From assembly GCF_017875765.1 (NCBI RefSeq), contig NZ_JAGGNA010000001.1:1619501-1683500 (forward strand): a stretch of 64,000 nt of DNA, in the 5' to 3' direction. The notes under the pieces were generated by a model that saw only the letters and a program-made list of their open reading frames with translations, had not been told where the DNA came from and made no database searches. Origin of the DNA: Flavobacterium sp. CG_23.5 (GTDB lineage: Bacteria; Bacteroidota; Bacteroidia; Flavobacteriales; Flavobacteriaceae). Numbering within the stretch: position 1 is the stretch's first letter; each line of letters starts with the position of its first letter. The position numbers and the translations under genes are program-made. Positions 1 to 64,000 of the stretch are shown one piece after another.

Positions 1-35
1 TTGTTCAACTTCAAATCATTGCAATTCAAGTCAAA

Positions 36-212
36 CTAATGTTTGCGCTTCTTAATTATACATTTGAGTAGCATTGATATTATAAAACTGACTGTTGCTC
101 CAATCGCGGCCAACACCGCAGTTCTCAAAATATCGTCCGAATTTAAATTCGGTACCAAACTCAAAAAGACACCGCCAGCGGTATTTATTTTGGTGGAAAT
201 ATCAATATGCAT
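36..212 (-). CDS. Small single-pass membrane protein, last gene of a four-gene cassette
   Basis: A 58-residue reading frame starts with ATG at 212 and stops with TAG at 36-38. It begins 5 nt after the stop codon of the previous minus-strand gene, the same packing seen between the other three genes of the cassette. The N-terminal half is soluble-looking (MHIDISTKINTAGG). A hydrophobic helix follows at about residues 30-50 (TAVLAAIGATVSFIISMLL), and the protein ends in a basic tail (KKRKH), consistent with a single membrane anchor with a cytoplasmic C-terminus. I do not recognise the family. Its support is operon position and composition, not homology. A holin-like or structural membrane role is conceivable but unproven. 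Confidence 0.6.
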   Translation of the reverse strand: MHIDISTKINTAGGVFLSLVPNLNSDDILRTAVLAAIGATVSFIISMLLKCIIKKRKH

Positions 213-217
213 TGATT

Positions 218-472
218 TTACACTTTGCTATCGGCAGCCCTAATTCCTGTCGCAGGAGTAAGGGCATCTTCATTGCCTGTGGTTATCTGGCTTACTGCCG
301 AAAGTACGCCGCCTACAACAGTTAAATAACCGGCAACGGAGCCCAAGACAACAGGCAACGCAATGGGTGCGGCCAGAATAGTTCCGCCCACTGCTACCAA
401 TGCCAATCCAATATTTCGAAGCACTTTGAAAAATTTTGGCGTTGGAGCTTTCGCTCTTTTTACTATATTCAT
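218..472 (-). CDS. Small membrane protein with two hydrophobic helices
   Basis: An 84-residue protein starting MNIVKRAKAPTPKFF. A longer reading (start 523) would overlap the upstream DUF5675 gene by 49 nt. The ATG at 472 lies just 2 nt past that gene's stop, so it is preferred. After a basic N-terminus there are two adjacent Gly/Ala/Val-rich hydrophobic segments (about residues 20-38 and 42-60), then a polar tail ending in DSKV. Size and topology resemble small holin-like proteins, but no family was recognised. It is third in a four-gene minus-strand operon. Confidence 0.65.
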   Translation of the reverse strand: MNIVKRAKAPTPKFFKVLRNIGLALVAVGGTILAAPIALPVVLGSVAGYLTVVGGVLSAVSQITTGNEDALTPATGIRAADSKV

Positions 473-474
473 AA

Positions 475-897
475 TTACAATTTTAAGACCTGCTCGCTGC
501 AGGCTGGTTGAACAATTAAACACACGTCTTCCTCCCGGTCTAACCTTTTATAAATTGACTCTTTTAATTTATAAAAGGCGCTTCGTGACATCAAACCTAA
601 ACCTGCTCCCGAAATTTTCGTTACGGGAGCGATACAGCCCTTTAATTCTAAAAGGGCATTGTTTGCCGGATGAATCAGAATCCCTTTTCTGTTTTCCACA
701 TTCATCACTTCCAAATGCCACTTAAATTTGTCGCTGTACCGCTTTCTGATACAATATTTCCCTTCCGGAATGCAAGAAACTTTCTTCTCATTTTTCTTCC
801 ATGGCAATTCAATGGTGTTGCAAATAAATTTACCCTCGCATTCGAGTTTACCATTTGTTCCATCAGGGAAATAAGTTCTGGATAGTACTATAACCAT
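475..897 (-). CDS. DUF5675 family protein
   Basis: A 140-residue protein with the DUF5675 pattern: an N-terminal RTYFPDGTNGKLE strand region, IELPWKKN, the IPEGKY motif (residues 43-48), LIHPANN with His76 and KGCIAPV with Cys88. Members are short single-domain proteins found in Bacteroidota genomes and phages, with no established reaction. The order IPxGxY, then IH, then GCI, recalls the His/Cys arrangement of YkuD-type L,D-transpeptidases. That resemblance is my inference from motifs only. The last 12 or so residues (PACSEQVLKL) may be variable. ATG at 897 lies one base from the upstream gene's stop (899-901), so translation is probably coupled. Confidence 0.85.
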   Translation of the reverse strand: MVIVLSRTYFPDGTNGKLECEGKFICNTIELPWKKNEKKVSCIPEGKYCIRKRYSDKFKWHLEVMNVENRKGILIHPANNALLELKGCIAPVTKISGAGLGLMSRSAFYKLKESIYKRLDREEDVCLIVQPACSEQVLKL

Positions 898-898
898 T

Positions 899-1654
899 TT
901 ACAATCCGCTTACTAAAACCAAAGCCAATGGATTGTAAGCCCCATTTTTCAATGGATACATTCGGCCATTCACTTCTTGATAATACTCCACTCCAAGTGC
1001 CAAAAACAGGGGACTTACGCTGTTTGGATCTACGGCATTCAACTGCTGGATAACAGCCGTAGGCGTGTTGTCCCAAGGAATTATTGCCGTTTCTGAACTT
1101 GCCACAACAAAAGTTTCTGCTTCAAAATTAATAGCAGCACCAGCTGAAATAATTTTAAAATGGCTTGTTCCTCCTGGAGCTGCAATCATATTCGCTGGAA
1201 CAAAGGATGCCAAATCAACCGAAATTTCACCGGTAACCCGATCAATTGTCCCAACAAAAGGAGCAAATAGACTGGTTCCCAATTTCCCACCAATATTGAA
1301 CTCAAAGCCCGCAAGCAATTCCGCCTCACCATCAATTACATTACGCAATCCACGTTCATTTACTAAATCTGCTTGGATTACTTTAATCATGGACTGGGTC
1401 AAACGGCTCACCATTCTATTGTCGGCCGTATTTAAAAGTAACGTTCGAAAGGCGGTTCGCAACGTTTTCCCTGCCTTGCCTGCCCTGCCAAATTCAGCGC
1501 CATTCTCACGTGTTCGTTGAAACGCCGGATCACTTGCAATTCTACTGGCTTCAATTCCGCCTTTCTCCCGAGCCAAATGCCCGTCTTTGGTTTTGTAAAA
1601 AGTAATATCCCCGATAGTCCCTTTTAATTTAATAATCCCTTTCTGTCTTGCCAT
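899..1654 (-). CDS. Conserved hypothetical protein, first gene of the DUF5675 cassette
   Basis: A 251-residue soluble protein. The N-terminus has a compact motif (KGIIKLKGTIGDITFYK, GHLAREKGGI), then a charged helical stretch rich in Arg/Gly (residues about 45-75, FGRAGKAGKTLRTAF) and a beta-rich C-terminal half. It has no signal peptide or membrane segment. I recall similar proteins next to DUF5675 genes in flavobacteria but know no function. It opens the cassette, with the next ATG one base after its stop. The N-terminal helix-poor fold and the gene order could fit a phage-like or tailocin-like structural protein, but I see no portal, capsid, terminase or tail motif nearby. Confidence 0.75.
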   Translation of the reverse strand: MARQKGIIKLKGTIGDITFYKTKDGHLAREKGGIEASRIASDPAFQRTRENGAEFGRAGKAGKTLRTAFRTLLLNTADNRMVSRLTQSMIKVIQADLVNERGLRNVIDGEAELLAGFEFNIGGKLGTSLFAPFVGTIDRVTGEISVDLASFVPANMIAAPGGTSHFKIISAGAAINFEAETFVVASSETAIIPWDNTPTAVIQQLNAVDPNSVSPLFLALGVEYYQEVNGRMYPLKNGAYNPLALVLVSGL

Positions 1655-1853
1655 AATTTGTTAAAATTTAAATTTAAAATAATCCAACTACTCTCTCATT
1701 CCGAATATTCGTTGCAACTAAATCTTGAATGATTTTAAACAAAGTTTTCATTAATTAATCCACATTTCAAAAAGCCAGCGTCCATAACGGTACTAAAAGG
1801 TACATAATTACCTACTTTAGTCACTTATTAAACAATTGTTTTTCATATATTTA

Positions 1854-1880
1854 CAAAAGTAAAACCCAATATTGTGGCAA
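1854..1880 (-). promoter_or_regulatory. Candidate promoter for the DUF5675 cassette
   Basis: On the minus strand a TTG (1878-1880) is followed after 16 nt by TACTTTTG (1854-1861), matching the Bacteroidota -33/-7 pattern TTG ... TAnnTTTG. Transcription would start near 1847 and leave a leader of about 190 nt before the ATG at 1654. No hairpin riboswitch was recognised in the leader. Confidence 0.4.
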
Positions 1881-1921
1881 ATAAGAACAATAGGGGCAGC
1901 TAATACATTAAAACAAGAAGT

Positions 1922-2125
1922 GTGATTGCAAGTAACATCAGGGTATGTATTTATCCAAAAGATGTACAACGGATTACAGGTAAAACATACCGACAAGCAA
2001 GGTTGTATCTGAATAAGATCAAAACCAACTTGAATAAAGAACCACACCAACTAATTTCCATTGAGGAATTTTGTGTGTATTCAGGGCTTCAAATGGAACA
2101 TGTGGTACGTTGTATAGTCGGATAA
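1922..2125 (+). CDS. Small conserved flavobacterial protein (possible DNA-binding)
   Basis: A 67-residue protein read from a GTG at 1922. There is no nearby in-frame ATG, so the start is uncertain. The core reads IYPKDVQRITGKTYRQARLYLN followed by HQLISIEEFCVYSGL. Two short helices of the form DVQRITGKTYRQAR and SIEEFCVYSGL look like a helix-turn-helix or a recognition-type motif. I recall similar small ORFs as hypothetical proteins in Flavobacterium. It is isolated on the plus strand between the DUF5675 cassette and IS debris. Function unknown. Confidence 0.55.
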   Translation: MIASNIRVCIYPKDVQRITGKTYRQARLYLNKIKTNLNKEPHQLISIEEFCVYSGLQMEHVVRCIVG

Positions 2126-2446
2126 AGGTTTAAGGCAATTAAAAGAGTCTGCACCACTTCCGAAATCGAGCGATACGGGTTCAATAAGAAGTTCAGCAAG
2201 TTGTTCAAATAATAGTTCTCTCCCATAAATTCATCTTGATGCAATAACTTTTTAATACAACGAAACTATTTTGCTATTGCAGCATACAGAATAGCAAGTT
2301 ATGCAGAAGGACTCCCTAACCAATTTATTTACCATTCATCATAAAAGAATAGAATAATGTATGTTATTATGAACAAAAAAGCTCAATTTGCACCCGGTAA
2401 TAAACATTCATGAAATGAATACAAAAAACAAGAACTCAATTTTAGT
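2126..2446. other. Intergenic stretch without a recognisable gene
   Basis: AT-rich DNA between the small plus-strand gene and the transposase remnant. No open frame with coding character, tRNA or clear hairpin was seen. It may be decayed mobile-element DNA belonging with the remnant that follows. Confidence 0.5.
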
Positions 2447-2653
2447 CACCTGGTATCGCTCAGCAAAAATGGAATAGAAGTAATGGTTTATATGACTTTA
2501 ATTGTATCGATGCTTATCTTAATTTATAAAAAAGCCAATAACCTTGATTACAAAACAGTTAAGAGAAGATTTGTAATGGAACTAAGAGAACTTATTACAG
2601 CAATAATGATACTATTTTTAGGAGGGGATCCTTCAAAAGTCTTTAAAACATAA
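2447..2653 (+). pseudogene. C-terminal remnant of an IS4-type transposase
   Basis: The frame ending with TAA at 2651-2653 encodes LSKNGIEVMVYMTLIVSML, then IYKKANNLDYKTVKRRF, ELRELITAIMILF and GGDPSKVFKT. This is the characteristic C-terminal tail of a Bacteroidota IS4-family (DDE_Tnp_1) transposase. The catalytic domain and N-terminus are absent: an in-frame TGA lies at 2411-2413 and upstream DNA has no transposase similarity. It belongs to a different IS4 subgroup from the complete element at 55.9 kb, whose C-terminus is unrelated. Confidence 0.75.
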
Positions 2654-2677
2654 GTGGCCGGAATTTCTTCCGACCAC
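2654..2677 (+). terminator. Hairpin directly after the transposase remnant
   Basis: An imperfect 10-bp stem (GTGGCCGGAA pairing with TTCCGACCAC, one mismatch) starts at the base after the transposase stop codon. It is probably the element's own terminator. The T-tract is weak. Confidence 0.45.
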
Positions 2678-2840
2678 TCGTAGACTAGGGGGACATCTTT
2701 TTTATTTCTAATTTCTTTCTTTTTAAGAAATTCTTGAACCTCTTTTTTACTAACTTCCTTTACTCTTTTAAAGAAAATCAATTGTTGAAATATTAAAATA
2801 TCTGCAATACAATATATGTTACGATCCCAAATGTAGAATT

Positions 2841-3344
2841 TTATTTGCCAGAATTTAGCACTTTTTCAATGTCATTATAAGTCGCAACTATATATTCAAT
2901 ATTCGGATTGTCATTATGATAGAGGAATGAAGTATATAAATTATAATTTATTCCTTCAGAATCAAAGGATATAATATTATCAATTTTAGTAACAAATTGA
3001 TTAAATGAGCTATTTCTATACCACCTATCAAAAACAGTAAAGCGAATTTTTCCTTTCCCGTGGTCGTCTGAGCAAATATAAATTAGAGAATTATTCATAT
3101 TAGAAAAAAAAGCACAAACTATATTTTCAATAGTTTTGGACACCAAGTTGTCGAATGGCTCTAATTCATCGCTAACCTTTTCGATTACAATTTGATAAAC
3201 ATTTTCAATTAATATATCGCTAGCTGAAATAGAATTTAGAGTTTCATCCACTAAAAAAGCAATCCTATATAAAATATTATTTTTGGTGATAAAACTATAA
3301 GTGCTTGTGAATTCGTCGAAGGTATAACTATAGAGGTTTGGCAA
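2841..3344 (-). CDS. DUF6169-like hypothetical protein
   Basis: A 167-residue soluble protein read from a TTG at 3344 that overlaps the end of the preceding 49-aa gene by 17 nt. It opens with YSYTFDEFTSTYSFIT, resembling the start of DUF6169 proteins in Bacteroidota. The middle has a long region with FSNMNNSLIYICSDDHGKGKIRF, and the protein ends in VATYNDIEKVLN. No transmembrane segment or catalytic motif was recognised. DUF6169 genes are usually preceded by a tiny gene of the kind seen here, which supports the pairing. Function unknown. A small defence or toxin-antitoxin-like role cannot be excluded. Confidence 0.6.
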   Translation of the reverse strand: MPNLYSYTFDEFTSTYSFITKNNILYRIAFLVDETLNSISASDILIENVYQIVIEKVSDELEPFDNLVSKTIENIVCAFFSNMNNSLIYICSDDHGKGKIRFTVFDRWYRNSSFNQFVTKIDNIISFDSEGINYNLYTSFLYHNDNPNIEYIVATYNDIEKVLNSGK

Positions 3345-3477
3345 ACTTAATTCCTTTTTGAGTTAATGCTTCAATAGGAGTATTACCTTTCAAGAATGAA
3401 CGAACCATTGACTTATCTGAAACCATTTTGGCTACAGATTTCATTATTGTTTCTTTATTGATAACTTTCTTGTTCAT
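3328..3477 (-). CDS. 49-residue partner of the DUF6169-like gene
   Basis: The ATG at 3477 opens MNKKVINKETIMKSVAKM and the frame ends GIKFAKPL before TAG at 3328-3330. It is basic and helical, with no hydrophobic segment. Its end overlaps the TTG start of the DUF6169-like gene, implying translational coupling. A short basic protein placed directly upstream of a DUF6169 gene looks like a conserved arrangement, but its role is unknown. Confidence 0.6.
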   Translation of the reverse strand: MNKKVINKETIMKSVAKMVSDKSMVRSFLKGNTPIEALTQKGIKFAKPL

Positions 3478-3566
3478 TTTACAAAGATATTACAACATTC
3501 ACAAAGTTAATTAACATCTCCATCACTTATTTTTATAATTAAATCATTCATTATAAGCACTCTCTA

Positions 3567-3660
3567 TTACTTAAAAGCATGTTCTTCTAAAATTTCTTTA
3601 TCAATAGTAACTTTCCATCCCTCAAATATAGAACGGGCAATAGTGTTTTTTTTGTAATGT
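3567..3660 (-). pseudogene. 3' fragment of a gene upstream of the DUF6169 pair
   Basis: On the minus strand a frame ending with TAA at 3567-3569 encodes NTIARSIFEGWKVTIDKEIL then EEHAFK. This looks protein-like, whereas the sequence further upstream is repeat-like and shows no start. I interpret it as the tail of a gene lost to rearrangement at about 3660. The family is not recognised. Confidence 0.3.
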
Positions 3661-4254
3661 AACAGTTGAAATATTCTGGTAATTAACCGCGTAGCACACG
3701 CTACGTTTTATATCCTAATGTAAATAGGCACTCGTCGCAGGCAAGCACCAGATTGTAGTTTCAAACTAGGACGAGAGGGATAAAAAAGAACGCAACGCTA
3801 ACCTCCCTTAAAAAACGGGACTGTACTATTTTCTATTATTAACTAGTTGGATGTAATTCATTCTTGATTTTTTTTAACACATAGAAACATAGTTTTTTTT
3901 CGATTTTGAAAGTCGTTTCACTTTACACAAAGAAAACATAGCTATGTGAACCCAATAATTGGTCTATTCAACTCTTTTTTCTATGATTTTATGTGGTTAA
4001 ATTTTATGTTTAGCGATTCAATGTCTTTTCTGTATAATTACTCCCAACTGGATATTATTATTTAGTCGATAGCAAAACAAAAAAGAGCCACTGATTATTC
4101 GGATTGTAACAGATTGTAACAGATTACCACAGATTAATATTATCAAAAATCCGCATTTATCCGTTGAATCTGTGTTAACTGTGTGCCATTTTCTGCTTGA
4201 GTCTGCTCAGTGGATAGTCCTATTTATTATCATTTAGGATATAGCAAAAAAAAA
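3661..4254. other. Repeat-rich intergenic region with small hairpins
   Basis: No gene. A perfect 6-bp hairpin CGTAGC-ACAC-GCTACG lies at 3690-3705, and a CTCGTC/GACGAG pair (3731-3736 and 3770-3775) encloses about 33 nt. Further right are short degenerate repeats around 3870-3955 and 4090-4195 (attgtaacagatt, accacagatta). Such debris is common between flavobacterial genes. A small RNA or a REP-like element at 3690-3775 is possible. Confidence 0.4.
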
Positions 4255-4277
4255 GCCCAAAGATTAAACTTTTGCGC
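4255..4277 (-). terminator. Terminator of the histidine kinase gene
   Basis: On the minus strand, GCGCAAAAG pairs with CTTTGGGC (one bulge, one mismatch) and is followed by a run of nine T residues. It begins 16 nt past the stop codon at 4293. A classical intrinsic terminator. Confidence 0.65.
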
Positions 4278-4292
4278 ACCTCTTTTCTTGTA

Positions 4293-6011
4293 TTATTTTG
4301 GAAGTACAATTTCAGCTCTGAAGCCTTTATTGGTTTGAGAATCGAAAGTAAGCGTTCCATTTACGGCCTGAATACGGTTTTCGGCATTTTGAAGGCCATT
4401 TTTCAAAATTAGTTTTTCCGAGAAGCCTATTCCATTATCTGAATAGTCAATTTTTATCGTATGGTGTTCTGCATCGAAACCAATGACCACAAAACTGGCT
4501 TGGCTGTATTTTTTCATATTGATCATCAGTTCTTGCAAGACTCTTTGCAGCGCTATCTTTTTTTCGGTTTGCACTTTTGACCAGTCTATGGAATTTCCGT
4601 TTTTGATAATCACTTCGGTACTGTTGCTTTTGTAGCTACTTAACATTTGTTTTAAATTATGTTCAAAAGATGCTCCCGTTTCTATAGGGCTATTTTCTCT
4701 GGAGAAATTTCGTGTCCTGCCGTATATTTTGTCCAAATGGTCTAAAAGCGTTTCTTTTTTAATGGGATTTTGTAAATCTTGGGTTTCGGCAAAAGTCATC
4801 GCATAAAAAACATCATTGGCCAGTTCGTCATGGAGTTTTTTAGCAATTCTGGTTTCCGTATTATAACTCGCCTCGAAGCGTTCCCGTTTGGTTTTATTTT
4901 GGTAATAATTGACTAGCCCAACGACAGCGAAGAGCAACAAAATGAGTCCAAAAATGAGTAGGTACTTTTCGTTTTTTTGTGTTTCAAGTTGGAAGAGTGT
5001 TTCGGCTCTTTGTCCCTTGTATATTATATTTTCTAAAGTCGCTTTTCTGGAATCATACTTGATTTTAGCAAATTGATTTTTGGCATTGTTGCGCACTTTT
5101 TTAATACTGTCGTTTAGATTTATAAATAATGTGGCGTAACTATTTACTCCATTTTCTGGATTATGCGACATTAAAAAAGCCAAGGCTTCCAATCGTTCGT
5201 CTATGCTCTGATATTTTGTGGCTGCATTATACCCTTGCAGGGCATTCTCTTTAGATTTTTGATAGCTTCTATTTTTATAAAAATCAGCTAAATGCAAATA
5301 GCTTTCTATACTTCCATAGGAGTCTTTAATTTCGGTTCTGATTACTAAAGCCTGCTTCATTAATGCCAGTCCCTTTGGAATCTGATTGTCTTTGTAAAAA
5401 GCAAATCCCAGATTGTCATTAATTCTAGCTTTTTTATTCTGAAGCGTATCTAAAAAATGGGATTTCACATATGGTTCTAAAATTTTTATCGCTTTTCTAT
5501 ACTTTTTTTGCTCTATATAAACTGTGGCAATATTATTGAGAGCTGTAAATCTAGATACAGAATCGTTGGCTGTTTTTAAAATGGTGGAATAATAACGAAC
5601 GGCATCATCGTAATTCATCAGCTCTGCTGCTGCAATACCAAATAAATTATTTGCAGCCATTTGATATTGTAAATCATTATTTATATAGGGTAAAGCCTCC
5701 GTCAATGTTTCTTCACTGCTGTAATAATCACCGGAAGTCTGCTGAATATGAGCCATTCCAATAAGATTATAGGCAATGTAAGAGCTGCTGCCCTCCTCTT
5801 TAAATAATTCTGTAGATTTATTATAATAGTAGAAAGCACTATCTAATTTATTTTCGCTAGTAAAGGAATCTCCTAATGCTGAGTATTTCTGGCCTTGGAT
5901 TTTTTTTGCGCTTACTTGTTTTTTAGAAGTATCAATAGTTGTATCTAAACGTTTTTGACACGATACGATAGAAAGCAAAAACATTAAAATTAATAACGGG
6001 GAACGCAACAT
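4293..6011 (-). CDS. TPR-containing sensor histidine kinase, lipoprotein-type N-terminus
   Basis: A 572-residue sensor kinase. The N-terminus (LLILMFLLSIVSC) is a lipoprotein-like signal with a possible lipidation Cys at residue 19. About 300 residues of TPR-like helices follow (e.g. AYNLIGMAHIQQTSGDYYSS, ALNNIATVYIEQKKYRKAIK). A transmembrane helix lies near residues 347-370 (YLLIFGLILLLFAVVG). Then comes the H-box KKLHDELANDV with His394. The HATPase domain shows Asn498 in LQELMINMKKYS, DNGIGF at about 525, and a final NKGFRAEIVLPK. This NarL/LuxR-associated kinase class usually sits beside a response-regulator gene, but none lies next to it here. The likely stimulus is periplasmic. A role in regulating the neighbouring polysaccharide genes is only positional inference. 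Confidence 0.9.
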   Translation of the reverse strand: MLRSPLLILMFLLSIVSCQKRLDTTIDTSKKQVSAKKIQGQKYSALGDSFTSENKLDSAFYYYNKSTELFKEEGSSSYIAYNLIGMAHIQQTSGDYYSSEETLTEALPYINNDLQYQMAANNLFGIAAAELMNYDDAVRYYSTILKTANDSVSRFTALNNIATVYIEQKKYRKAIKILEPYVKSHFLDTLQNKKARINDNLGFAFYKDNQIPKGLALMKQALVIRTEIKDSYGSIESYLHLADFYKNRSYQKSKENALQGYNAATKYQSIDERLEALAFLMSHNPENGVNSYATLFINLNDSIKKVRNNAKNQFAKIKYDSRKATLENIIYKGQRAETLFQLETQKNEKYLLIFGLILLLFAVVGLVNYYQNKTKRERFEASYNTETRIAKKLHDELANDVFYAMTFAETQDLQNPIKKETLLDHLDKIYGRTRNFSRENSPIETGASFEHNLKQMLSSYKSNSTEVIIKNGNSIDWSKVQTEKKIALQRVLQELMINMKKYSQASFVVIGFDAEHHTIKIDYSDNGIGFSEKLILKNGLQNAENRIQAVNGTLTFDSQTNKGFRAEIVLPK

Positions 6012-6052
6012 ATAAATTTTCTTTGCCCGAAATTAGTATTTAATTGTAAACA

Positions 6053-6199
6053 ATGACTTATAATTTTGAATTTTTTGATGGTGCATACTAATTTGAAAAA
6101 TACATCTTCAAAGGCTACGATAGTACTGCATTGCTATTGGAAAAAGTAAAACAAACTCAAACACCAGCCGCAGTATCAGCTGTACCGAATGAATTATAG
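6053..6199 (+). pseudogene. Possible decayed gene fragment
   Basis: An ATG at 6053 opens MTYNFEFFDGAY, interrupted by TAA at 6089-6091. The same frame continues FEKYIFKGYDSTALLLEKVK and ends PAAVSAVPNEL before TAG at 6197-6199. The composition is protein-like, but I do not recognise a family. It may be only a chance open frame. Confidence 0.25.
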
Positions 6200-6312
6200 C
6201 TGACGTTAGTTTTCATAGGATTTCTATAACAAAAACGAAAAAAAACATCCTGATAAAGAAAATGCAGCACAAATACCTTAATTGCGTATCAAAATCCTCA
6301 ATAAAACTTATC

Positions 6313-6855
6313 TCTGAACACTGAGACTGGACACTAACCCCTGATTACTGAACGCTGAGACTGAGCAATAACCACTGATTACTGAGACTGAGCACTGAAC
6401 ACTGATCACTGAATACTGATCACTGGACACTGAGACTGAACACTGAGACTGGACACTAACCCCTGATTACTGAACGCTGAGGCTGAACGCTGAGACTGAG
6501 CACTAACCACTGATTACTGAGACTGAGCACTGAAAACTAATTAATGACCACTGAGACTGAGCACTGAATACTAATTACTGCACACTGAATACTGAACACT
6601 GAACACTGATCACTGAATACTGATCACTGGACACTGAGACTGAACACTAACCCCTGATTACTGAACGCTGAGACTGAACGCTGAGACTGAGCACTAACCA
6701 CTGATTACTGAGACTGAGCACTGAAAACTAATTAATGACCACTGAGACTGAGCACTGAACACTGAATACTGAACACTGATCACTGAACACTGAACACTGA
6801 ACACTGATCACTGAATACTGATCACTGGACACTGAGACTGAACACTGAGACTGAT
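6313..6855. repeat. Degenerate heptanucleotide repeat tract (ACTGAAC type)
   Basis: About 540 bp composed almost entirely of ACTGAAC, ACTGATC, ACTGAAT and ACTGGAC heptamers with interspersed ACTGAG hexamers and diverged copies. A larger block beginning near 6340 recurs near 6460 and 6650, showing higher-order duplication. The tract ends about 35 bp before the cpsB-type gene and so forms part of its upstream region. Smaller tracts of the same family occur at 19455-19548, 41027-41124 and 47768-47829. Confidence 0.85.
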
Positions 6856-6879
6856 CATTAATTACTAATAACTTTTTTC

Positions 6880-6887
6880 TACCTTTG
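6880..6887 (+). promoter_or_regulatory. Candidate -7 box TACCTTTG before the PHP phosphatase gene
   Basis: TACCTTTG fits TAnnTTTG and lies 4 nt before the ATG at 6892. Transcription would start at or inside the start codon (a leaderless or very short leader message). No clear TTG was found 17-20 nt upstream, so support is moderate. Confidence 0.3.
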
Positions 6888-6891
6888 CATC

Positions 6892-7629
6892 ATGTTTACA
6901 CTTTTCAAATCAAAACCGGTACTAAAGGACCTCATTCCTGAGGGGCACATTGACATTCACTCGCATCTTTTGCCTGGCATTGATGATGGCGCGAGAAATT
7001 TTGAAGATACTTTACGCCTCACACAAGCGCTCCAAGGTTTTGGCGTTTCCCAGTTTATCACCACTCCACATATTATTCAATATGTTTGGGATAATACCCA
7101 CGAGCAAATCCTATCTAAGAAAGCAACTACGGCTTTGGAATTGGAGAAAAATAATATTACTGTTCCTTTTAGCGCCGCCGCAGAATATTTGATGGATGAT
7201 CAGTTTGTGCAGCTTTTTCAGTCACACGAATTACTGACGCTAAAAGATAATTATGTATTAGTTGAAATGTCTTATATCAATGCCCCAATCCAACTGTATT
7301 CTATATTATTTGACTTGCAGGTGGCGGGATATATACCAGTGCTAGCCCATCCAGAACGCTACTTATTTTATCATAACAATTTCAATGAGTACGTAAAACT
7401 AAAAAGAGCGGGGTGTTTATTCCAGCTAAATTTATTGTCGGTAGTGGGTTATTATGGCGCCGAAATTACTAAAATAGCCGAGCAACTTCTGGCAAAAGGA
7501 ATGTACACTTATGTGGGTTCTGATGTGCATCACGACAAACACATTGCTTCATTTGATCAAAAAGTAAAACTAAAAGACTTGGTTCCACTAAAGGAAGCGA
7601 TTGCCAACAATCAATTTTTTAAGGTTTAG
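6892..7629 (+). CDS. CpsB/CapC/YwqE-type PHP protein-tyrosine phosphatase
   Basis: A 245-residue cytoplasmic phosphatase of the PHP superfamily. Metal-binding motifs are visible in order: HIDIHSHLLPGIDDGARNFE near the N-terminus (HxH plus the D-D pair), TTPHI at about 56-60, an acidic AAEYLMDD segment, EMSY at about 125, LAHPERY at about 152-158, and SDVHHDKH near 210. This family dephosphorylates the tyrosine cluster of capsule autokinases (Wzc/CpsD type), and a Wzc-like kinase with such a cluster lies at 44.2-46.6 kb. It is the only plus-strand polysaccharide gene. It is separated from the minus-strand locus by the tandem array, and its 5' side is a heptamer repeat tract. Confidence 0.92.
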   Translation: MFTLFKSKPVLKDLIPEGHIDIHSHLLPGIDDGARNFEDTLRLTQALQGFGVSQFITTPHIIQYVWDNTHEQILSKKATTALELEKNNITVPFSAAAEYLMDDQFVQLFQSHELLTLKDNYVLVEMSYINAPIQLYSILFDLQVAGYIPVLAHPERYLFYHNNFNEYVKLKRAGCLFQLNLLSVVGYYGAEITKIAEQLLAKGMYTYVGSDVHHDKHIASFDQKVKLKDLVPLKEAIANNQFFKV

Positions 7630-7664
7630 TAGCTCATATTTTTTCCATTGCATTGGTTCGTAAG

Positions 7665-7682
7665 TTCCGATAGTTATCGGAA
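7665..7682 (+). terminator. Perfect 8-bp hairpin after the phosphatase gene
   Basis: TTCCGATA-GT-TATCGGAA lies 36 bp past the stop codon. There is no following T-run, so it may be a Rho-independent terminator remnant or a small palindromic repeat of the kind common in Flavobacterium intergenic DNA. Confidence 0.35.
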
Positions 7683-7729
7683 TTAAAAATTGCAATTAGC
7701 TATTTTTGAAATCGTATTGCGAATAGTTG

Positions 7730-10700
7730 GTAAAAAATCTTCTCGATACATTTTTGGCTTATTGTAAGTTATTTTCAAAAGATAATTCTTCAAGCCAAAA
7801 ACACTTGAAGAGACGAGCGTGAATTAGTAAAAAAATAGATACCGACAACATTTCTCATGCCTCATTAAGTAAAGTCTGCACCGAGTTTCTATCGAAGCGT
7901 CAGTTCGAGTGATTGAAAAGCTAAAAGTAGAAGTCCTGTAAAATAAAATCATGAAGCTTTTAAATCGTATCGAGAACAGTTTGAGTGATTGAAAAGCTAA
8001 AAGTAGAAGTATAGTAAAGTGAAATCATGAAGCTTTTAAATCGTATCGAGAACAGTTGTCCAAAAAAAACTTCTCGATACATTTTTGGCTTATGATGCTG
8101 TTTTTCCACATTATAATTCTTCAAGCCAAAAACACTCGAAGAGACGGGATTGAATTAATAAAAAAATAGATACCGACAACATTTCTCATGCCTCATTAAG
8201 TAAAGTCTGCACAAAGTTTCTATCGAAGCGTCAGTTCGAGTGATTGAAAAGCTAAAAGTAGAAGTCCTGTAAAATAAAATCATGAAGCTTTTAAATCGTA
8301 TCGAGAACAGTTCGAGTGATTGAAAAGCTAAAAGTAGAAGTCCTGTAAAATAAAATCATGAAGCTTTTAAATCGTATCGAGAACAGTTCGAGTGATTGAA
8401 AAGCTAAAAGTAGAGGTAAAGTAAAGTGAAATCATGAAGCTTTTAAATCGTATCGAGAACAGTTCGAGTGATTGAAAAGACCTTAATTAAATTTTTTCTT
8501 GGCGAGATTCACCAAAGCATCAAAATCTCCATTAATTAAAGCTTCTTTTTTAGCTCTTGACCATTTTTTAATTTGTTTTTCCGTTTCTATGGCCAGATTA
8601 ATATCTGTAAATTCACAATAAAACACCAACTGCAATGGTCTTCTACTACAAGTATAACTGTCAGGATAAAATCCCGAATCATGTTTGAAAATCCTACTTG
8701 TCAAATTACTAGTAACCCCAGTATAATAACTAGTATCAGAACATTTTAAAATGTAAACAAAGGATTGCTTCATAGTATCCGCTTTAAAAACAATTAGGAA
8801 ATCATTATCCATAACGCAAGTTCATCTGTTTAGAAAACTGTCGCGATTTAAAGTGAAGATAATACTTTAAAACCTTTACTGTAAAATTTGATCAATAGCG
8901 ATTGCAAAAAAAAACTTCTCGATACATTTTTGGCTTAGTGTAAGTTATTTTAAAAAGATAATTCTTCAAGCCAAAAACACTCGAAGAGACGACTGTGGTT
9001 TCAAAAAATAAGATAGGTGTCGACAACATTTCTCATGCCTCAATAAGTAAAGTCTGCACCGAGTTTCTATCGAAGCGTCAGTTCGAGTGATTGAAAAGCT
9101 AAAAGTAGAAGTCTTGTAAAATGAAATTATGAAGCTTTTAAATCGTATCGAGAACAGTTGGTCAAAAAAAACTTCTCGATACATTTTTGGCTAATTGTAA
9201 GTTATTTTCAAAGAATAATTGTTCAAGCCAAAAACACTCGAAGAGACGACTGTGGTTTCAAAAAATAAGATAGCTGTCGACAACATTACTCAAGCCTCAT
9301 TAAGTAAAGTCTGCACCGAGTTTTTATAGAAGCGTCAGTTCGAGTGGTTGAAAAGCTAAAAGTAGAAGTCAAGTGAAGTGAAATCATGAAGCTTTTAAAT
9401 CGTATCGAGAACAGTTGGTCAAAAAAATCTTCTCGATACATTTTTGGCTTATAATGCTGTTTTTCCACATGATAATTTTTCAAGCCAAAAACACTCGATG
9501 AGACGACTGTGGTTTCAAAAAATAAAATAGGTGCCGACAACATTTCTCAAGCCTCATTAATTGAAGTCTGCACCGATTTTCTATCGAAGCGTCAGTTCGA
9601 GTGATTGAAAAGCTAAAAGTAGAAGTCAAGTGAAGTGAAATCATGAAGCTTTTAAATCGTATCGAGAACAGTTGGTCAAAAAACTTCTCGATACATTTTT
9701 GGCTTAGTGTAAGTTATTTTCAAAAGATAATTCTTCAAGCCAAAAACACTCGAACAGACGAGCGTGAATTAGGAAAAAAATAGATACCGACAACATTTCT
9801 CAAGCCTCATTAAGTAAAGTCTGCAACGAGTTTTTTATAGAAGCGTCAGTTCGAGTGATTGAAAAGCTAAAAGTAGAAGTCAAGTGAAGTGAAATCATGA
9901 AGCTTTTAAATCGTATCGAGAACAGTTGGTCAAAAAACTTCTCGATACATTTTTGGCTTAGTGTAAGTTATTTTCAAAAGATAATTCTTCAAGCCAAAAA
10001 CACTCGAACAGACGAGCGTGAATTAGGAAAAAAATAGATACCGACAACATTTCTCAAGCCTCATTAAGTAAAGTCTGCAACGAGTTTTTTATAGAAGCGT
10101 CAGTTCGAGTGATTGAAAAGCTAAAATTAGACGTCACGTAAAATGAAATCATGAAGCTTTTAAATCGTATCGAGAACAGTTGGTCAAAAAAAACTTCTCG
10201 ATACTTTTTTGGCTAATTGTAAGTTATTTTCAAAGAATAATTGTTCAATCCAAAAACACTCGAAGAGACGACTGTGGTTTCAAAAAATAAAATAGATACC
10301 GACAACATTTCTCATGCCTCATTAAGTAAAGTCTTCACCGAGTTTTTATCGAAGCGTCAGTTCGAGTAATTGAAAAGCTAAAAGTAGAAGTCAAGTGAAG
10401 TGAAATCATGAAGCTTTTAAATCGTATCGAGAACAGTTGGTCAAAAAAACTTCTCGATACATTTTTGGCTTATTGTAAGTTATTTTCAAAAGATAATTCT
10501 TCAAGCCAAAAACACTCGAAGAGACGAGCGTGAATTAGAAAAAATATAAACATCGACGACATTACTCAAGTCTCATTTAGTCTAGCCTACCCAAAGTTTT
10601 TTATAGAAGCGTCGGTTCGAGTGATTGAAAAGCTAAAATTAGACGTCACGTAAAATGAAATCATGAAGCTTTTAAATCGTATCCAGAACAGTTGGTCAAA

Positions 10701-13605
10701 AAAACTTCTCGATACATTTTTGGCTTATTGTAAGTTATTTTCAAAAGATAATTCTTCAAGCCAAAAACACTCGAAGAGACGAGCGTGAATTAGAAAAAAT
10801 ATAAACATCGACGACATTACTCAAGTCTCATTTAGTCTAGCCTACCCAAAGTTTTTTATAGAAGCGTCGGTTCGAGTGATTAAAAAGCTAAAATTAGACT
10901 TCACGTAAAATGAAATTATGAAGCTTTTAAATCGTATCGAGAACAGTTGGTCAAAAAACTTATCGATACATTTTTGGCTTAGTGTAAGTTATTTTCAAAA
11001 ATAATTTTTCAAGCCAAAAACACTCGATGAGACGACTGTGGTTTCAAAAAATAAAAAAGGTGCCGACAACATTTCTCAAGCCTCATTAATTGAAGTCTGC
11101 ACCGAGTTTCTATCGAAGCGTCAGTTCGAGTGATTGAAAAGCTAAAAGTAGAAGTCAAGTGAAGTGAAATCATGAAGCTTTTGAATCGTATCGAGAACAG
11201 TTGGTCAAAAAACTTCTCGATACATTTTTGGCTTATGATGCTGTTTTTCCACATGATAATTCTTCAAGCCAAAAACACGCGAAGAGACGAACGTGAATTG
11301 GGAAAAACATCAGCATCGACGACAATACTCAAGCCTATTCAAGCGAAAACTACTCTAAGTTTTTTATAGAAGCGTCGGTTCGAGTGATTGAAAAGCTAAA
11401 ATTAGACGTCACGTAAAATGAAATTATGAAGCTTTTAAATCGTATCGAGAACAGTTGGTCAAAAAAAACTTCTCGATACATTTTTGGCTTAGTGTAAGTT
11501 ATTTTCAAAAGATAATTCTTCAAGCCAAAAACACTCGAAGAGACGGGATTGAATTAATAAAAAAATAGATACCGACAACATTTCTCAAGCCTCATTAAGT
11601 AAAGTCTGCAACGAGTTTTTTATAGAAGCGTCAGTTCGAGTGATTGAAAAGCTAAAAGTAGAAGTCAAGTGAAGTGAAATCATGAAGCTTTTAAATCGTA
11701 TCGAGAACAGTTGGTCAAAAAACTTCTCGATACATTTTTGGCTTAGTGTAAGTTATTTTCAAAAGATAATTCTTCAAGCCAAAAACACTCGAACAGACGA
11801 GCGTGAATTAGGAAAAAAATAGATACCGACAACATTTCTCAAGCCTCATTAAGTAAAGTCTGCAACGAGTTTTTTATAGAAGCGTCAGTTCGAGTGATTG
11901 AAAAGCTAAAATTAGACGTCACGTAAAATGAAATTATGAAGCTTTTAAATCGTATCGAGAACAGTTGGTCAAAAAACTTCTCGATACATTTTTGGCTTAT
12001 GATGCTGTTTTTCCACATGATAATTCTTCAAGCCAAAAACACGCGAAGAGACGAACGTGAATTGGGAAAAACATCAGCATCGACGACAATACTCAAGCCT
12101 ATTCAAGCGAAAACTACTCTAAGTTTTTTATAGAAGCGTCGGTTCGAGTGATTGAAAAGCTAAAATTAGACGTCACGTAAAATGAAATTATGAAGCTTTT
12201 AAATCGTATCGAGAACAGTTGGTCAAAAAAAACTTCTCGATACATTTTTGGCTTAGTGTAAGTTATTTTCAAAAGATAATTCTTCAAGCCAAAAACACTC
12301 GAACAGACGAGCGTGAATTAGGAAAAAAATAGATACCGACAACATTTCTCAAGCCTCATTAAGTAAAGTCTGCAACGAGTTTTTTATAGAAGCGTCAGTT
12401 CGAGTGATTGAAAAGCTAAAAGTAGAAGTCAAGTGAAGTGAAATCATGAAGCTTTTAAATCGTATCGAGAACAGTTGGTCAAAAAACTTCTCGATACATT
12501 TTTGGCTTAGTGTAAGTTATTTTCAAAAGATATTTCTTCAAGCCAAAAACACTCGAAGAGACGAGCGTGAATTAGGAAAAAAATAGATACCGACAACATT
12601 TCTCCTGCCTCATTAAGTAAAGTCTGCAACGAGTTTTTTATAGAAGCGTCAGTTCGAGTGATTGAAAAGCTAAAATTAGACGTCACGTAAAATGAAATTA
12701 TGAAGCTTTTAAATCGTATCGAGAACAGTTGGTCAAAAAAAACTTCTCGATACATTTTTGGCTAATTGTAAGTTATTTTCAAAGAATAATTGTTCAAGCC
12801 AAAAACACTCGAAGAGACGACTGTGGTTTCAAAAAATAAGATAGGTGTCGACAACATTTCTCAAGCCTCATTAAGTAAAGTCTGCTCAAAGTTTTTTGTC
12901 GAAGCGTCAGTTCGAGTGATTGAAAAGCTAAAAGTAGAAGTCAAGTAGAATGAAATCATGAAGCTTTTAAATCGTATCGAGAACAGGTGGTCAAAAAAAC
13001 TTCTCGATACATTTTTGGCTTATGATGCTGTTTTTCCATATTATAATTCTTCAAGCCAAAAACACTCGAAGAGACGAGCGTGAATTAGGAAAAACATCAG
13101 CATCGACGACATTACTCATGCCTCATTAGGTAAAGTCTGCACCTAGTTTTTATCGAAGCGTCAGTTCGAGTGATTGAAAAGCTAAAATTAGACGTCACGT
13201 AAAATGAAATTATGAAGCTTTTAAATCGTATCGAGAACAGTTGGTCAAAAAAAACTTCTCGAAACATTTTTGGCTTATTGTAAGTTATTTTCAAAAGATA
13301 TTTCTTCAAGCCAAAAACACTCGAAGAGACGAGCGTGAATTAGGAAAAAAATAGATACCGACAACATTTCTCCTGCCTCATTAAGTAAAGCCTGCTCAAA
13401 GTTTTTTATAGAAGCGTCGGTTCGAGTGATTGAAAAGCTAAAAGTAGAGGTAAAGTAAAGTGAAATCATGAAGCTTTTAAATTGTATCGAGAACAGTTCG
13501 AGTGATTGAAAAGCTAAAAGTAGAAGTCAAGTGAAGTGAAATCATGAAGCTTTTAAATCGTATCGAGAACAGTTCGAGTGATCGTGAAGCTAAACTTAAA
13601 CTTGC
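7730..13605. repeat. Mosaic tandem array, ~20 units of ~255 bp plus 77-bp sub-units
   Basis: I counted 20 occurrences of the landmark TTCTCGATACATTTTTGGC (some with 1-2 changes), the first near 7739 and the last near 13256. From 8914 on the spacing is mostly 252-261 bp. At the left (7860-8480) and right (13440-13600) ends, shorter 77-bp sub-units (CGAGTGATTGAAAAGC to TATCGAGAACAG) are stacked. Each unit contains the inverted pair TATCGAGAA/TTCTCGATA and a long imperfect hairpin (CATTTTTGGCTT with AAGCCAAAAACA). Loops and the segment after GAGACGA come in several alternative versions. Units 9684 and 9939 are near identical. A 198-bp stretch at 11172 recurs at 11936, three units away. A GIY-YIG gene interrupts the array at 8483-8773. 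Confidence 0.95.
8483..8773 (-). CDS. GIY-YIG nuclease-family protein embedded in the tandem array
   Basis: A 96-residue single-domain protein starting MKQSFVYILKCSDTSYYTGV. An upstream start at 8812 is possible but adds a non-conserved leader. The GIY-YIG signature is VYILKC followed by YYTGV. The catalytic-type Arg follows in LTSRIFKH, and the metal-ligand Glu in AIETEKQIKKW. A basic KKWSRAKKEALI segment follows. The length is usual for the URI/UPF0213-type group, widespread and multicopy in flavobacteria. The array sequence abuts its stop codon (ATTGAAAAG ends at 8479, stop at 8483) and resumes about 135 bp before its start. The gene therefore replaces an internal part of a repeat unit. 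Activity is unproven; the residues needed for cleavage appear present. Confidence 0.85.
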   Translation of the reverse strand: MKQSFVYILKCSDTSYYTGVTSNLTSRIFKHDSGFYPDSYTCSRRPLQLVFYCEFTDINLAIETEKQIKKWSRAKKEALINGDFDALVNLAKKKFN

Positions 13606-13685
13606 AGTAAAATCATAATAAACAAATTCCGAAAGCTTTCGCTGGTAAAAAGAATCGAGTGTTTTTTCACAAACCTTAAAACAAT

Positions 13686-13723
13686 AAAAAGTCTGTAAAG
13701 AAAGAATTCTTTGCAGACTTTTT
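13686..13723 (-). terminator. Strong terminator of the first polysaccharide operon
   Basis: AAAAAGTCTG(T)AAAGAA pairs with TTCTTTGCAGACTTTTT around a 4-nt loop, giving a 17-bp stem with one mismatch and A/T runs on both sides. It lies 22 bp past the stop codon of the CapD-like gene and can act in both directions, isolating the operon from the array. Confidence 0.85.
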
Positions 13724-13744
13724 ATCTAAACCCAATCTATATTC

Positions 13745-15712
13745 TTATTTATCCAATAATTGAAAAGTAGAATTCATACTTACAAATTCAGGGACGATTT
13801 TCTTCATTTGAAGTACGATATCGTCATTACCAAAAAAGTTAGCCTTATGAATCAGCTCTTCAATATCGAAATTTAAATTCTCAAATTCATCGTGAATTTC
13901 CTGTGCAATCATAATTTTCTCATGATAGGTAGGCAAGGTTTTGGAAGTATCATTCAGCAATTCTTCATATAATTTTTCCCCTGGACGCAAACCAACTATT
14001 TCAATCTTGATTTCCTTATCAGGTACAAATCCTGCCAACTTGATCATCTTATTGGCGAGATCTATAATTTTAACTGGTTTCCCCATGTCAAAAATATAAA
14101 TTTCTCCTCCGTTACCCATAGCTCCTGCTTCCAAAACCAACTGGCAAGCTTCTGGTATAGTCATGAAATACCGAATTATGTCAGGATGCGTAATGGTAAC
14201 CGGTCCGCCTTCGGCAATTTGTTTGGTAAATAAAGGCACCACTGATCCATTAGAACCCAAAACATTTCCGAAACGAGTGGTGATGAATTTTGTAGTCGTT
14301 TTATCTTCTGAATTCTGATTTTTAGACTGTAAAGATTGTACGTATTTTTCGGCTATCCTTTTACTGGCCCCCATCACATTACTGGGATTAACGGCTTTAT
14401 CAGTAGAAACCATTACGAACTTTTTAACTTTATACAAACACGACAAATCAGCTATATTCTTGGTTCCCTCTATATTAGTAAGAATGGCCTGAGAAGGATT
14501 TTCCTCCATCAATGGTACATGTTTATACGCAGCAGCATGAAAAACAACTTGCGGCATATACGTTTTAAAAACCCGGTCCATCGCCTCTTTATTTCTAATA
14601 TCAGCAACTACTGTTCTTATTTTTGCATTTGTGTTTATACTTTCTGTCTCTAATTTCAAGTGGTGCAACGGGGTTTCAGCCTGATCGACCAGAATAATTT
14701 TCTTTGGATTAAAAACCAGCACTTGTCTTACAATTTCACTTCCTATTGATCCTGCCGCACCTGTAATCAAAATAGTTTTATCTTTCAATTGCTTCGAAAT
14801 TGACTTACTGTCGAGAACAATTGGTTTTCTTTCGAGAAGATCTTCAATTTGTATCGTTTTTACTTTTTGAGAAATCTCTTTCTGATTTTCCCAATTGGTA
14901 ATTAAGGGAACATTATATACTTTGTAATTGAATTCCAGACATTGATCTATAATAATCAATTGTTCTTCTTTAGATAAACTTTTGTCAGCAATAATAACGC
15001 CTTCGGCACCTATCGAACGCATTAAAGTGGGTAATTTTTTCTTTTGAACCAAAATGGGTAAATCCAGCATCCTTTTGGAAGCATTTTGATTATTCCTGTC
15101 TACAAACCCAACAATTTTAAATCGGGTTGGTGTTTCAAACTTCAAAGCATTCGCTACTGATATCGCATTGGCATCCGTACCGTAAATGATAGTTCTTATC
15201 AGTTTTTCGGTTCCAATTTCTGAAAAATAAAGCTCGAACGTTTGTTTTATTATAACCCTATATACAAACAATCCGCAAAAAGAAAGCACTATATTTATAA
15301 AAAAAGCTGTGTTTAAAAATGCTTTTTGGCCATATAAAAACTCGTATGAAAAATTAAAAAAAAGAAAGATAACGAGCACCGCCATTTGCGAAAACAACAG
15401 CTTCACGGCATCAATATATGAAGAGTGCCTAATAATTCCTGAATAGGTCCTGAATAACCAAAAAAAGAAAATATTTACTATAAAAAAAGATAATACAAAG
15501 ACAATACTATGCGGTGTGATAATATAATCTAGTCCTGTTCCTCTAAAAATTAGGATCGTAAAAAAAAACGACAATAGCAGAACAGAGAAATCTATCATCA
15601 CAATTATCCACCGGGGTAAATAACCTAAATTACGAATACTGAATTTTAAATTTTTCCTTGAAAAAAAAGGAGAAGTTAAGGGCTCTGAATCAAAATATTT
15701 ATTAGTACTCAA
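13745..15712 (-). CDS. CapD/WbpM-type nucleotide-sugar 4,6-dehydratase (membrane)
   Basis: A 655-residue protein of the FlaA1/CapD/WbpM long-SDR family, which converts UDP-GlcNAc to a 4-keto-6-deoxy sugar at the inner membrane face. Four hydrophobic helices occupy residues about 35-140. A CoA-binding-like segment follows (TIIYGTDANAISVANAL). The SDR domain has the NAD-binding motif ITGAAGSIGSEIVRQ, then FHAAAYKHVPLMEENP, and STDKAVNPSNVMGASKR, in which Met replaces the usual SDR Tyr, as in other CapD-type enzymes. Length is normal for the family. It is the last gene of the operon, followed by a terminator. With the neighbouring aminotransferase, PglC-like transferase and WbpV-like reductase, the product is probably a UDP-QuiNAc- or bacillosamine-type sugar. 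Confidence 0.92.
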   Translation of the reverse strand: MSTNKYFDSEPLTSPFFSRKNLKFSIRNLGYLPRWIIVMIDFSVLLLSFFFTILIFRGTGLDYIITPHSIVFVLSFFIVNIFFFWLFRTYSGIIRHSSYIDAVKLLFSQMAVLVIFLFFNFSYEFLYGQKAFLNTAFFINIVLSFCGLFVYRVIIKQTFELYFSEIGTEKLIRTIIYGTDANAISVANALKFETPTRFKIVGFVDRNNQNASKRMLDLPILVQKKKLPTLMRSIGAEGVIIADKSLSKEEQLIIIDQCLEFNYKVYNVPLITNWENQKEISQKVKTIQIEDLLERKPIVLDSKSISKQLKDKTILITGAAGSIGSEIVRQVLVFNPKKIILVDQAETPLHHLKLETESINTNAKIRTVVADIRNKEAMDRVFKTYMPQVVFHAAAYKHVPLMEENPSQAILTNIEGTKNIADLSCLYKVKKFVMVSTDKAVNPSNVMGASKRIAEKYVQSLQSKNQNSEDKTTTKFITTRFGNVLGSNGSVVPLFTKQIAEGGPVTITHPDIIRYFMTIPEACQLVLEAGAMGNGGEIYIFDMGKPVKIIDLANKMIKLAGFVPDKEIKIEIVGLRPGEKLYEELLNDTSKTLPTYHEKIMIAQEIHDEFENLNFDIEELIHKANFFGNDDIVLQMKKIVPEFVSMNSTFQLLDK

Positions 15713-15822
15713 AGTATTTATTTTTAAGATTAATGCCTTTTAGTACCCCAAAAATAACATTTAATGAATGGAAAAAAAAATCTAATTGATTCAATTTAAT
15801 TTAATATTTAAAAAAACAAAAA

Positions 15823-15843
15823 AAGAGATGGGTTACATCTCTT
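15823..15843 (-). terminator. Terminator after the DegT aminotransferase gene
   Basis: AAGAGATG-GGTTA-CATCTCTT forms a perfect 8-bp stem. On the minus strand it is followed by TTTTTTGTTTTTT. It lies 47 bp past the stop codon and would at least partly separate this gene from the CapD-like gene. Confidence 0.65.
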
Positions 15844-15889
15844 ATTATCAGTCAAAAACTATATCATATTCAGGAATTAAAAGCCTTTT

Positions 15890-17035
15890 TTATTTCTTGA
15901 ATAATTTAAAAATAACTGCTCTTATCCTGCTTTGATCCTCCAGTGAAAGCTGGGGGCCGGAAGGCAAACAGAGGCCATTATCAAACAGAGTTTCGGCAAC
16001 TGTAGTACCAAAATAAAGATACTGACTAAAAATAGGTTGCAAATGCAAAGGTTTCCACAACGGTCGTGATTCAATATTCTCTTCAGCTAGTGCCAATCGT
16101 ACCATTTCTCTATCTATTCCACTGGTTTCCAAAGGATGTATTAAAATAGTAGTCAACCAATAATTTGCAAAAAAATTATCATTAGGCACGATAAAAACGC
16201 TGATTCCTTCTATATTTTTAAATAAATCGACATAAAATTCATGTATCGCTCGTTTTAATACAATATGATCATTCAACACTTCCATTTGTCCGCGACCAAT
16301 ACCGGCACAAATGTTACTCATTCGATAATTATATCCAATCTCACTGTGCTGATAATGCGGTGCCTTATCCCTAGCTTGTGTGGCTAAAAAAATAGTTTTC
16401 TCCTTAATTACTTTGGACTTAACTACAACAGCTCCACCGCCTGAGGTAGTAATTATTTTACTCCCGTTAAAAGATAAAACGCCTATATCTCCAAAAGTCC
16501 CACACATTTGCCCCTTATAACTACTCCCTAGCGCTTCTGCACTGTCTTCAAGAATAGGAATTTCATATTTATTGGCAAGCGTTCTCACTTCATCAATTTG
16601 ATACGGTATTCCGTATAAATGAACTGCTATTATTGCTTTGGGTCTTTTTCCTTTGGCCAAACTATCTACAATAGCTTCTTCAAGAGCAATTGGACATAAA
16701 TTCCAAGTTTCAGGCTCACTATCAATAAAAACAGGAGTGGCACCCAGATAAATAATGGGATTGGCGGAAGCCGAAAAAGTCATGCTTTGGCATAGAACCA
16801 AGTCTCCTGTCTGCACTCCCAGGAGAATCAAACCAAGATGTATGGCTGCAGTACCAGAATTTAAAACGGCAACATGTCCAGAACCCAAATAATTTTCGAG
16901 ATCTTGCTCTAAAAAAGTCAAATTCGAACCCACTGGAGCTATCCAATTAGTGTCAAATGCTTCCTGTATGTATTTAAGTTCACTTCCCCCCATGTGCGGA
17001 GTCGAAAGCCAGATTTTATCTTTTGACATATTCAT
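15890..17035 (-). CDS. DegT/DnrJ/EryC1/StrS-family sugar aminotransferase
   Basis: A 381-residue PLP-dependent aminotransferase acting on a 4-keto nucleotide sugar. Visible features: IWLSTPHMGGSELKY and FDTNWIAPVG at the N-terminus, VAVLNSGTAAIHLGLI (cofactor phosphate loop), ILEDSAEALGSSYKG, and LSFNGSKIITTSGGGAV with the Schiff-base Lys. The opening is typical of PglE/LegC-like enzymes that aminate the CapD product at C4. ATG at 17035 is chosen. The internal ATG at 17029 is equally plausible, and no ribosome site decides. The expected PglD-like acetyltransferase is missing from the gap upstream (see the 17036-17835 entry). Confidence 0.88.
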   Translation of the reverse strand: MNMSKDKIWLSTPHMGGSELKYIQEAFDTNWIAPVGSNLTFLEQDLENYLGSGHVAVLNSGTAAIHLGLILLGVQTGDLVLCQSMTFSASANPIIYLGATPVFIDSEPETWNLCPIALEEAIVDSLAKGKRPKAIIAVHLYGIPYQIDEVRTLANKYEIPILEDSAEALGSSYKGQMCGTFGDIGVLSFNGSKIITTSGGGAVVVKSKVIKEKTIFLATQARDKAPHYQHSEIGYNYRMSNICAGIGRGQMEVLNDHIVLKRAIHEFYVDLFKNIEGISVFIVPNDNFFANYWLTTILIHPLETSGIDREMVRLALAEENIESRPLWKPLHLQPIFSQYLYFGTTVAETLFDNGLCLPSGPQLSLEDQSRIRAVIFKLFKK

Positions 17036-17835
17036 CAAAAATATGGAATTTATGGTAAGTTAAAATAAGAAAAATTTCGCTAGCGTTGTAGCTTTCCTTA
17101 AGATAGACTCCTTTACAATCGTATTATTCTTTAATTCAACAATGGTTTTCAAAAGGATAATCGTCAGTTCGAGGCAGAATTTTTTGCAAAAAAAGCAATA
17201 TAAAATAACATTTAAAATTTTGAATCGGTTTAGCCAAATCGCTATTATTTACGAGACCCAAACGTCCTTCGCATCCGCAGTCGAGCGTCAAATATTTGAA
17301 GGATGCGTAAAAAGAAAAGCTGTCTGAGGACGAAGGACGAGTTTTTTTCTTTTAGCATTCGAAAATAAATTTGACCGACGAGGGTGTGTAGACTTGATTT
17401 TTTTGTTTCTTTTTTGATCAAGCAAAAAAGAAAATTATAATTCCTGGAAACCAAAATTACTTACCTTTAAAAAAGCGTCATTGGTAGTGATTTTTAAAGC
17501 TTAACTAAACCACTATGGAAGGAAAGTCCATATATTTGGTTTGGCCGACTGAAAGTCTGTACTGTTAAAATTTTACCACGACCCGAGCGATAGCGAACAG
17601 ACGAAGTAATTACACAAATTTTCACAAATTAATTCGTGCTAATTTGTCTAATTTGTTGTAGAAAATAGTTGCAGAAGCTAAAGCTAAATGCACTAGAGTG
17701 CATAGTTTTAACTATTTTTGTGACCAATAAAAAAAACACTAATCGCTTACTTTTAGGGTTTTTAAGTTGTTTTCAAAGGGACGTTTCGATAAAAACACAG
17801 GGCAAATTACAATAATTATACCCAACCTTTTTGTT
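17036..17835. other. 800-bp non-coding gap inside the locus
   Basis: No believable gene; open frames here lack protein-like composition. It contains a CGTCAGTTCGAG motif at about 17163 that is shared with the tandem array, near-direct repeats around GTCCTTCGCATCC and GAAGGATGCG (about 17261-17308), a GATCAAGCAAAAAAGAAAA-type remnant near 17417, and AAATTAATTCGTG at about 17625, similar to the repeats around the GxxExxY gene. It looks like a graveyard of small repeat elements between the aminotransferase and the PglC-like gene. Confidence 0.45.
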
Positions 17836-18411
17836 TTACCTACTTCCAAAAACAATAAACTCAACGGTCTTTAAAATAATCATGAGGTCTCCCCAAAAAC
17901 TTCGGTTGTAATAATAGGCTAAATTCAGTTTTACTTTATCGGGAAAAATAATAGTATCATTACTAATCAAAGGATTTTCCTGTTGTTCCAAGAAGTGTTG
18001 CTCCTGGCTGTATTTCAAAGCCGCCGGACTGGTCAAACCAGGTTTTAATTCCAATATTTTTCGGTTCTCTCCTTCCAATACGTCATAATAACCGGGTAAA
18101 TCGGGTCTTGGCCCTACTATGCTCATTTCTCCTTTCAAAACATTCAACAGTTGTGGCAACTCGTCTAATTTATATCTTCGAAGTAGTTTACCTATGCTGG
18201 ATATGGTCCTCTTTTCTGAAGCTAAGTCAACTTGGATGGTACGAAGTTTATAAATTTTGAATTTGGCGCCGTATTGACCAATTCGCACTTGTAGAAAAAT
18301 TCCATTGGTATGTGTGTCAATAATTGCCAGTAGCCAGGCGATTATTAGTACCCAAAAAAATAAAAGGAGTATAATCAGTGAAAAAAGGATATCGAAAATT
18401 CGCTTCGTCAT
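17836..18411 (-). CDS. PglC-like monotopic phosphoglycosyltransferase
   Basis: A 191-residue bacterial sugar transferase (PF02397 type). It moves a sugar phosphate from a UDP-sugar to undecaprenyl phosphate, starting repeat-unit assembly. It has one N-terminal reentrant hydrophobic helix (IFDILFSLIILLLFFWVLII), then the basic QVRIGQYGAKFKIYKLRTIQ segment, the catalytic DELPQ motif in YKLDELPQLLNVLKGEM, and SIVGPRPDLPGYY. The short form without extra N-terminal helices matches PglC rather than WbaP. It is adjacent to a WecA-like gene, so two initiating enzymes lie side by side. Its likely substrate is the amino sugar made by the CapD-like dehydratase and the DegT enzyme. Confidence 0.9.
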   Translation of the reverse strand: MTKRIFDILFSLIILLLFFWVLIIAWLLAIIDTHTNGIFLQVRIGQYGAKFKIYKLRTIQVDLASEKRTISSIGKLLRRYKLDELPQLLNVLKGEMSIVGPRPDLPGYYDVLEGENRKILELKPGLTSPAALKYSQEQHFLEQQENPLISNDTIIFPDKVKLNLAYYYNRSFWGDLMIILKTVEFIVFGSR

Positions 18412-18474
18412 ACCTTTAAAAGTTTAAATTGCAATAAAAATTGCGATAGATAAAGCAAATCCTAAGAATTTGAA

Positions 18475-19428
18475 CTAAGAATTTCTTAGCATCAATTGAC
18501 GAACAATTACACCGCGAACCATTAAATAAACAAGGGTTAACAGCAGTAAAATTCCCCCAGCAAAATATAAAGACATCACGCCCTTACCATCCGTATAGAT
18601 AACAATTGCGTTGATTCCCAATTGAAGTACAGCATAAATAACAGACACTAAAACATGGGAATATCCTTTTTCATTGGCCAAATATTGGTACAAATGAGAA
18701 CGATGCGGTTGAAAAATATTTTCTCTTTTTATTAATCTATTTATAATAGTGATGATTGCATCAATTCCGTAAACAGAAAAGAAAAGGATGTAGGCAAATT
18801 GTCCCGTTCCAATTATTGTTTTTATCATCAAGTAGCCCAAGAAGAGTGCCATACTGATGCTTCCCACGTCACCTGCAAATGTTTTGGCTTTTTTTCGAAC
18901 ATTAAACAGTCCAAAAACAAAACAGGATAATCCCATGGTAATCAATAAGGGTAAACTCGCTTCATTTATAGGTAAAAAAGCGAAACTTACAATGGCTATA
19001 AGTGCGTATAAAACGGTTATTCCATTGATCCCATCCATGAAATTAAAGGCATTCACCCACCCTATCATTAATACAAACACAATGGGAAGCACCCATAATG
19101 CTTGAGAAAACAAGTTTAAATCATAAAAAACCAAACCTACGGCAATAACATGTGATGCAAATCTTGGCAACTGGGATAAGGGCTTGATGTCGTCGATAAA
19201 ACTTACGACCGCAACCACTAGTACTGCCAGTGTAACTGGCCACGAAACGTATCCCAAAAAAAAAGCGATACTGATGGCTATCGGAAAAATAATCCCACCA
19301 CCTCTTAAAGTAATGGTAGTATGGGAGGACCTGGAATTGGGTTTGTCTATAATATTGTATTTATCTGCAATTTTGAAATAAATAAGTTCAATACCAATCA
19401 ATAAAAATAGTAATGCAATATAAACCAT
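18475..19428 (-). CDS. WecA/WbpL-like polyprenyl-phosphate sugar-1-phosphate transferase
   Basis: A 317-residue polytopic membrane protein with about ten hydrophobic segments, of the MraY/WecA (GT4 PF00953) superfamily. Visible motifs: DKPNSRSSHTTITLRGGG, the DD pair in SFIDDIKPLSQLPRF, FNFMDGINGITV, FAGDVGSISMAL, and the cytosolic HxH loop PHRSHLYQYL. It transfers a HexNAc-1-phosphate to undecaprenyl phosphate. The WbpL branch accepts QuiNAc or FucNAc, which suits the CapD-like and WbpV-like enzymes of this operon. The length is normal. Confidence 0.9.
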   Translation of the reverse strand: MVYIALLFLLIGIELIYFKIADKYNIIDKPNSRSSHTTITLRGGGIIFPIAISIAFFLGYVSWPVTLAVLVVAVVSFIDDIKPLSQLPRFASHVIAVGLVFYDLNLFSQALWVLPIVFVLMIGWVNAFNFMDGINGITVLYALIAIVSFAFLPINEASLPLLITMGLSCFVFGLFNVRKKAKTFAGDVGSISMALFLGYLMIKTIIGTGQFAYILFFSVYGIDAIITIINRLIKRENIFQPHRSHLYQYLANEKGYSHVLVSVIYAVLQLGINAIVIYTDGKGVMSLYFAGGILLLLTLVYLMVRGVIVRQLMLRNS

Positions 19429-19454
19429 ATTTTTTAACGCTATATAATAATCTC

Positions 19455-19548
19455 AAACCGAAAACTGAAAAACGGAGCACTGAACACTAATCCCTGCAAA
19501 CTGCTACTGAATACTGATCTCTGAACACTGAACACTGAACACTAAAAC
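19455..19548. repeat. Heptamer repeat tract between the WecA-like gene and rfbA
   Basis: A degenerate run of ACTGAAC/ACTGATC-type heptamers, the same family as 6313-6855. It stops directly at the rfbA stop codon. Confidence 0.75.
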
Positions 19549-20418
19549 CTACAATTTATACTTCAACAATCCCAAAAGATACGCTCCATATCCCGATTTT
19601 ATCAATGGCTCAGCCAGGTCTTTTAGTTGTTGTTCGGTTATGAAACCTTGTCTCCAAGCAATTTCTTCTATACAACCTACTTTCAAACCTTGGCGCTCTT
19701 CAATAACCTGAACGAATTGTCCTGCCTGCATTAAGCTGTTAAAAGTTCCGGTGTCTAACCACGCAGTTCCTCTACTAAGAATACCTACTTTCAATGTCCC
19801 TTTTTCTAAATATACCTTGTTAACATCCGTGATTTCATATTCACCTCTTGGACTTGGCTTAATATTTTTAGCAATTTCCACCACCGAATTATCATAAAAA
19901 TACAAACCCGGTACGGCATAATTTGATTTGGGTTCCGTTGGTTTTTCTTCAATCGAAAGTGCTTTCATGTTTTTGTCAAATTCCACCACACCATATCGTT
20001 CCGGATCCGAAACGTGATAGGCAAAAACAACTCCACCATCGGGTTGCGTATTGGATTTCAACAATTCATCCATATTGGATCCAAAGAAAATATTATCACC
20101 TAAAACTAGCGCCACACTGTCTTTCCCTATGAATTCTTCTCCAATAACAAATGCTTGTGCCAGCCCATTTGGAATAGCTTGCTCTGCGTAACTAAATTGA
20201 CAGCCTATTGCAGTTCCGTCTCCCAATAATTTTTTGAAATTAGGCAAATCGTGAGGTGTCGAAATTATTAATATTTCATTTATCCCCGCCATCATCAAAG
20301 TAGATAATGGATAATAAATCATGGGTTTGTCATAAACAGGCATCATTTGCTTGCTCATGGCAAGTGTCAGAGGATGCAAACGGGTTCCGGACCCTCCAGC
20401 TAATATAATTCCTTTCAT
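19549..20418 (-). CDS. rfbA: Glucose-1-phosphate thymidylyltransferase
   Basis: A 289-residue enzyme making dTDP-glucose from dTTP and glucose-1-phosphate, the first step of dTDP-L-rhamnose and of the dTDP-amino sugars made in these loci. Signatures: [63 protein letters not shown] [15 protein letters not shown], and IAWRQGFIT near the end. Length and motifs are standard for RmlA. It is separated from rfbB by the inserted GxxExxY cassette. Confidence 0.97.
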
Positions 20419-20433
20419 AGTTATGCTAATTTT

Positions 20434-20448
20434 ACGAATTAATTCGAA
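20434..20448. repeat. Left 15-bp inverted repeat of the GxxExxY cassette
   Basis: ACGAATTAATTCGAA. It is the exact reverse complement of 20856-20870 and overlaps the stop codon of the GxxExxY gene. Confidence 0.85.
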
Positions 20449-20837
20449 TTTTTCAAATTAATCATCCTTTTATAAGTTAATGAAGGCATGCCGAAATTGA
20501 TCAACATGCCTAATTCCACATTTGTACATTTTAAATAATTTTTCAATTGTGCATAAAATGTGATTGGTATTTGTGATACTGCTTTTATTTCCAAAATAAT
20601 TGTATCATAGCAAACAAAGTCTGATCTATATTGCTTTTTCAATTTCTGATTGTCGTAATATAAGTCCAATTTCACTTGCCTTTTAAACGGAATTTTTTGA
20701 ATTTGAAATTCTTTTTCCAATGCTTCTTCATAGACTGCCTCCAAGAATCCTGCCCCTAATGAACGATGAACTTTCATGCAAGCCCCAATGATGACGAAGC
20801 TTTCTTCTTTGTAAAGTATTTTATTTGTAGCATCCAT
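20439..20837 (-). CDS. GxxExxY protein (PD-(D/E)XK nuclease-like), inserted between rfbA and rfbB
   Basis: A 132-residue protein of the GxxExxY family (PF13366, a PD-(D/E)XK-type fold). The naming motif is [17 protein letters not shown], followed by [38 protein letters not shown] (the D...ExK-type core), and [20 protein letters not shown]. It has no part in sugar metabolism and interrupts the rfbA-rfbB order. Perfect 15-bp inverted repeats flank it; the right one supplies the last codons and stop of rfbB. This suggests a small mobile cassette. Catalytic activity of the family is unproven. Confidence 0.88.
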
Positions 20838-20855
20838 TAGTGAAATTCGGATTAA

Positions 20856-20870
20856 TTCGAATTAATTCGT
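20856..20870. repeat. Right 15-bp inverted repeat of the GxxExxY cassette
   Basis: TTCGAATTAATTCGT. It pairs exactly with 20434-20448 and overlaps the final codons of rfbB (Thr-Asn-stop). A further partial copy of the AATTCG motif lies just to its left. Confidence 0.85.
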
Positions 20871-21911
20871 GTACTGTTTTTCGTAATAAGTGGCATACTC
20901 CCCAGAAGTTATATTATTTAACCACGTTTCATTATCCAAATACCAGTTTACAGTTCTTTCCAATCCTTGCTCAAAAGTAACAGAAGGTTTCCATCCCAGT
21001 TCCTTATTAATCTTTGAGGCATCGATGGCATATCTCAAGTCATGCCCCGGACGGTCTTTTACATAGGAAATCAGTTGTTCAGAAGTGCCTGCTGCTCTTC
21101 CTAATTTCTCATCCATTATTTTACACAGCAATTTCACCAAATCAATGTTTTGCCATTCGTTAAAACCCCCAATATTATAAGTATCGTGATTTTTTCCTTC
21201 ATGAAAAACTAAATCAATCGCAACGGCATGGTCTTCCACAAAAAGCCAATCGCGGGTATATTTCCCGTCACCATAAACTGGCAAAGGTTTGTTTTGAATA
21301 ATATTATTGATAAATAACGGAATTAATTTTTCAGGAAAATGAAAAGGACCGTAATTATTGGAACAATTAGTCAGTACATAAGGCAAACCATAGGTTTCTC
21401 CATACGCTCTGACAAAGTGGTCTGAACTGGCTTTAGAAGCGGAGTAAGGAGAATTGGGATCATAAGCAGTAGTCTCAGTAAACAATCCTTCGGAGCCTAA
21501 ACTGCCATAAACCTCATCAGTACTAATGTGATAAAATCGTTTCCCTTCCATCTTATCTTTCCAAATCATCTTGGCAGCGTTCAATAAATTCACGCTACCA
21601 ATCACATTAGTCTTTACAAATGCTAATGGATCAGTAATGGAACGATCCACATGCGATTCAGCAGCTAAATGCAATACTCCATCAAATTGATGTTCCATAA
21701 AAAGTGCATCAATAAAATCGGCATCAACGATATCCCCTTTTATAAAAGTATAATTGGGTGCAGCCTCAATGTCTGTTATATTTTCTAAATTCCCGGCATA
21801 AGTCAGTGCATCCAAATTAAAAATCTGATACTCCGGATATTTGTTTACAAAACGTCTCACGACATGCGAGCCAATAAATCCTGCTCCTCCAGTAATTAAT
21901 ATTTTTTTCAT
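20862..21911 (-). CDS. rfbB: dTDP-glucose 4,6-dehydratase
   Basis: A 349-residue extended SDR producing dTDP-4-keto-6-deoxyglucose, the branch point for rhamnose, Fuc3N and Fuc4N made by other genes here. Motifs: ITGGAGFIGSHVVRRF (NAD binding), HLAAESHVDRSI, ISTDEVYGSLG, YSASKASSDHFVRAYGETYG (Tyr/Lys catalytic pair), NNYGPFHFPEKLIP and RDWLFVEDH. The length is standard. Its last residues (Tyr-Thr-Asn) and stop codon come from the inverted repeat of the GxxExxY cassette. Confidence 0.97.
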   Translation of the reverse strand: MKKILITGGAGFIGSHVVRRFVNKYPEYQIFNLDALTYAGNLENITDIEAAPNYTFIKGDIVDADFIDALFMEHQFDGVLHLAAESHVDRSITDPLAFVKTNVIGSVNLLNAAKMIWKDKMEGKRFYHISTDEVYGSLGSEGLFTETTAYDPNSPYSASKASSDHFVRAYGETYGLPYVLTNCSNNYGPFHFPEKLIPLFINNIIQNKPLPVYGDGKYTRDWLFVEDHAVAIDLVFHEGKNHDTYNIGGFNEWQNIDLVKLLCKIMDEKLGRAAGTSEQLISYVKDRPGHDLRYAIDASKINKELGWKPSVTFEQGLERTVNWYLDNETWLNNITSGEYATYYEKQYTN

Positions 21912-22013
21912 TTTATTACACTTTTTTATTTCTATTCTTTTTCAGAAATTAAAACATTAATATCCTTTGAAATTTTGTATTCCTAATCACAATTTTTAGC
22001 CGTAAACTTCTTT

Positions 22014-22069
22014 ACAACGTCAAACCTTAAACTTCAAACCTTTTAAACTTTAAACCTTAAAAATTTACC
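22014..22069. repeat. AAACCTTAAACTT simple repeat before rfbD stop
   Basis: Degenerate copies of a TTTAAACCTTAAA-type motif in the rfbB-rfbD gap. A second tract of the same kind lies at about 23106-23130 in the rfbD-rfbC gap. Confidence 0.6.
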
Positions 22070-22922
22070 CTTTCAGCAATTCCATACATTTTCTTAAACT
22101 CGCTTTATAATCAGGCACTTCAACACCATATGCATTTGCTATTTTACTTTTATCCAATAAAGAATAGGCAGGTCGTTTCGCCGGTGTAGGATAAGCTGAT
22201 GATGGGATTCCACTGACATTACAGTCAAAATGGCCAATTTCTTTAATTGCTAAAGCGAATTCGGACCAACTAATTTCTCCTTCATTTGAAAAATTATAAA
22301 TACCGGGTTGCCACTTACTATGGGTAACAATAGTCATGATGGCTTGCGCCAAATCGGCCGCATAGGTTGGACTTCCGACCTGATCATTGACCACATTCAA
22401 AGTGTCTCTTTCTTGCATCAGCCGAGACATGGTTTTCACAAAATTATTCCCAAAGTTACTGTAGACCCATGAAGTTCTTATAATGATGGCATTTGGATTA
22501 GCCTCCAAACAAGCCTTTTCTCCTGCTAATTTTGTTGCACCATATACATTGATAGGATTTGTTTTTGCTTCCTCAGTCAAGGCAGTGGCGGACGTACCGT
22601 CAAAAACATAATCAGTAGAAACATGAATTAATTTTGCATTATTTTCTTTGGCATAGGTGGCGATTATTGCCACAGCCAAATGATTTACGGCATCCGCTAA
22701 ATCGTTTTCAGTTTCTGCCTTATCGACTGCTGTGTACGCACCGCAATTCAAAATAATATTCGGTTTTATCTTTTCTAACTGATTTCCCAAAACTGACAAA
22801 TCATCTAATGAAACTTGCGTTCTGTCGGCAAAAAACCATTCAAATTGACCATAATTTTTGGACAACACCTCCAATTCCGAACCCAATTGTCCGGTTGCTC
22901 CTGTTACTAAAATTTTTTTCAT
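22065..22922 (-). CDS. rfbD: dTDP-4-dehydrorhamnose reductase
   Basis: A 285-residue SDR catalysing the last, NADPH-dependent step of dTDP-L-rhamnose synthesis. Motifs: KILVTGATGQLGSELEVL, NCGAYTAVDKAE, HVSTDYVFDG, YGATKLAGEKACL (YxxxK), IIRTSWVYSNFGNNFVKTM and NDQVGSPTYAADLA. Length is typical. It sits between rfbB and rfbC. The flanking gaps of about 150-210 bp contain simple repeats and no genes. Confidence 0.96.
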   Translation of the reverse strand: MKKILVTGATGQLGSELEVLSKNYGQFEWFFADRTQVSLDDLSVLGNQLEKIKPNIILNCGAYTAVDKAETENDLADAVNHLAVAIIATYAKENNAKLIHVSTDYVFDGTSATALTEEAKTNPINVYGATKLAGEKACLEANPNAIIIRTSWVYSNFGNNFVKTMSRLMQERDTLNVVNDQVGSPTYAADLAQAIMTIVTHSKWQPGIYNFSNEGEISWSEFALAIKEIGHFDCNVSGIPSSAYPTPAKRPAYSLLDKSKIANAYGVEVPDYKASLRKCMELLKG

Positions 22923-23135
22923 TATTTGTGTAGTATGCTTTCGTCTTATTTTTTAGCACGAAACAGTATCGTTTTTTTTATTTTTTTTCTATTTCTCTCT
23001 TTTGAATTTCCTTTGTTCTTTGCGTTTAACAACAGGTGACACAGACTTTGCATTATTTGCATCTTTTCTGCGGACTTTGCGGTTAAAAATGCTCAATCCA
23101 ACCGACAACTTTAAACCTTAAACTTTAAACTCTTT

Positions 23136-23684
23136 TCAAAACTCCCAATCAATTGCATCAAACCCCGGCAATACCAAATCCTTTTCGGAAACAATCACTT
23201 CACTTGGATTTATCTGCCAATCGATTGCCAAAGTAGGGTCATCAAAGCGAATCCCTCTTTCGCTGTCTTTATGGTACAATTGGTCCACCTTGTAAAGGAC
23301 AGAAGCCGTTTCGCTTAACACCGAAAAACCATGAGCAAATCCGTGAGGAACCATCAATTGCTTTTTATTGTCCGCACTCAAAACCACACTGAAATGCTTT
23401 CCATAAGTCGCTGAATTTTTACGCAAGTCTACGGCAACATCTAAAATTTCTCCCTCTAATACACGGACTAATTTAGCTTGCGCAAAAGGATTAATCTGTA
23501 AATGCAAACCGCGAATCACGCCCCTTTGCGAGAACGATTGGTTGTCTTGTATAAATTGATACATGATCCCGTTTTCATGGAACTTGGCTTGGTTGTAGGC
23601 TTCAAAGAAATAACCACGCTCGTCATTAAAAACAGTTGGTGTTATAATTAATAAATCTTTTATGGCTGTTTTTTCAATGGTCAT
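23136..23684 (-). CDS. rfbC: dTDP-4-dehydrorhamnose 3,5-epimerase
   Basis: A 182-residue cupin-fold epimerase. Motifs: DERGYFFEAYNQAKF, QFIQDNQSFSQRGVIRGLHL with the catalytic His, KLVRVLEGEILDVAVDLRK, and MVPHGFAHGFSVLSETA. Its product is the substrate of RfbD. The operon order is rfbC, rfbD, rfbB, GxxExxY, rfbA in the direction of transcription. Confidence 0.96.
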   Translation of the reverse strand: MTIEKTAIKDLLIITPTVFNDERGYFFEAYNQAKFHENGIMYQFIQDNQSFSQRGVIRGLHLQINPFAQAKLVRVLEGEILDVAVDLRKNSATYGKHFSVVLSADNKKQLMVPHGFAHGFSVLSETASVLYKVDQLYHKDSERGIRFDDPTLAIDWQINPSEVIVSEKDLVLPGFDAIDWEF

Positions 23685-23786
23685 TGTATTATTTTATTTT
23701 ATTAAAACTAAGGTTACTTTCGTTTGTGCAATTATTTATTAGACAAAAAAAGAGAATTATTGTTTAGTCTGGCAAATACTATGCTT

Positions 23787-24686
23787 TTATTTTTTAAATG
23801 AATCAAATGTTTTTAACAAACCTTCTTTGGATTCAATGGGCAAAGGCTTCCCGATTGCAATTACAATTTTTTGATTGCTAACTACATAATTTTCTGTCAA
23901 TTTCTGTAAACGTTCGGAATTGAGTGGTAGATGCAAAGTATCACCTAGTTTGGCAATTTTTCGTATCCAAGAAGAACGGATATTCAAAATCTTATTTTTC
24001 TTTCCTAAACTTTGCCCTAATAAGTGAATTAATTCATTGGTAGATAGCGCTTCAATGTCTGAAACATTATAAATCCCAGAAGGAACCGCCTCATTCTCCA
24101 ATAATTCTTTTATTACAAAACAAAGATTTTCGACACTCAGGAACGAACGCTCATTTTTGAATTCCCCTAATGGCCATGGTAATCCTTTGGAAACTAATTG
24201 ATACAACACATTCAAATTTCCTTTGTTGCCGGGTCCATGAATCATACAGGGTCGTAAGATGTAAACTCTTTTCCCTAATGGTAATTCCTGAGATTCTACA
24301 TACTGTTCTGCCTGCTGTTTGGATATGCCATAATGAGTTTTTGGATTCGGAACAACATCTTCCGTTAAGATTCCCTGCACTGTATCAGCAACTGCTTTCA
24401 CTGTGCTTAAAAATATAAAAACGGTGGCATCTGATTGTAGGAAAGCGTCAAACACTTGTTTGGTTAATTCATAATTAGCCTCATAATAATCGGATGGATT
24501 AGAAACCTTTTTTAAATCGTGTGCTTTGCTGGCCAAATGAATAACCGCATCTGCCTTCAAATTAAATGCCTGATTAGGAATATAACGAACACTAATAGCG
24601 CGTATATCATATAATCCTTTCAGATACTGCTGAAGATTCTGTCCCACAAAGCCTGAGGCACCTGTTATTATAATTGTATTTCGCAT
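23787..24686 (-). CDS. WbpV/WreQ-like NAD-dependent nucleotide-sugar 4-reductase
   Basis: A 299-residue extended SDR with TIIITGASGFVGQNLQQYL, IHLASKAHDLKK, FLSTVKAVADTV, YGISKQQAEQYVES (YxxxK) and LRPCMIHGPGNKGN. This subgroup (WbpV, WreQ, WbuJ-like) reduces UDP-4-keto-6-deoxy-GlcNAc made by CapD/WbpM to UDP-QuiNAc or a related sugar, which a WecA/WbpL-type enzyme then loads on lipid. Both partners are in this operon, supporting the call. The exact stereochemistry cannot be read from sequence. Its start overlaps the stop of the next upstream gene by one base. Confidence 0.8.
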   Translation of the reverse strand: MRNTIIITGASGFVGQNLQQYLKGLYDIRAISVRYIPNQAFNLKADAVIHLASKAHDLKKVSNPSDYYEANYELTKQVFDAFLQSDATVFIFLSTVKAVADTVQGILTEDVVPNPKTHYGISKQQAEQYVESQELPLGKRVYILRPCMIHGPGNKGNLNVLYQLVSKGLPWPLGEFKNERSFLSVENLCFVIKELLENEAVPSGIYNVSDIEALSTNELIHLLGQSLGKKNKILNIRSSWIRKIAKLGDTLHLPLNSERLQKLTENYVVSNQKIVIAIGKPLPIESKEGLLKTFDSFKK

Positions 24687-25792
24687 TAATTAGTATATAA
24701 ACGTAAATAAGCTTCTGACATCTTCTCTCTCGAAAAAAGTTTCACCCTTTCTAAAGCATTTGCGGAAAAAAGTTCATACAATGGTTTATCATTTATTATT
24801 TTTTCTATTGCCAATTGTAAAGCTGTCGCATTTTCCGGTTCCACTGTAATTCCGGAATAATCGTGTAAGGAAACAAAAGGAACACCTGAATCTAAACGAG
24901 TATTGATTACTGGCAGCCCATTTGCCATTGCTTCCAATTGAACAACGCCAAAAGCTTCTGCTTCGTTAATACTAGGCAAAATAAATAAATCGGAAGAAAG
25001 ATATACCTGCGCTAATTTTTCGTCATTTGCGTTGGCAATGAAACAAACTTTATCTCTGATCTTTAAGCGGTCTACTAATTCTTCTAAATTTGCCTGCTCT
25101 TCGCCATTACCAACAACAGTTAGTTTTACATTCAAAGTCTCGATTGCCTTTATTAAATATTCTACGCCTTTGTACTTCCTTAATTTTCCTACAAAAAGCA
25201 ACTTAAAACATCGATTTTCGGGATATTTTTTGCGTTCAGACAAGCAATATTTGGGATCAAAACTCAGTGGAATAACAGTAACTTTCTCTCTGTATTTTTT
25301 TAAAATATCGGATGCTTCAAATAATTGCGGTGATGTTACTACTATTGAATCCGCTCTATCCAATAATTTTTTAATCATTGGGTTGTAGACCTTTTCTATC
25401 CAACTCCATCTGGAATTTTTAATATTGGCATGCCAAGTGATTATGAATTTCTTATCATCCATTTTTTTTAGATACCTAAGTAAAGTGAACTCCATCGTTG
25501 GAAAAGGATAATGATGATGGATTACATTATGGTCCTTGATTAATTTCTTTAAGGAAGGATATCTTAAATTGAGAGGCTGGCTTTTTAGGTAAAGAGGTGT
25601 CGCTTCTTTGGTGACTGTAATCCTATTTAATTGATTCGTCTCCTTGCGGTAATTCCTTAAATGGTTGTTGGAATAAACTGTGAAATCTGTTGCATCTGAA
25701 ATGGCAACAATCCCTTCTACTATATTTTTAACAACTGATTCCATACCACCTTGACAGGGATCGTAATATTTTACGATGTTCAATATTTTCAT
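24686..25792 (-). CDS. Glycosyltransferase family 4 protein
   Basis: A 368-residue GT-B retaining glycosyltransferase. The N-terminal domain begins KILNIVKYYDPCQGGMESVV with a Gly-rich acceptor loop. The C-terminal domain has LLFVGKLRKYKGVEYLIKAI, LTVVGNGEE, and the nucleotide-binding SINEAEAFGVVQLEAMANGLPVI E-x7-E motif. It is cytoplasmic and adds one sugar to the lipid-linked repeat. Donor and acceptor are unknown. It is adjacent to the WbpV-like reductase and could act second after the initiating transferase. Confidence 0.9.
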   Translation of the reverse strand: MKILNIVKYYDPCQGGMESVVKNIVEGIVAISDATDFTVYSNNHLRNYRKETNQLNRITVTKEATPLYLKSQPLNLRYPSLKKLIKDHNVIHHHYPFPTMEFTLLRYLKKMDDKKFIITWHANIKNSRWSWIEKVYNPMIKKLLDRADSIVVTSPQLFEASDILKKYREKVTVIPLSFDPKYCLSERKKYPENRCFKLLFVGKLRKYKGVEYLIKAIETLNVKLTVVGNGEEQANLEELVDRLKIRDKVCFIANANDEKLAQVYLSSDLFILPSINEAEAFGVVQLEAMANGLPVINTRLDSGVPFVSLHDYSGITVEPENATALQLAIEKIINDKPLYELFSANALERVKLFSREKMSEAYLRLYTN

Positions 25793-26017
25793 GACGTAGG
25801 ATAACTATTTTTTATTACTATTCCCTCATTCGATGCACTAAGATCTAATGATCCAAGATTTCCCTTTCGAATAAGCTGCTTATAGACGGGTAACTTTTGG
25901 CCCTTTTCTCTTTTTTCTTTAAACTACATTTCTTATTCGCTAAAATAAAAAAATTATTGACCTAAACAGAGGCAAAAATACATCGTTATTAAATTATAAT
26001 GGCTCATCTTTTCCGTT

Positions 26018-26785
26018 TTAAACAAAACTTTTAAGATACTGCAGTATAAACTGGACTCTATATCTTATTTTAAAATTCAGACTGTTATCACTTTTCATCC
26101 CTGAAGCAGTTACAGCAGCGCTATGCCGTTTGTATCTAATGAATTTATTATCTACAAAAGCCACCTTACCATTTTTTTCAGCGATAAGGCCAATCCACAT
26201 ATCATGTGCAATAAGATCTTTTGGAAATGGCAACGACTTCAACAATATACGCCGATCAAACACCATACAGCAACCTAAATAGGAGTTTTTGATAATATTT
26301 CTGAAAAAACCCTTTTGTGACTTTACTTTTTCAAAATAGGACCGAGCTATCACGTTATCCGATTCATCCACAACATTGGCATCATGAACAATAAGATTGA
26401 TTTTTTTATCTTTTAACAGTAAAAGACATCCTTCGACTTTATCCTCTTCCCAGACGTCATCCTGATCAGATAAAAAAATGTAATCTCCCGTAGCATAGCT
26501 AAGTGCATTCTCGAAATTTCTGGTGACCTGATAGGATCTGCTTTGTTTATTGGGTTTGAATTGGCTGGAATCGTTCTGAACCAATCGAATCCTTGGATCT
26601 AAAAAAGCAGAAATGATGTTAATGGTCTCATCAGTAGACCCATCATCAGAAATTATTATTTCGTCGGTCGCAGACAATTGTTTGATTATACTTTGTACTT
26701 GTTCTTTAATAAATTTCTCTCCATTAAAGGTGGCCATACAAACTGAAATTTTCATATTCTTCATTTTTATGCTATTATTCCTCAT
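26018..26785 (-). CDS. Glycosyltransferase family 2 protein
   Basis: A 255-residue GT-A enzyme. MKISVCMATFNGEKFIKEQ, IIISDDGSTDETINII and the DxD-type FLSDQDDVWEEDKVEG are visible, followed by YLGCCMVFDRRIL and HDMWIGLIAE. It resembles rhamnosyltransferases that use dTDP-L-rhamnose from the rfb genes, but the donor is inferred. The ATG at 26785 overlaps the upstream EpsG-like gene by 11 nt. Internal ATGs at 26764 and 26755 are also possible starts. A gap of 225 bp without genes follows it. Confidence 0.88.
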   Translation of the reverse strand: MRNNSIKMKNMKISVCMATFNGEKFIKEQVQSIIKQLSATDEIIISDDGSTDETINIISAFLDPRIRLVQNDSSQFKPNKQSRSYQVTRNFENALSYATGDYIFLSDQDDVWEEDKVEGCLLLLKDKKINLIVHDANVVDESDNVIARSYFEKVKSQKGFFRNIIKNSYLGCCMVFDRRILLKSLPFPKDLIAHDMWIGLIAEKNGKVAFVDNKFIRYKRHSAAVTASGMKSDNSLNFKIRYRVQFILQYLKSFV

Positions 26786-27962
26786 TCTTTTCTTTCCACT
26801 TAATCAAAAGATTATCCTCCTCACTAGGTGTAACAAAAAAGTAATTGCGATAGGGAACTAGCACACTTTTAGTCATTGGGTTGGAAATAATTCTGGAAAA
26901 ACGAATGGTCGGAAAAATTAATATTAATAAAACATAGGGAAAATAGAGTGCCTTTGGGATAAATTTAATTAAATAAACAAAAACAAAAGCTACTCCTAAA
27001 TAAAAATAATATGAAAAACGATCTGCAATATCCTTGGAGTCCGAGAAAAAAATATTGATAATTATAAAAATAAAAAAGGAGTTGATAAAGAATCTCAATT
27101 TATAATTATTAAAATCAATTTTCTCATAATTAACAAAAAGTAATAAAAGGTAAATCGCATATAGCATCCCGACAATACTTATGGAACTTTGTGCTTCGGC
27201 CGTTGTAGAATTTAAATACAGTTTTTGTGCAAAGATCAATTCGGGAAAATAGGTACTTAATCTTTCCAATATAGTAGTAACAAAGGAAAAATGGGTGATC
27301 ATTGTGACCAAATGCAAAAGCAAAAGCAACAATATAAAGATTCTGCTAAATTTAATTTTAAAAACGAAATACAAGGGTATGAATATTAATGCGCTAACAT
27401 GAAATAAGGACCCCAAAACATTTAAAAGAAAAAATTTAAAAAAACTGTTGTTAATATATTTGATGCTCAATAGAAAAATATAGAAGGCGATGGATTGTCT
27501 TAAAATATCAAATTCCCGAAACATAGTAAAGGAAATGAACGTCGCTAAAAATAAAAATTTATAGGTTATCGTATCTTCTTTCCAAGTAACATAAAACAAT
27601 ACCGTGTAGCAAAAGACGGAAACCAATACTGTTAAAGCCTGTAGGCTACTGCTCGTCTCCGGATCAAAAACCATGTTAATTAGGGAAATTAAAATCTTAA
27701 ATCCGTACTCAATCCCTTTTTCCGCTTGAAAATTAGTCGCATTTCCCGATAAAACATCCCAAAATGGTTCGATACCCCGAATTATTGTATTGTAATTATA
27801 CCAGTCATTGGCCATCTTATAACGAAACCCAATAAAAAAAACAAGGACGAACCAAAAAATAAAAAAAAGTAATTTCTCTATTTTTTCAAAGGACTCAATC
27901 TTTATTAAATTGAACAATGAAATAATAAAAAGAAAGCTAAAAAATAAAATGTATGGAATCAT
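26775..27962 (-). CDS. EpsG-family / Wzy-like polysaccharide polymerase
   Basis: A 395-residue integral membrane protein with about ten to eleven hydrophobic helices. A RYKMANDWYNYNTIIRG segment after the second helix matches the GxDxxxY-like region of the EpsG family, which polymerises repeat units on the periplasmic side. A long stretch between helices (PETSSSLQALT) is periplasmic in that model. It is the only polymerase candidate of the first locus and lies among its glycosyltransferases. Sequence conservation in this class is low, so the role rests on topology and context. Confidence 0.82.
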   Translation of the reverse strand: MIPYILFFSFLFIISLFNLIKIESFEKIEKLLFFIFWFVLVFFIGFRYKMANDWYNYNTIIRGIEPFWDVLSGNATNFQAEKGIEYGFKILISLINMVFDPETSSSLQALTVLVSVFCYTVLFYVTWKEDTITYKFLFLATFISFTMFREFDILRQSIAFYIFLLSIKYINNSFFKFFLLNVLGSLFHVSALIFIPLYFVFKIKFSRIFILLLLLLHLVTMITHFSFVTTILERLSTYFPELIFAQKLYLNSTTAEAQSSISIVGMLYAIYLLLLFVNYEKIDFNNYKLRFFINSFFIFIIINIFFSDSKDIADRFSYYFYLGVAFVFVYLIKFIPKALYFPYVLLILIFPTIRFSRIISNPMTKSVLVPYRNYFFVTPSEEDNLLIKWKEKNEE

Positions 27963-29132
27963 TTAATTGCTTGCTAAAAGTTGAGTATATAGGTCTACAA
28001 GCAATTTGCTATTCCTGGAAACGGCGGCATTATCTGGAACTAAACCAAGCGTGTCAATTGGTTTGGAATCCGATAGAATTTGCAATATGCAATTTTCCAG
28101 ACCCGTTTCATCTTTCAAATCATATACATAGCCGTTCCCTCCGTCTTTTATGTATTCAGAAAGTGCCCCCACATTAGACACAATTACAGGTGTTTTAAAA
28201 GCAGCAGCTGTCATCAAAACTCCGCTTTGAGTAGCATCCCGATACGGACAAATTAAAACATCAGCTTGCTCAAACAAAGATTTAATTTCACTATCGTCAA
28301 TAAATCTATTGATGGTAATCAGTGAAGACGAACCGACTAATTCATCCGGCAACTGATAGGAATAATTTCCATTTCCGGCAATGACCAGTTTGATATCCGG
28401 GTATTTTTGAATCACTTTTGAAAAAGCACTCAGCAACTCATCGATTCCTTTGTAAGGCGATAGCCTTCCAAAAAACAAAAGCAACTTTTCATTGGGCAAC
28501 TTATCGAGCTCCGGTATCTTTTTAGTGCCTATTGCCCCATACGAATAGTACGGAACTAACCGTAAATCGGCAACCGGTACCGTAGGATGAAACACTTTTT
28601 CAAACAAAAGTCTGCTGTATTCCGAAAAAGTAGCGAACGCAGCAATCTTACTAAAAAGAAATTTGCGCATGATCACATAGCCCCAATTTTGTTCCCCTGA
28701 GTGGGCAACCGGATCGTGCACGTTCAATACTATCTTTCTGTTTTTCAGTAATAATGCAAAAGCCAACATTCTCCCAAACATATCATCAAAGTGAATAATC
28801 TGCGGTTTTATATGCTTTAGCTGTTTGAAAAGCGCTCTAGTAATCCGTACGATATTCATTCCTATTTTAGGGGGAAAGAATACAAAATGAACGGATTGAC
28901 ACCCGGCAAAATAGTGTTCAAACAACTTTATATTTTCAATTTTATCTTTTATCGAATCGAATGTATAGATACCGTCGAGAGCAAAACCATCTTTTAATTT
29001 AAAAATGGTATGATTGGGGGTTTGCAAACTCACACAAACCATTACATGCAAATTCACATGTTGTTTTAAATCATTTATTTGTTCCGCAGAATAATCCAGT
29101 AATGGAGGCGAACAGAAATATAAGATATTCAT
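27963..29132 (-). CDS. Glycosyltransferase family 4 protein
   Basis: A 389-residue GT-B enzyme. The donor domain shows LLLFFGRLSPYKGIDELLSAF, KLVIAGNGNYSY, FIDDSEIKSLFEQADVLICPYRDATQSGVLMTAAAFKTPVIVSN, and GGNGYVYDL. The N-terminal domain has a HFDDMFGRMLAFALLL region typical of acceptor binding. In this subgroup the first Glu of the E-x7-E motif is replaced by the QSGVLMTAA pattern. It directly follows (by one base) the polymerase gene start. The transferred sugar is unknown. Confidence 0.88.
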   Translation of the reverse strand: MNILYFCSPPLLDYSAEQINDLKQHVNLHVMVCVSLQTPNHTIFKLKDGFALDGIYTFDSIKDKIENIKLFEHYFAGCQSVHFVFFPPKIGMNIVRITRALFKQLKHIKPQIIHFDDMFGRMLAFALLLKNRKIVLNVHDPVAHSGEQNWGYVIMRKFLFSKIAAFATFSEYSRLLFEKVFHPTVPVADLRLVPYYSYGAIGTKKIPELDKLPNEKLLLFFGRLSPYKGIDELLSAFSKVIQKYPDIKLVIAGNGNYSYQLPDELVGSSSLITINRFIDDSEIKSLFEQADVLICPYRDATQSGVLMTAAAFKTPVIVSNVGALSEYIKDGGNGYVYDLKDETGLENCILQILSDSKPIDTLGLVPDNAAVSRNSKLLVDLYTQLLASN

Positions 29133-29332
29133 TAGTGTGGAAGTTAAACTTAAAAACTATATTTTCAATCCTGCATCGGCAGGAAATAAAGTTAAGTGGT
29201 ATATTAGAATACCGATTTTTATTTCAATTTTTATTTGCGAACGGACTTCAATAAAAAAAAATGTTACAAAAGTACCTTTTTGGAACGAATCAATTTTGAA
29301 TTAAACTGCGTTGCTGCTCCACTAATCATTGA

Positions 29333-30256
29333 TTATTTTTTAGATTCCCGGTACAGCTGGTATTCATACTGGTTTAATTTCAGACAAGATGCCCAATACG
29401 CATCCCTTTCATGATTGCCTTTGATTTTAAAAAGTACGATTCTTGTCCATGCCGTCAATAGAAAGAGTAGATAAGAAACAGATATCCATTCCTTTTTATT
29501 GGTCTTCTCGAAGTAGATGTATTTGCTTTTTATCATGCGGCGCATGGTATTTTCTTTAATCGTTTCTGAAGCACCTTCTAAATGTATAATTTTGGCCTCT
29601 GGCACGGATGCTATCGCATACCCTCGTTTTTTTATTCTCGAGGTTAACTCGGTTTCCTCAAAATACATAAAAAAATCCGGATCAAACAAACCCACTTCAT
29701 CAAGGACTTTTTTTCGAATCATCATGTCAGCGCCCGTTACGTATCCATTTAAAATCAAATTTTGATCAGAATGATTAAAAATACTGTTTTTGCCGAAACG
29801 AAGTTTTGAAAAAACACCCCCAAAAAGAACATCTGCATCTGTATAAATGCCGGGCATTAGTTGACAGAAAGAGTCGGTTGGCTGCTGATTGGCATCATAT
29901 AAATTAGCTCCACAAACCGCTACCGAACTATTTTTATCCAAATAATCACTAAGAATTGCAATCGCATTATTAAGTAAAATAGTGTCTGAATTAAGCAGAA
30001 AAATGTAATCCCCTTTTGCTTTTTGTATTCCTAAATTATTGGCTCGACCGAATCCTATATTCGCGCCACTTTGAATAAAATTAATTTCAGGGAATTTATT
30101 TCTGATTAGTACTTCTGATCCGTCATGGGAATCATTATCTACGACAAGTACTTCAAAAGAAAGCCCTTCTGTTTTTTCATAAATGGAATCTATACAACTG
30201 ACCAGTAAATCTTTTGTATTATAATTTACGATTACGATGGAAACGGTAATTTTCAT
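29333..30256 (-). CDS. Glycosyltransferase family 2 protein, rhamnosyltransferase-like
   Basis: A 307-residue GT-A enzyme of the WbbL-like class. Motifs: VSIVIVNYNTKDLLVSCIDS, VLVVDNDSHDGSEVLI, NIGFGRANNLGIQ, FLLNSDTILL (DxD-type), GADMMIRKKVLDEVGLFDPDFFMYFEETELTSRI. A C-terminal hydrophobic helix (SYLLFLLTAWTRIVLF) may attach it to the membrane. WbbL-type enzymes transfer rhamnose to GlcNAc or QuiNAc on undecaprenyl diphosphate. The rfb genes upstream of the loci make this reasonable. Confidence 0.9.
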   Translation of the reverse strand: MKITVSIVIVNYNTKDLLVSCIDSIYEKTEGLSFEVLVVDNDSHDGSEVLIRNKFPEINFIQSGANIGFGRANNLGIQKAKGDYIFLLNSDTILLNNAIAILSDYLDKNSSVAVCGANLYDANQQPTDSFCQLMPGIYTDADVLFGGVFSKLRFGKNSIFNHSDQNLILNGYVTGADMMIRKKVLDEVGLFDPDFFMYFEETELTSRIKKRGYAIASVPEAKIIHLEGASETIKENTMRRMIKSKYIYFEKTNKKEWISVSYLLFLLTAWTRIVLFKIKGNHERDAYWASCLKLNQYEYQLYRESKK

Positions 30257-30284
30257 TTGATAAGGCTAAATTTTAAATTACGGT

Positions 30285-31130
30285 TTAACAAAATCTGTCT
30301 TTTCTTTTGCCTCTAATACCGTCCATAAAACCATAAAATAAGGCGATTGATTTATCCATTTTCTTATTTTCACTCAACAATACTTTTACAAATCTGTAAA
30401 TAAAATACTCTTTAACAATTTCTTTCTTCAGGATTGTTTCTATCTGCTGGGGGTATTGCTTCCACAACATGATATGATTGCATAAGATAGAATATGTCCT
30501 GAAAGGAGAATACCCTAACGTAGTAAAGCCAAAAATTGATTTTTGATGATTGCCATAAATCTGATGCAAAATACAATGGGTATCCACTACTGTTTTGTAT
30601 CCCTGTAAATTGGCTCTAAAGCAAATTTCATTATCCACACAGTCAATTTTATAATCCTCTCTAAAACCGCCTATTTCATTTATTACGGTAACATCGTAGA
30701 TGGAACCAGATGTAATACACCAGCTGGTATGCAAAAAATCATCTTGGTACGCATATGTACTATTTGGATTCACACCATAAATAGCGTTGTTGTTTCCCAA
30801 ATTGAATTGTATTCTGTTTTTATATAATGCGAAACTGCCTTCTTCAAATAAACTATCCTGATCCATCGTAAGCAAGTGAGTATATTGGTTCGTGATACAC
30901 CAGTCAATGGCCTGATTCAGCGGATAAGCAATAAATTCGTTTTTCCCAGTAGAGAACTGTTGTATTTTCTCTTCATATCCGGGCAAATCAATCAACATTG
31001 GAACGTCACCGCTGTTAGGAGTATTGTCCCAAAGAATCAATACATCCACATCAGCAATATACCGAAGGATATTTTTTTTTAAATCATTTAAATCTGGGTA
31101 ATAAACAACTACTATTGCTGCTAATTTCAT
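30285..31130 (-). CDS. Glycosyltransferase family 2 protein
   Basis: A 281-residue GT-A enzyme starting MKLAAIVVVYYPDLNDLKKN. An earlier in-frame start at 31193 adds an unconserved leader and is rejected. Visible motifs: VDVLILWDNTPNSG, LLTMDQDSLFEEGSF (DxD-type), SGSIYDVTVINEIGGFREDYKIDCVDNEIC. It resembles RfbF/RfbN-type rhamnosyltransferases. It lies 28 bp from the preceding gene in the operon. Confidence 0.88.
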   Translation of the reverse strand: MKLAAIVVVYYPDLNDLKKNILRYIADVDVLILWDNTPNSGDVPMLIDLPGYEEKIQQFSTGKNEFIAYPLNQAIDWCITNQYTHLLTMDQDSLFEEGSFALYKNRIQFNLGNNNAIYGVNPNSTYAYQDDFLHTSWCITSGSIYDVTVINEIGGFREDYKIDCVDNEICFRANLQGYKTVVDTHCILHQIYGNHQKSIFGFTTLGYSPFRTYSILCNHIMLWKQYPQQIETILKKEIVKEYFIYRFVKVLLSENKKMDKSIALFYGFMDGIRGKRKDRFC

Positions 31131-31211
31131 GAAGGAAAATACTTTTTTTGTATAATATAAAAATTCAGATGCGAAGACGCACATGAAATGCAATTAAAAT
31201 AATCAATTATT

Positions 31212-31253
31212 GTATAAAGGCTTTTTTTTTTAAAAAACCATTCGCCTTTATAC
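31212..31253 (-). terminator. Inverted repeat between glycosyltransferase and acetyltransferase genes
   Basis: GTATAAAGGC and GCCTTTATAC form a perfect 10-bp stem around a 22-nt loop that includes T and A runs. It may attenuate transcription after the acetyltransferase gene. There is no T-tract directly after the stem. Confidence 0.35.
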
Positions 31254-31298
31254 TTCCTTAAATTATTTTCTTATTTTAAATAGCGATGGCTTTGTTGA

Positions 31299-31931
31299 TT
31301 ACGCAAGTTCTCTGACAACTCGAGCAGGATTCCCAGCAGCGACACAATTTCTTGGAATTGATCTAGTAACTACCGCATTCGCGCCGACAATCGAATTTTC
31401 GCCAATAGTTACACCAGGTAGCACAACTACACCCTCCCCTAACCAAACGTTATCTTCAATAATAACAGGGCCTTTACTAAACAATTTTCTTAGCGATGGG
31501 GGTAGTAATAAAGCTTCTTTTGTTATTTCACCGTGAAAATGATCAGTGATATAAACTTTACTTGCCAACAAAACATTATTGCCAATGATAATCTTATTTA
31601 TTGCACCAATATGACAATCATGCTGTATGGAAACATGATTTCCTATTTTGATTTCAGGAGTGAATTTATCTCCCAAGACTTCCTCAAAAGCGTGTAAATG
31701 CAATCGTTTTTGACAAGAAAATCCCTCTCCTATAGTAATATATTTTCCTCCATGTAAATATAATGGTGACGAAATTAAAAAATCTTCGCCTACTGCGTTA
31801 AATTCTCTCAATAGCCACATGGAATATAATTGATTAAATCGTAACGATAATTTAGCCGATAAGGACCGAGAAAAAATACAAGAAAAAAAATAGAGTATTT
31901 TGAATACTGATTTTTTTATATTTTGCTTCAT
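31299..31931 (-). CDS. Hexapeptide-repeat acetyltransferase
   Basis: A 210-residue left-handed beta-helix acetyltransferase. Hexapeptide repeats are obvious from KIGNHVSIQHDCHIGAIN to VIIEDNVWLGEGVVVLPGVT and ENSIVGANAVVTRSIP. The catalytic His is in TDHFHGEIT and the end is AAGNPARVVRE. The family uses acetyl-CoA to O-acetylate a sugar of the repeat unit. It is intact, unlike the second acetyltransferase of this window (55.2-57.2 kb). Confidence 0.9.
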   Translation of the reverse strand: MKQNIKKSVFKILYFFSCIFSRSLSAKLSLRFNQLYSMWLLREFNAVGEDFLISSPLYLHGGKYITIGEGFSCQKRLHLHAFEEVLGDKFTPEIKIGNHVSIQHDCHIGAINKIIIGNNVLLASKVYITDHFHGEITKEALLLPPSLRKLFSKGPVIIEDNVWLGEGVVVLPGVTIGENSIVGANAVVTRSIPRNCVAAGNPARVVRELA

Positions 31932-31948
31932 TTTATAAACGTTGTCAA

Positions 31949-33451
31949 TTATTTAAGAATTCTTTTAAAAAAAAGATGCCAGTTCGATAGATTAAAAATA
32001 AAAGATAAAACAATTTTAGGAAATAAAAATATGACGTTAAATTTAAAACGGCTGACAATAAAAAAATCAAACTGTTTTAAATAATTATTTTCATTCTCAA
32101 TATATAAATTACTAAAAGCCACATAATTTATAACTTCATGTTTGAAAGGAATTTCCATTTTATTCGAAGTAACTAATTTCTTCAAATGTTCTGAAAACTC
32201 TTTTACACTAATGATATTTTTTTTATTCTGTGAACCTAAAACAGCTCGATAAGACTTATTTTCAATCAATTTTAAAGCTTCGACTTTAAATGAATTAAGG
32301 CTAGTATGAGTAATTTTAAAATTTGACGTGCTATTAAAGTTAATAAACCCTTCTAAAAAATTACACCGTAAATCATCAGAAGAATAAGATAATATTGGCT
32401 TTGCTAATCTTGCTGCATACTGTCCCATTAGACCCCCACTAATTGGATATGTACATAAATAAATATCGCAACTTTCAAAAACATGAGTTATGTCTGGCCG
32501 CGATCCTAATATAAACAATCGATTTTGAAAGTCATTATCATAGATAAATTTCTTTATTGGTGCATCATCTCCATGTCCTGCCAATAAGAGTACCACTTTG
32601 GGGTTTAAATCGAAAAGTAGTTTCAACAATGTAAAAAACATATCTGATTTACCATACATTTTATAATACGACCCACCTGTGAAAATCTTGATTGAATCAG
32701 TAGGAATCTGAGATGGAAGTCCAATAAATGGTTGACAATCTAAAATTGGATAATAAGGTTGAATAAGTAACTTATCTTTAGGCAACTTTCTCTTCTCAGA
32801 TGAAACCGTACAACCATAATCTCTAAATTCTAAGCAATAATCAATACATTTAACTCCTAACCAAAAGGCATGGTCAGTCAAGTTTATTTGATATCGGGTC
32901 ACTTCATCAAAATGATTCCAAACAGTTACAGCAACTGAACTAGAAGGTTGTAAATGAAGAAATGCCTTTTCTGGTTTAAAATCAATAATTTTGTTATAAA
33001 CACATTTTATTTTTTCTAGTCTTGACAAAGATTTATCTATAACAAATAATTCTCCTTTAGGATAAGACTGAATCTCACTGATTATCTGCTTAGAATGTGT
33101 TAAATCATGTCCTTCAAAAATAAATAACAATTCAACTCCCCAACTTATCAAAGCCCTTAAATATTGTTGAGTAAGTCCTCTATTGTCTAATGCGAAAACA
33201 TCATAAAAAACAACTTTTCCTTCAATAGGAATAAATGGTTTTTTTTCAAGAATAATTGAATTAGATATATTAATCAATAGATTTTCTAATTCTTCATCAG
33301 TATAAATCCAATTAAAGTTATATGCAATCTCTGCCGCAGTTTCGATATGCTTTAATGAAGCCTCATAATTTTTATTTTCAAACTCTCTAAGTGCTAATGA
33401 TTTTATTTTACAAAAAACATTTCGAATTAATGGTAGCGTTAACTTGGTCAT
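31949..33451 (-). CDS. GT-B-like glycosyltransferase, weakly conserved
   Basis: A 500-residue protein. The central part has a GT-B look: GKVVFYDVFALDNRGLTQQY, YQINLTDHAFWLGVKCIDYC, IKIFTGGSYYKMYGKSDMFF, KVVLLLAGHGDDAPIK, LFILGSRPDITHVFESCDIYLCTYPISGG, which mark a nucleotide-binding C-domain. N-terminal and C-terminal regions are unusual, with a long basic C-terminal tail containing hydrophobic stretches. It overlaps the flippase gene by 4 nt (ATGA). The sugar transferred is unknown. Related proteins can be O-antigen or protein glycosyltransferases. Confidence 0.7.
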   Translation of the reverse strand: MTKLTLPLIRNVFCKIKSLALREFENKNYEASLKHIETAAEIAYNFNWIYTDEELENLLINISNSIILEKKPFIPIEGKVVFYDVFALDNRGLTQQYLRALISWGVELLFIFEGHDLTHSKQIISEIQSYPKGELFVIDKSLSRLEKIKCVYNKIIDFKPEKAFLHLQPSSSVAVTVWNHFDEVTRYQINLTDHAFWLGVKCIDYCLEFRDYGCTVSSEKRKLPKDKLLIQPYYPILDCQPFIGLPSQIPTDSIKIFTGGSYYKMYGKSDMFFTLLKLLFDLNPKVVLLLAGHGDDAPIKKFIYDNDFQNRLFILGSRPDITHVFESCDIYLCTYPISGGLMGQYAARLAKPILSYSSDDLRCNFLEGFINFNSTSNFKITHTSLNSFKVEALKLIENKSYRAVLGSQNKKNIISVKEFSEHLKKLVTSNKMEIPFKHEVINYVAFSNLYIENENNYLKQFDFFIVSRFKFNVIFLFPKIVLSFIFNLSNWHLFFKRILK

Positions 33452-34941
33452 TCTTTTTTTAATCTATTGTTTAAAAAATTAGCCAAGGCAATCTTAAGTC
33501 CTAATCGTTTTTCTAATTCGATATAAGAATGCCAGACGGATAATAATATAAATATTGAACCAGCGAGATAAGAGTATGGTTTATCAACAAACTTCACAAC
33601 GGCAAAACAGGAAACAGCTAATAAAAATTGAATAGAAAAAATCTTCAAAAAGGAAATGTCAAATGAAAACTGATATTTTATTTTACTTAAAGTAATAACT
33701 TGGCACGAATAAACTAAATAAGTAGCACAACAAGATATTCCTAGTCCCGCTAAACCCCAAAAATAATATCCCACTAAATCAAATAGTAAAACATAACAGT
33801 TTGCTAAAAGCTCATTCCAAAAAAATAATTTAGTGTCTCCTTTAGCCAGCAAAATAAAACTAACAGACCACGCTGTAGCTTTAAAGAAAGTAGCTAACGC
33901 TAACCATAATACCATTTCCTCGATAGCGACAAACGTATTAGAATATAAAATAATAATTATCAATTTTATAAATACTAAGAAGGCAATTAGGATAGGTCCT
34001 AAAATCAAAATAGAAACTTCAGCCTGCTGGTTAATCGTTTTTTTGCTTAATTCATTAGATTTTGCTACTGCAGAAAGTCTGGGAAAATAATCGGTTGCCA
34101 TAGCTGTAAAAACTAATCCAACATAGGTGTTTATTATAGAAAATCCTGCAGTAAATAACCCAACTTGATCAACTCCTCCTCTATAACTAATATATAATTG
34201 AATTATATATGTTGATGCAGTTACCAACAAACCGCTAAGACTAATTAGAAAACCCATTTTTAACATACTTTTTCCTTCAGAAAAAGCTAATTCGTTGGTC
34301 AAGCTAACTTTAGTAATGTGAACTTTATTTGCAAAATACCAAGAAATAACAAAAGAGACAACAGATGCTATAATTAAAGCAGATACGATACCATCGTTAC
34401 CAAAAAAATAATATAATGGAACGGTAACAAGTAATCCCAAAAAACTACCTGCAAGACTTGCCTTTGCTAAATATTGCAACTTCTGCATTCCTTGCAAAAC
34501 CACTAATTGTCCTATATTAAGTTGATTAAATAATAGGGTAACAGAAATCAATGCAAAAGACCAAATATAATTACTATTTCCGAAAGTTATCTCGCTCAGC
34601 CAAGGCGAAAGCAATAAAACTAACAAGGTTCCAAAAGCTCCTGTAACCCAAACCCATCGTCTTAAAACACTTACCACCAATCCAACACGCATATCATCGC
34701 CGTTGTTGTTGGCAACTGAAACATCTCGTACGGCACTAGTACTTAGACCAAAATTTGTAATTCCTCCAATTAAACTGGTTGTTGAATTCAACAAACCAAC
34801 AATCCCTAAACCTGTTGCGCCAAGAAATAAAGCTATAAACTTCGACCGTATAATAGAAATTAAGATGGTAAAGACTTGAACTCCCCCAAATATGGAAGTC
34901 GCTTTCATTATATTCCTGTACGAGGATTGGTTTTCACTCAT
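33448..34941 (-). CDS. wzx: Wzx-type oligosaccharide flippase of the first locus
   Basis: A 497-residue protein with about 12-14 transmembrane helices in the MATE/PST exporter pattern. The start is ATSIFGGVQVFTILISIIRSKFIALFLGATGLGIVGLLNS, which is typical of O-antigen flippases, with further pairs throughout to a short basic C-terminus. It would translocate undecaprenyl-linked repeat units for polymerisation by the EpsG-like protein. It sits 5 bp after the FdtB-like gene. A second flippase gene is at 60.5-61.9 kb. Confidence 0.9.
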   Translation of the reverse strand: MSENQSSYRNIMKATSIFGGVQVFTILISIIRSKFIALFLGATGLGIVGLLNSTTSLIGGITNFGLSTSAVRDVSVANNNGDDMRVGLVVSVLRRWVWVTGAFGTLLVLLLSPWLSEITFGNSNYIWSFALISVTLLFNQLNIGQLVVLQGMQKLQYLAKASLAGSFLGLLVTVPLYYFFGNDGIVSALIIASVVSFVISWYFANKVHITKVSLTNELAFSEGKSMLKMGFLISLSGLLVTASTYIIQLYISYRGGVDQVGLFTAGFSIINTYVGLVFTAMATDYFPRLSAVAKSNELSKKTINQQAEVSILILGPILIAFLVFIKLIIIILYSNTFVAIEEMVLWLALATFFKATAWSVSFILLAKGDTKLFFWNELLANCYVLLFDLVGYYFWGLAGLGISCCATYLVYSCQVITLSKIKYQFSFDISFLKIFSIQFLLAVSCFAVVKFVDKPYSYLAGSIFILLSVWHSYIELEKRLGLKIALANFLNNRLKKE

Positions 34942-34946
34942 AATAA

Positions 34947-36053
34947 CTAAATAACTAAATATTTATTTATCACATCCACCACTCTTTGCACTTCTTCCGC
35001 ACTCATTACAGGACTTATTGGCAAACTCAAAACTTCTTGGTGAATCTTCTCGGTTATAGGTAGATAATTATCGGCCAGTGAAGAATAACATTCTTGTTTA
35101 TGCAAAGGAATTGGATAATGAATTAAAGTTTGAATACCATTCTCTTGCAAATACTCCTGTAGAACATCTCGATTTAGCGTGCGAACAACAAAAAGATGCC
35201 AAACATGTTCATTATTTTCTCCAGGATTTGGTAAAACAATTTTACTATTGTTTATGTTTTCAAGATAGTAGGTTGCAATTTCTTGGCGTCGAATACTTTC
35301 ATGATCTAAATAACGTAGTTTAACATTCAAAAATGCAGCTTGAATTTCATCCATGCGACTATTTAAACCCTGAAATTTATTTATGTATTTTTGAGCTGAA
35401 CCATAATTTGCTAACGTACGTACTACTTTTGCTAGTTCTAGATTGTTTGTCGTTACAGCACCTGAATCCCCTAATGCTCCTAAATTTTTTCCGGGATAGA
35501 AACTAAAACCTGCAGCATCCCCTAAATTACCCGTTCTAATTCCTTCCCATCTTGCACCTATAGCTTGAGCATTATCCTCAATGATTTTTAAATTATTTTT
35601 GGCGGCTAAAGTTTCTAATTCTTTACTCCAGCAAACGCGTCCATAAAGGTGAACTACCATAATAGCTTTGGTACGTAAAGTAATTTTACTTTCAATCAAA
35701 TTCAAATCTAAATTATAGGTATTTAAATCTGGCTCGACTAATATAGGTACCAATTTATTATCAGTAATAGCTAATATTGAAGCAATGTAGGTATTTGCAG
35801 GTACAATAACCTCGTCTCCCTCCTTCATTAAACCTAACTCTATATATGCCTTAAAAATAAGACGCAAAGCATCTAGACCATTAGCAACAGCAACAGCATT
35901 TCCGCCGTCTTGAAAAGAACTCAAATTATTTTCAAATTGTTTTACTTGCTCTCCTAGTAAATACCAACCGCTATCTATAACTTCCGCAGCAACTTTTTTT
36001 AGTTCCTCAGCATATTGAGCATTTATCTTTTGTAAATCTAAAAATTTAATCAT
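34947..36053 (-). CDS. fdtB: dTDP-3-amino-3,6-dideoxyhexose transaminase (FdtB/QdtB-like)
   Basis: A 368-residue PLP enzyme. Start chosen at [14 protein letters not shown] (ATG 36053, overlapping the upstream stop by 4 nt) rather than 36080. Motifs: [47 protein letters not shown], and [20 protein letters not shown] with the Schiff-base Lys. The NAQAIGA and [10 protein letters not shown] forms match FdtB/QdtB that aminate C3 of the sugar made by FdtA/QdtA. Two FdtA-like isomerases lie at the head of this same operon. The product is therefore a dTDP-Fuc3N or dTDP-Qui3N sugar. Confidence 0.88.
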
Positions 36054-36982
36054 GATGTATATGTTAATATATGTACACATTTACCATATTTACAACCTAG
36101 TTTCTCATACGTATGAATTACGGCTCTATTAGTTGTTGCGGGATGCATAAAGGAATATTGGGCTCCAATTGACTTTAAATGATAGGCCATCTCACTAATT
36201 AATTTAAGATACCAACCTTTACAAGTTTGTGAGGAAACTGAAGAAAGAACCATTTTAGAAACTTTTTCACCAATATAATCCCATTCATCAACAAGATAGT
36301 TAGCGGTTAAAAATGCATCTGCAGGAACTCCCAACTCGGCTGGAACCATAGTGAAATCGGAAAATCCTTTTATTGATTCCTCTATATAAGTGGCTAGGAA
36401 TTCATCTGCCTTACCCAAGTCAAATATTGTTTCAGCATGAAATCGATCATAATCATTGCGCATTTCTCTAGCAACTCTTTTTAAATTTGGGATATCTTCT
36501 ACTGTTGCTGATCGTACGTCATATCTTTCATGGATATAATTCTTTAAATCCAAATAATAAGTTAATCGATTCTCTACTAGTTTAAATCCGCTTTCGTTTA
36601 AGGCCTGAATGGTGAAAATATCTTCACTTGGAATTTCAGAGAAGCAATATCGCCCTTTCTCTTTAAAAAAATCCTTTACGAAAATTTTTACAGCATTTTT
36701 TAAGATATTGTAGTCCTTGTGAGCATATAAAACATATAATAACTTATAAGTAGGCAGATTAAAATAATCAGAATCCCATTTTAAAAACTTGACAATAAAA
36801 ACATGCTTATGACCCAAAACATCAATTTGCAAAGTTTGTACATTTTCATCATCAAGATTTTTTTCAATTCCCTTAACAATACTATGTTGAAAAATTTTCT
36901 CCTGATCTTTCTTCGGAAAAAAGCTATAGGGTGAATAATGAAAAAGGATATCTTTTCTAGCAGAAATTAAGTCTAAAATCAT
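36050..36982 (-). CDS. GNAT-family N-acyltransferase, probably for the dTDP-3-amino sugar
   Basis: A 310-residue protein. The N-terminal domain carries [16 protein letters not shown], a motif recalling the RffC/WecD start. The C-terminal GNAT domain follows ([57 protein letters not shown]). Directly preceded by SDR and FabH-like genes and followed by FdtB, it probably attaches an acyl group to the amino group of the dTDP-3-amino sugar. The acyl group could be acetyl or, given the neighbours, a hydroxyacyl chain. It overlaps the genes on both sides by 4 nt. Confidence 0.75.
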
Positions 36983-37665
36983 ATAATTCCGCCATTAATG
37001 TTAATTTCCGTACCATTGACATATTCCGTATTACGTAAATATTCAATAGTGTTGAAAATATCAGATGGCTTACATAATTTGTTTGAGGGAATTCTTTTTT
37101 TGATATCTTCCAAAAATTTCTCCGGTACCTCACTTATCATCCCTAATTCAGAGTACCCTAAGTTAATATTATTTATAGTCACACCTTTGCTTGCATTCTC
37201 TATAGCTATTGATTTAGACATCCCAAAAAGTGCTGATTTAGAAGCCGCATAAGCACTAACACCTGGCGACGGCAATTCTGCCACAACTGAACCAAAATTT
37301 ATGATTCTTCCAAATGATTGTTCTCTCATGAAAGGGAGCAAACTACTAATCATGTTAAAAGTACCTATTAAATTAACTTCAATAACTTCTCTCCATTTTT
37401 GGATATCAGCTTTATGAGCAAATGAATTATAATTAATCCCCGCACAATTTATTAAAGTAATTTCTTTTAAATCAGATTGATTATTTTCAATCCAACTTTT
37501 AATTTCAACGTCCTTCGTAGTATCTACCTTAAAAAACACTGTTTTGGGATGAGTACTTTCTATAAATGTAGAATTATATATCCCAAAAACATTGATATCC
37601 TTTTTACTGTATTCTTCGGCTAAATACTTCCCAATGCCTTTAGAGGCTCCTGTTATTATAATCAT
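36979..37665 (-). CDS. FabG-like SDR, probable 3-oxoacyl reductase
   Basis: A 228-residue classical SDR: IIITGASKGIGKYLAEEY (TGxxxGIG), LINCAGINYNSFAHKA (NAG-like), INFGSVVAELPSPGVSAYAASKSALF with the Ser-Tyr-xxx-Lys catalytic set, and ending [15 protein letters not shown]. Classical FabG-type enzymes use a 3-ketoacyl-ACP or similar substrate. Position between the FabH-like and GNAT genes, with a 4-nt overlap to the latter, suggests it reduces the acyl chain made by the FabH-like enzyme before transfer to the sugar. This is inference from context. Confidence 0.82.
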   Translation of the reverse strand: MIIITGASKGIGKYLAEEYSKKDINVFGIYNSTFIESTHPKTVFFKVDTTKDVEIKSWIENNQSDLKEITLINCAGINYNSFAHKADIQKWREVIEVNLIGTFNMISSLLPFMREQSFGRIINFGSVVAELPSPGVSAYAASKSALFGMSKSIAIENASKGVTINNINLGYSELGMISEVPEKFLEDIKKRIPSNKLCKPSDIFNTIEYLRNTEYVNGTEININGGII

Positions 37666-37680
37666 AAAATTATTTTTAAA

Positions 37681-38673
37681 TTACGCCCATTTAATAATTG
37701 CAGCTCCATACGTCCAACCGCTACCAACGGCAGCAAATAAAATATTTGATCCTTTTTTTATTTTACCTGCTTGTAATGTTTCATGCAGTAAAATTGGAAT
37801 AGTTCCTCCCGAAGTATTCGCATATTTATCCATGTTTGTCATTACCTTTTCAAATGGCAAGCCCAAAATTTCAGCAGTTTTTTGAAGTATTTTAATACTT
37901 GGCTGATGAGGAATCATTAAATCGATGTCGTCTATAGTTAAATTAGTATCTGCTAATACTTGATTTATAGCAAGAGGTAAAACTTTTGTGGCGGTATCAT
38001 AAACTGCTTTCCCATTCATTTGGAAATAATGCAAATTATTATCTATAGTATTTTGGTTTGCTGGGAATTCAGAACCACCTGCGGGAATTGTAAACTCAAA
38101 TTTACCTCTTCCATCAGTATATAATCGGTAGGCTAAAAAACCTTCGTTTTCTGAAGCACTAGTTAAAACTGCAGCACCGGCACCATCCCCAAAAAAAACG
38201 GCATCTCTTCTTTTCCAATCGATAATTTTAGAAAACGTATCTGCACCAATCACCAATACATTATTATAAACGCCACTGGCGATATATTGAGATGCTACTG
38301 ACATAGCGAATAAAAAACCACTACAAACAGCGGATATATCGAAAGCTACCGCATTATAAGCTTGTAGTTTATCTTGTACAATAGAAGCTGTTGATGGTGC
38401 CAAACGGTCTGGAGTGGAAGTAGCTACAATAATCAGTTCAATGTCGTCTTTAGTCAATCCTGCATTTTTAATAGCCATTGCACCCGCTAATGAAGCTAAA
38501 TCGCTTGTACATTGGTTATCCTCCGCTATTCGCCGTTCATTTATCCCTAAATGTTCAAAAATCCACTCACTATTAGTGTCAATTGACTTTTCTAACTCTG
38601 AATTTGTAATTCTGTTTTCAGGAACATAAGCTCCTGATCCAATTATCTTAACTGTTCTAACTAACTGCTTCAT
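37681..38673 (-). CDS. FabH-like 3-oxoacyl-ACP synthase III of the polysaccharide operon
   Basis: A 330-residue thiolase-fold enzyme with all FabH catalytic residues: Cys117 in ISAVCSGFLF, His256 in MIPHQPSIK, Asn286 in YANTSGGTIP, plus SGWTYGAAI at the C-terminus. It condenses an acyl-CoA with malonyl-ACP. A housekeeping fabH normally sits with plsX/fab genes. Here it is inside a sugar-modification operon overlapping the FdtA-like gene by 17 nt, so it is dedicated to making an acyl side chain such as 3-hydroxybutyryl or longer. The exact chain is not readable from sequence. Confidence 0.88.
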   Translation of the reverse strand: MKQLVRTVKIIGSGAYVPENRITNSELEKSIDTNSEWIFEHLGINERRIAEDNQCTSDLASLAGAMAIKNAGLTKDDIELIIVATSTPDRLAPSTASIVQDKLQAYNAVAFDISAVCSGFLFAMSVASQYIASGVYNNVLVIGADTFSKIIDWKRRDAVFFGDGAGAAVLTSASENEGFLAYRLYTDGRGKFEFTIPAGGSEFPANQNTIDNNLHYFQMNGKAVYDTATKVLPLAINQVLADTNLTIDDIDLMIPHQPSIKILQKTAEILGLPFEKVMTNMDKYANTSGGTIPILLHETLQAGKIKKGSNILFAAVGSGWTYGAAIIKWA

Positions 38674-39085
38674 TTATATATGTTTTATAATCGTCAAAAT
38701 GCCTTATATAATCACTCTCGTTATATTCATGAGATGCCAGCACTAGACAAATGGAACCACTGGAGAAGTTAATTTCAGAGGCCCAAATTCCTGGTGGAAT
38801 ATGCAACCCTACATCAGGTCTGTTAAGTAATACTTGTCTTTTAGTGAAACCATCATCCAGTAAAACTTCAAAACTGCCACTCGCTGCAACCAAAAACTGA
38901 TGACACTCTTTATGTGCATGTGCCCCTCTGGATTCCCCACCAGGAATATCATACAAATAAAAAATTCTCTTTACAGTAAATGGAATTTGAAAATTATTAG
39001 TAACAGCGGTGATATGACCATTTCGATCACCAATTTGATTTAAATGCAAAAGATTACACTCAAAAACACTATTTTTATTATTCAT
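38657..39085 (-). CDS. fdtA: FdtA/QdtA-like dTDP-4-keto-6-deoxyhexose 3,4-ketoisomerase
   Basis: A 142-residue cupin protein from ATG 39085 (MNNKNSVFECNLL); the longer frame from 39154 overlaps most of the preceding gene's end and is rejected. The core has FTVKRIFYLYDIPGGESRGA followed by His56-Ala-His58, then QFLVAASGSFEVLLDDG, GLHIPPGIWASEINFS, and DYIRHFDDYKTYI. The HxH pair is the catalytic feature of FdtA/QdtA, moving the keto group from C4 to C3 of dTDP-6-deoxyhexulose. It overlaps the previous cupin gene by 8 nt. Confidence 0.88.
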   Translation of the reverse strand: MNNKNSVFECNLLHLNQIGDRNGHITAVTNNFQIPFTVKRIFYLYDIPGGESRGAHAHKECHQFLVAASGSFEVLLDDGFTKRQVLLNRPDVGLHIPPGIWASEINFSSGSICLVLASHEYNESDYIRHFDDYKTYINEAVS

Positions 39086-39485
39086 TCGACAACTTTTTAA
39101 AATTCTCAAAATCTCTGATGTAATCTTCTTTAGAAAAAGGCTCACTGGAAACATGTAAAGCTAAAGCATTGGTAGAAAAATTTTCTATATGCCGCCATGT
39201 CTTAGGTGGTAAATACAAACCATAATAACTCCTATTTAATGAAAACTTTTCAGTAGTTCCGTCAGTATTTGTAACCACAACATCAAAACTTCCGCTTAAG
39301 GCTACAATGATTTCATGTTGCTTAAAATAAGCATGACCCCCTCTTATTCCACCCCCAGGAACATCATAAGTCCAATAAACCCTTTGAATTTTAAAAGGGA
39401 TCTGATTAGGATATTGCAAAAAGGTTAAATTTCCTCTTGGATCTTGTATTTTCGGAAAATCTATTAATTTTATGTTATCACTCAT
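39078..39485 (-). CDS. FdtA/WxcM-like cupin, HxY instead of HxH
   Basis: A 135-residue paralogue of the next gene, first in the operon. Visible: IKLIDFPKIQDPRGNLTFLQ, FKIQRVYWTYDVPGGGIRGG, then His51-Ala-Tyr53, HEIIVALSGSFDVVV, YGLYLPPKTWRHIENFS, and EDYIRDFENFKK. The overall match to FdtA-type isomerases is clear, but the second His of the catalytic HxH pair is Tyr. It could have altered regiochemistry, be a 3,4-ketoisomerase partner subunit, or be a non-catalytic partner. Tandem pairs like this are known in flavobacterial loci as WxcM-like genes. Confidence 0.82.
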   Translation of the reverse strand: MSDNIKLIDFPKIQDPRGNLTFLQYPNQIPFKIQRVYWTYDVPGGGIRGGHAYFKQHEIIVALSGSFDVVVTNTDGTTEKFSLNRSYYGLYLPPKTWRHIENFSTNALALHVSSEPFSKEDYIRDFENFKKLSNE

Positions 39486-39579
39486 TAAATAATTATAAAT
39501 ATTTTACTAATATAACAAAAGAATCGTCAGAAAAAGCACCAATAGCGCTAACCAAAGTGGATTTTTCTTGACGTAGATT

Positions 39580-39607
39580 CAAAGGTATTACGATATACTA
39601 TATTCAA
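39580..39607 (-). promoter_or_regulatory. Promoter of the fdtA-led operon
   Basis: On the minus strand, TTG (39605-39607) and TACCTTTG (39580-39587) are separated by 17 nt, a full match to the Bacteroidota -33/-7 consensus. The leader to the ATG at 39485 is about 90 nt. The rest of the 332-bp gap (39486-39817) shows no gene. Because the next genes overlap or abut, this promoter could drive much of the 25-kb operon that ends at 13745, though internal gaps suggest extra promoters. Confidence 0.6.
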
Positions 39608-39817
39608 TTTACTACTGCTATTTCGCTCAATTTGCAATTGTAATATATCCTCCCTCAATTAAGAGATGGGTAAGATTTCTATGTTGATTTAAAGTCATCT
39701 AAAACATTTTTTATCAAAAATATTACGATGTTGCTTATAATCGCTTTTTCGAGACAATACGAATAACCAACTACCATAACAACTTATAAGCGTATAATGC
39801 AATATAACGACCGTTAA

Positions 39818-40882
39818 TTATACAGTAATTTCCTTTAAAATTCGTCTTATAATCAAAAACAATACCGTTAGCATTCCAGCCAAAAAACCTCCTAAAATAA
39901 TCCCCTTCGCTTTACCAAACCTCTCTTTAGGCAAAGGTAAAATAGGCCTGTCCACAACTTGTATTAAAGGAGTTTCTTTTCGCAAAGTAACTTTAGCTAA
40001 TTCTGTTTGTTTCACTAACTCAGTTAAGATAGCAGTATTCGCCTGCACATCGACTTGTCTGCGGGCCGACGGTGCACGACGCACATTCATAGCAGGATTT
40101 AAACCAAAAGTATTGTCATTGGCTACTGCAACGCCTGTAATCGCTCCGTTGAGTTCCCTACGAATCGAATCAGTTTGCCGTTCGAGAATCGCCATATTCA
40201 TTCTTGACTTTTTACTTTTGGTATCGACATAAAAATCAGATACTCTTTTGGCCAAGGCCTCTGAAAAATACTTGGCAAACAATTCATCAGTAGAAACTAC
40301 ATCAATGCTTATAATGGATACCTTTTTATCTTTTTGCGCAACCATTAGGCCATTCTTGGACAAATCAGCGTATACCACACCCAAGATACTGTCATGTACT
40401 CTTGTAAAATACTTCCGGTCGGTATTAGGAATGAATTGAATGTTTTTAAATTTTGGTTTTCCGTTCCATTTTTCTCGCCATCCCTCATTTCTAACGTACA
40501 TTTCTGCTAATGAAATACGATCACCATCTACTACAACTGGAGCCAATAAGGTTTGCTCCACCATCGAACGGGATTTGAATAACTCAGTCAAATTCGCTCC
40601 TGCAAATACGCTTCCACCACCGCCACCACCGATGTCTAATCCCAAAGAACTCGCTAATCCCAACGCACCTCCCAATCCGCCTCCTGATTTTTCATCTTCT
40701 AAAGCAAAAGAGAGCGTCGCAGTGTATATTGGTTTTTTCATTAAGGAATAGGCAACACCTAATGCACTTCCTATAAATACCATCAGGAAAAGTATTTTCC
40801 ACTGCGAAAGTAAATAAGAGAACCAATCCTTGCCCTTGTCAATTAATTCCTTTAATGTAATTTGGTCGTTTTGTTCGTTCAT
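39818..40882 (-). CDS. Wzz-type chain-length determinant / polysaccharide co-polymerase
   Basis: A 354-residue inner-membrane protein with the PCP layout: an N-terminal helix at about residues 28-48 (ILFLMVFIGSALGVAYSL), a large periplasmic part with PIYTATLSFALEDEKSG, a Gly-rich stretch (residues about 70-95, LGGALGLASSLG and GGGGGG), then a C-terminal helix (ILGGFLAGMLTVLFLII) preceded by VVDRPILPLPKER (the Pro-rich motif). It lacks a kinase domain, so it resembles Wzz rather than Wzc and would set chain length for the EpsG/Wzx system of the first locus. It has no tightly linked neighbour. Confidence 0.85.
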   Translation of the reverse strand: MNEQNDQITLKELIDKGKDWFSYLLSQWKILFLMVFIGSALGVAYSLMKKPIYTATLSFALEDEKSGGGLGGALGLASSLGLDIGGGGGGSVFAGANLTELFKSRSMVEQTLLAPVVVDGDRISLAEMYVRNEGWREKWNGKPKFKNIQFIPNTDRKYFTRVHDSILGVVYADLSKNGLMVAQKDKKVSIISIDVVSTDELFAKYFSEALAKRVSDFYVDTKSKKSRMNMAILERQTDSIRRELNGAITGVAVANDNTFGLNPAMNVRRAPSARRQVDVQANTAILTELVKQTELAKVTLRKETPLIQVVDRPILPLPKERFGKAKGIILGGFLAGMLTVLFLIIRRILKEITV

Positions 40883-41026
40883 TTTATCAAGATTTTACGC
40901 TTGTATTTTATTAATTTTTTATCAAATAAAAACCTCTTGTCGGTTTTAAATTAGTCTCGGTTAAGCTTGAACTCAAACCAAATGATCTGCTAACTATTAG
41001 TGTTACTGTAACCCGGACTCTGATCA

Positions 41027-41124
41027 GTCACAACTGACCACTGATCACTGAATACTGTAACCTAATCACTAAAAACTGACCACTGCAAACTGATCACTGA
41101 TTACTGATCACTGAACACTAAAAA
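41027..41124. repeat. Heptamer repeat tract between the Wzz-like and SLBB genes
   Basis: Degenerate ACTGATC/ACTGAAT-type heptamers, the same family as 6313-6855. The tract runs to the stop codon of the SLBB gene. Confidence 0.75.
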
Positions 41125-43566
41125 CTACCTCAATATCGCTATAATTACGCCTGCTAAACTAGCCAATACTCCTGCTATACTTACAAATTCACCCGTACTC
41201 ATTTTTTTGACTTCTGGTTTTTCAGGAACAATAATTTGGGAACCCGGAGTGACTTTTGGATAGGATCTAAATACCAAGAATGACCTGGTAACCGCCGCTT
41301 GTCCATTAGGATAAATAATATAGGCTTTTTTCTTCCAGCCTTTATTATCAACTCCACCTACCGCATTAACATAATATCCAAAACCCTTTCCTCTATTATA
41401 CGGAATTTCAGAAGTCAGCAACACATTACCGGTCACTTTTACCCCTTCATTAAATGCAGACACTTCAATTTCATCTCCTGGGAATAAAGTTACGTTTGTA
41501 CTACTCTTTGGATTTTTAATAATAGCTTTCCAATCCACTGGTATAGTGGCATATTTTAAATCTTCTTTTAATTTTTTTTCCAATTTATTTTGAATACTAT
41601 CTTTCTTTCCCAAATTTAAGTTTACGTTTTCTATATCCTCAATTTGTTTTGCTTGAATAGGTCTTTTAATTTTAACTCCATCCATATTCGCGACCGAAGT
41701 TAATCCTCCAGCTCTTCCTATTAGATCAAATACTCTATCTTTCTTATTTGCTAAAACGTACTTTCCTGCATAATTCACGGCGCCTCTCACCGTTACCATC
41801 TCTGGTTTTTCATAGACTGCCATCTTGCGGATGTTCACCACGTCAAAAGGGCGTAACTCAAAATTTTTCGATTGTTCGTTGTTGTCTGGAGAAATCTCGA
41901 TGTTAAATAATTCTGCTTTATTGGGATTGGCATCATCAATTTGCTCGGACATTATCATTCTGGCGATTTCCACTCTTTTGGAAGCTGATCCGGTTAATCC
42001 TCCTGCTTGCACTAAAAAATCATTTAACGTCAAACCCTCTTGATAATCATACACACCAGGTTTTTTGATTTCACCATCAATGGTTATTTTATATTCTTCA
42101 ACAAAATCTAAAATGGAATAAACGGTTACAATATCTTCTTTTTTCAAAGCAATATCAGCTTCAAGATCCCCTTCTAATGCTTTCTCTAAATTTACATTAA
42201 CAATTTCCTTCGTCAAATCCGATTTTAATCTGATGATTCTTGCTCTTTTACTGTAAGCATCTTCTTTTAATCCATCTGCCTTTGCAATCAAATCAGAAAA
42301 ACGCATTCCTTCATAAAAGGAGTAGGTATCCGGTCTAAAAACAGCTCCGTCAATTTTAATACGATTTTCAAATCGGTTTAAAATTTTTGTCACAGTAAAC
42401 ACATCACCAGATAAAGGGGTATAGGAATTAAACTCTGTTGCTTTTATATCTCTAACTTTAAATTCTTTATTTGTTTTTTGCAAAACATTTACCGATGCAG
42501 TATATGCAAACTCGTTAAATCCTGATGCAAAAGACAATAGATCTGTAAAAGTTTCCCCTCTTTTCATTTCAAATATCCCGGGACGTTTTACTTGTCCTTC
42601 AACCGTAACTCTTTGATTATAGGCTGGAATCCGAATAACGTCATTATCTTTTAACCCTACATTATCAGACTGATCTCCATTCACTAAAAAATGATAGATA
42701 TCAATAGTTCGATACACTTTATTGTCTCTCAATAATTCAATATTTCTATAACTGCCATTCTTGCCTGGTCCCCCACCTAAGAACAAAGCATTATAGACTG
42801 TTGCCAGAGAAGAAATTGAATAGTTCCCCGGTTGCTTGCTGCCTATCAACGTCACTTTAATGGTTCTGATACGACTCAAACTAACGCTAACTTGAGATTG
42901 TCCTGAATTAATTGTGCTATATACTTTCGCAAAGGCATTTCTGATTTTTTGCGTAGCAGCTTCAATACTCATTCCCGAAACCGGAATCTGACCTACATAC
43001 TGGATGGTGACTTTTCCTTCTACACTCACAGGAATACTGGCACTAAATTCTTGCACTCCATAAACGCTAACTTGCAAAACGTCACCTGGTCCCAAGATAT
43101 AATTTACAGGAGTGGCTAATTTCAAATTAGGTTCGAAATTTAATGTCGGATTATCAAATAGTTCCGAACCAAATACCAGCGCATTAATAGAATCCTTAAC
43201 TTTAGTATTGACAATCTTTTCTTGTTTTCTGGCGGATTTTTTACCTATTTCGCTATCATTATCCTCATCATCTTGAGTTATATCCTTTTTAACGATGTCA
43301 CTTTTGGTCTCTGGCATGGCAAGACGCTCCTTTAATTTGGCAAACTCAGAGGCAGGCATTCCTTTACCTAAAGCCATTGGTTCTGCTTGTTCGATAGTCA
43401 CATTATTGGTTTGTAACTGCGTTTTTATTTTTGCAATTTCACTATCGGATAAATAATCCACTTTTAGTGTACTCAAATCAGTGCTCTTCAACAAATCTTG
43501 CGCAACCATATTTGCTGATTGAAAAAGGGCTATAAAAAATACAGCTACAATAATTATTTTTCTCAT
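41125..43566 (-). CDS. Large SLBB-domain outer-membrane polysaccharide exporter (OPX)
   Basis: An 813-residue secreted protein. Residues 1-22 are a signal peptide (IIIVAVFFIALFQSANMVAQ). A variable acidic linker follows (about 65-120), then a Poly_export domain beginning YILGPGDVLQVSVYGVQEFS, and several SLBB repeats (KVTLIGSKQPGNYSI, RVTVEGQVKRPGIFEMKRGE, RIKIDGAVFRPDTYSFYEGM, KITIDGEIKKPGVYDYQEGL, VTVRGAVNYAGKYVL, GVKVTGNVLLTSEIPYNRGK). The C-terminus ends in one membrane helix (IAGVLASLAGVIIAIL). This is the large Bacteroidota-type Wza homologue. A smaller Wza lipoprotein is at 46.6 kb, so the window has two OPX proteins. It has its own upstream region with a terminator and promoter-like boxes. 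Confidence 0.9.
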   Translation of the reverse strand: MRKIIIVAVFFIALFQSANMVAQDLLKSTDLSTLKVDYLSDSEIAKIKTQLQTNNVTIEQAEPMALGKGMPASEFAKLKERLAMPETKSDIVKKDITQDDEDNDSEIGKKSARKQEKIVNTKVKDSINALVFGSELFDNPTLNFEPNLKLATPVNYILGPGDVLQVSVYGVQEFSASIPVSVEGKVTIQYVGQIPVSGMSIEAATQKIRNAFAKVYSTINSGQSQVSVSLSRIRTIKVTLIGSKQPGNYSISSLATVYNALFLGGGPGKNGSYRNIELLRDNKVYRTIDIYHFLVNGDQSDNVGLKDNDVIRIPAYNQRVTVEGQVKRPGIFEMKRGETFTDLLSFASGFNEFAYTASVNVLQKTNKEFKVRDIKATEFNSYTPLSGDVFTVTKILNRFENRIKIDGAVFRPDTYSFYEGMRFSDLIAKADGLKEDAYSKRARIIRLKSDLTKEIVNVNLEKALEGDLEADIALKKEDIVTVYSILDFVEEYKITIDGEIKKPGVYDYQEGLTLNDFLVQAGGLTGSASKRVEIARMIMSEQIDDANPNKAELFNIEISPDNNEQSKNFELRPFDVVNIRKMAVYEKPEMVTVRGAVNYAGKYVLANKKDRVFDLIGRAGGLTSVANMDGVKIKRPIQAKQIEDIENVNLNLGKKDSIQNKLEKKLKEDLKYATIPVDWKAIIKNPKSSTNVTLFPGDEIEVSAFNEGVKVTGNVLLTSEIPYNRGKGFGYYVNAVGGVDNKGWKKKAYIIYPNGQAAVTRSFLVFRSYPKVTPGSQIIVPEKPEVKKMSTGEFVSIAGVLASLAGVIIAILR

Positions 43567-43704
43567 GTCTAATCTAAAATTTACAATTTAGTTCTCGTAT
43601 TCTATCTGAAATTATATTTTGAAAGCCATCGTGATTGTTGCGAACTCCACATGGCTTCGCCACAGTAAGCCACATCCTAGGCACACTTTTTTTTAAAATT
43701 TGTA

Positions 43705-43712
43705 CAAAGCTA
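43705..43712 (-). promoter_or_regulatory. Candidate -7 box TAGCTTTG for the SLBB gene
   Basis: TAGCTTTG fits TAnnTTTG, about 140 nt before the start codon at 43566. A -33 TTG at correct spacing is not seen. A second -7-like box, TATATTTG, lies at 43833-43840, also without a clear TTG. Confidence 0.3.
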
Positions 43713-43894
43713 GAATAAAATTATAGGAAAATCTATAGTTTCAGTAGGAAATATAAAACAAAAACGACGTTTATTTGGTTCCTATCAGGGTATTAAACAA
43801 TTAACTTTACTTTGATTTCGCGAAAGTAATCACAAATATACCTAAATCACAAAAAAACCGTAAATTCTACAAATAATAATACCGTTAAATAGAA

Positions 43895-43930
43895 AAAAGT
43901 TTACAAAATAAAAACATCTTGTAAACTTTT
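43895..43930 (-). terminator. Strong terminator downstream of the tyrosine kinase gene
   Basis: AAAAGTTTACAA pairs perfectly with TTGTAAACTTTT (12 bp) around a 12-nt loop, with T residues following on the minus strand. It lies about 265 bp past the kinase stop codon, ending that transcript before the promoter boxes of the SLBB gene. The intervening 43931-44195 holds a solo repeat of the tandem-array family. Confidence 0.75.
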
Positions 43931-44039
43931 AATTTTATTTTAATTTAGAAACGATTAGTACTATCCTTTTAACCCGATAGGTCTAATTAGTTTGTGATGA
44001 TAATTTTTCGGAAGTTCGATTGATTTTCTCCCGAAGCCT

Positions 44040-44171
44040 CGAAAAGAAAAGTGTATCGAGAACATGAAAAATTGTTATTAAAAACGGTTCTCGATATACG
44101 TCACTTCTAGAAGCGAAGCATATCAAGAAGTTTTATTTCATTTCATTACACAAAAAACACTCGAACTGACG
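44040..44171. repeat. Solo copy of the tandem-array repeat family, inverted
   Basis: TATCGAGAAC (44054-44063) and GTTCTCGATA (44087-44096) form the same perfect 10-bp inverted pair as in the array. The copy ends with CACTCGAACTGACG (44158-44171), the reverse complement of the array's CGTCAGTTCGAGTG. Inner sequence (TTTATTTCATTTC) also resembles the inverse of the array. A single dispersed element 30 kb from the array, in the opposite orientation. Confidence 0.75.
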
Positions 44172-44195
44172 TTTTTAACAATTACACCCAACGGC

Positions 44196-46571
44196 TTATC
44201 CTTTTAATAGTGTTTTATACCAAGGGTCTTTTTCAACTTTTATACCGTAGCCATATCCATAACCATAGCCTTTTGTTGAATCAGTATCATTAAGAAGCAA
44301 GCACATATTAGGCAGTTTTTGTTCTTTATATAATGTATTTGGAATGTTTAACATGCGTTTTTCCAAAAAGTTGGCTCGAGCCACATAAATGAAACAATCT
44401 GCATGTTTAGCAATCAACAAGGTATCAGTAACCAAACTCACCGGAGCAGTATCAACGATAACATAATCATATTGCGCTTTTACCGTTTCGAACAATATTT
44501 CTACTTTTTTACTCATCAACAATTCTGCAGGATTTGGCGGAATTACTCCCGCTGGCAGAATGTGAAAATCTTCGAAACCATCTTGTTTTATAATCAGATC
44601 TTCGAGTTTTGAATCTTTTGAAGACAAATAATTAGTAAATCCTCTTTCTGGCAAAGTAAAATATTCATCTAATCTTGGGTTCCTGATATCCATTCCAATC
44701 AGCAATACTTTTTTACCTGAAAGTGCAAAAGTGGCTGCTAGATTAGCCGAAACGAAAGTCTTCCCTTCCTTTGGAAAAGTAGAGGTCAAAAATATCGTTT
44801 TAGCCTTATTTTCATCCGCTTTACTCAATACAAATTCAAGGTTAGTCCTAATAATTCGCAAAGCTTCTGCCGTACTGGTTCTGCTTTCTGATTTAATAAT
44901 TTCCGTCGGTGAATCCGAAGTAGGAACATCTCCTATGAAAGGAATCATGGTTTTCCCTTCCAGATCCAATCTACTTTTAATTTTAGTGTCCAGTAAATCA
45001 TCCGCATATATTACGCCAAAAGGGATTAACAATCCTAATAATAAAGACGCTAAATAGACAATATTCTTTTTTGGAGAAATAGGTGCTTTTACAGCTTTTC
45101 CCGCATCAATGACTCTTGCATTAGGTTCGGTAGCTGATAATGAAATTGCAGTCTCTTCTCTTTTTTGTAATAAATATAAGTAAAGCTCTTCTTTTACCTT
45201 TTGTTGTCTGGCAATCACCCTAAATTGGCGTTCTTGAGTAGGAATTCTTCCTATTTTAGAATTCAATATTCCTTCATTATTGTTTAAGTCTCTTTTTTGA
45301 ATATTTAAACTGGATTGCATTCTTAACAAACTAGTGGTTACATTTGATTTTAAAGAGGCAATTTGTTGATCCATTTTAAGGACTGAAGGATTTTCTAGTG
45401 TAGCAGATTTCAAAATCCTATTGCGATCCAATACCAGTTCATTATAGGAATTAATTAGATTACTGGCATCTCCCTGACCAGAGATAATATTAGTGGGCAA
45501 CAAATCAGCTTTAGAACTTTTCTTCATGAAATTCAACATAGAGGACACTACATTCAATTGAATATCAGTTTCTACTCCTTTTTTATCATATTCATTAGAT
45601 CCTTCCACATAAAGTTTAGCTTCTGATTCAATATCAGTCACTTTATTAGCGGTTTTAAAACTTTCTACGCTTTTTTCAACACCATCCAATTCCTCTGTAA
45701 TAATGGCTAATCTGTTATTTATAAATTTCGAAGTATTCTCCGATATAAAATTCTTATCTGCGGCAGCATCATCATTATAAATTGCAATCAAATTATCTAA
45801 GAAATCCTCCGCTTTGGCTACCACAGGATCAGATATGGAAACCTCAACAACACTACTCGTTTTACTTACAGGTGTTACCATTACTCTTCCTCTAAAACTA
45901 TTTACCACATTTTCCAACGGACTTATTACAATATTAATCTCTCGACTATTATCTTCCAGGTGAGTACTATTTGTTTTAGATTTATTAATAATCATTTGCC
46001 CGTATTGCGTAGCAATTAACTGTCCATAATGGAACTTATTATTACTATTTAACGTTATTTTTGACTTATCATTGATCAATTTATTTTTTAATTCAAACGT
46101 ATTCGAACTTAACTCCTTATAATTCAAATCCATTTTATTTTTGTAAAATAGATTCTCAGGATTTATCAAAGTCACCTCTATTGGAGCGTCTTTGTAAATA
46201 TCTGTATCAACAACTTTACCTTTGGCAATTATGGCAATAGTAAGGTTCAACTTTTTTACCGTACTTTCTGCCAATGATCTGGATTTTAAAATTTCAATTT
46301 CGTTGTCCACATTACTTTTCATCCCTCCGCCTAAACCCATATCAGCAAAAGCAGAAAGCTCCGAAAGCATTCCCCCTTTCTTCTCATCCTTTACCAAAAT
46401 CGTTGTTGAAGCCTGATATTGAGGTATGGTATATCTTAAATATATAAAAGCCATCACTAAACAGAGACTAACGCCTAATGCAAACCATTTCCAGTGAATC
46501 AAATATTTATCAAAAAATGCTTTCAAATCAAAATCATTCTCTAAATCGTCGTCGAAGTCGTTATTTCCCAT
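44196..46571 (-). CDS. wzc: Wzc-like polysaccharide co-polymerase / tyrosine autokinase
   Basis: A 791-residue inner-membrane BY-kinase. N-terminal helix at about 32-52 (WKWFALGVSLCLVMAFIYL), a large periplasmic coiled-coil region (about 280-480), and a second helix near 520-540 preceded by DAGKAVKAPISPKK. The cytoplasmic kinase domain shows Walker A TSTFPKEGKT (about 596-605), Walker A' LLIGMDIRNPRLD (about 624-636) and Walker B YDYVIVDTAP (about 701-710). The C-terminus has a Tyr cluster with GYGYGYGYG (Tyr769, 771, 773, 775). It controls export and polymerisation of the second glycan. The PHP phosphatase at 6.9 kb is the probable antagonist. It is co-oriented with, and 9 bp from, the Wza lipoprotein gene. 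Confidence 0.93.
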   Translation of the reverse strand: MGNNDFDDDLENDFDLKAFFDKYLIHWKWFALGVSLCLVMAFIYLRYTIPQYQASTTILVKDEKKGGMLSELSAFADMGLGGGMKSNVDNEIEILKSRSLAESTVKKLNLTIAIIAKGKVVDTDIYKDAPIEVTLINPENLFYKNKMDLNYKELSSNTFELKNKLINDKSKITLNSNNKFHYGQLIATQYGQMIINKSKTNSTHLEDNSREINIVISPLENVVNSFRGRVMVTPVSKTSSVVEVSISDPVVAKAEDFLDNLIAIYNDDAAADKNFISENTSKFINNRLAIITEELDGVEKSVESFKTANKVTDIESEAKLYVEGSNEYDKKGVETDIQLNVVSSMLNFMKKSSKADLLPTNIISGQGDASNLINSYNELVLDRNRILKSATLENPSVLKMDQQIASLKSNVTTSLLRMQSSLNIQKRDLNNNEGILNSKIGRIPTQERQFRVIARQQKVKEELYLYLLQKREETAISLSATEPNARVIDAGKAVKAPISPKKNIVYLASLLLGLLIPFGVIYADDLLDTKIKSRLDLEGKTMIPFIGDVPTSDSPTEIIKSESRTSTAEALRIIRTNLEFVLSKADENKAKTIFLTSTFPKEGKTFVSANLAATFALSGKKVLLIGMDIRNPRLDEYFTLPERGFTNYLSSKDSKLEDLIIKQDGFEDFHILPAGVIPPNPAELLMSKKVEILFETVKAQYDYVIVDTAPVSLVTDTLLIAKHADCFIYVARANFLEKRMLNIPNTLYKEQKLPNMCLLLNDTDSTKGYGYGYGYGIKVEKDPWYKTLLKG

Positions 46572-46579
46572 TCTAAAAT

Positions 46580-47371
46580 TTATTTTGTTGTCGTGATAAT
46601 CAATGTAATTAAGGTAATCAATATGGAAGTAATTGAAATAATTACCCCGGTATTAGGACCAACAGCGGCTCCATTTATTCTGCTTTTATTAGGTTCCACA
46701 TAAACCACATCGTTTTGAGCCAAATAATAAAAAGGAGAATTAATAAAATCAGCTTTGGTAATATCCACTCTATTGAATGATTTCAAACCGTCTATTTCTC
46801 TGATGATTAATATGTTGTCCCTTTTGCCATAAATGGTTAAATCCTTTGCCAAGGTTAAAGCTTCAATCAACGTAATTCTTTCAGAAGCAACACTATAAGT
46901 ACCAGGCAGTGTCACCTCTCCTTGTATAGAAACTTTAAAATTAGCAATCCGCATGTTAATAATCGGATTTTTTATGTAAGTTGCTATCTTGTCATGAAAC
47001 ATAGTTAACACTTCTGTTCGGGTTAAGCCGCTCACTTTCAATTTTCCTAAAACCGGAAAGTCAATAGTGCCGTTTGCATCCACTAAATAAAGCTGCATCG
47101 TGGCTTGACCGCCAGCCATGTCAAATTTTTCAGTACTTTGCAAACTTACCGATTTCAAATTAAAAGGAGCTGCAATCTCAGGATCCTCAGCCGATACAAT
47201 TATAGAGAGTAAGTCATCCGGTTGAATTTTTATTTCAAAACTATTTGTTTTTTGGGTGGGTAAATTATCAATATTTTGGTAGTAAACCAACTCTTTTCTC
47301 GAGGCACAGGAAAAAAGGAACAGCATCAAAAACAACGGAATTGTTTTACGTAGTATAGGAAAATATTTCAT
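46580..47371 (-). CDS. wza: Wza-type polysaccharide export lipoprotein
   Basis: A 263-residue protein from MKYFPILRKTIPLFLM; the longer frame starting at 47416 adds an unconserved leader. Lipobox LFLFSC with lipidated Cys22, then ELVYYQNIDNLP, a Poly_export domain (FEIKIQPDDLLSIIVSAEDPE), an SLBB-like region (KVSIQGEVTLPGTYSVASERITLIEAL), and a C-terminal hydrophobic helix (ISITSILITLITLIITTT). This is the standard Bacteroidota Wza layout. It is first in the unit with the Wzc-like kinase and has a strong promoter (47486-47513). Confidence 0.92.
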   Translation of the reverse strand: MKYFPILRKTIPLFLMLFLFSCASRKELVYYQNIDNLPTQKTNSFEIKIQPDDLLSIIVSAEDPEIAAPFNLKSVSLQSTEKFDMAGGQATMQLYLVDANGTIDFPVLGKLKVSGLTRTEVLTMFHDKIATYIKNPIINMRIANFKVSIQGEVTLPGTYSVASERITLIEALTLAKDLTIYGKRDNILIIREIDGLKSFNRVDITKADFINSPFYYLAQNDVVYVEPNKSRINGAAVGPNTGVIISITSILITLITLIITTTK

Positions 47372-47485
47372 AGGTTGATATTTATTGTTTTTTTTAAAGT
47401 CATATGTAATGTGCATAACATCATTTGTCTTAGCTACAAATTTATCTTTATGCTCATTTCATACGGTTTTAATTTTTAAAAGTTG

Positions 47486-47513
47486 CAAATATAGGTATTA
47501 AAAATTTTATCAA
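47486..47513 (-). promoter_or_regulatory. Promoter of the wza-wzc unit
   Basis: On the minus strand TTG (47511-47513), a 17-nt spacer, then TATATTTG (47486-47493), a full -33/-7 match with the same spacing as the fdtA promoter. The leader is about 110 nt. A second TAAATTTG box closer to the gene (about 47437-47444) could be an alternative. Confidence 0.65.
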
Positions 47514-47616
47514 GACTAGTAAAAAAAAACATCAGTAATCTAAATTTTATATAATTTACGGTTTGGTGTAATTAAGATGACTCCAAAATGGCTATCCCAT
47601 TCTTTTTACTTTGTTT

Positions 47617-47689
47617 TGAGCCTGCACTGAGCTGAGCCTGCCCTGAGCTTTTGTCGAAGGGTCGAAGGTTCGAAGGGTTCGAAGGGGTT
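47617..47689. repeat. Short GTCGAAGG/GAGCCTGC repeat cluster
   Basis: Copies of GAGCCTGC(C/A)CTGAGCT followed by tandem TCGAAGG-type octamers. This CTTCGACAAGCTCAG-like motif is a common dispersed palindromic repeat in Bacteroidota. No gene is affected. Confidence 0.6.
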
Positions 47690-47767
47690 TATTTTTGTAT
47701 TTTTTTTCTAAAATTATAATTTAACTTAATGAATATTGAATACCTATTAATCGATTATAGTGCGATT

Positions 47768-47829
47768 ACAACTGACCTCTGAGACTGAACACCGATCACT
47801 GAATACTGAACACCACTGACCACTGACCA
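47768..47829. repeat. Heptamer repeat tract before the WbaP-like gene stop
   Basis: Degenerate ACTGAAC-type heptamers, the fourth tract of this family in the window. It again abuts the stop codon of a minus-strand gene. Confidence 0.75.
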
Positions 47830-49248
47830 CTAATAAGCCTTCTCCTCCCCATTAAATACATTAAAAACAGTACGGAAAATAATTTTTATATCTAATAAAA
47901 GACTCCAGTTCTCAATATACCAGATATCATGATCCACCCGATCTTTCATTTCAATCAATTTTTTTGTTTCTCCACGTAAACCATTTACTTGTGCCCAACC
48001 AGTAATTCCAGGTTTCGCATAATGACGCACCAGATAGTTATTGATTAATTCCGAATATTGCTCCGTATGTTTTAACATGTGTGGGCGTGGCCCTACGACT
48101 GACATAGTACCCCATAAAACATTCAAAAATTGTGGCAATTCATCCAGATTTGTTTTGCGCATAAAAGCCCCTATCTTAGTAACCCGTTTGTCTTTTTTTG
48201 TTGCTTGAATTTTATCGGAAAATTTATTGCCCTTCATGGTTCTAAATTTTAAACAAAAAAAGGATTCATTTTCTCTTCCGGAACGTTGCTGCTTAAAAAA
48301 TACAGGCCCGGGAGAATCTAGTTTTATAAGAACAGCCAGAATAGGGAACAACCACGGGAAAATCAACACAATCACCAAAAAAGAAAAAATCAGATCAAAT
48401 GTTTTCTTTAATAATAAGTTAATGGTCCCCTCCAAAGGTTCTTTACGTAACATCAATACCGGTGTATTCTCGTAAAACGTAATTTCCACTTTACGAGATC
48501 TGGTATATTGTTGAAAATCAGGTATAAATTTAATACGAACCATATGACGTTCACAAAGCGCCGTTAATTGGTTAATTCTTTTAATATGATCAATATGCAA
48601 GGCAATATACATTTCATCTACCTTATTCACACTAATAAAATCCTCGACATCATCAAGCCCTCCAAGCAGTGGCTTGGGAATTAAGGAAAAAGGATCCACT
48701 GCGTCATCAAAAAAACCCATGATTCTGTACCCATACGTAAGATCTTTGGACAGAATCCGATGCATATTTACCCCTGCATCATTGGCTCCAATGATCACAA
48801 CACTTTTAAAATTATATCCTTTAAAACGAACATACTTTAAAAGCTTCATAAAAAGCAGTCGGGAAATACTAAGCAAGATAAAAAAGAGAAAATAGAAGTA
48901 AACCAAACGCAAACGAGAAATTTCATGAAATTTCAACACCGTCACAAATACTGCTATTAATGCAATATGAATCGTTAAATGTTTAACCATTCGCAGTAGT
49001 ATCGTTTCTATGCGTTCCACCCGAATGATCCTGTAATCATCCTTAAAAAGCAAAATAATAATCCAAAATAAATTGGTTAACAAAGTAACGGTTCGTACTT
49101 CTTTTAATTCCAATCTAGCCAAACTATCAAAGCGTATCAGGAAAGAAAGTAGTATTGCCCCATTTAGCAAAACAATGTCCCAGATAAGGAAGCATAGTTT
49201 AAAATAACGTGAAAGTCGATGAGTAGATAGATTTTGTAGTATTGACAT
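47830..49248 (-). CDS. WbaP/WcaJ-like undecaprenyl-phosphate sugar phosphotransferase
   Basis: A 472-residue polyprenyl glycosylphosphotransferase. Four N-terminal helices (residues about 20-125), a CoA-binding-like domain (SVVIIGANDAGVNMHRIL), a reentrant helix (DLIFSFLVIVLIFPWLFPIL), then the PF02397 catalytic domain with PVFFKQQRSGRENESFFCLK, TNLDELPQFLNVLWGTMSVV and GPRPHMLKHTEQY. It loads glucose-1-P or galactose-1-P onto undecaprenyl phosphate, initiating the second glycan. It is the third initiating enzyme in the window. The next gene upstream encodes a WecG/TagA protein. Confidence 0.92.
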   Translation of the reverse strand: MSILQNLSTHRLSRYFKLCFLIWDIVLLNGAILLSFLIRFDSLARLELKEVRTVTLLTNLFWIIILLFKDDYRIIRVERIETILLRMVKHLTIHIALIAVFVTVLKFHEISRLRLVYFYFLFFILLSISRLLFMKLLKYVRFKGYNFKSVVIIGANDAGVNMHRILSKDLTYGYRIMGFFDDAVDPFSLIPKPLLGGLDDVEDFISVNKVDEMYIALHIDHIKRINQLTALCERHMVRIKFIPDFQQYTRSRKVEITFYENTPVLMLRKEPLEGTINLLLKKTFDLIFSFLVIVLIFPWLFPILAVLIKLDSPGPVFFKQQRSGRENESFFCLKFRTMKGNKFSDKIQATKKDKRVTKIGAFMRKTNLDELPQFLNVLWGTMSVVGPRPHMLKHTEQYSELINNYLVRHYAKPGITGWAQVNGLRGETKKLIEMKDRVDHDIWYIENWSLLLDIKIIFRTVFNVFNGEEKAY

Positions 49249-49329
49249 ATAAAAGAATAATGTATTACTAGTTTCGCTTTTTAATAATTACGTTTATTTT
49301 TAAATTTCAGTTTCATAGTATGGGCAAAT

Positions 49330-50079
49330 CTAATACTTACTCTTAAAAATGCGTTTTAATTTTTCTTTCAAAATTAATTTTATAAAAACAGGCCCATAAT
49401 ACAAATAGCGCTTCCACATTCGTTTAGGTTCTTTCAGCAAACGGACAAACCATTCTAAACGTAAATTGATCCAAAAAGAATGCGGCCGAACTACAGTACC
49501 GGCATAAAAATCAAAAACAGCACCAATGGAGCATATAATTTTAGCATCCAAGGTTGATTTATGCTGAAATGTCCATTTCTCCTGTTTGGGTGCGGTCATT
49601 CCAACAAATAAGACATCGGGTTGAAACGCATTGACCGCATCCAGCATTTGTGTATTTTCAATAGTCGAAAATTCAGTGGCATAGACCGGCGAAAAAGTTT
49701 GAAACCGTACATTGGGAAATTCTCTGGCAAGACGCGCTGCAATTTTCTGCAACGTATGCTCCGAAGAACCTAAATAAAAGCAAGTCCCTCCTTTTTTATT
49801 TAAATCATCCAAAAGAAAGTGATGCAAATCTGCTCCCGCAATTTTTGTTATTTTTTTATTCTCTAATAATCGCACCCCGGCCACGATAGCCATGCCATCC
49901 GGCAATAAAATATCTGATCCTTGCAGGGCAGTTTTAAATAAGGTATCCGTTTCAGCAATACAAAAAGAATATTGATTGATGGTGTTGATCAATGTTTTAC
50001 CAACTATAAGCAAATCCTTTAGACTGCCAGTGTAAATGGAATAGTCCACTAACGGAACCGATGGTATTGAATTACTCAT
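49330..50079 (-). CDS. WecG/TagA/CpsF-family (GT26) glycosyltransferase
   Basis: A 249-residue GT26 protein. Motifs: LPDGMAIVAGVRLL (with the Asp of LPDGxG-type), IAGADLHHFLL, CFYLGSSEHTLQKI, FVGMTAPKQEKW, CSIGAVFDFYAGTVVR, and LEWFVRLLKEPKRMWKRYL with a basic C-terminal membrane-binding helix. Family members add the second sugar (for example ManNAcA or ManNAc) to the lipid-linked first sugar. It sits next to the WbaP-like initiator, as is usual. Confidence 0.92.
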   Translation of the reverse strand: MSNSIPSVPLVDYSIYTGSLKDLLIVGKTLINTINQYSFCIAETDTLFKTALQGSDILLPDGMAIVAGVRLLENKKITKIAGADLHHFLLDDLNKKGGTCFYLGSSEHTLQKIAARLAREFPNVRFQTFSPVYATEFSTIENTQMLDAVNAFQPDVLFVGMTAPKQEKWTFQHKSTLDAKIICSIGAVFDFYAGTVVRPHSFWINLRLEWFVRLLKEPKRMWKRYLYYGPVFIKLILKEKLKRIFKSKY

Positions 50080-50152
50080 TACTTAATTTTTGGTCAAATT
50101 GTTGGGATGTGTAAAGGAAATAATAGGTAGCTTTACCGATAAAAAAAACTGA

Positions 50153-51310
50153 CTATTTTTTCAAAACCTGGTTATAAATAGACTCAAAATAGTGCTCTTG
50201 TAATTCAGGAGTGTAATTTGATTGATAACTCTCAAAAGCATTTGCACCCATTTTTCCTTTTTCGATTATTGAAAGTGCATTGAATTTAGAAATCACCTCT
50301 CTTAGACGATTCACTTTTCCTGGTTCAAATAAAAAACCATTATAGCCATCTCTAATCAAAGATTGAGGGGCTCCGATATTTGATGCCAGAACTGGTGTCC
50401 TACTGACAAAAGCTTCTATATTAACTAAACCAAAAGTTTCATACCAAACAGAAGGAAAAATCAATGCCTGTGCTTTTTGCAATTCTTCTATCACTTTTTC
50501 ATTGGATAAATTACCCAAATAACTAATATTAGACGATTCTTTTGTGGCATTTACCACCTGTTCTTTTAGTGGGCCGTCACCTGCAATTTGCAATGAAAAA
50601 GGTAATTCCTTAAAAGCATGCAATAATATGTCAATTCCTTTTTCTTCGGATAAACGGCCTATAAATAAAAAATGTTCTCCCCTTTTGATGGGTTGACTTA
50701 CTTCAGGAATTCTCGTGAAGTTCGGTTTGACCGTAAATTGCTCCTTTGAAACACCAAAATTGGATTGTTGAAAAAGATCAACTGCAAAAGGAGTCAAACA
50801 CACATACGAATCAATCTTTTTCCAAGTCCCTATTTTTTTGTGAAACCAGACGACAAAAGCGAGCCAAAAAGTTTGAACTGCTGAGGAACGATACACCTTA
50901 TTACGCACCGCACTCCAAGGAAATGGGTCCTTTAAACTTTTTGTGAATAATTTTCCTTCATTTAAAAGAATTGCCGAAGGACACAACAGACGATAATTAT
51001 GTACGGTATGAACTAATGGAATACCCAAGCGATTAATAACACGAAATACAAGCGGTCCCATCGCAAAATGCCAGTTGTGTACATGTACTACATCAGGCTG
51101 AAATTCACGTATTTTACTCTTTACTTTTTTGGCAGCTCCAATATTCCAAATAGAGACTAGGAATTGCAAGGCCCCTTTCCAAATAGACAAATTTTGAAAA
51201 CGCAAAATTTCAACATCATGATGCTGTTTTAAAAATTCCAGTTCCTGCTCCACTACGGCATCTTCACCGCCCTGCAATTGATAATGGGTATGAATGAGGA
51301 GAATTTTCAA
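50153..51310 (-). CDS. Glycosyltransferase family 4 protein
   Basis: A 385-residue GT-B enzyme. KILLIHTHYQLQGGEDAVVE, VVHVHNWHFAMGPLV, LVHTVHNYRLLCPSAIL (acceptor side), HFLFIGRLSEEKGIDILLHA, LQIAGDGPLKEQV, and IFPSVWYETFGLVNIEAFVS (E-x7-E). It is typical of exopolysaccharide loci. The start overlaps the next upstream gene by 4 nt. The sugar donor is unknown. Confidence 0.92.
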   Translation of the reverse strand: MKILLIHTHYQLQGGEDAVVEQELEFLKQHHDVEILRFQNLSIWKGALQFLVSIWNIGAAKKVKSKIREFQPDVVHVHNWHFAMGPLVFRVINRLGIPLVHTVHNYRLLCPSAILLNEGKLFTKSLKDPFPWSAVRNKVYRSSAVQTFWLAFVVWFHKKIGTWKKIDSYVCLTPFAVDLFQQSNFGVSKEQFTVKPNFTRIPEVSQPIKRGEHFLFIGRLSEEKGIDILLHAFKELPFSLQIAGDGPLKEQVVNATKESSNISYLGNLSNEKVIEELQKAQALIFPSVWYETFGLVNIEAFVSRTPVLASNIGAPQSLIRDGYNGFLFEPGKVNRLREVISKFNALSIIEKGKMGANAFESYQSNYTPELQEHYFESIYNQVLKK

Positions 51311-52215
51311 TGTTTGAATACTAAATTAATAATCTTATATTTTATTCTGTTAAATATAGAAAATGGTTTTATGAATTGACTAATAATTTTGGGTTCCAAA
51401 TGAATCTCTTTTGAAAACTGAAATGTTATTTTTTCTCCTTTATCTAATGTAGTTTGGTACCTGCTGAACTTTTCTTTTGTATTACTGGCATCAGGAGAAT
51501 TAAAACCGATATTATCTATTTTCGATACAAAAGGATGTACCGAAAACAAATCGTTTTTAAATTGATGGTAACACCAGCGGATTGCCCATGAACTAATTCT
51601 TCCTTGCATTTGACGATCTAACATGTCAGACATATCAGAACCCATTTTATTAAAATTGCGGCGTGAATTACTATCTTTTTTAAATTCTGAATAATCTTTA
51701 ACATCCCAATCAATACTAGACCATCGGTCTTTCCATGTTGCCCAACCCCAACTGGAGGAGCGCAAAGCAAAATAAACATCTGCCTCTGATTGTCCATTGT
51801 TTATTGGAACACTAAATCCCGTTATTGAGAACACTTTACTTTTGTTTCGATAAAAATTTAATGCTTCATTCATATAATTTAAAAAATTGGGACTGCTGAC
51901 TAAATCGTCTTCTAACACAATAACCTTTTCATGCTCTTTTATTATTTCATTGACTCCTTCAATAATTGATTGCGCTAAGCCCTTGTTCAATTTAGATTCA
52001 TAAATTGTCACTGTTTTAAACCCTTTTATTGAACCAATATATTCCCTTACGGCATCAACTGCCTCTATATCTAGTTTACTTTTTGCTGCGTCCGAAAAAA
52101 CATATAAATCAGATGCTGCAGCGAGATAATTGTTTTGTAATACTTCTACCGTTTGTTTTAAAGTCTCGAGGCGTTTGTAAGTAAAGAGAACTATGGGAGC
52201 TAAGATTGATTCCAA
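51307..52215 (-). CDS. GNT-I-like / GT-A glycosyltransferase
   Basis: A 302-residue protein: APIVLFTYKRLETLKQTVEV, LYVFSDAAKSKLD, VIVLEDDLVSSPNFLNYMNE (an EDD metal-site motif similar to GNT-I enzymes), SSWGWATWKDRWSSIDWDVK, and SSWAIRWCYHQFKNDLFSVHP. This is a Bacteroidota capsule glycosyltransferase type with an EDD motif in place of DxD. It overlaps the GT4 gene downstream by 4 nt. The role is inferred from fold and context. Confidence 0.8.
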   Translation of the reverse strand: MESILAPIVLFTYKRLETLKQTVEVLQNNYLAAASDLYVFSDAAKSKLDIEAVDAVREYIGSIKGFKTVTIYESKLNKGLAQSIIEGVNEIIKEHEKVIVLEDDLVSSPNFLNYMNEALNFYRNKSKVFSITGFSVPINNGQSEADVYFALRSSSWGWATWKDRWSSIDWDVKDYSEFKKDSNSRRNFNKMGSDMSDMLDRQMQGRISSWAIRWCYHQFKNDLFSVHPFVSKIDNIGFNSPDASNTKEKFSRYQTTLDKGEKITFQFSKEIHLEPKIISQFIKPFSIFNRIKYKIINLVFKH

Positions 52216-52292
52216 TTTTTTATTATGAGTTAAATTTAATTCGAAATGCTCAATTACCAGATTTTTATTAATTAAAACATCTAAAAAACTGA

Positions 52293-53174
52293 CTAGTAAT
52301 TTTTTAATTTTAATTTAAATATATATCCCAACTTACCAAGTTGATTTCCGAATTTTGAGATGAATTTTATAAAATATTTATTTGGAGTTATCAAAGCAAG
52401 CAATAATAGAGAAAGAGAAATCACAATTCCGCCGAAAAAACTTTTAATTATTACAAAAAAGGCAATTAAAAACGAATTGTTTTTAAATAAAAATTGAGTG
52501 TAATTATACCCCCCAAGATATCCTCTATTTAAAAACCAACTTATTTCCAATCTTTTTTCATCTTGTATTTCATAAATAATTGCTTCATCACAAAAAACTA
52601 TTTTTGCACTTTGTTGAATTAAAAAATTAAAAAAATCAGAATCTTCACCCCCAGTGTGATTGAAATGAGTTTGGAATGGAGGTGTCCTTAATTTAAATAG
52701 TTTTTTTCTAACTAATGTATTACCAGAATATCCTTGGTTAATTGTAGCTAATTGTCCTGTTGTAATAGTATCTCTAATAAAATATGAGCTTTTTCGGATA
52801 TATGATGGAAAATCTTTTGGTATTTCATAAATTACTTTGCCAAGAACAACATCCGCATTATATTTCTGTTGACAGTCTATTATTTTGGACAACCAATTCT
52901 CTTCTGCATATTCATCATCATCAATGAATAGAATAAACTCACCATTAGCCTTAGAAACAGACATGTTTCGTGCATTAGACAATCCCTTTACAGGTTGAGA
53001 AAAATACTGAACATGAGTAATAAAACGGTCGGCAACTTCCTTTGCCGATTGAGCCTTATCATTATCAACAACAATTATTTCATATTCGATTTTGGCGATT
53101 TGGTTGATAACAGATTCAATACATTTTTGCAATAGTATTGGTCTTTTATAGGTACAAATAAGAATGGAAATCAT
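52293..53174 (-). CDS. Glycosyltransferase family 2 protein
   Basis: A 293-residue GT-A enzyme: ISILICTYKRPILLQKCIES, EIIVVDNDKAQSAKEVAD, GLSNARNMSVSKANGEFILF, FIDDDEYAEENWLSK (DDD-type metal site), and HTGGEDSDFFNFLIQ. Two hydrophobic helices near residue 230-265 suggest membrane attachment. It overlaps the next upstream gene by 4 nt. The donor is unknown. Confidence 0.88.
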   Translation of the reverse strand: MISILICTYKRPILLQKCIESVINQIAKIEYEIIVVDNDKAQSAKEVADRFITHVQYFSQPVKGLSNARNMSVSKANGEFILFIDDDEYAEENWLSKIIDCQQKYNADVVLGKVIYEIPKDFPSYIRKSSYFIRDTITTGQLATINQGYSGNTLVRKKLFKLRTPPFQTHFNHTGGEDSDFFNFLIQQSAKIVFCDEAIIYEIQDEKRLEISWFLNRGYLGGYNYTQFLFKNNSFLIAFFVIIKSFFGGIVISLSLLLLALITPNKYFIKFISKFGNQLGKLGYIFKLKLKNY

Positions 53175-53911
53175 TTCAATTTATTTTTCATGCGAGCTAA
53201 TCTAGTTTTCAAAAAACGAAAAAGGCCTTTTGCTTTAATTGACCAATTTTCAGCATGTTTTTGTTGAATCAATAAAGACTCGATTTGTGCTTTAGACCAG
53301 TTGGAAGTTGACAAACTATCATTATGTTCTCTAAAGACAGTAATATTTTCATTGATTTGAAATGGCGTATATTTTTTAGCTATTCTTAAAATTAAATCAT
53401 AATCCATAGCATACTTATATTTTTCATCAAAATATCCTATTTTTTCATAGATAGCTTTTTTTACAAAAACTGTGGGATGTGGAATATTAAATGTATAGGA
53501 TAAAAATTCTTTTGAATAAGGTAGATTTTTTTGAAATATGAATTCCCCATTTCTTTTTTTTCGTACTAAACTGCCATAAAGCCATTCACAATTAGTGTTA
53601 ACGAAACAAGACGCAACCAAATCTAAAGAGTTATTTGAATAATAATAATCATCAGAGTGCAATATCGCAATTATATCTCCCGAAGCATGACTAATTCCAA
53701 AATTCATAGCTTTACTTACGCCTCCTCTAATATTTGTGAAAACTTTTTCAATATTATATTTTTTAATTATATCTAATGTTTGGTCAACCGAACCACCATC
53801 AACTATTATTATTTCATAGTCTTTAAATGTTTGGTTTTTAATTGACAAAAGACATTCTTCCAAGTATTTTTCACTATTCCAGGTACAGGTAATTATTGAT
53901 ATTTTAGGCAT
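53171..53911 (-). CDS. Glycosyltransferase family 2 protein
   Basis: A 246-residue GT-A enzyme: ISIITCTWNSEKYLEECLLS, YEIIIVDGGSVDQTLDII, GVSKAMNFGISHASGDIIAI, LHSDDYYYSNNSL (SDD metal site), FNIPHPTVFVKKAIYEKIGY and YAMDYDLILRIAK. It is of the WcaA/WcaE-like soluble class. It ends inside the start of the downstream GT2 gene (4-nt overlap), and its 5' end overlaps the polymerase gene by 19 nt. Confidence 0.9.
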   Translation of the reverse strand: MPKISIITCTWNSEKYLEECLLSIKNQTFKDYEIIIVDGGSVDQTLDIIKKYNIEKVFTNIRGGVSKAMNFGISHASGDIIAILHSDDYYYSNNSLDLVASCFVNTNCEWLYGSLVRKKRNGEFIFQKNLPYSKEFLSYTFNIPHPTVFVKKAIYEKIGYFDEKYKYAMDYDLILRIAKKYTPFQINENITVFREHNDSLSTSNWSKAQIESLLIQQKHAENWSIKAKGLFRFLKTRLARMKNKLK

Positions 53912-55146
53912 ATTTTTTTATTTGAGACTTTTTTAATCAAATCATATTTTAAAATAAATCCGAGTATTGCCAACATGTGAAAAAACACTAAATCAAACAA
54001 TATCTCACTTGTAGATAATACTAAAATCGATATGAAAAATGCAATTGCCATTTTCTTATTTTTCTCATATTGGTAACATAAAAAATAAAAGTAATTATAA
54101 ATTCCGTATAAATAAAAAACAGTAAATAGTATACCTCTTTGAACCAATAAAGCAGTTAACCCATTATTTCTTAATACATTTTTATCATTAATCCCAATCC
54201 TTACCCTTTTGTCGCTTCCTTTACCAAAAAGAAAGTACTCTGGTTGTTCAGTAACCTCTCTCCAGTCCAGTATCGTACTTGCAATTCGAGAATCTCCCCC
54301 TTTATCCTGAATAGCATCTTCCCTGTTAATAAATTCTTCAAAGATCTTATCTTTTAAAAAAGTTGTATTATTAAACAGTATAAAAGAACCCGTTAATAAT
54401 ACTGTCATCAACAACATTTTCTTTATTAAAATAATTTTATTTGAAAGTAATATTAAACCTAAAACTAAAACTGCAAATGAAACGTATCCCGTTGAGGAAA
54501 ATGTGGTTATCAGTGTAATAAAACTAACAATTGAATATTTGTTAATTATTTTTTTAAATAGAATTAAATTAAAAATAATTGAAAGGATAAGTAGGCTTGC
54601 AAATATTGTTGGTTCCCAGAAAGGTCCATTATTGCGAATCAAATAAAAATTATAATCAAAATTATAAAATATGGGATTTACTTGAGATGACAAATTGCCA
54701 TATTGCTCGTTTTCAACTCTAAAAATAGGATCAAAAAATGATTCAATTATTTTAATTGCTGATTCAGAAATTAATAAAATACCGAAGATTATTAAACTTA
54801 TAATTGATAAAAAATGGATGATTTTTATATAAGTAATTAAAAGAGACGACTTGCAGCCAACTGAAAATCCGAAGCCAATTATAAATGATGATACTATAAC
54901 TCTAACAACTGATAAATCGTAATTGGGTGTAAAATTAAGGAAATGATAGACTTCAAGAATTAACAGAAAACTAATTAGAAATAGAACATCTTTATATTTA
55001 TACAATGATCCAAAAAAAAAGAGACTAATTGCCAAACAAATTGTCTCCATAAATTTATTTCTAAATATTGGAATAGTTGAAAAGGCAATCAATAAAAACA
55101 CTAAAACATAGACAATTCTTTTTTGTTTATTTATGTTGAGTTTCAT
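53893..55146 (-). CDS. wzy: Wzy-type polymerase of the second locus
   Basis: A 417-residue protein with about ten to twelve hydrophobic helices and a large loop in the middle (SQVNPIFYNFDYNFYLIRNN, WEPTIFASLL), plus a second loop with EQPEYFLFGKGSDKRVRIGI. It has a Wzy_C/O-antigen ligase-like layout. Such proteins are weakly conserved. The call rests on topology and on its place among glycosyltransferase genes, with no other polymerase in this locus. Confidence 0.82.
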   Translation of the reverse strand: MKLNINKQKRIVYVLVFLLIAFSTIPIFRNKFMETICLAISLFFFGSLYKYKDVLFLISFLLILEVYHFLNFTPNYDLSVVRVIVSSFIIGFGFSVGCKSSLLITYIKIIHFLSIISLIIFGILLISESAIKIIESFFDPIFRVENEQYGNLSSQVNPIFYNFDYNFYLIRNNGPFWEPTIFASLLILSIIFNLILFKKIINKYSIVSFITLITTFSSTGYVSFAVLVLGLILLSNKIILIKKMLLMTVLLTGSFILFNNTTFLKDKIFEEFINREDAIQDKGGDSRIASTILDWREVTEQPEYFLFGKGSDKRVRIGINDKNVLRNNGLTALLVQRGILFTVFYLYGIYNYFYFLCYQYEKNKKMAIAFFISILVLSTSEILFDLVFFHMLAILGFILKYDLIKKVSNKKICLKYQ

Positions 55147-55933
55147 GAATTATATTTTAAGCTAAAAATAAATTTAAAATTTTGCGAGGAGCTTCTCCTA
55201 GGTTTAAGAACATCTTAAAAATAATAATTATCTTTCTAATGTTTCCACGAAATATCTTCCTTCACTACTTTAGCTGGATTACCTCCAATTAATGTATTCT
55301 TTGAAGTAAAAATACCTTTCACTATTGAATTAGATGCAATGACTCTACCACTTGGTATAACTGCACCTTTGTATATTTTAACTCCACAACCAATCCAAAC
55401 ATTGTTTCCAATACTAATTGAGTTATTTTGTTGTTGCTTTTTTCCTTGATAACATATTTCATGAAAATCTTCATCTAGAAATTGACAGTCCCAGGATATT
55501 GTACAATTATCACCTATCGTTAGGTTATGCATAATAATTAGATTTGTGAAACAATTTATATAACCTCCAGATCCAATTGTTACCGTTGCATTTTTCCAAT
55601 ATCAAATCTACACCCTCGACCCACAGAGTAATTTCCTTTAATAACTAACTTCCCTGCAATATTCAAGTAAGTTCAGTCATTTTTATGAACAAATCCAACA
55701 AATGAAGTACCAATCCTGAGCAACCCATTTGATTCAATGTTCTTTAATCCTTTTATTGTAACTTTTTGATGTAGCAACATTTTTTTACCATAGAAAAGTT
55801 TAATCCAAATGAAACGAGCAAATACAATTAATGGATTACACCCAGAATGCAATAGGTCTATAAAATTTTTATATAAGTAAACAATAGCGTCCTAAACGAT
55901 TAAAAAAGAATGGCTAGTTTTTAACTCAAAGTT

Positions 55934-55941
55934 TACCTTTG
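55934..55941 (+). promoter_or_regulatory. Internal -7 box of the IS element
   Basis: TACCTTTG matches TAnnTTTG and lies inside a small hairpin (CTCAAAG-TTTAC-CTTTGAG, 55925-55943). It is 30 nt before the preferred ATG at 55971, which argues against the GTG at 55944 as start. A classical -33 TTG is not evident. Confidence 0.35.
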
Positions 55942-55970
55942 AGGTGACCAAAAAACAAAAGCCATTCTCG

Positions 55971-57140
55971 ATGACAAATGTAACACTGTTTTCTCAAATC
56001 ATTAGTAAACTAGATCGTTCAAAATTCAATAAACTTGTTGTTGAAAAGCAAAGCGACAAACATCAAAAAGGATTTAGTAGTTGGTCACATCTTGTATCTA
56101 TGTTGTTTTGCCAGTTTGCAAAAAGTCAATCGGTACGTGATATAAGTAACGGACTTCGTTCGGCAACAGGTAACTTGAATCATCTAGGAGTTCAAAGAGC
56201 ACCTTCAAAATCTACGATTAGTTATCAGAATAAAAAACGCGATTACACACTTTTCAAAGATTACTATTTTCAATTGCTCGATAGTTTAGGACAGCAAGCT
56301 CGATTCAAACAGGTAAAGTTTAAAATAAAGAGTAAAATTTTTCTTTTAGATTCCACGACCATAAGTTTGTGTTTAAGTTTGTTTGATTGGGCCAAATACA
56401 AAACGGCAAAAGGAGCCGTAAAAATGCATACTTTGCTTGATTATGATGGTCATTTACCCGCTTACGTAAACATTACAAATGGAAAAACTGCTGATAATAA
56501 GGGAGCTTACGAGATCCCATTGCTCAAAGGGAGTGTGATTGTTGCAGACCGTTTTTATAATGATTTTTCGCTTTTAAATGTTTGGGACAGCAAAGAGGTT
56601 TATTTCGTTATTAGACACAAAGAAAATCTGCAATTTACTACCTTAAAAGAAAACGAACTGCCAGAGAATAGACATTCACATATTTTAAAAGATGAAATAA
56701 TTGAGCTTAAAAATGAAGCATCATTAAAAAAATATCCACACAAATTAAGACGAGTTGTTGTTTGGGATGATCTAAACAAACAAACTATTGAACTGATAAC
56801 AAATCATACTAAATGGAGTCCAAACACAATTAGCGAACTCTATAAAAGCCGCTGGCAAATAGAAATATTTTTTAGAGAAATAAAACAACTTCTACACATA
56901 AAATCATTCATTGGAACAAGTGAAAATGCAGTAATGATACAAATATGGACAGCACTAATTACAATTCTTGTACTAAAAGCGCTCAAGGCAATGGCGCTAT
57001 ACAATTGGCATTTATCGAATTTGGTAGCATTTATAAGACTTAATATTTTTGTGAAAATTAACCTTCAACTTTGGCTCGACAAGCCCTTTGAAGATCATCA
57101 TGAAAAAATTCCTGATAGTATACAAGGGGTTCTATTCTAA
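55971..57140 (+). CDS. IS4-family transposase
   Basis: A 389-residue DDE transposase from ATG 55971 (MTNVTLFSQIISKLDRSKFN); an upstream GTG at 55944 gives a 398-aa version but lies within the promoter region. Motifs: HLVSMLFCQFAKSQSVRDIS, FLLDSTTISLCLSLFDWAKY (first Asp), VIVADRFYNDFSLLNVW (second Asp), and ISELYKSRWQIEIFFREIKQ, the IS4 Y-(2)-R-(3)-E-(6)-K signature with the third catalytic Glu. The reading frame is complete. Confidence 0.93.
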   Translation: MTNVTLFSQIISKLDRSKFNKLVVEKQSDKHQKGFSSWSHLVSMLFCQFAKSQSVRDISNGLRSATGNLNHLGVQRAPSKSTISYQNKKRDYTLFKDYYFQLLDSLGQQARFKQVKFKIKSKIFLLDSTTISLCLSLFDWAKYKTAKGAVKMHTLLDYDGHLPAYVNITNGKTADNKGAYEIPLLKGSVIVADRFYNDFSLLNVWDSKEVYFVIRHKENLQFTTLKENELPENRHSHILKDEIIELKNEASLKKYPHKLRRVVVWDDLNKQTIELITNHTKWSPNTISELYKSRWQIEIFFREIKQLLHIKSFIGTSENAVMIQIWTALITILVLKALKAMALYNWHLSNLVAFIRLNIFVKINLQLWLDKPFEDHHEKIPDSIQGVLF

Positions 57141-57381
57141 AAAACTATTGTTTTTCAGTCTCAAGCCAATGAAATTGCAAATTTTATTATACTTGAAATT
57201 TATTTAGGACAGTATTGATAAGTAAACAATTATTTTTTGCATATTATGAGTCTTTAATCATTTTACAGACAGTAGTGATAAAGCTTCTAATGTTTTTATT
57301 CTGATTATGTATCATTTGTTGTTTTAACTTTTTTTTTCCACAATCTAAAATATTGATTAATACCCCTCTTTTGAATTCATT

Positions 57382-58515
57382 CTAATCAAATTGAACTTTC
57401 AATATGGTTTCAATAATATAATCTAATTGATCTATTGTTAGTTCATAAAACAAAGGCAATCTAACCAACCTTTCCGTGAACTCATCTGAGTTAGGCAATT
57501 CAGAAATTTGATTAATGCTATTGCTTTTATGAAAACTAGATTTGTGTAAACTTAAATAATGAAAAACTGCCAAAATATTATTTTCCTTTAAATGACTAAT
57601 TAGCAAATTACGTTGTTCTCCAGTTTTACATACAAGATAAAACATGTGTCCATTGTTAGTGGCATATTCTGGAATAAATGGCATTTCAACTTGATGCTTT
57701 TTCGCCCAATCTTTTAAACCATTATAATAATATTCCCAAATTTCGACTCTCTTATTTTGAATATCTTCAAGATTTTCCAATTGTGCCCATAAATAAGCTG
57801 AGATTATTTCTGAGGGAAGAAAAGAAGAGCCAGTATCTACCCAGCCATATTTGTCAACTTCACCTCTAAAAAACTCGGATCTATTGGTCCCTTTTTCCCA
57901 AATTATTTCAGAACGGTTTATAAAACGATCATCATTTATTGCAATCAGTCCACCTTCACCGGAATTAATATTCTTTGTTTCATGAAAAGAGAAAGCAGCC
58001 ATATGACCAATACTTCCCAGAGCACGTCCTTTGTAAAAGGACTCAACTGCCTGAGCTGCATCTTCTATGACAGTTAAATTGTATTTATTTGCCACCTCCA
58101 TTATTTTATCCATATCACAAGCAACACCAGCATAATGTACTGGTACAATTACTTTTGTTTTAGATGTAATTAAGGCTTCAAGTTTATCTTCATCAATTCC
58201 CGGATGATCAGTTCTGCTATCGGCGAAAATTATTTTTGCCCCTTGTCTCACAAATGCTAATGCTGTTGAAACAAAAGTGTAAGAAGGCACAATGACTTCA
58301 TCTCCTGGCTCAATATTAGCAAGTATCGCACACATCTCTAACGCATCCGTACATGAAGTAGTTAAAAGTACTTTTTTAAATCCGTATCGATTTTCAAAAT
58401 AACTCTGACATTTTTTAGTAAACATTCCATTACCGGAAATTTTACCAGAATATACGGCCTGATAGATGTAATGCATTTCCTTACCTGTTAAGTAAGGCTT
58501 GTTAAATGGTATCAT
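57382..58515 (-). CDS. wecE: dTDP-4-amino-4,6-dideoxygalactose transaminase
   Basis: A 377-residue PLP transaminase matching RffA/WecE: MIPFNKPYLTGKEMHYIYQA, VLLTTSCTDALEMCAILANI, DEVIVPSYTFVSTALAFVRQ, VIEDAAQAVESFYKG, AAFSFHETKNINSGEGGLI with Schiff-base Lys in HETKN, and SGSSFLPSEIIS-like DTGSSFLPSEIISAYL. It converts dTDP-4-keto-6-deoxyglucose (RfbA/RfbB product) to dTDP-4-amino-4,6-dideoxygalactose. It overlaps the WecD-like gene by 4 nt, which completes the Fuc4NAc pathway. Confidence 0.95.
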   Translation of the reverse strand: MIPFNKPYLTGKEMHYIYQAVYSGKISGNGMFTKKCQSYFENRYGFKKVLLTTSCTDALEMCAILANIEPGDEVIVPSYTFVSTALAFVRQGAKIIFADSRTDHPGIDEDKLEALITSKTKVIVPVHYAGVACDMDKIMEVANKYNLTVIEDAAQAVESFYKGRALGSIGHMAAFSFHETKNINSGEGGLIAINDDRFINRSEIIWEKGTNRSEFFRGEVDKYGWVDTGSSFLPSEIISAYLWAQLENLEDIQNKRVEIWEYYYNGLKDWAKKHQVEMPFIPEYATNNGHMFYLVCKTGEQRNLLISHLKENNILAVFHYLSLHKSSFHKSNSINQISELPNSDEFTERLVRLPLFYELTIDQLDYIIETILKVQFD

Positions 58516-59240
58516 AATTTATTACTATAGTGGTAAATATATTTTATTTCTTCGAGTTTATTAAATCCCATTTTTAAATGAAAATTAAACGATTCCATGT
58601 TTTGAAGTGAGAAAGGACTGTTAATACACTCCAATTCACATGTATTTGACCAATAACCAAATGATTGATTCCATAATTTACTTCCCAATCCCATTCGTTT
58701 AATATTTTCGTCAACTCCTGTTAATGTAAACAACCCTAACTTATTAGTATTGTTTGTTTTTATAATATGAACCCCGACTATAGTGTTTTTGGTCCGTTCT
58801 ACAAATAAGCCATCTGAAAAAGATTGATCAAGAGCATTGTCTATCCATTTTCTATAAAGCTCTTTCGTTTTTTCTGGTCCAATCAACGGTTCTTTATAAA
58901 ATCTTGAAACAGTGGCAGTTTGTTCTGCTATACGATAACATTCTTGTAATTCAGTTTCAGATAATTCAGTTCGAAATTCATAAGGTATATTTGAATATTC
59001 ATTAGGATTAAATTTTTTGGACATAGTAATCTGCACATCCATTAAATTAAGTTTCAACTGTTCTTTATTTTCTATATTAAGTATTTTCTTAAGACTTATA
59101 ATATAAACTAATTCAAATTCATCTTCTTTTACTTGTTGTTCACAAGAAACCGGATCAAAGTTATCAGTTTCAGCAAGGATTATACGACCCACTTTTATTC
59201 CAAAAAACTCGGTATCCCAATTTAATTTTTCTATTATCAT
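58512..59240 (-). CDS. WecD/RffC-like GNAT N-acetyltransferase
   Basis: A 242-residue GNAT: KLNWDTEFFGIKVGRIILA (an N-terminal motif typical of RffC), RIAEQTATVSRFYKEPLIGP, IVGVHIIKTNNTNKLGLFTL, and DENIKRMGLGSKLWNQSFG (acetyl-CoA loop). It would N-acetylate dTDP-Fuc4N to dTDP-Fuc4NAc. Its overlap with the WecE gene strongly supports this role. Confidence 0.87.
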   Translation of the reverse strand: MIIEKLNWDTEFFGIKVGRIILAETDNFDPVSCEQQVKEDEFELVYIISLKKILNIENKEQLKLNLMDVQITMSKKFNPNEYSNIPYEFRTELSETELQECYRIAEQTATVSRFYKEPLIGPEKTKELYRKWIDNALDQSFSDGLFVERTKNTIVGVHIIKTNNTNKLGLFTLTGVDENIKRMGLGSKLWNQSFGYWSNTCELECINSPFSLQNMESFNFHLKMGFNKLEEIKYIYHYSNKL

Positions 59241-59245
59241 AAACT

Positions 59246-60559
59246 TTAGTACGTGTTTTTGGATAAAATTTCTCTAAATTTTTCGGCTATTATATTCGGT
59301 TGAAGTATTTTTTGACTTAACTCAATACAGTTCAAACTCATTCTTTCCTTTTCTGCCGTTTTCATTTCAAGAATATTTTTTAAACCTGATGCTAAGTCAT
59401 TGCAATCTCTTAATTTAGCCCTATGTCCTGTAACTCCATTATGGACTAAATCTATCGCAACTCCCATTTCAAATGACGCTACTGGAGTTCCACACATAAT
59501 AGATTGATTAATCATCATAGGACCGGAATCTTCAATCGACGGGCAAACAAATACATTTGCTGCTTGAAATGCCAAAGCTAAATTAGAATAATTAAGAAAC
59601 CCTAAAAAGGTATGGCTAAAAGGCAAATCTTTAATCATCTCCTCGTTATTTCTACCAGCTATAATTAAGTGTATGTCTTTTATTTGTTCCTCTGAAATTT
59701 GATTCTTTAATATTATTAATGACTCTATTAATTCTTTATATCCCTTTCTAATTTCCTTAACACTAACTGCTCCAAAAAAAATCAATTGCTTGTCTTGCGG
59801 TAAACCCAGTTGATTTCTTGCTTCTGATTTATTCCCCGGTTTAAATAAGTCATTATTTATTGGCAAATGAATTTTATAATGCGGTTTATTTATGAATAAA
59901 CTACTTCTCTTTAATTGATCAAATTGCCATTGAGAAGCCGCTATTGGAATAATATTTGATTTTTCAATGAAATCAAATTTATTTAACCAATTAAGATTTG
60001 TTTTATCTTTACTATTGTTAGAATATATTCCTGGACAATGTCCACATTCTTTGGTGTAACCCAAACAATCCCATGCATAATGACAGCCCCCCGTGATTGG
60101 TGCCATATCCATCATGTACCACAATATTGGGGCATTGGTTTTTTTATTTAAATAATGCAAATCACTTGTACTCAGAAAAAATTGAGGAAAAAGATAAATA
60201 AATGCATCTGGTTTAAAACTAATTTTTTTAAGTATTTTTTTTGCTTTAAATGTCGATTTTTTTTCATCTATACCATCCATGTAATAATTTGAATCAAATA
60301 AATGTTCGTTTTGAACTTTAGGTTTTAACCTATTTTTCAACCTTTGATAAATGCCTAAAAGAGTACCTGTGATTGTTATTGTGTTTTCATATTTCTTTTC
60401 AAGTCTTGAACTTGTGACTATCTTCACATTACACCCGCTTTGATTTAAACATTGCATCAAATCAAATGCAACTATTCCAGACACTTTGTATGGATGGGAT
60501 GCCGTTAAAATTACAATATTATATTTTTTATTTGTCCCAAATTCCTCTGGCTGTTCCAT
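59246..60559 (-). CDS. Glycosyltransferase family 4 protein
   Basis: A 437-residue GT-B enzyme: NIVILTASHPYKVSGIVAFD, APILWYMMDMAPITGGCHYAWDCLGYTKECGHCPG (a Cys-rich loop seen in capsule/colanic acid WcaC-like transferases), QLIFFGAVSVKEIRKGYKEL, IIAGRNNEEMIK, and FVCPSIEDSGPMMINQSIMCGTPVASFE. It probably belongs to the WcaC-like group. Its start overlaps the flippase gene by 32 nt, suggesting tight coupling. The donor may be dTDP-Fuc4NAc or a neutral hexose; not determinable. Confidence 0.88.
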   Translation of the reverse strand: MEQPEEFGTNKKYNIVILTASHPYKVSGIVAFDLMQCLNQSGCNVKIVTSSRLEKKYENTITITGTLLGIYQRLKNRLKPKVQNEHLFDSNYYMDGIDEKKSTFKAKKILKKISFKPDAFIYLFPQFFLSTSDLHYLNKKTNAPILWYMMDMAPITGGCHYAWDCLGYTKECGHCPGIYSNNSKDKTNLNWLNKFDFIEKSNIIPIAASQWQFDQLKRSSLFINKPHYKIHLPINNDLFKPGNKSEARNQLGLPQDKQLIFFGAVSVKEIRKGYKELIESLIILKNQISEEQIKDIHLIIAGRNNEEMIKDLPFSHTFLGFLNYSNLALAFQAANVFVCPSIEDSGPMMINQSIMCGTPVASFEMGVAIDLVHNGVTGHRAKLRDCNDLASGLKNILEMKTAEKERMSLNCIELSQKILQPNIIAEKFREILSKNTY

Positions 60560-61892
60560 TAATTATTTTTTTGTATTGTAAAGGTAAAACTAGATTTGAT
60601 ATTAAAAAAAGGAAGCTATTTCCATATATTATTCCAGGCACACCTAGTTGAAAATAAGTTGCAAGAATTATGCTTAAGGGAATATTAAGTATGATTACCA
60701 GAAAACTCAGCCATAATTGTGCTTTTAATTTACCTACTCCATTAATAAAGTTTACATAAATCATATTATACGAAAATACCAACACATAAACAGCCATCGA
60801 AATAGACAAACTTATGGGTACTTTTACTTTGGTTCCTAACCAAAAATTGTAAAACCAATTAGCCATTAAAAGCATAATAATTAAAGTAATTGGAATTAAA
60901 AGCCATAATTTTTGAATATTTTGTACTGATTTTTTTATCCAATTAAAATCATTTCTGTTATATGCGTCAGTAAAAGAAGACCAATATGGAGTAATGACAA
61001 TTGAGTAAATCATAATTATTATTGAGAAATATTTGAAGGCTATATTATAGGGCACTACTGCGGCTGGTCCAAATAATTGAATTATAATAAAATTATCGGT
61101 TGAAAAAAGAATCATAGCACCGATTTGAAGAATAAAAAAATTGAAACCCAAACCAAAAATATCTTTTAAATATTCCTTTTTCCATAAGCTAACTGTTGGC
61201 TTAAAGGCTTTGTAACGAGTATTAAATGCAAATAAATTGAACCAAACAAGAATAAGCACAGGAAAGACAGAAAAAATAGTTCCGAAAATCAACAGTGAAC
61301 TTTCAGATGTTTTGGTCATAATCCAAATCAACAACAAAGATCCCGCTTGTATGAAAAAATTAATCTTCCCTTGCATAGAATGATGCTGATCCGCTGTATA
61401 GATAGTAGTTATCAACTTTACCACTAACTGCAAACAGAAAAAACCAAAAACTATGGGCATTAAAATCCTCAGATCCTTTTGCAAACTCGCGGATGTATTG
61501 AATACTTTTGTCCAGTCAATAAATATGTTCAAAACAAAAAAAAACAAAATCAAACCAACGCAGACTGCTCCAATTGTAAAATAGGCCACACTTACATAAC
61601 CTCGGGCTAATGTCATATCACCATTTGCTTTTGCTTCTGCAAATTTATTGCGTAAACCATTACCTAATCCAATATCAAAAAAAGCAAACCACCCTATAAA
61701 TGAACTTATAGTCAACCAGATTCCGTAATTCTCCATATTGAGAAAAGATATTGTAAGTGGTACCAGGAGAAAACTAGCCAACATGCTTCCTCCTTTGTAG
61801 ATAAACGACAATAGGACATGTTTGCTGATATTTTTGGTACGATCACTTTTAATACCAACTTTATCGTATATTTTGTATAACTTATTTTTCAT
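60528..61892 (-). CDS. wzx: Wzx-type flippase of the second locus
   Basis: A 454-residue protein with about 12 helices: ISKHVLLSFIYKGGSMLASFLLVPLTISFL near the N-terminus, NYGIWLTISSFIGWFAFFDIGLGNGLRN (the conserved flippase signature), FFILQIGAMILFSTDNFIII and IYVNFINGVGKLKAQLW. It belongs to the polysaccharide transporter family. It is first in the group of genes with the WcaC-like GT4, WecD and WecE genes. Confidence 0.92.
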   Translation of the reverse strand: MKNKLYKIYDKVGIKSDRTKNISKHVLLSFIYKGGSMLASFLLVPLTISFLNMENYGIWLTISSFIGWFAFFDIGLGNGLRNKFAEAKANGDMTLARGYVSVAYFTIGAVCVGLILFFFVLNIFIDWTKVFNTSASLQKDLRILMPIVFGFFCLQLVVKLITTIYTADQHHSMQGKINFFIQAGSLLLIWIMTKTSESSLLIFGTIFSVFPVLILVWFNLFAFNTRYKAFKPTVSLWKKEYLKDIFGLGFNFFILQIGAMILFSTDNFIIIQLFGPAAVVPYNIAFKYFSIIIMIYSIVITPYWSSFTDAYNRNDFNWIKKSVQNIQKLWLLIPITLIIMLLMANWFYNFWLGTKVKVPISLSISMAVYVLVFSYNMIYVNFINGVGKLKAQLWLSFLVIILNIPLSIILATYFQLGVPGIIYGNSFLFLISNLVLPLQYKKIINGTARGIWDK

Positions 61893-62147
61893 TATAGGCT
61901 TTATTATAAATCGCTATTATGCTAATTCCACTATTACCTCACAAATTTCCACCTTTGAGAAAGAAAGTGCGATCACCAGAACTTATTTTTTTATTTCATG
62001 CGCAGACTGAATGAAACTACCTAAAAGTTAAAAACTTTACATAGCTAGTATTCAAATAGTATGTCGGCAAGATTAATAAAATTATTATTGGTTTATATAA
62101 TTAAAAATATAGCTTCCTCCTTTATAAACTTCTTATCTACTCTTGAT

Positions 62148-63227
62148 TCAAATTTTTATTTGCTTTTTATCCAAAAAACGAATTAAAGCAGCAAAATTAA
62201 CTTGTGAGATCCAGATTCTACTGGTTGCAGGAGTGGCACCGATTTCAGCTACAGGATTCCACAAATAAAAAATCCCTTGATAAACTAAAGCTGTTGGTTT
62301 ATAAAAATACGTTCGCCCCGTCCCAGTATTTGATAATAAAGGGGTATCCCAAAAAACATAATTGATACCGTCATCACTTCTACCTAATAATATTTCATTT
62401 GCAGATTCAGGAGATACCACACAATAATATTTATTATTATATTCAAAAAAATCAAAATGCCAAAAATCAAATCCTGACTTATATTTAGGCAATACATCTA
62501 ATGTTTTAACAAATTTATTTTTGAATAAATCATTATCTGGCAAATCCCAAATAGATAAGCCTAGAGGGATTCTATTAGGAGTAAACAGATGATGATCTCC
62601 ATATAATTTAACTTGCCCATTGACAGAAGCAATAATTGGACACATTTCACTATCTTCAGTACTGGATTTCTCTCCGGCAAAAAACTTTTTCTCTGTAAAT
62701 GTTGTACCATCAATAGAATATTTCCCAAAAGTACCACGAGCCATTTTATTAGCAGAACAAGATGGAGTGTAATTTTCTCTCCAAAACACCCACAAACCTT
62801 TTCCGTCATAATAAAGACTTGGATCTGAATTATAACCTTTTTTTGGTGTTTCTTCCATTACTCCACTTGCAATCCAATTTGTAGGTACCACACTCTCGTC
62901 TGTTGAATCTCCATAATATAAAATAGGGTTTTCAATCGATGAATCATATCCTCTATATGGAGAAGCAATCATCCACCATTTATGTCCAGCGAAGCCTTTA
63001 GGGATAAATCGCACACAGGGATGTATTAAATCGTCAAAATACTTCTCTGGTTGAGGAGTGGGAGCACTAACTTTGACTCCCAATTTCATAGCATCTATTT
63101 GATTTAAATCAATGTCAGTTGTGTTTGAAGTTGTATTTACTTCTTTTTTATCAGTTACATCTTTAGAACAAGAAGAAGAAATTAAAACAGCAATTATAAA
63201 AATTCTTTTAAGGTAGTTTTCTATCAT
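62148..63227 (-). CDS. Lipoprotein resembling a five-bladed glycoside hydrolase (GH43/GH62-like fold)
   Basis: A 359-residue surface or periplasmic lipoprotein: signal peptide with lipobox ISSSC (Cys20), a low-complexity Thr/Asn linker, then repeated Trp/Tyr/Asp-rich blades (HKWWMIASPYRGYDSSIENP, DPSLYYDGKGLWVFWRENYT, EDSEMCPIIASVNGQ, FDFWHFDFFEYNNKYY, GRTYFYKPTALVYQGIFYLWNP). The pattern resembles the beta-propeller of glycosidases such as GH43. I cannot identify catalytic acids with certainty. In an EPS locus it may cut or modify the polymer. It is separated from the flippase gene by 255 bp without genes. Confidence 0.65.
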   Translation of the reverse strand: MIENYLKRIFIIAVLISSSCSKDVTDKKEVNTTSNTTDIDLNQIDAMKLGVKVSAPTPQPEKYFDDLIHPCVRFIPKGFAGHKWWMIASPYRGYDSSIENPILYYGDSTDESVVPTNWIASGVMEETPKKGYNSDPSLYYDGKGLWVFWRENYTPSCSANKMARGTFGKYSIDGTTFTEKKFFAGEKSSTEDSEMCPIIASVNGQVKLYGDHHLFTPNRIPLGLSIWDLPDNDLFKNKFVKTLDVLPKYKSGFDFWHFDFFEYNNKYYCVVSPESANEILLGRSDDGINYVFWDTPLLSNTGTGRTYFYKPTALVYQGIFYLWNPVAEIGATPATSRIWISQVNFAALIRFLDKKQIKI

Positions 63228-63435
63228 GTATTGTTTGGTTCTAAAATATTGGCTTACTATGAGCTAATATTTTACTTTTTCATTAAAATAAGCATCATCC
63301 AAAATAACTGCACTACCCATTTTACGTAGGTTCAAATTTAAATAATCACAAAAGCGGGTGATTATTTTTTCATGCACTTCTATTGAAAATAATTTACATT
63401 AGTATAACCACCCTCTTTCAAGTATTATTCTCTCT

Positions 63436-64000
63436 CTAATACAATTGCAAATCACTGGCTATCATCTCCTTCACCATTGCCGCTAAATCATACTGAGGCT
63501 CCCATCCCAATTGCGTTTTAGACTTGGTTGGGTCACCAATCAATAAATCTACTTCGGTAGGACGGTAATATTCAGGATCCACACGAAGCACCACTTTACC
63601 TATTTCTAGCTGGTATAAAGGATTTGAACATGCCGCTACTGTAGCCGTTTCATTTTCTTGTTCTCCATCAAAAGTCAGCGTAACACCCACCTCAGCAAAA
63701 GCCATGATAACGAAATCTCTAATGTAAGTAGTCACACCAGTTGCGATCACATAGTCTTCTGCTACATCTTGTTGTAAAATTCGCCACATCGCTTCAACAT
63801 AATCTTTCGCATGGCCCCAGTCTCTTTGTGAATTTAGATTTCCCAGGTAAAGGCATTCTTGCTTTCCTTTCGCAATAGCAGCAGTGGCCATTGTAATTTT
63901 ACGGGTAACAAAGGTTTCACCACGTCTAGGAGACTCATGATTAAAAAGGATTCCGTTACACGCATACATATCATAAGCCTCACGGTAGTTTTTAGTAATC
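63436..64000 (-). CDS. gmd: GDP-mannose 4,6-dehydratase, 3' part (cut by window end)
   Basis: The last 188 or so codons. The frame is open to the window edge: [32 protein letters not shown], then [34 protein letters not shown], and [20 protein letters not shown]. This is the Gmd C-terminus with near-invariant motifs. The catalytic N-terminal part lies outside. The product GDP-4-keto-6-deoxymannose feeds GDP-L-fucose or related sugars; the fcl gene would be expected further on. Confidence 0.95.

Follow-up and report, generated by a model that had tools for sequence, protein, structure and literature searches.

A small GIY-YIG nuclease gene set among palindromic repeats in Flavobacterium: a likely compact element and possible partner of the CGTC-type REPs

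The described systems closest to the locus considered here are those of the bacterial palindromic repeats (REPs). In RAYT (TnpA-REP) systems the REPs carry a GTAG tag and the enzyme is an HUH/Y1 protein. REPs with a CGTC tag have been described from five phyla, apparently without a transposase dedicated to them (Di Nocera et al. 2013, PMC3733652). They include dRS3 of Neisseria and RPE-4 and RPE-6 of Rickettsia, and the carriers named in that paper include A. lipoferum, N. aromaticivorans, S. meliloti and Neisseria (PMC3733652). Which enzyme, then, might spread the CGTC repeats? The locus described below, together with its counterparts in other genomes, points to a small GIY-YIG nuclease. The GIY-YIG gene and the REP hairpins around it likely form one compact element, the product of which is predicted to cut the hairpins and spread them, a reading given a probability of roughly two in three.

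The gene and its array at the cpsB site

The window, a 64,000-nt stretch of the genome of Flavobacterium sp. CG_23.5, contains a tandem array at 7732-13594, between cpsB-like and CapD-like genes, into which the GIY-YIG gene is set. The features referred to below are as follows, in window coordinates.

6892..7629, forward strand: CpsB/CapC-like gene, left border of the site
7732..13594, forward strand: tandem array in which the TTCTCGATAC start recurs 20 times at a spacing of about 254-258 bp, plus 76-bp sub-units
8232..8479 (also 7901-8057 and 13420-13594), forward strand: 76-bp sub-units, head-to-tail repeats of hairpin B
8460..8479, forward strand: 5' half of a hairpin B (CAGTTCGAGTGATTGAAAAG), 3' half absent, adjoining the 3' end of the GIY-YIG gene
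8480..8908, reverse strand: gene-bearing segment of 429 bp, in the place of 65 bp (9099-9163) of the normal unit
8483..8812, reverse strand: small GIY-YIG gene, a 109-aa open reading frame with a PF01541 match
8915..8991, forward strand: complete hairpin A, adjoining the 5' side of the GIY-YIG gene
9076..9159, forward strand: complete hairpin B with its CGTC tag (9076-9079)
13745..15712, reverse strand: CapD-like gene (polysaccharide synthesis) that borders the site on the right and adjoins cpsB in two relatives (G019 and G005)

Each unit of 254-258 bp holds two oppositely oriented hairpins, A and B. Hairpin A is built as CTTCTCGATAC-stem-CACTCGAA-GAGACG and hairpin B as CGTC-AGTTCGAGTG-stem-GTATCGAGAACAGTT, with folding z-scores of -2.58 for the counterpart of hairpin A in the unit at 9684 and of -2.34 for the counterpart of hairpin B at 9843. 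The 254-bp unit has only one matching locus in the whole genome, a single contig of 3.67 Mb. A preliminary description of this DNA had recognised units of 255 and 77 bp; the two classes of unit stand but the exact sizes do not, the measured spacings being 254-258 and 76 bp. Its view that the gene breaks the array at 8480-8908 is borne out, with array sequence ending at 8479 and restarting at about 8909 (AAAAACTTCTCGATAC), and the proposed exchange of about 65 bp for about 430 bp is measured as 65 against 429 bp. The 65 bp that are replaced comprise the loop of one hairpin B together with its 3' half, and the segment that takes their place is single-copy in the genome save for one 23-bp match. 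That the gene replaces the core of a unit is true of the window, but it is a local detail, the gene of most relatives lying between two opposite hairpins. Short-period arrays of a different kind, CACTGAACACTGAT-like, are found at 6314-6861, just upstream of cpsB, and at 19478-19543 and 41020-41119.

Homologues suggest an inner ATG, with the likely start at 8773 and a protein of 96 aa. The protein matches PF01541 with an E-value of 1.1e-14 and 54.9 bits (cut-off 22.6), and this is its sole domain match, the HUH/Y1 transposase domain (PF01797) being absent. Across 55 sequences Y17, R27 and E65 are invariant and Y7 and H31 nearly so; the conserved Tyr, Tyr, Arg and Glu are presumably the catalytic positions of the GIY-YIG superfamily. 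Values of dN of 0.09-0.15 reveal strong purifying selection on the gene. The best solved relatives by both sequence and fold are of the UPF0213/YazA type (PDB 1zg2 and 1ywl), and the predicted fold is near that of Slx1, a structure-selective nuclease whose partner in eukaryotes is Slx4, though a common fold does not in itself imply a common function. On its own, the window protein matches 1,510 protein clusters.

The site can be compared with its counterparts in related genomes. No hairpin word is found in 12 of the 13 relatives' cpsB loci examined (13 of 21). In G019 about 220 bp separate cpsB from the gene at the right border, which we take to be CapD-like from its sequence, whereas the window genome has 6.1 kb there. 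A further relative, G007, has at its cpsB site a GIY-YIG gene that is 79% identical and in the same orientation, with hairpins from the cpsB stop codon on; CACTGAACACTGAT-like sequence also adjoins the hairpins of this genome. The simplest reading is of one insertion common to the window genome and G007, with the array having grown later.

Hairpins beside close and distant homologues

For the close homologues, GTDB species genomes were scanned with the protein alone, and the best 80 of 122 relatives gave 79 distinct loci, on which all the counts in this paragraph rest. The homologues are 63-83% identical and come from Flavobacterium, Lutibacter, Winogradskyella, Aquimarina, Arenibacter, Kordia and others. 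The preliminary description had suggested asking whether the same repeat motifs flank such genes, and indeed 78 of the 79 loci have an exact TCTCGATAC or CACTCGAA word no more than 600 bp from the gene; the exception (L104) has another CGTC-like palindrome, as judged by eye. Hairpin words occur at 8.5 per kb near the gene against 0.52 per kb beyond it. Within 300 bp, a word is present on at least one side of the gene in 78/79 loci against 31/234 other open reading frames of the same loci, and on both sides in 71/79 against 1/234. When the two flanks of a gene are compared with each other in a motif-free way (E≤1e-3), a match is found at 71 of 77 loci and at 13 of 240 control reading frames, once two of the 79 loci and 56 of 296 controls with short flanks are left out. 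Most often the order is TTCGAGTG-stem-GTATCGAGAA, then the gene, then TTCTCGATAC-stem-CACTCGAA; the CGTC-like tags face outward and, in many loci, the stop codon abuts TTCTCGATAC. A CGTC, TGTC or CCTC tag stands at one end both of window hairpin B and of most of the flavobacterial flanks printed. The pairing of gene and hairpin is not due to chance, because relatives repeat it, and since the 79 loci fall into 52 groups by their flanking genes it is not the property of one inherited locus either.

The hairpin was also sought in its own right, as the pattern TCTCGATAC-N20-50-ACTCGAA, and is found in 18 of 60 genomes (that of the window among them), with as many as 46 occurrences; its ends are fixed and its stems vary. 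The reversed pattern, as control, gives three single matches in total. All nine genomes having a GIY-YIG protein of at least 63% identity carry the hairpin, against 9 of the 51 others (chance of 9/9, 3e-6). Matches to the window protein at E≤1e-3 are patchy among the relatives (37 of 60 genomes). Repeats that are common in genomes without the gene had been named beforehand as evidence against a link between the two, and this is found in part: eight of the 18 hairpin-bearing genomes have no GIY-YIG gene of at least 50% identity beside that hairpin, six of them (G017, G023, G031, G032, G038 and G048) having no such gene at all and two (G025 and G040) having one flanked by a different palindrome. 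Conversely, G002, G008 and G015 hold a GIY-YIG gene of 53-56% identity without the window-type hairpin, the gene being adjoined by a CTGAGC..GTCGAAG palindrome, and in G029 (57% identity) word lists find neither palindrome and a CTCGAGCGCAGTCGAG palindrome is seen by eye. The flank data of this survey cover 30 GIY-YIG loci among the matches listed.

Some individual genomes may be mentioned here. G048 has 46 window-type hairpins (for instance on contigs C3, C4, C7 and C22) and no match to the window protein at E≤1e-3; several of these hairpins are near contig ends, so that a lost or unassembled gene is possible. Tandem GIY-YIG genes are found in G022 (C1:181297-182927, five copies at 350 bp), in G007 (C24:34493-36483, six copies at about 358 bp) and in G017 (C15:199435-200464, three copies at about 390 bp), and there are two tandem pairs in the window genome itself (L004/L005 and L006/L007).

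Perfect inverted repeats of 27 nt, with GTCATGCTGAGGAACGAAGCATCTC in their core, enclose another small GIY-YIG gene of the window genome, L001. Searches with its protein and then with an S. meliloti protein reached 6 and 34 plasmid records respectively, from which 16 loci were fetched. Hairpins of the CGTC, TGTC or CCTC type flank 15 of these 16 distant loci, 13 of them on both sides: Sinorhizobium (two), Rhizobium, Neorhizobium, Shinella (two), Azospirillum, Novosphingobium, Sphingobium, Aeromonas, N. gonorrhoeae, Spirosoma and Planktothrix. In Photobacterium and Rhizobium K1/93 such hairpins are confined to the downstream flank, and the sixteenth locus, from Radiobacillus, is a yazA-type operon gene with no such REPs in its flanks. 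Proteobacterial loci have a stem of 8-9 bp, a loop of 4-5 and a tail near CCA. At some loci (for example L211, L212, L217, L219 and L220) the tail points toward the gene and the CGTC tag away from it, and at others REP pairs or mixed orientations are nearest to the gene. The motif-free flank test is positive at 12 of 15 plasmid loci and at none of six control reading frames, after leaving out 15 of 21 controls with short flanks and L146, a near duplicate of L145. The N. gonorrhoeae locus (L210) is on NZ_CP119140, a record of 2.17 Mb filed as a plasmid, and its gene lies among CGTCATTCCCGC..GCGGGAATC repeats that look dRS3-like, judging by the description in PMC3733652.

Does the type of REP go with the lineage of the protein? 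A tree was made of 72 proteins, 22 of the 79 homologues and 50 others, of which 10 without a recognised REP type were not counted, leaving 62. The REP type changes 8 times on this tree against at least 25 times (mean 28.9) in 200 shuffles, with classes that were drawn up after the flanks had been seen. From 41 Bacteroidota genomes with PF01541, drawn so as to be well spread, 29 loci were obtained, six of UvrC type and two small ones at contig ends being left unscored. A repeat is common to both sides of the gene in 17 of the 21 scorable small GIY-YIG loci, about 10 of these being REP-like and 7 tRNA-like by eye.

There is also a second class of small GIY-YIG genes, which adjoins tRNA genes, the 3' end of the tRNA and its terminator often being repeated beyond the GIY-YIG gene. 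It comprises L004/L005 and L006/L007 of the window genome together with L273, L276, L279, L281, L282, L284, L286, L287, L289, L292, L296 and L298. ARAGORN finds complete tRNAs in 9 of 12 of the L27x-L29x loci scanned, and tRNA-Asp, tRNA-Gly and tRNA-Leu at the window genome's own loci, the proteins of which group in the tree with the UPF0213-type protein L218.

Derivatives, insertion sites and explanations

The preliminary description had seen in gene and units the relation of an intact element to its internally deleted copies. This is found in Sinorhizobium but not in the window, where the 254-bp and 76-bp units contain no clear remnant of the GIY-YIG gene. Plasmid pK101a of Sinorhizobium sp. 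K101 has two full-length GIY-YIG copies (100 and 98%) and 19 partial matches in the first 84 bp, and in 17 of the 19 nt 84 of the gene is joined to about nt 271, which constitutes one common internal deletion. REP sequence is present to either side at all six of these loci that were printed in full, and in 5 of the 17 deleted copies the similarity extends to the final base of the outer REP tag and no further. By their sequence, dispersed copies with one deletion have the pattern expected of an intact element and its putative non-autonomous offspring.

Insertion sites were also compared. In A. lipoferum 4B a REP-GIY-REP segment lies between sufB and sufC (L209 1855-2471), giving 617 bp against 91 bp in A. 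ramasamyi, and Shinella sp. PSBB067 has one in its suf region (L219 at about 1945-2450), as judged by flanking sequence. Comparison of the A. lipoferum sufB-sufC site with three relatives reveals presence and absence and no target-site duplication or clean junction, the edges being too diverged. The same holds for an S. meliloti REP pair (L301, with REP matches only and no GIY-YIG remnant) against K101, LMB1 and S. medicae, where the edges are likewise too diverged for a junction. A further S. meliloti locus, L300, is covered to at least 80% in 47 of 73 matching records, with no empty site among those followed.

How might such an element work? The protein would recognise the REP hairpin or a cruciform, as its fold near that of a nuclease of branched DNA suggests, and would nick at or near the tagged ends. 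Host repair or replication might then copy the unit next door, giving tandem arrays, or to other places, giving dispersed pairs, with gene-free array units as the predicted non-autonomous copies. The 6-kb array of the window would have been built on one gene-bearing insertion downstream of cpsB, and the half-hairpin absent at the 3' side of the gene would be a later deletion. To our knowledge, GIY-YIG enzymes hydrolyse DNA and do not join strands by themselves, and movement would therefore need host functions. Weighing against gene and hairpins as one element are the confinement of the window unit to a single locus of its genome, the eight of 18 hairpin-bearing genomes without a close GIY-YIG gene beside the hairpin, the lack of a target-site duplication or clean junction, and the controls that also have a flank repeat (13/240) or a hairpin word on one side (31/234).

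The same observations can be read in other ways. GIY-YIG homing endonucleases are a known kind, and the gene could be a selfish, free-standing endonuclease gene settling in REP clusters that were spread by other means, the REPs being its target and not its own ends. The kind being familiar counts for such a passenger, as do the eight hairpin-bearing genomes just mentioned and the one hairpin that the window gene breaks; however, the deleted GIY-YIG piece travels with REPs as one unit in Sinorhizobium, the gene of most flavobacterial homologues lies between hairpins of which none is broken, and REP type follows the protein tree, which together make this explanation unlikely. Somewhat less probable still is a role in the host, in which a domesticated nuclease trims or resolves REP hairpins and alters the length of arrays with no movement to new places: the strong purifying selection, the Slx1-like fold, the long local arrays and the tandem GIY-YIG copies would all agree with this, but patchy presence (37/60 genomes, E≤1e-3), insertion-like states of sites and dispersed deleted copies suit a mobile element better.

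The remaining two explanations treat the position of the gene as accidental. That an ordinary satellite grew by slippage or unequal crossing-over, and that the gene fell into it by chance, would account for a unit at a single locus of the window genome, but is very improbable given that the pairing recurs in 78 of 79 homologues (best 80 of 122) and 52 contexts, with a both-side control of 1/234. As a full account the satellite is refuted by this recurrence, though slippage may still add to the growth of arrays. Least credible of all is movement of the hairpins by a Y1 (RAYT-type) transposase with the GIY-YIG gene adjacent by coincidence: although 15 of 17 hairpin-bearing genomes searched have a Y1_Tnp match and the hairpin pairs resemble REPINs, a hairpin word lies within about 600 bp at only 1 of 30 Y1_Tnp loci fetched (of 42 matches in 17 hairpin-bearing genomes), and Di Nocera et al. 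2013 (PMC3733652) likewise found no tyrosine transposase gene with CGTC REPs at its flanks.

Comparison with known systems

If gene and hairpins do form one element, then one of the two large bacterial palindromic-repeat families probably has in this enzyme the missing partner by which it is spread. A wider claim would be that small GIY-YIG nucleases are the dedicated mobilisers of the CGTC REP superfamily across bacteria, a class of transposable element with a GIY-YIG nuclease as its only protein that gives rise to dispersed REP pairs as well as to long tandem arrays, and a sister class of which uses tRNA genes as the flanking structure; for this the chances appear evenly balanced. A link between a GIY-YIG gene and REPs was not found in the open-licence PMC literature among the matches listed. 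Were small GIY-YIG proteins the partner of the CGTC REPs, an open question concerning one of the two large REP superfamilies could be put to a direct test using a 96-aa protein and hairpin oligonucleotides, and many genes named only "GIY-YIG nuclease family protein" would gain a function.

The REPs beside the distant GIY-YIG genes fit the CGTC type in tag, stem, loop and tail, as described in PMC3733652. The hairpins of the window are tagged as well, but their conserved ends are longer and their stems and loops are larger and vary, and a GIY-YIG gene adjoins the REPs here, whereas that paper reports no dedicated transposase.

Among GIY-YIG proteins, the UPF0213-type L218 differs in lying in an operon before rsmI without REPs, and the operon place typical of UPF0213/YazA, from a tRNA methyltransferase gene to rsmI, is not that of the window gene, which is set in an array bordered by cpsB and the CapD-like gene. 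Homing endonucleases of the I-TevI type differ also, since the loci examined have no intron or intein and the gene stands between REPs.

The likeness to RAYT systems is architectural only. It consists in one small nuclease gene with adjoining REP hairpins in opposite orientations, in gene-free pairs or clusters elsewhere (in the genomes of relatives, not in that of the window) and in a REP type that follows the lineage of the enzyme. The differences are in the enzyme itself, GIY-YIG instead of HUH/Y1, in the tags, CGTC, TGTC or CCTC instead of GTAG, and in the Y1_Tnp genes of the same genomes, which are without window-type hairpins save in that single case among the 30 fetched. If the proposed element is real, an unrelated class of enzyme would have reached the RAYT/REP way of life.
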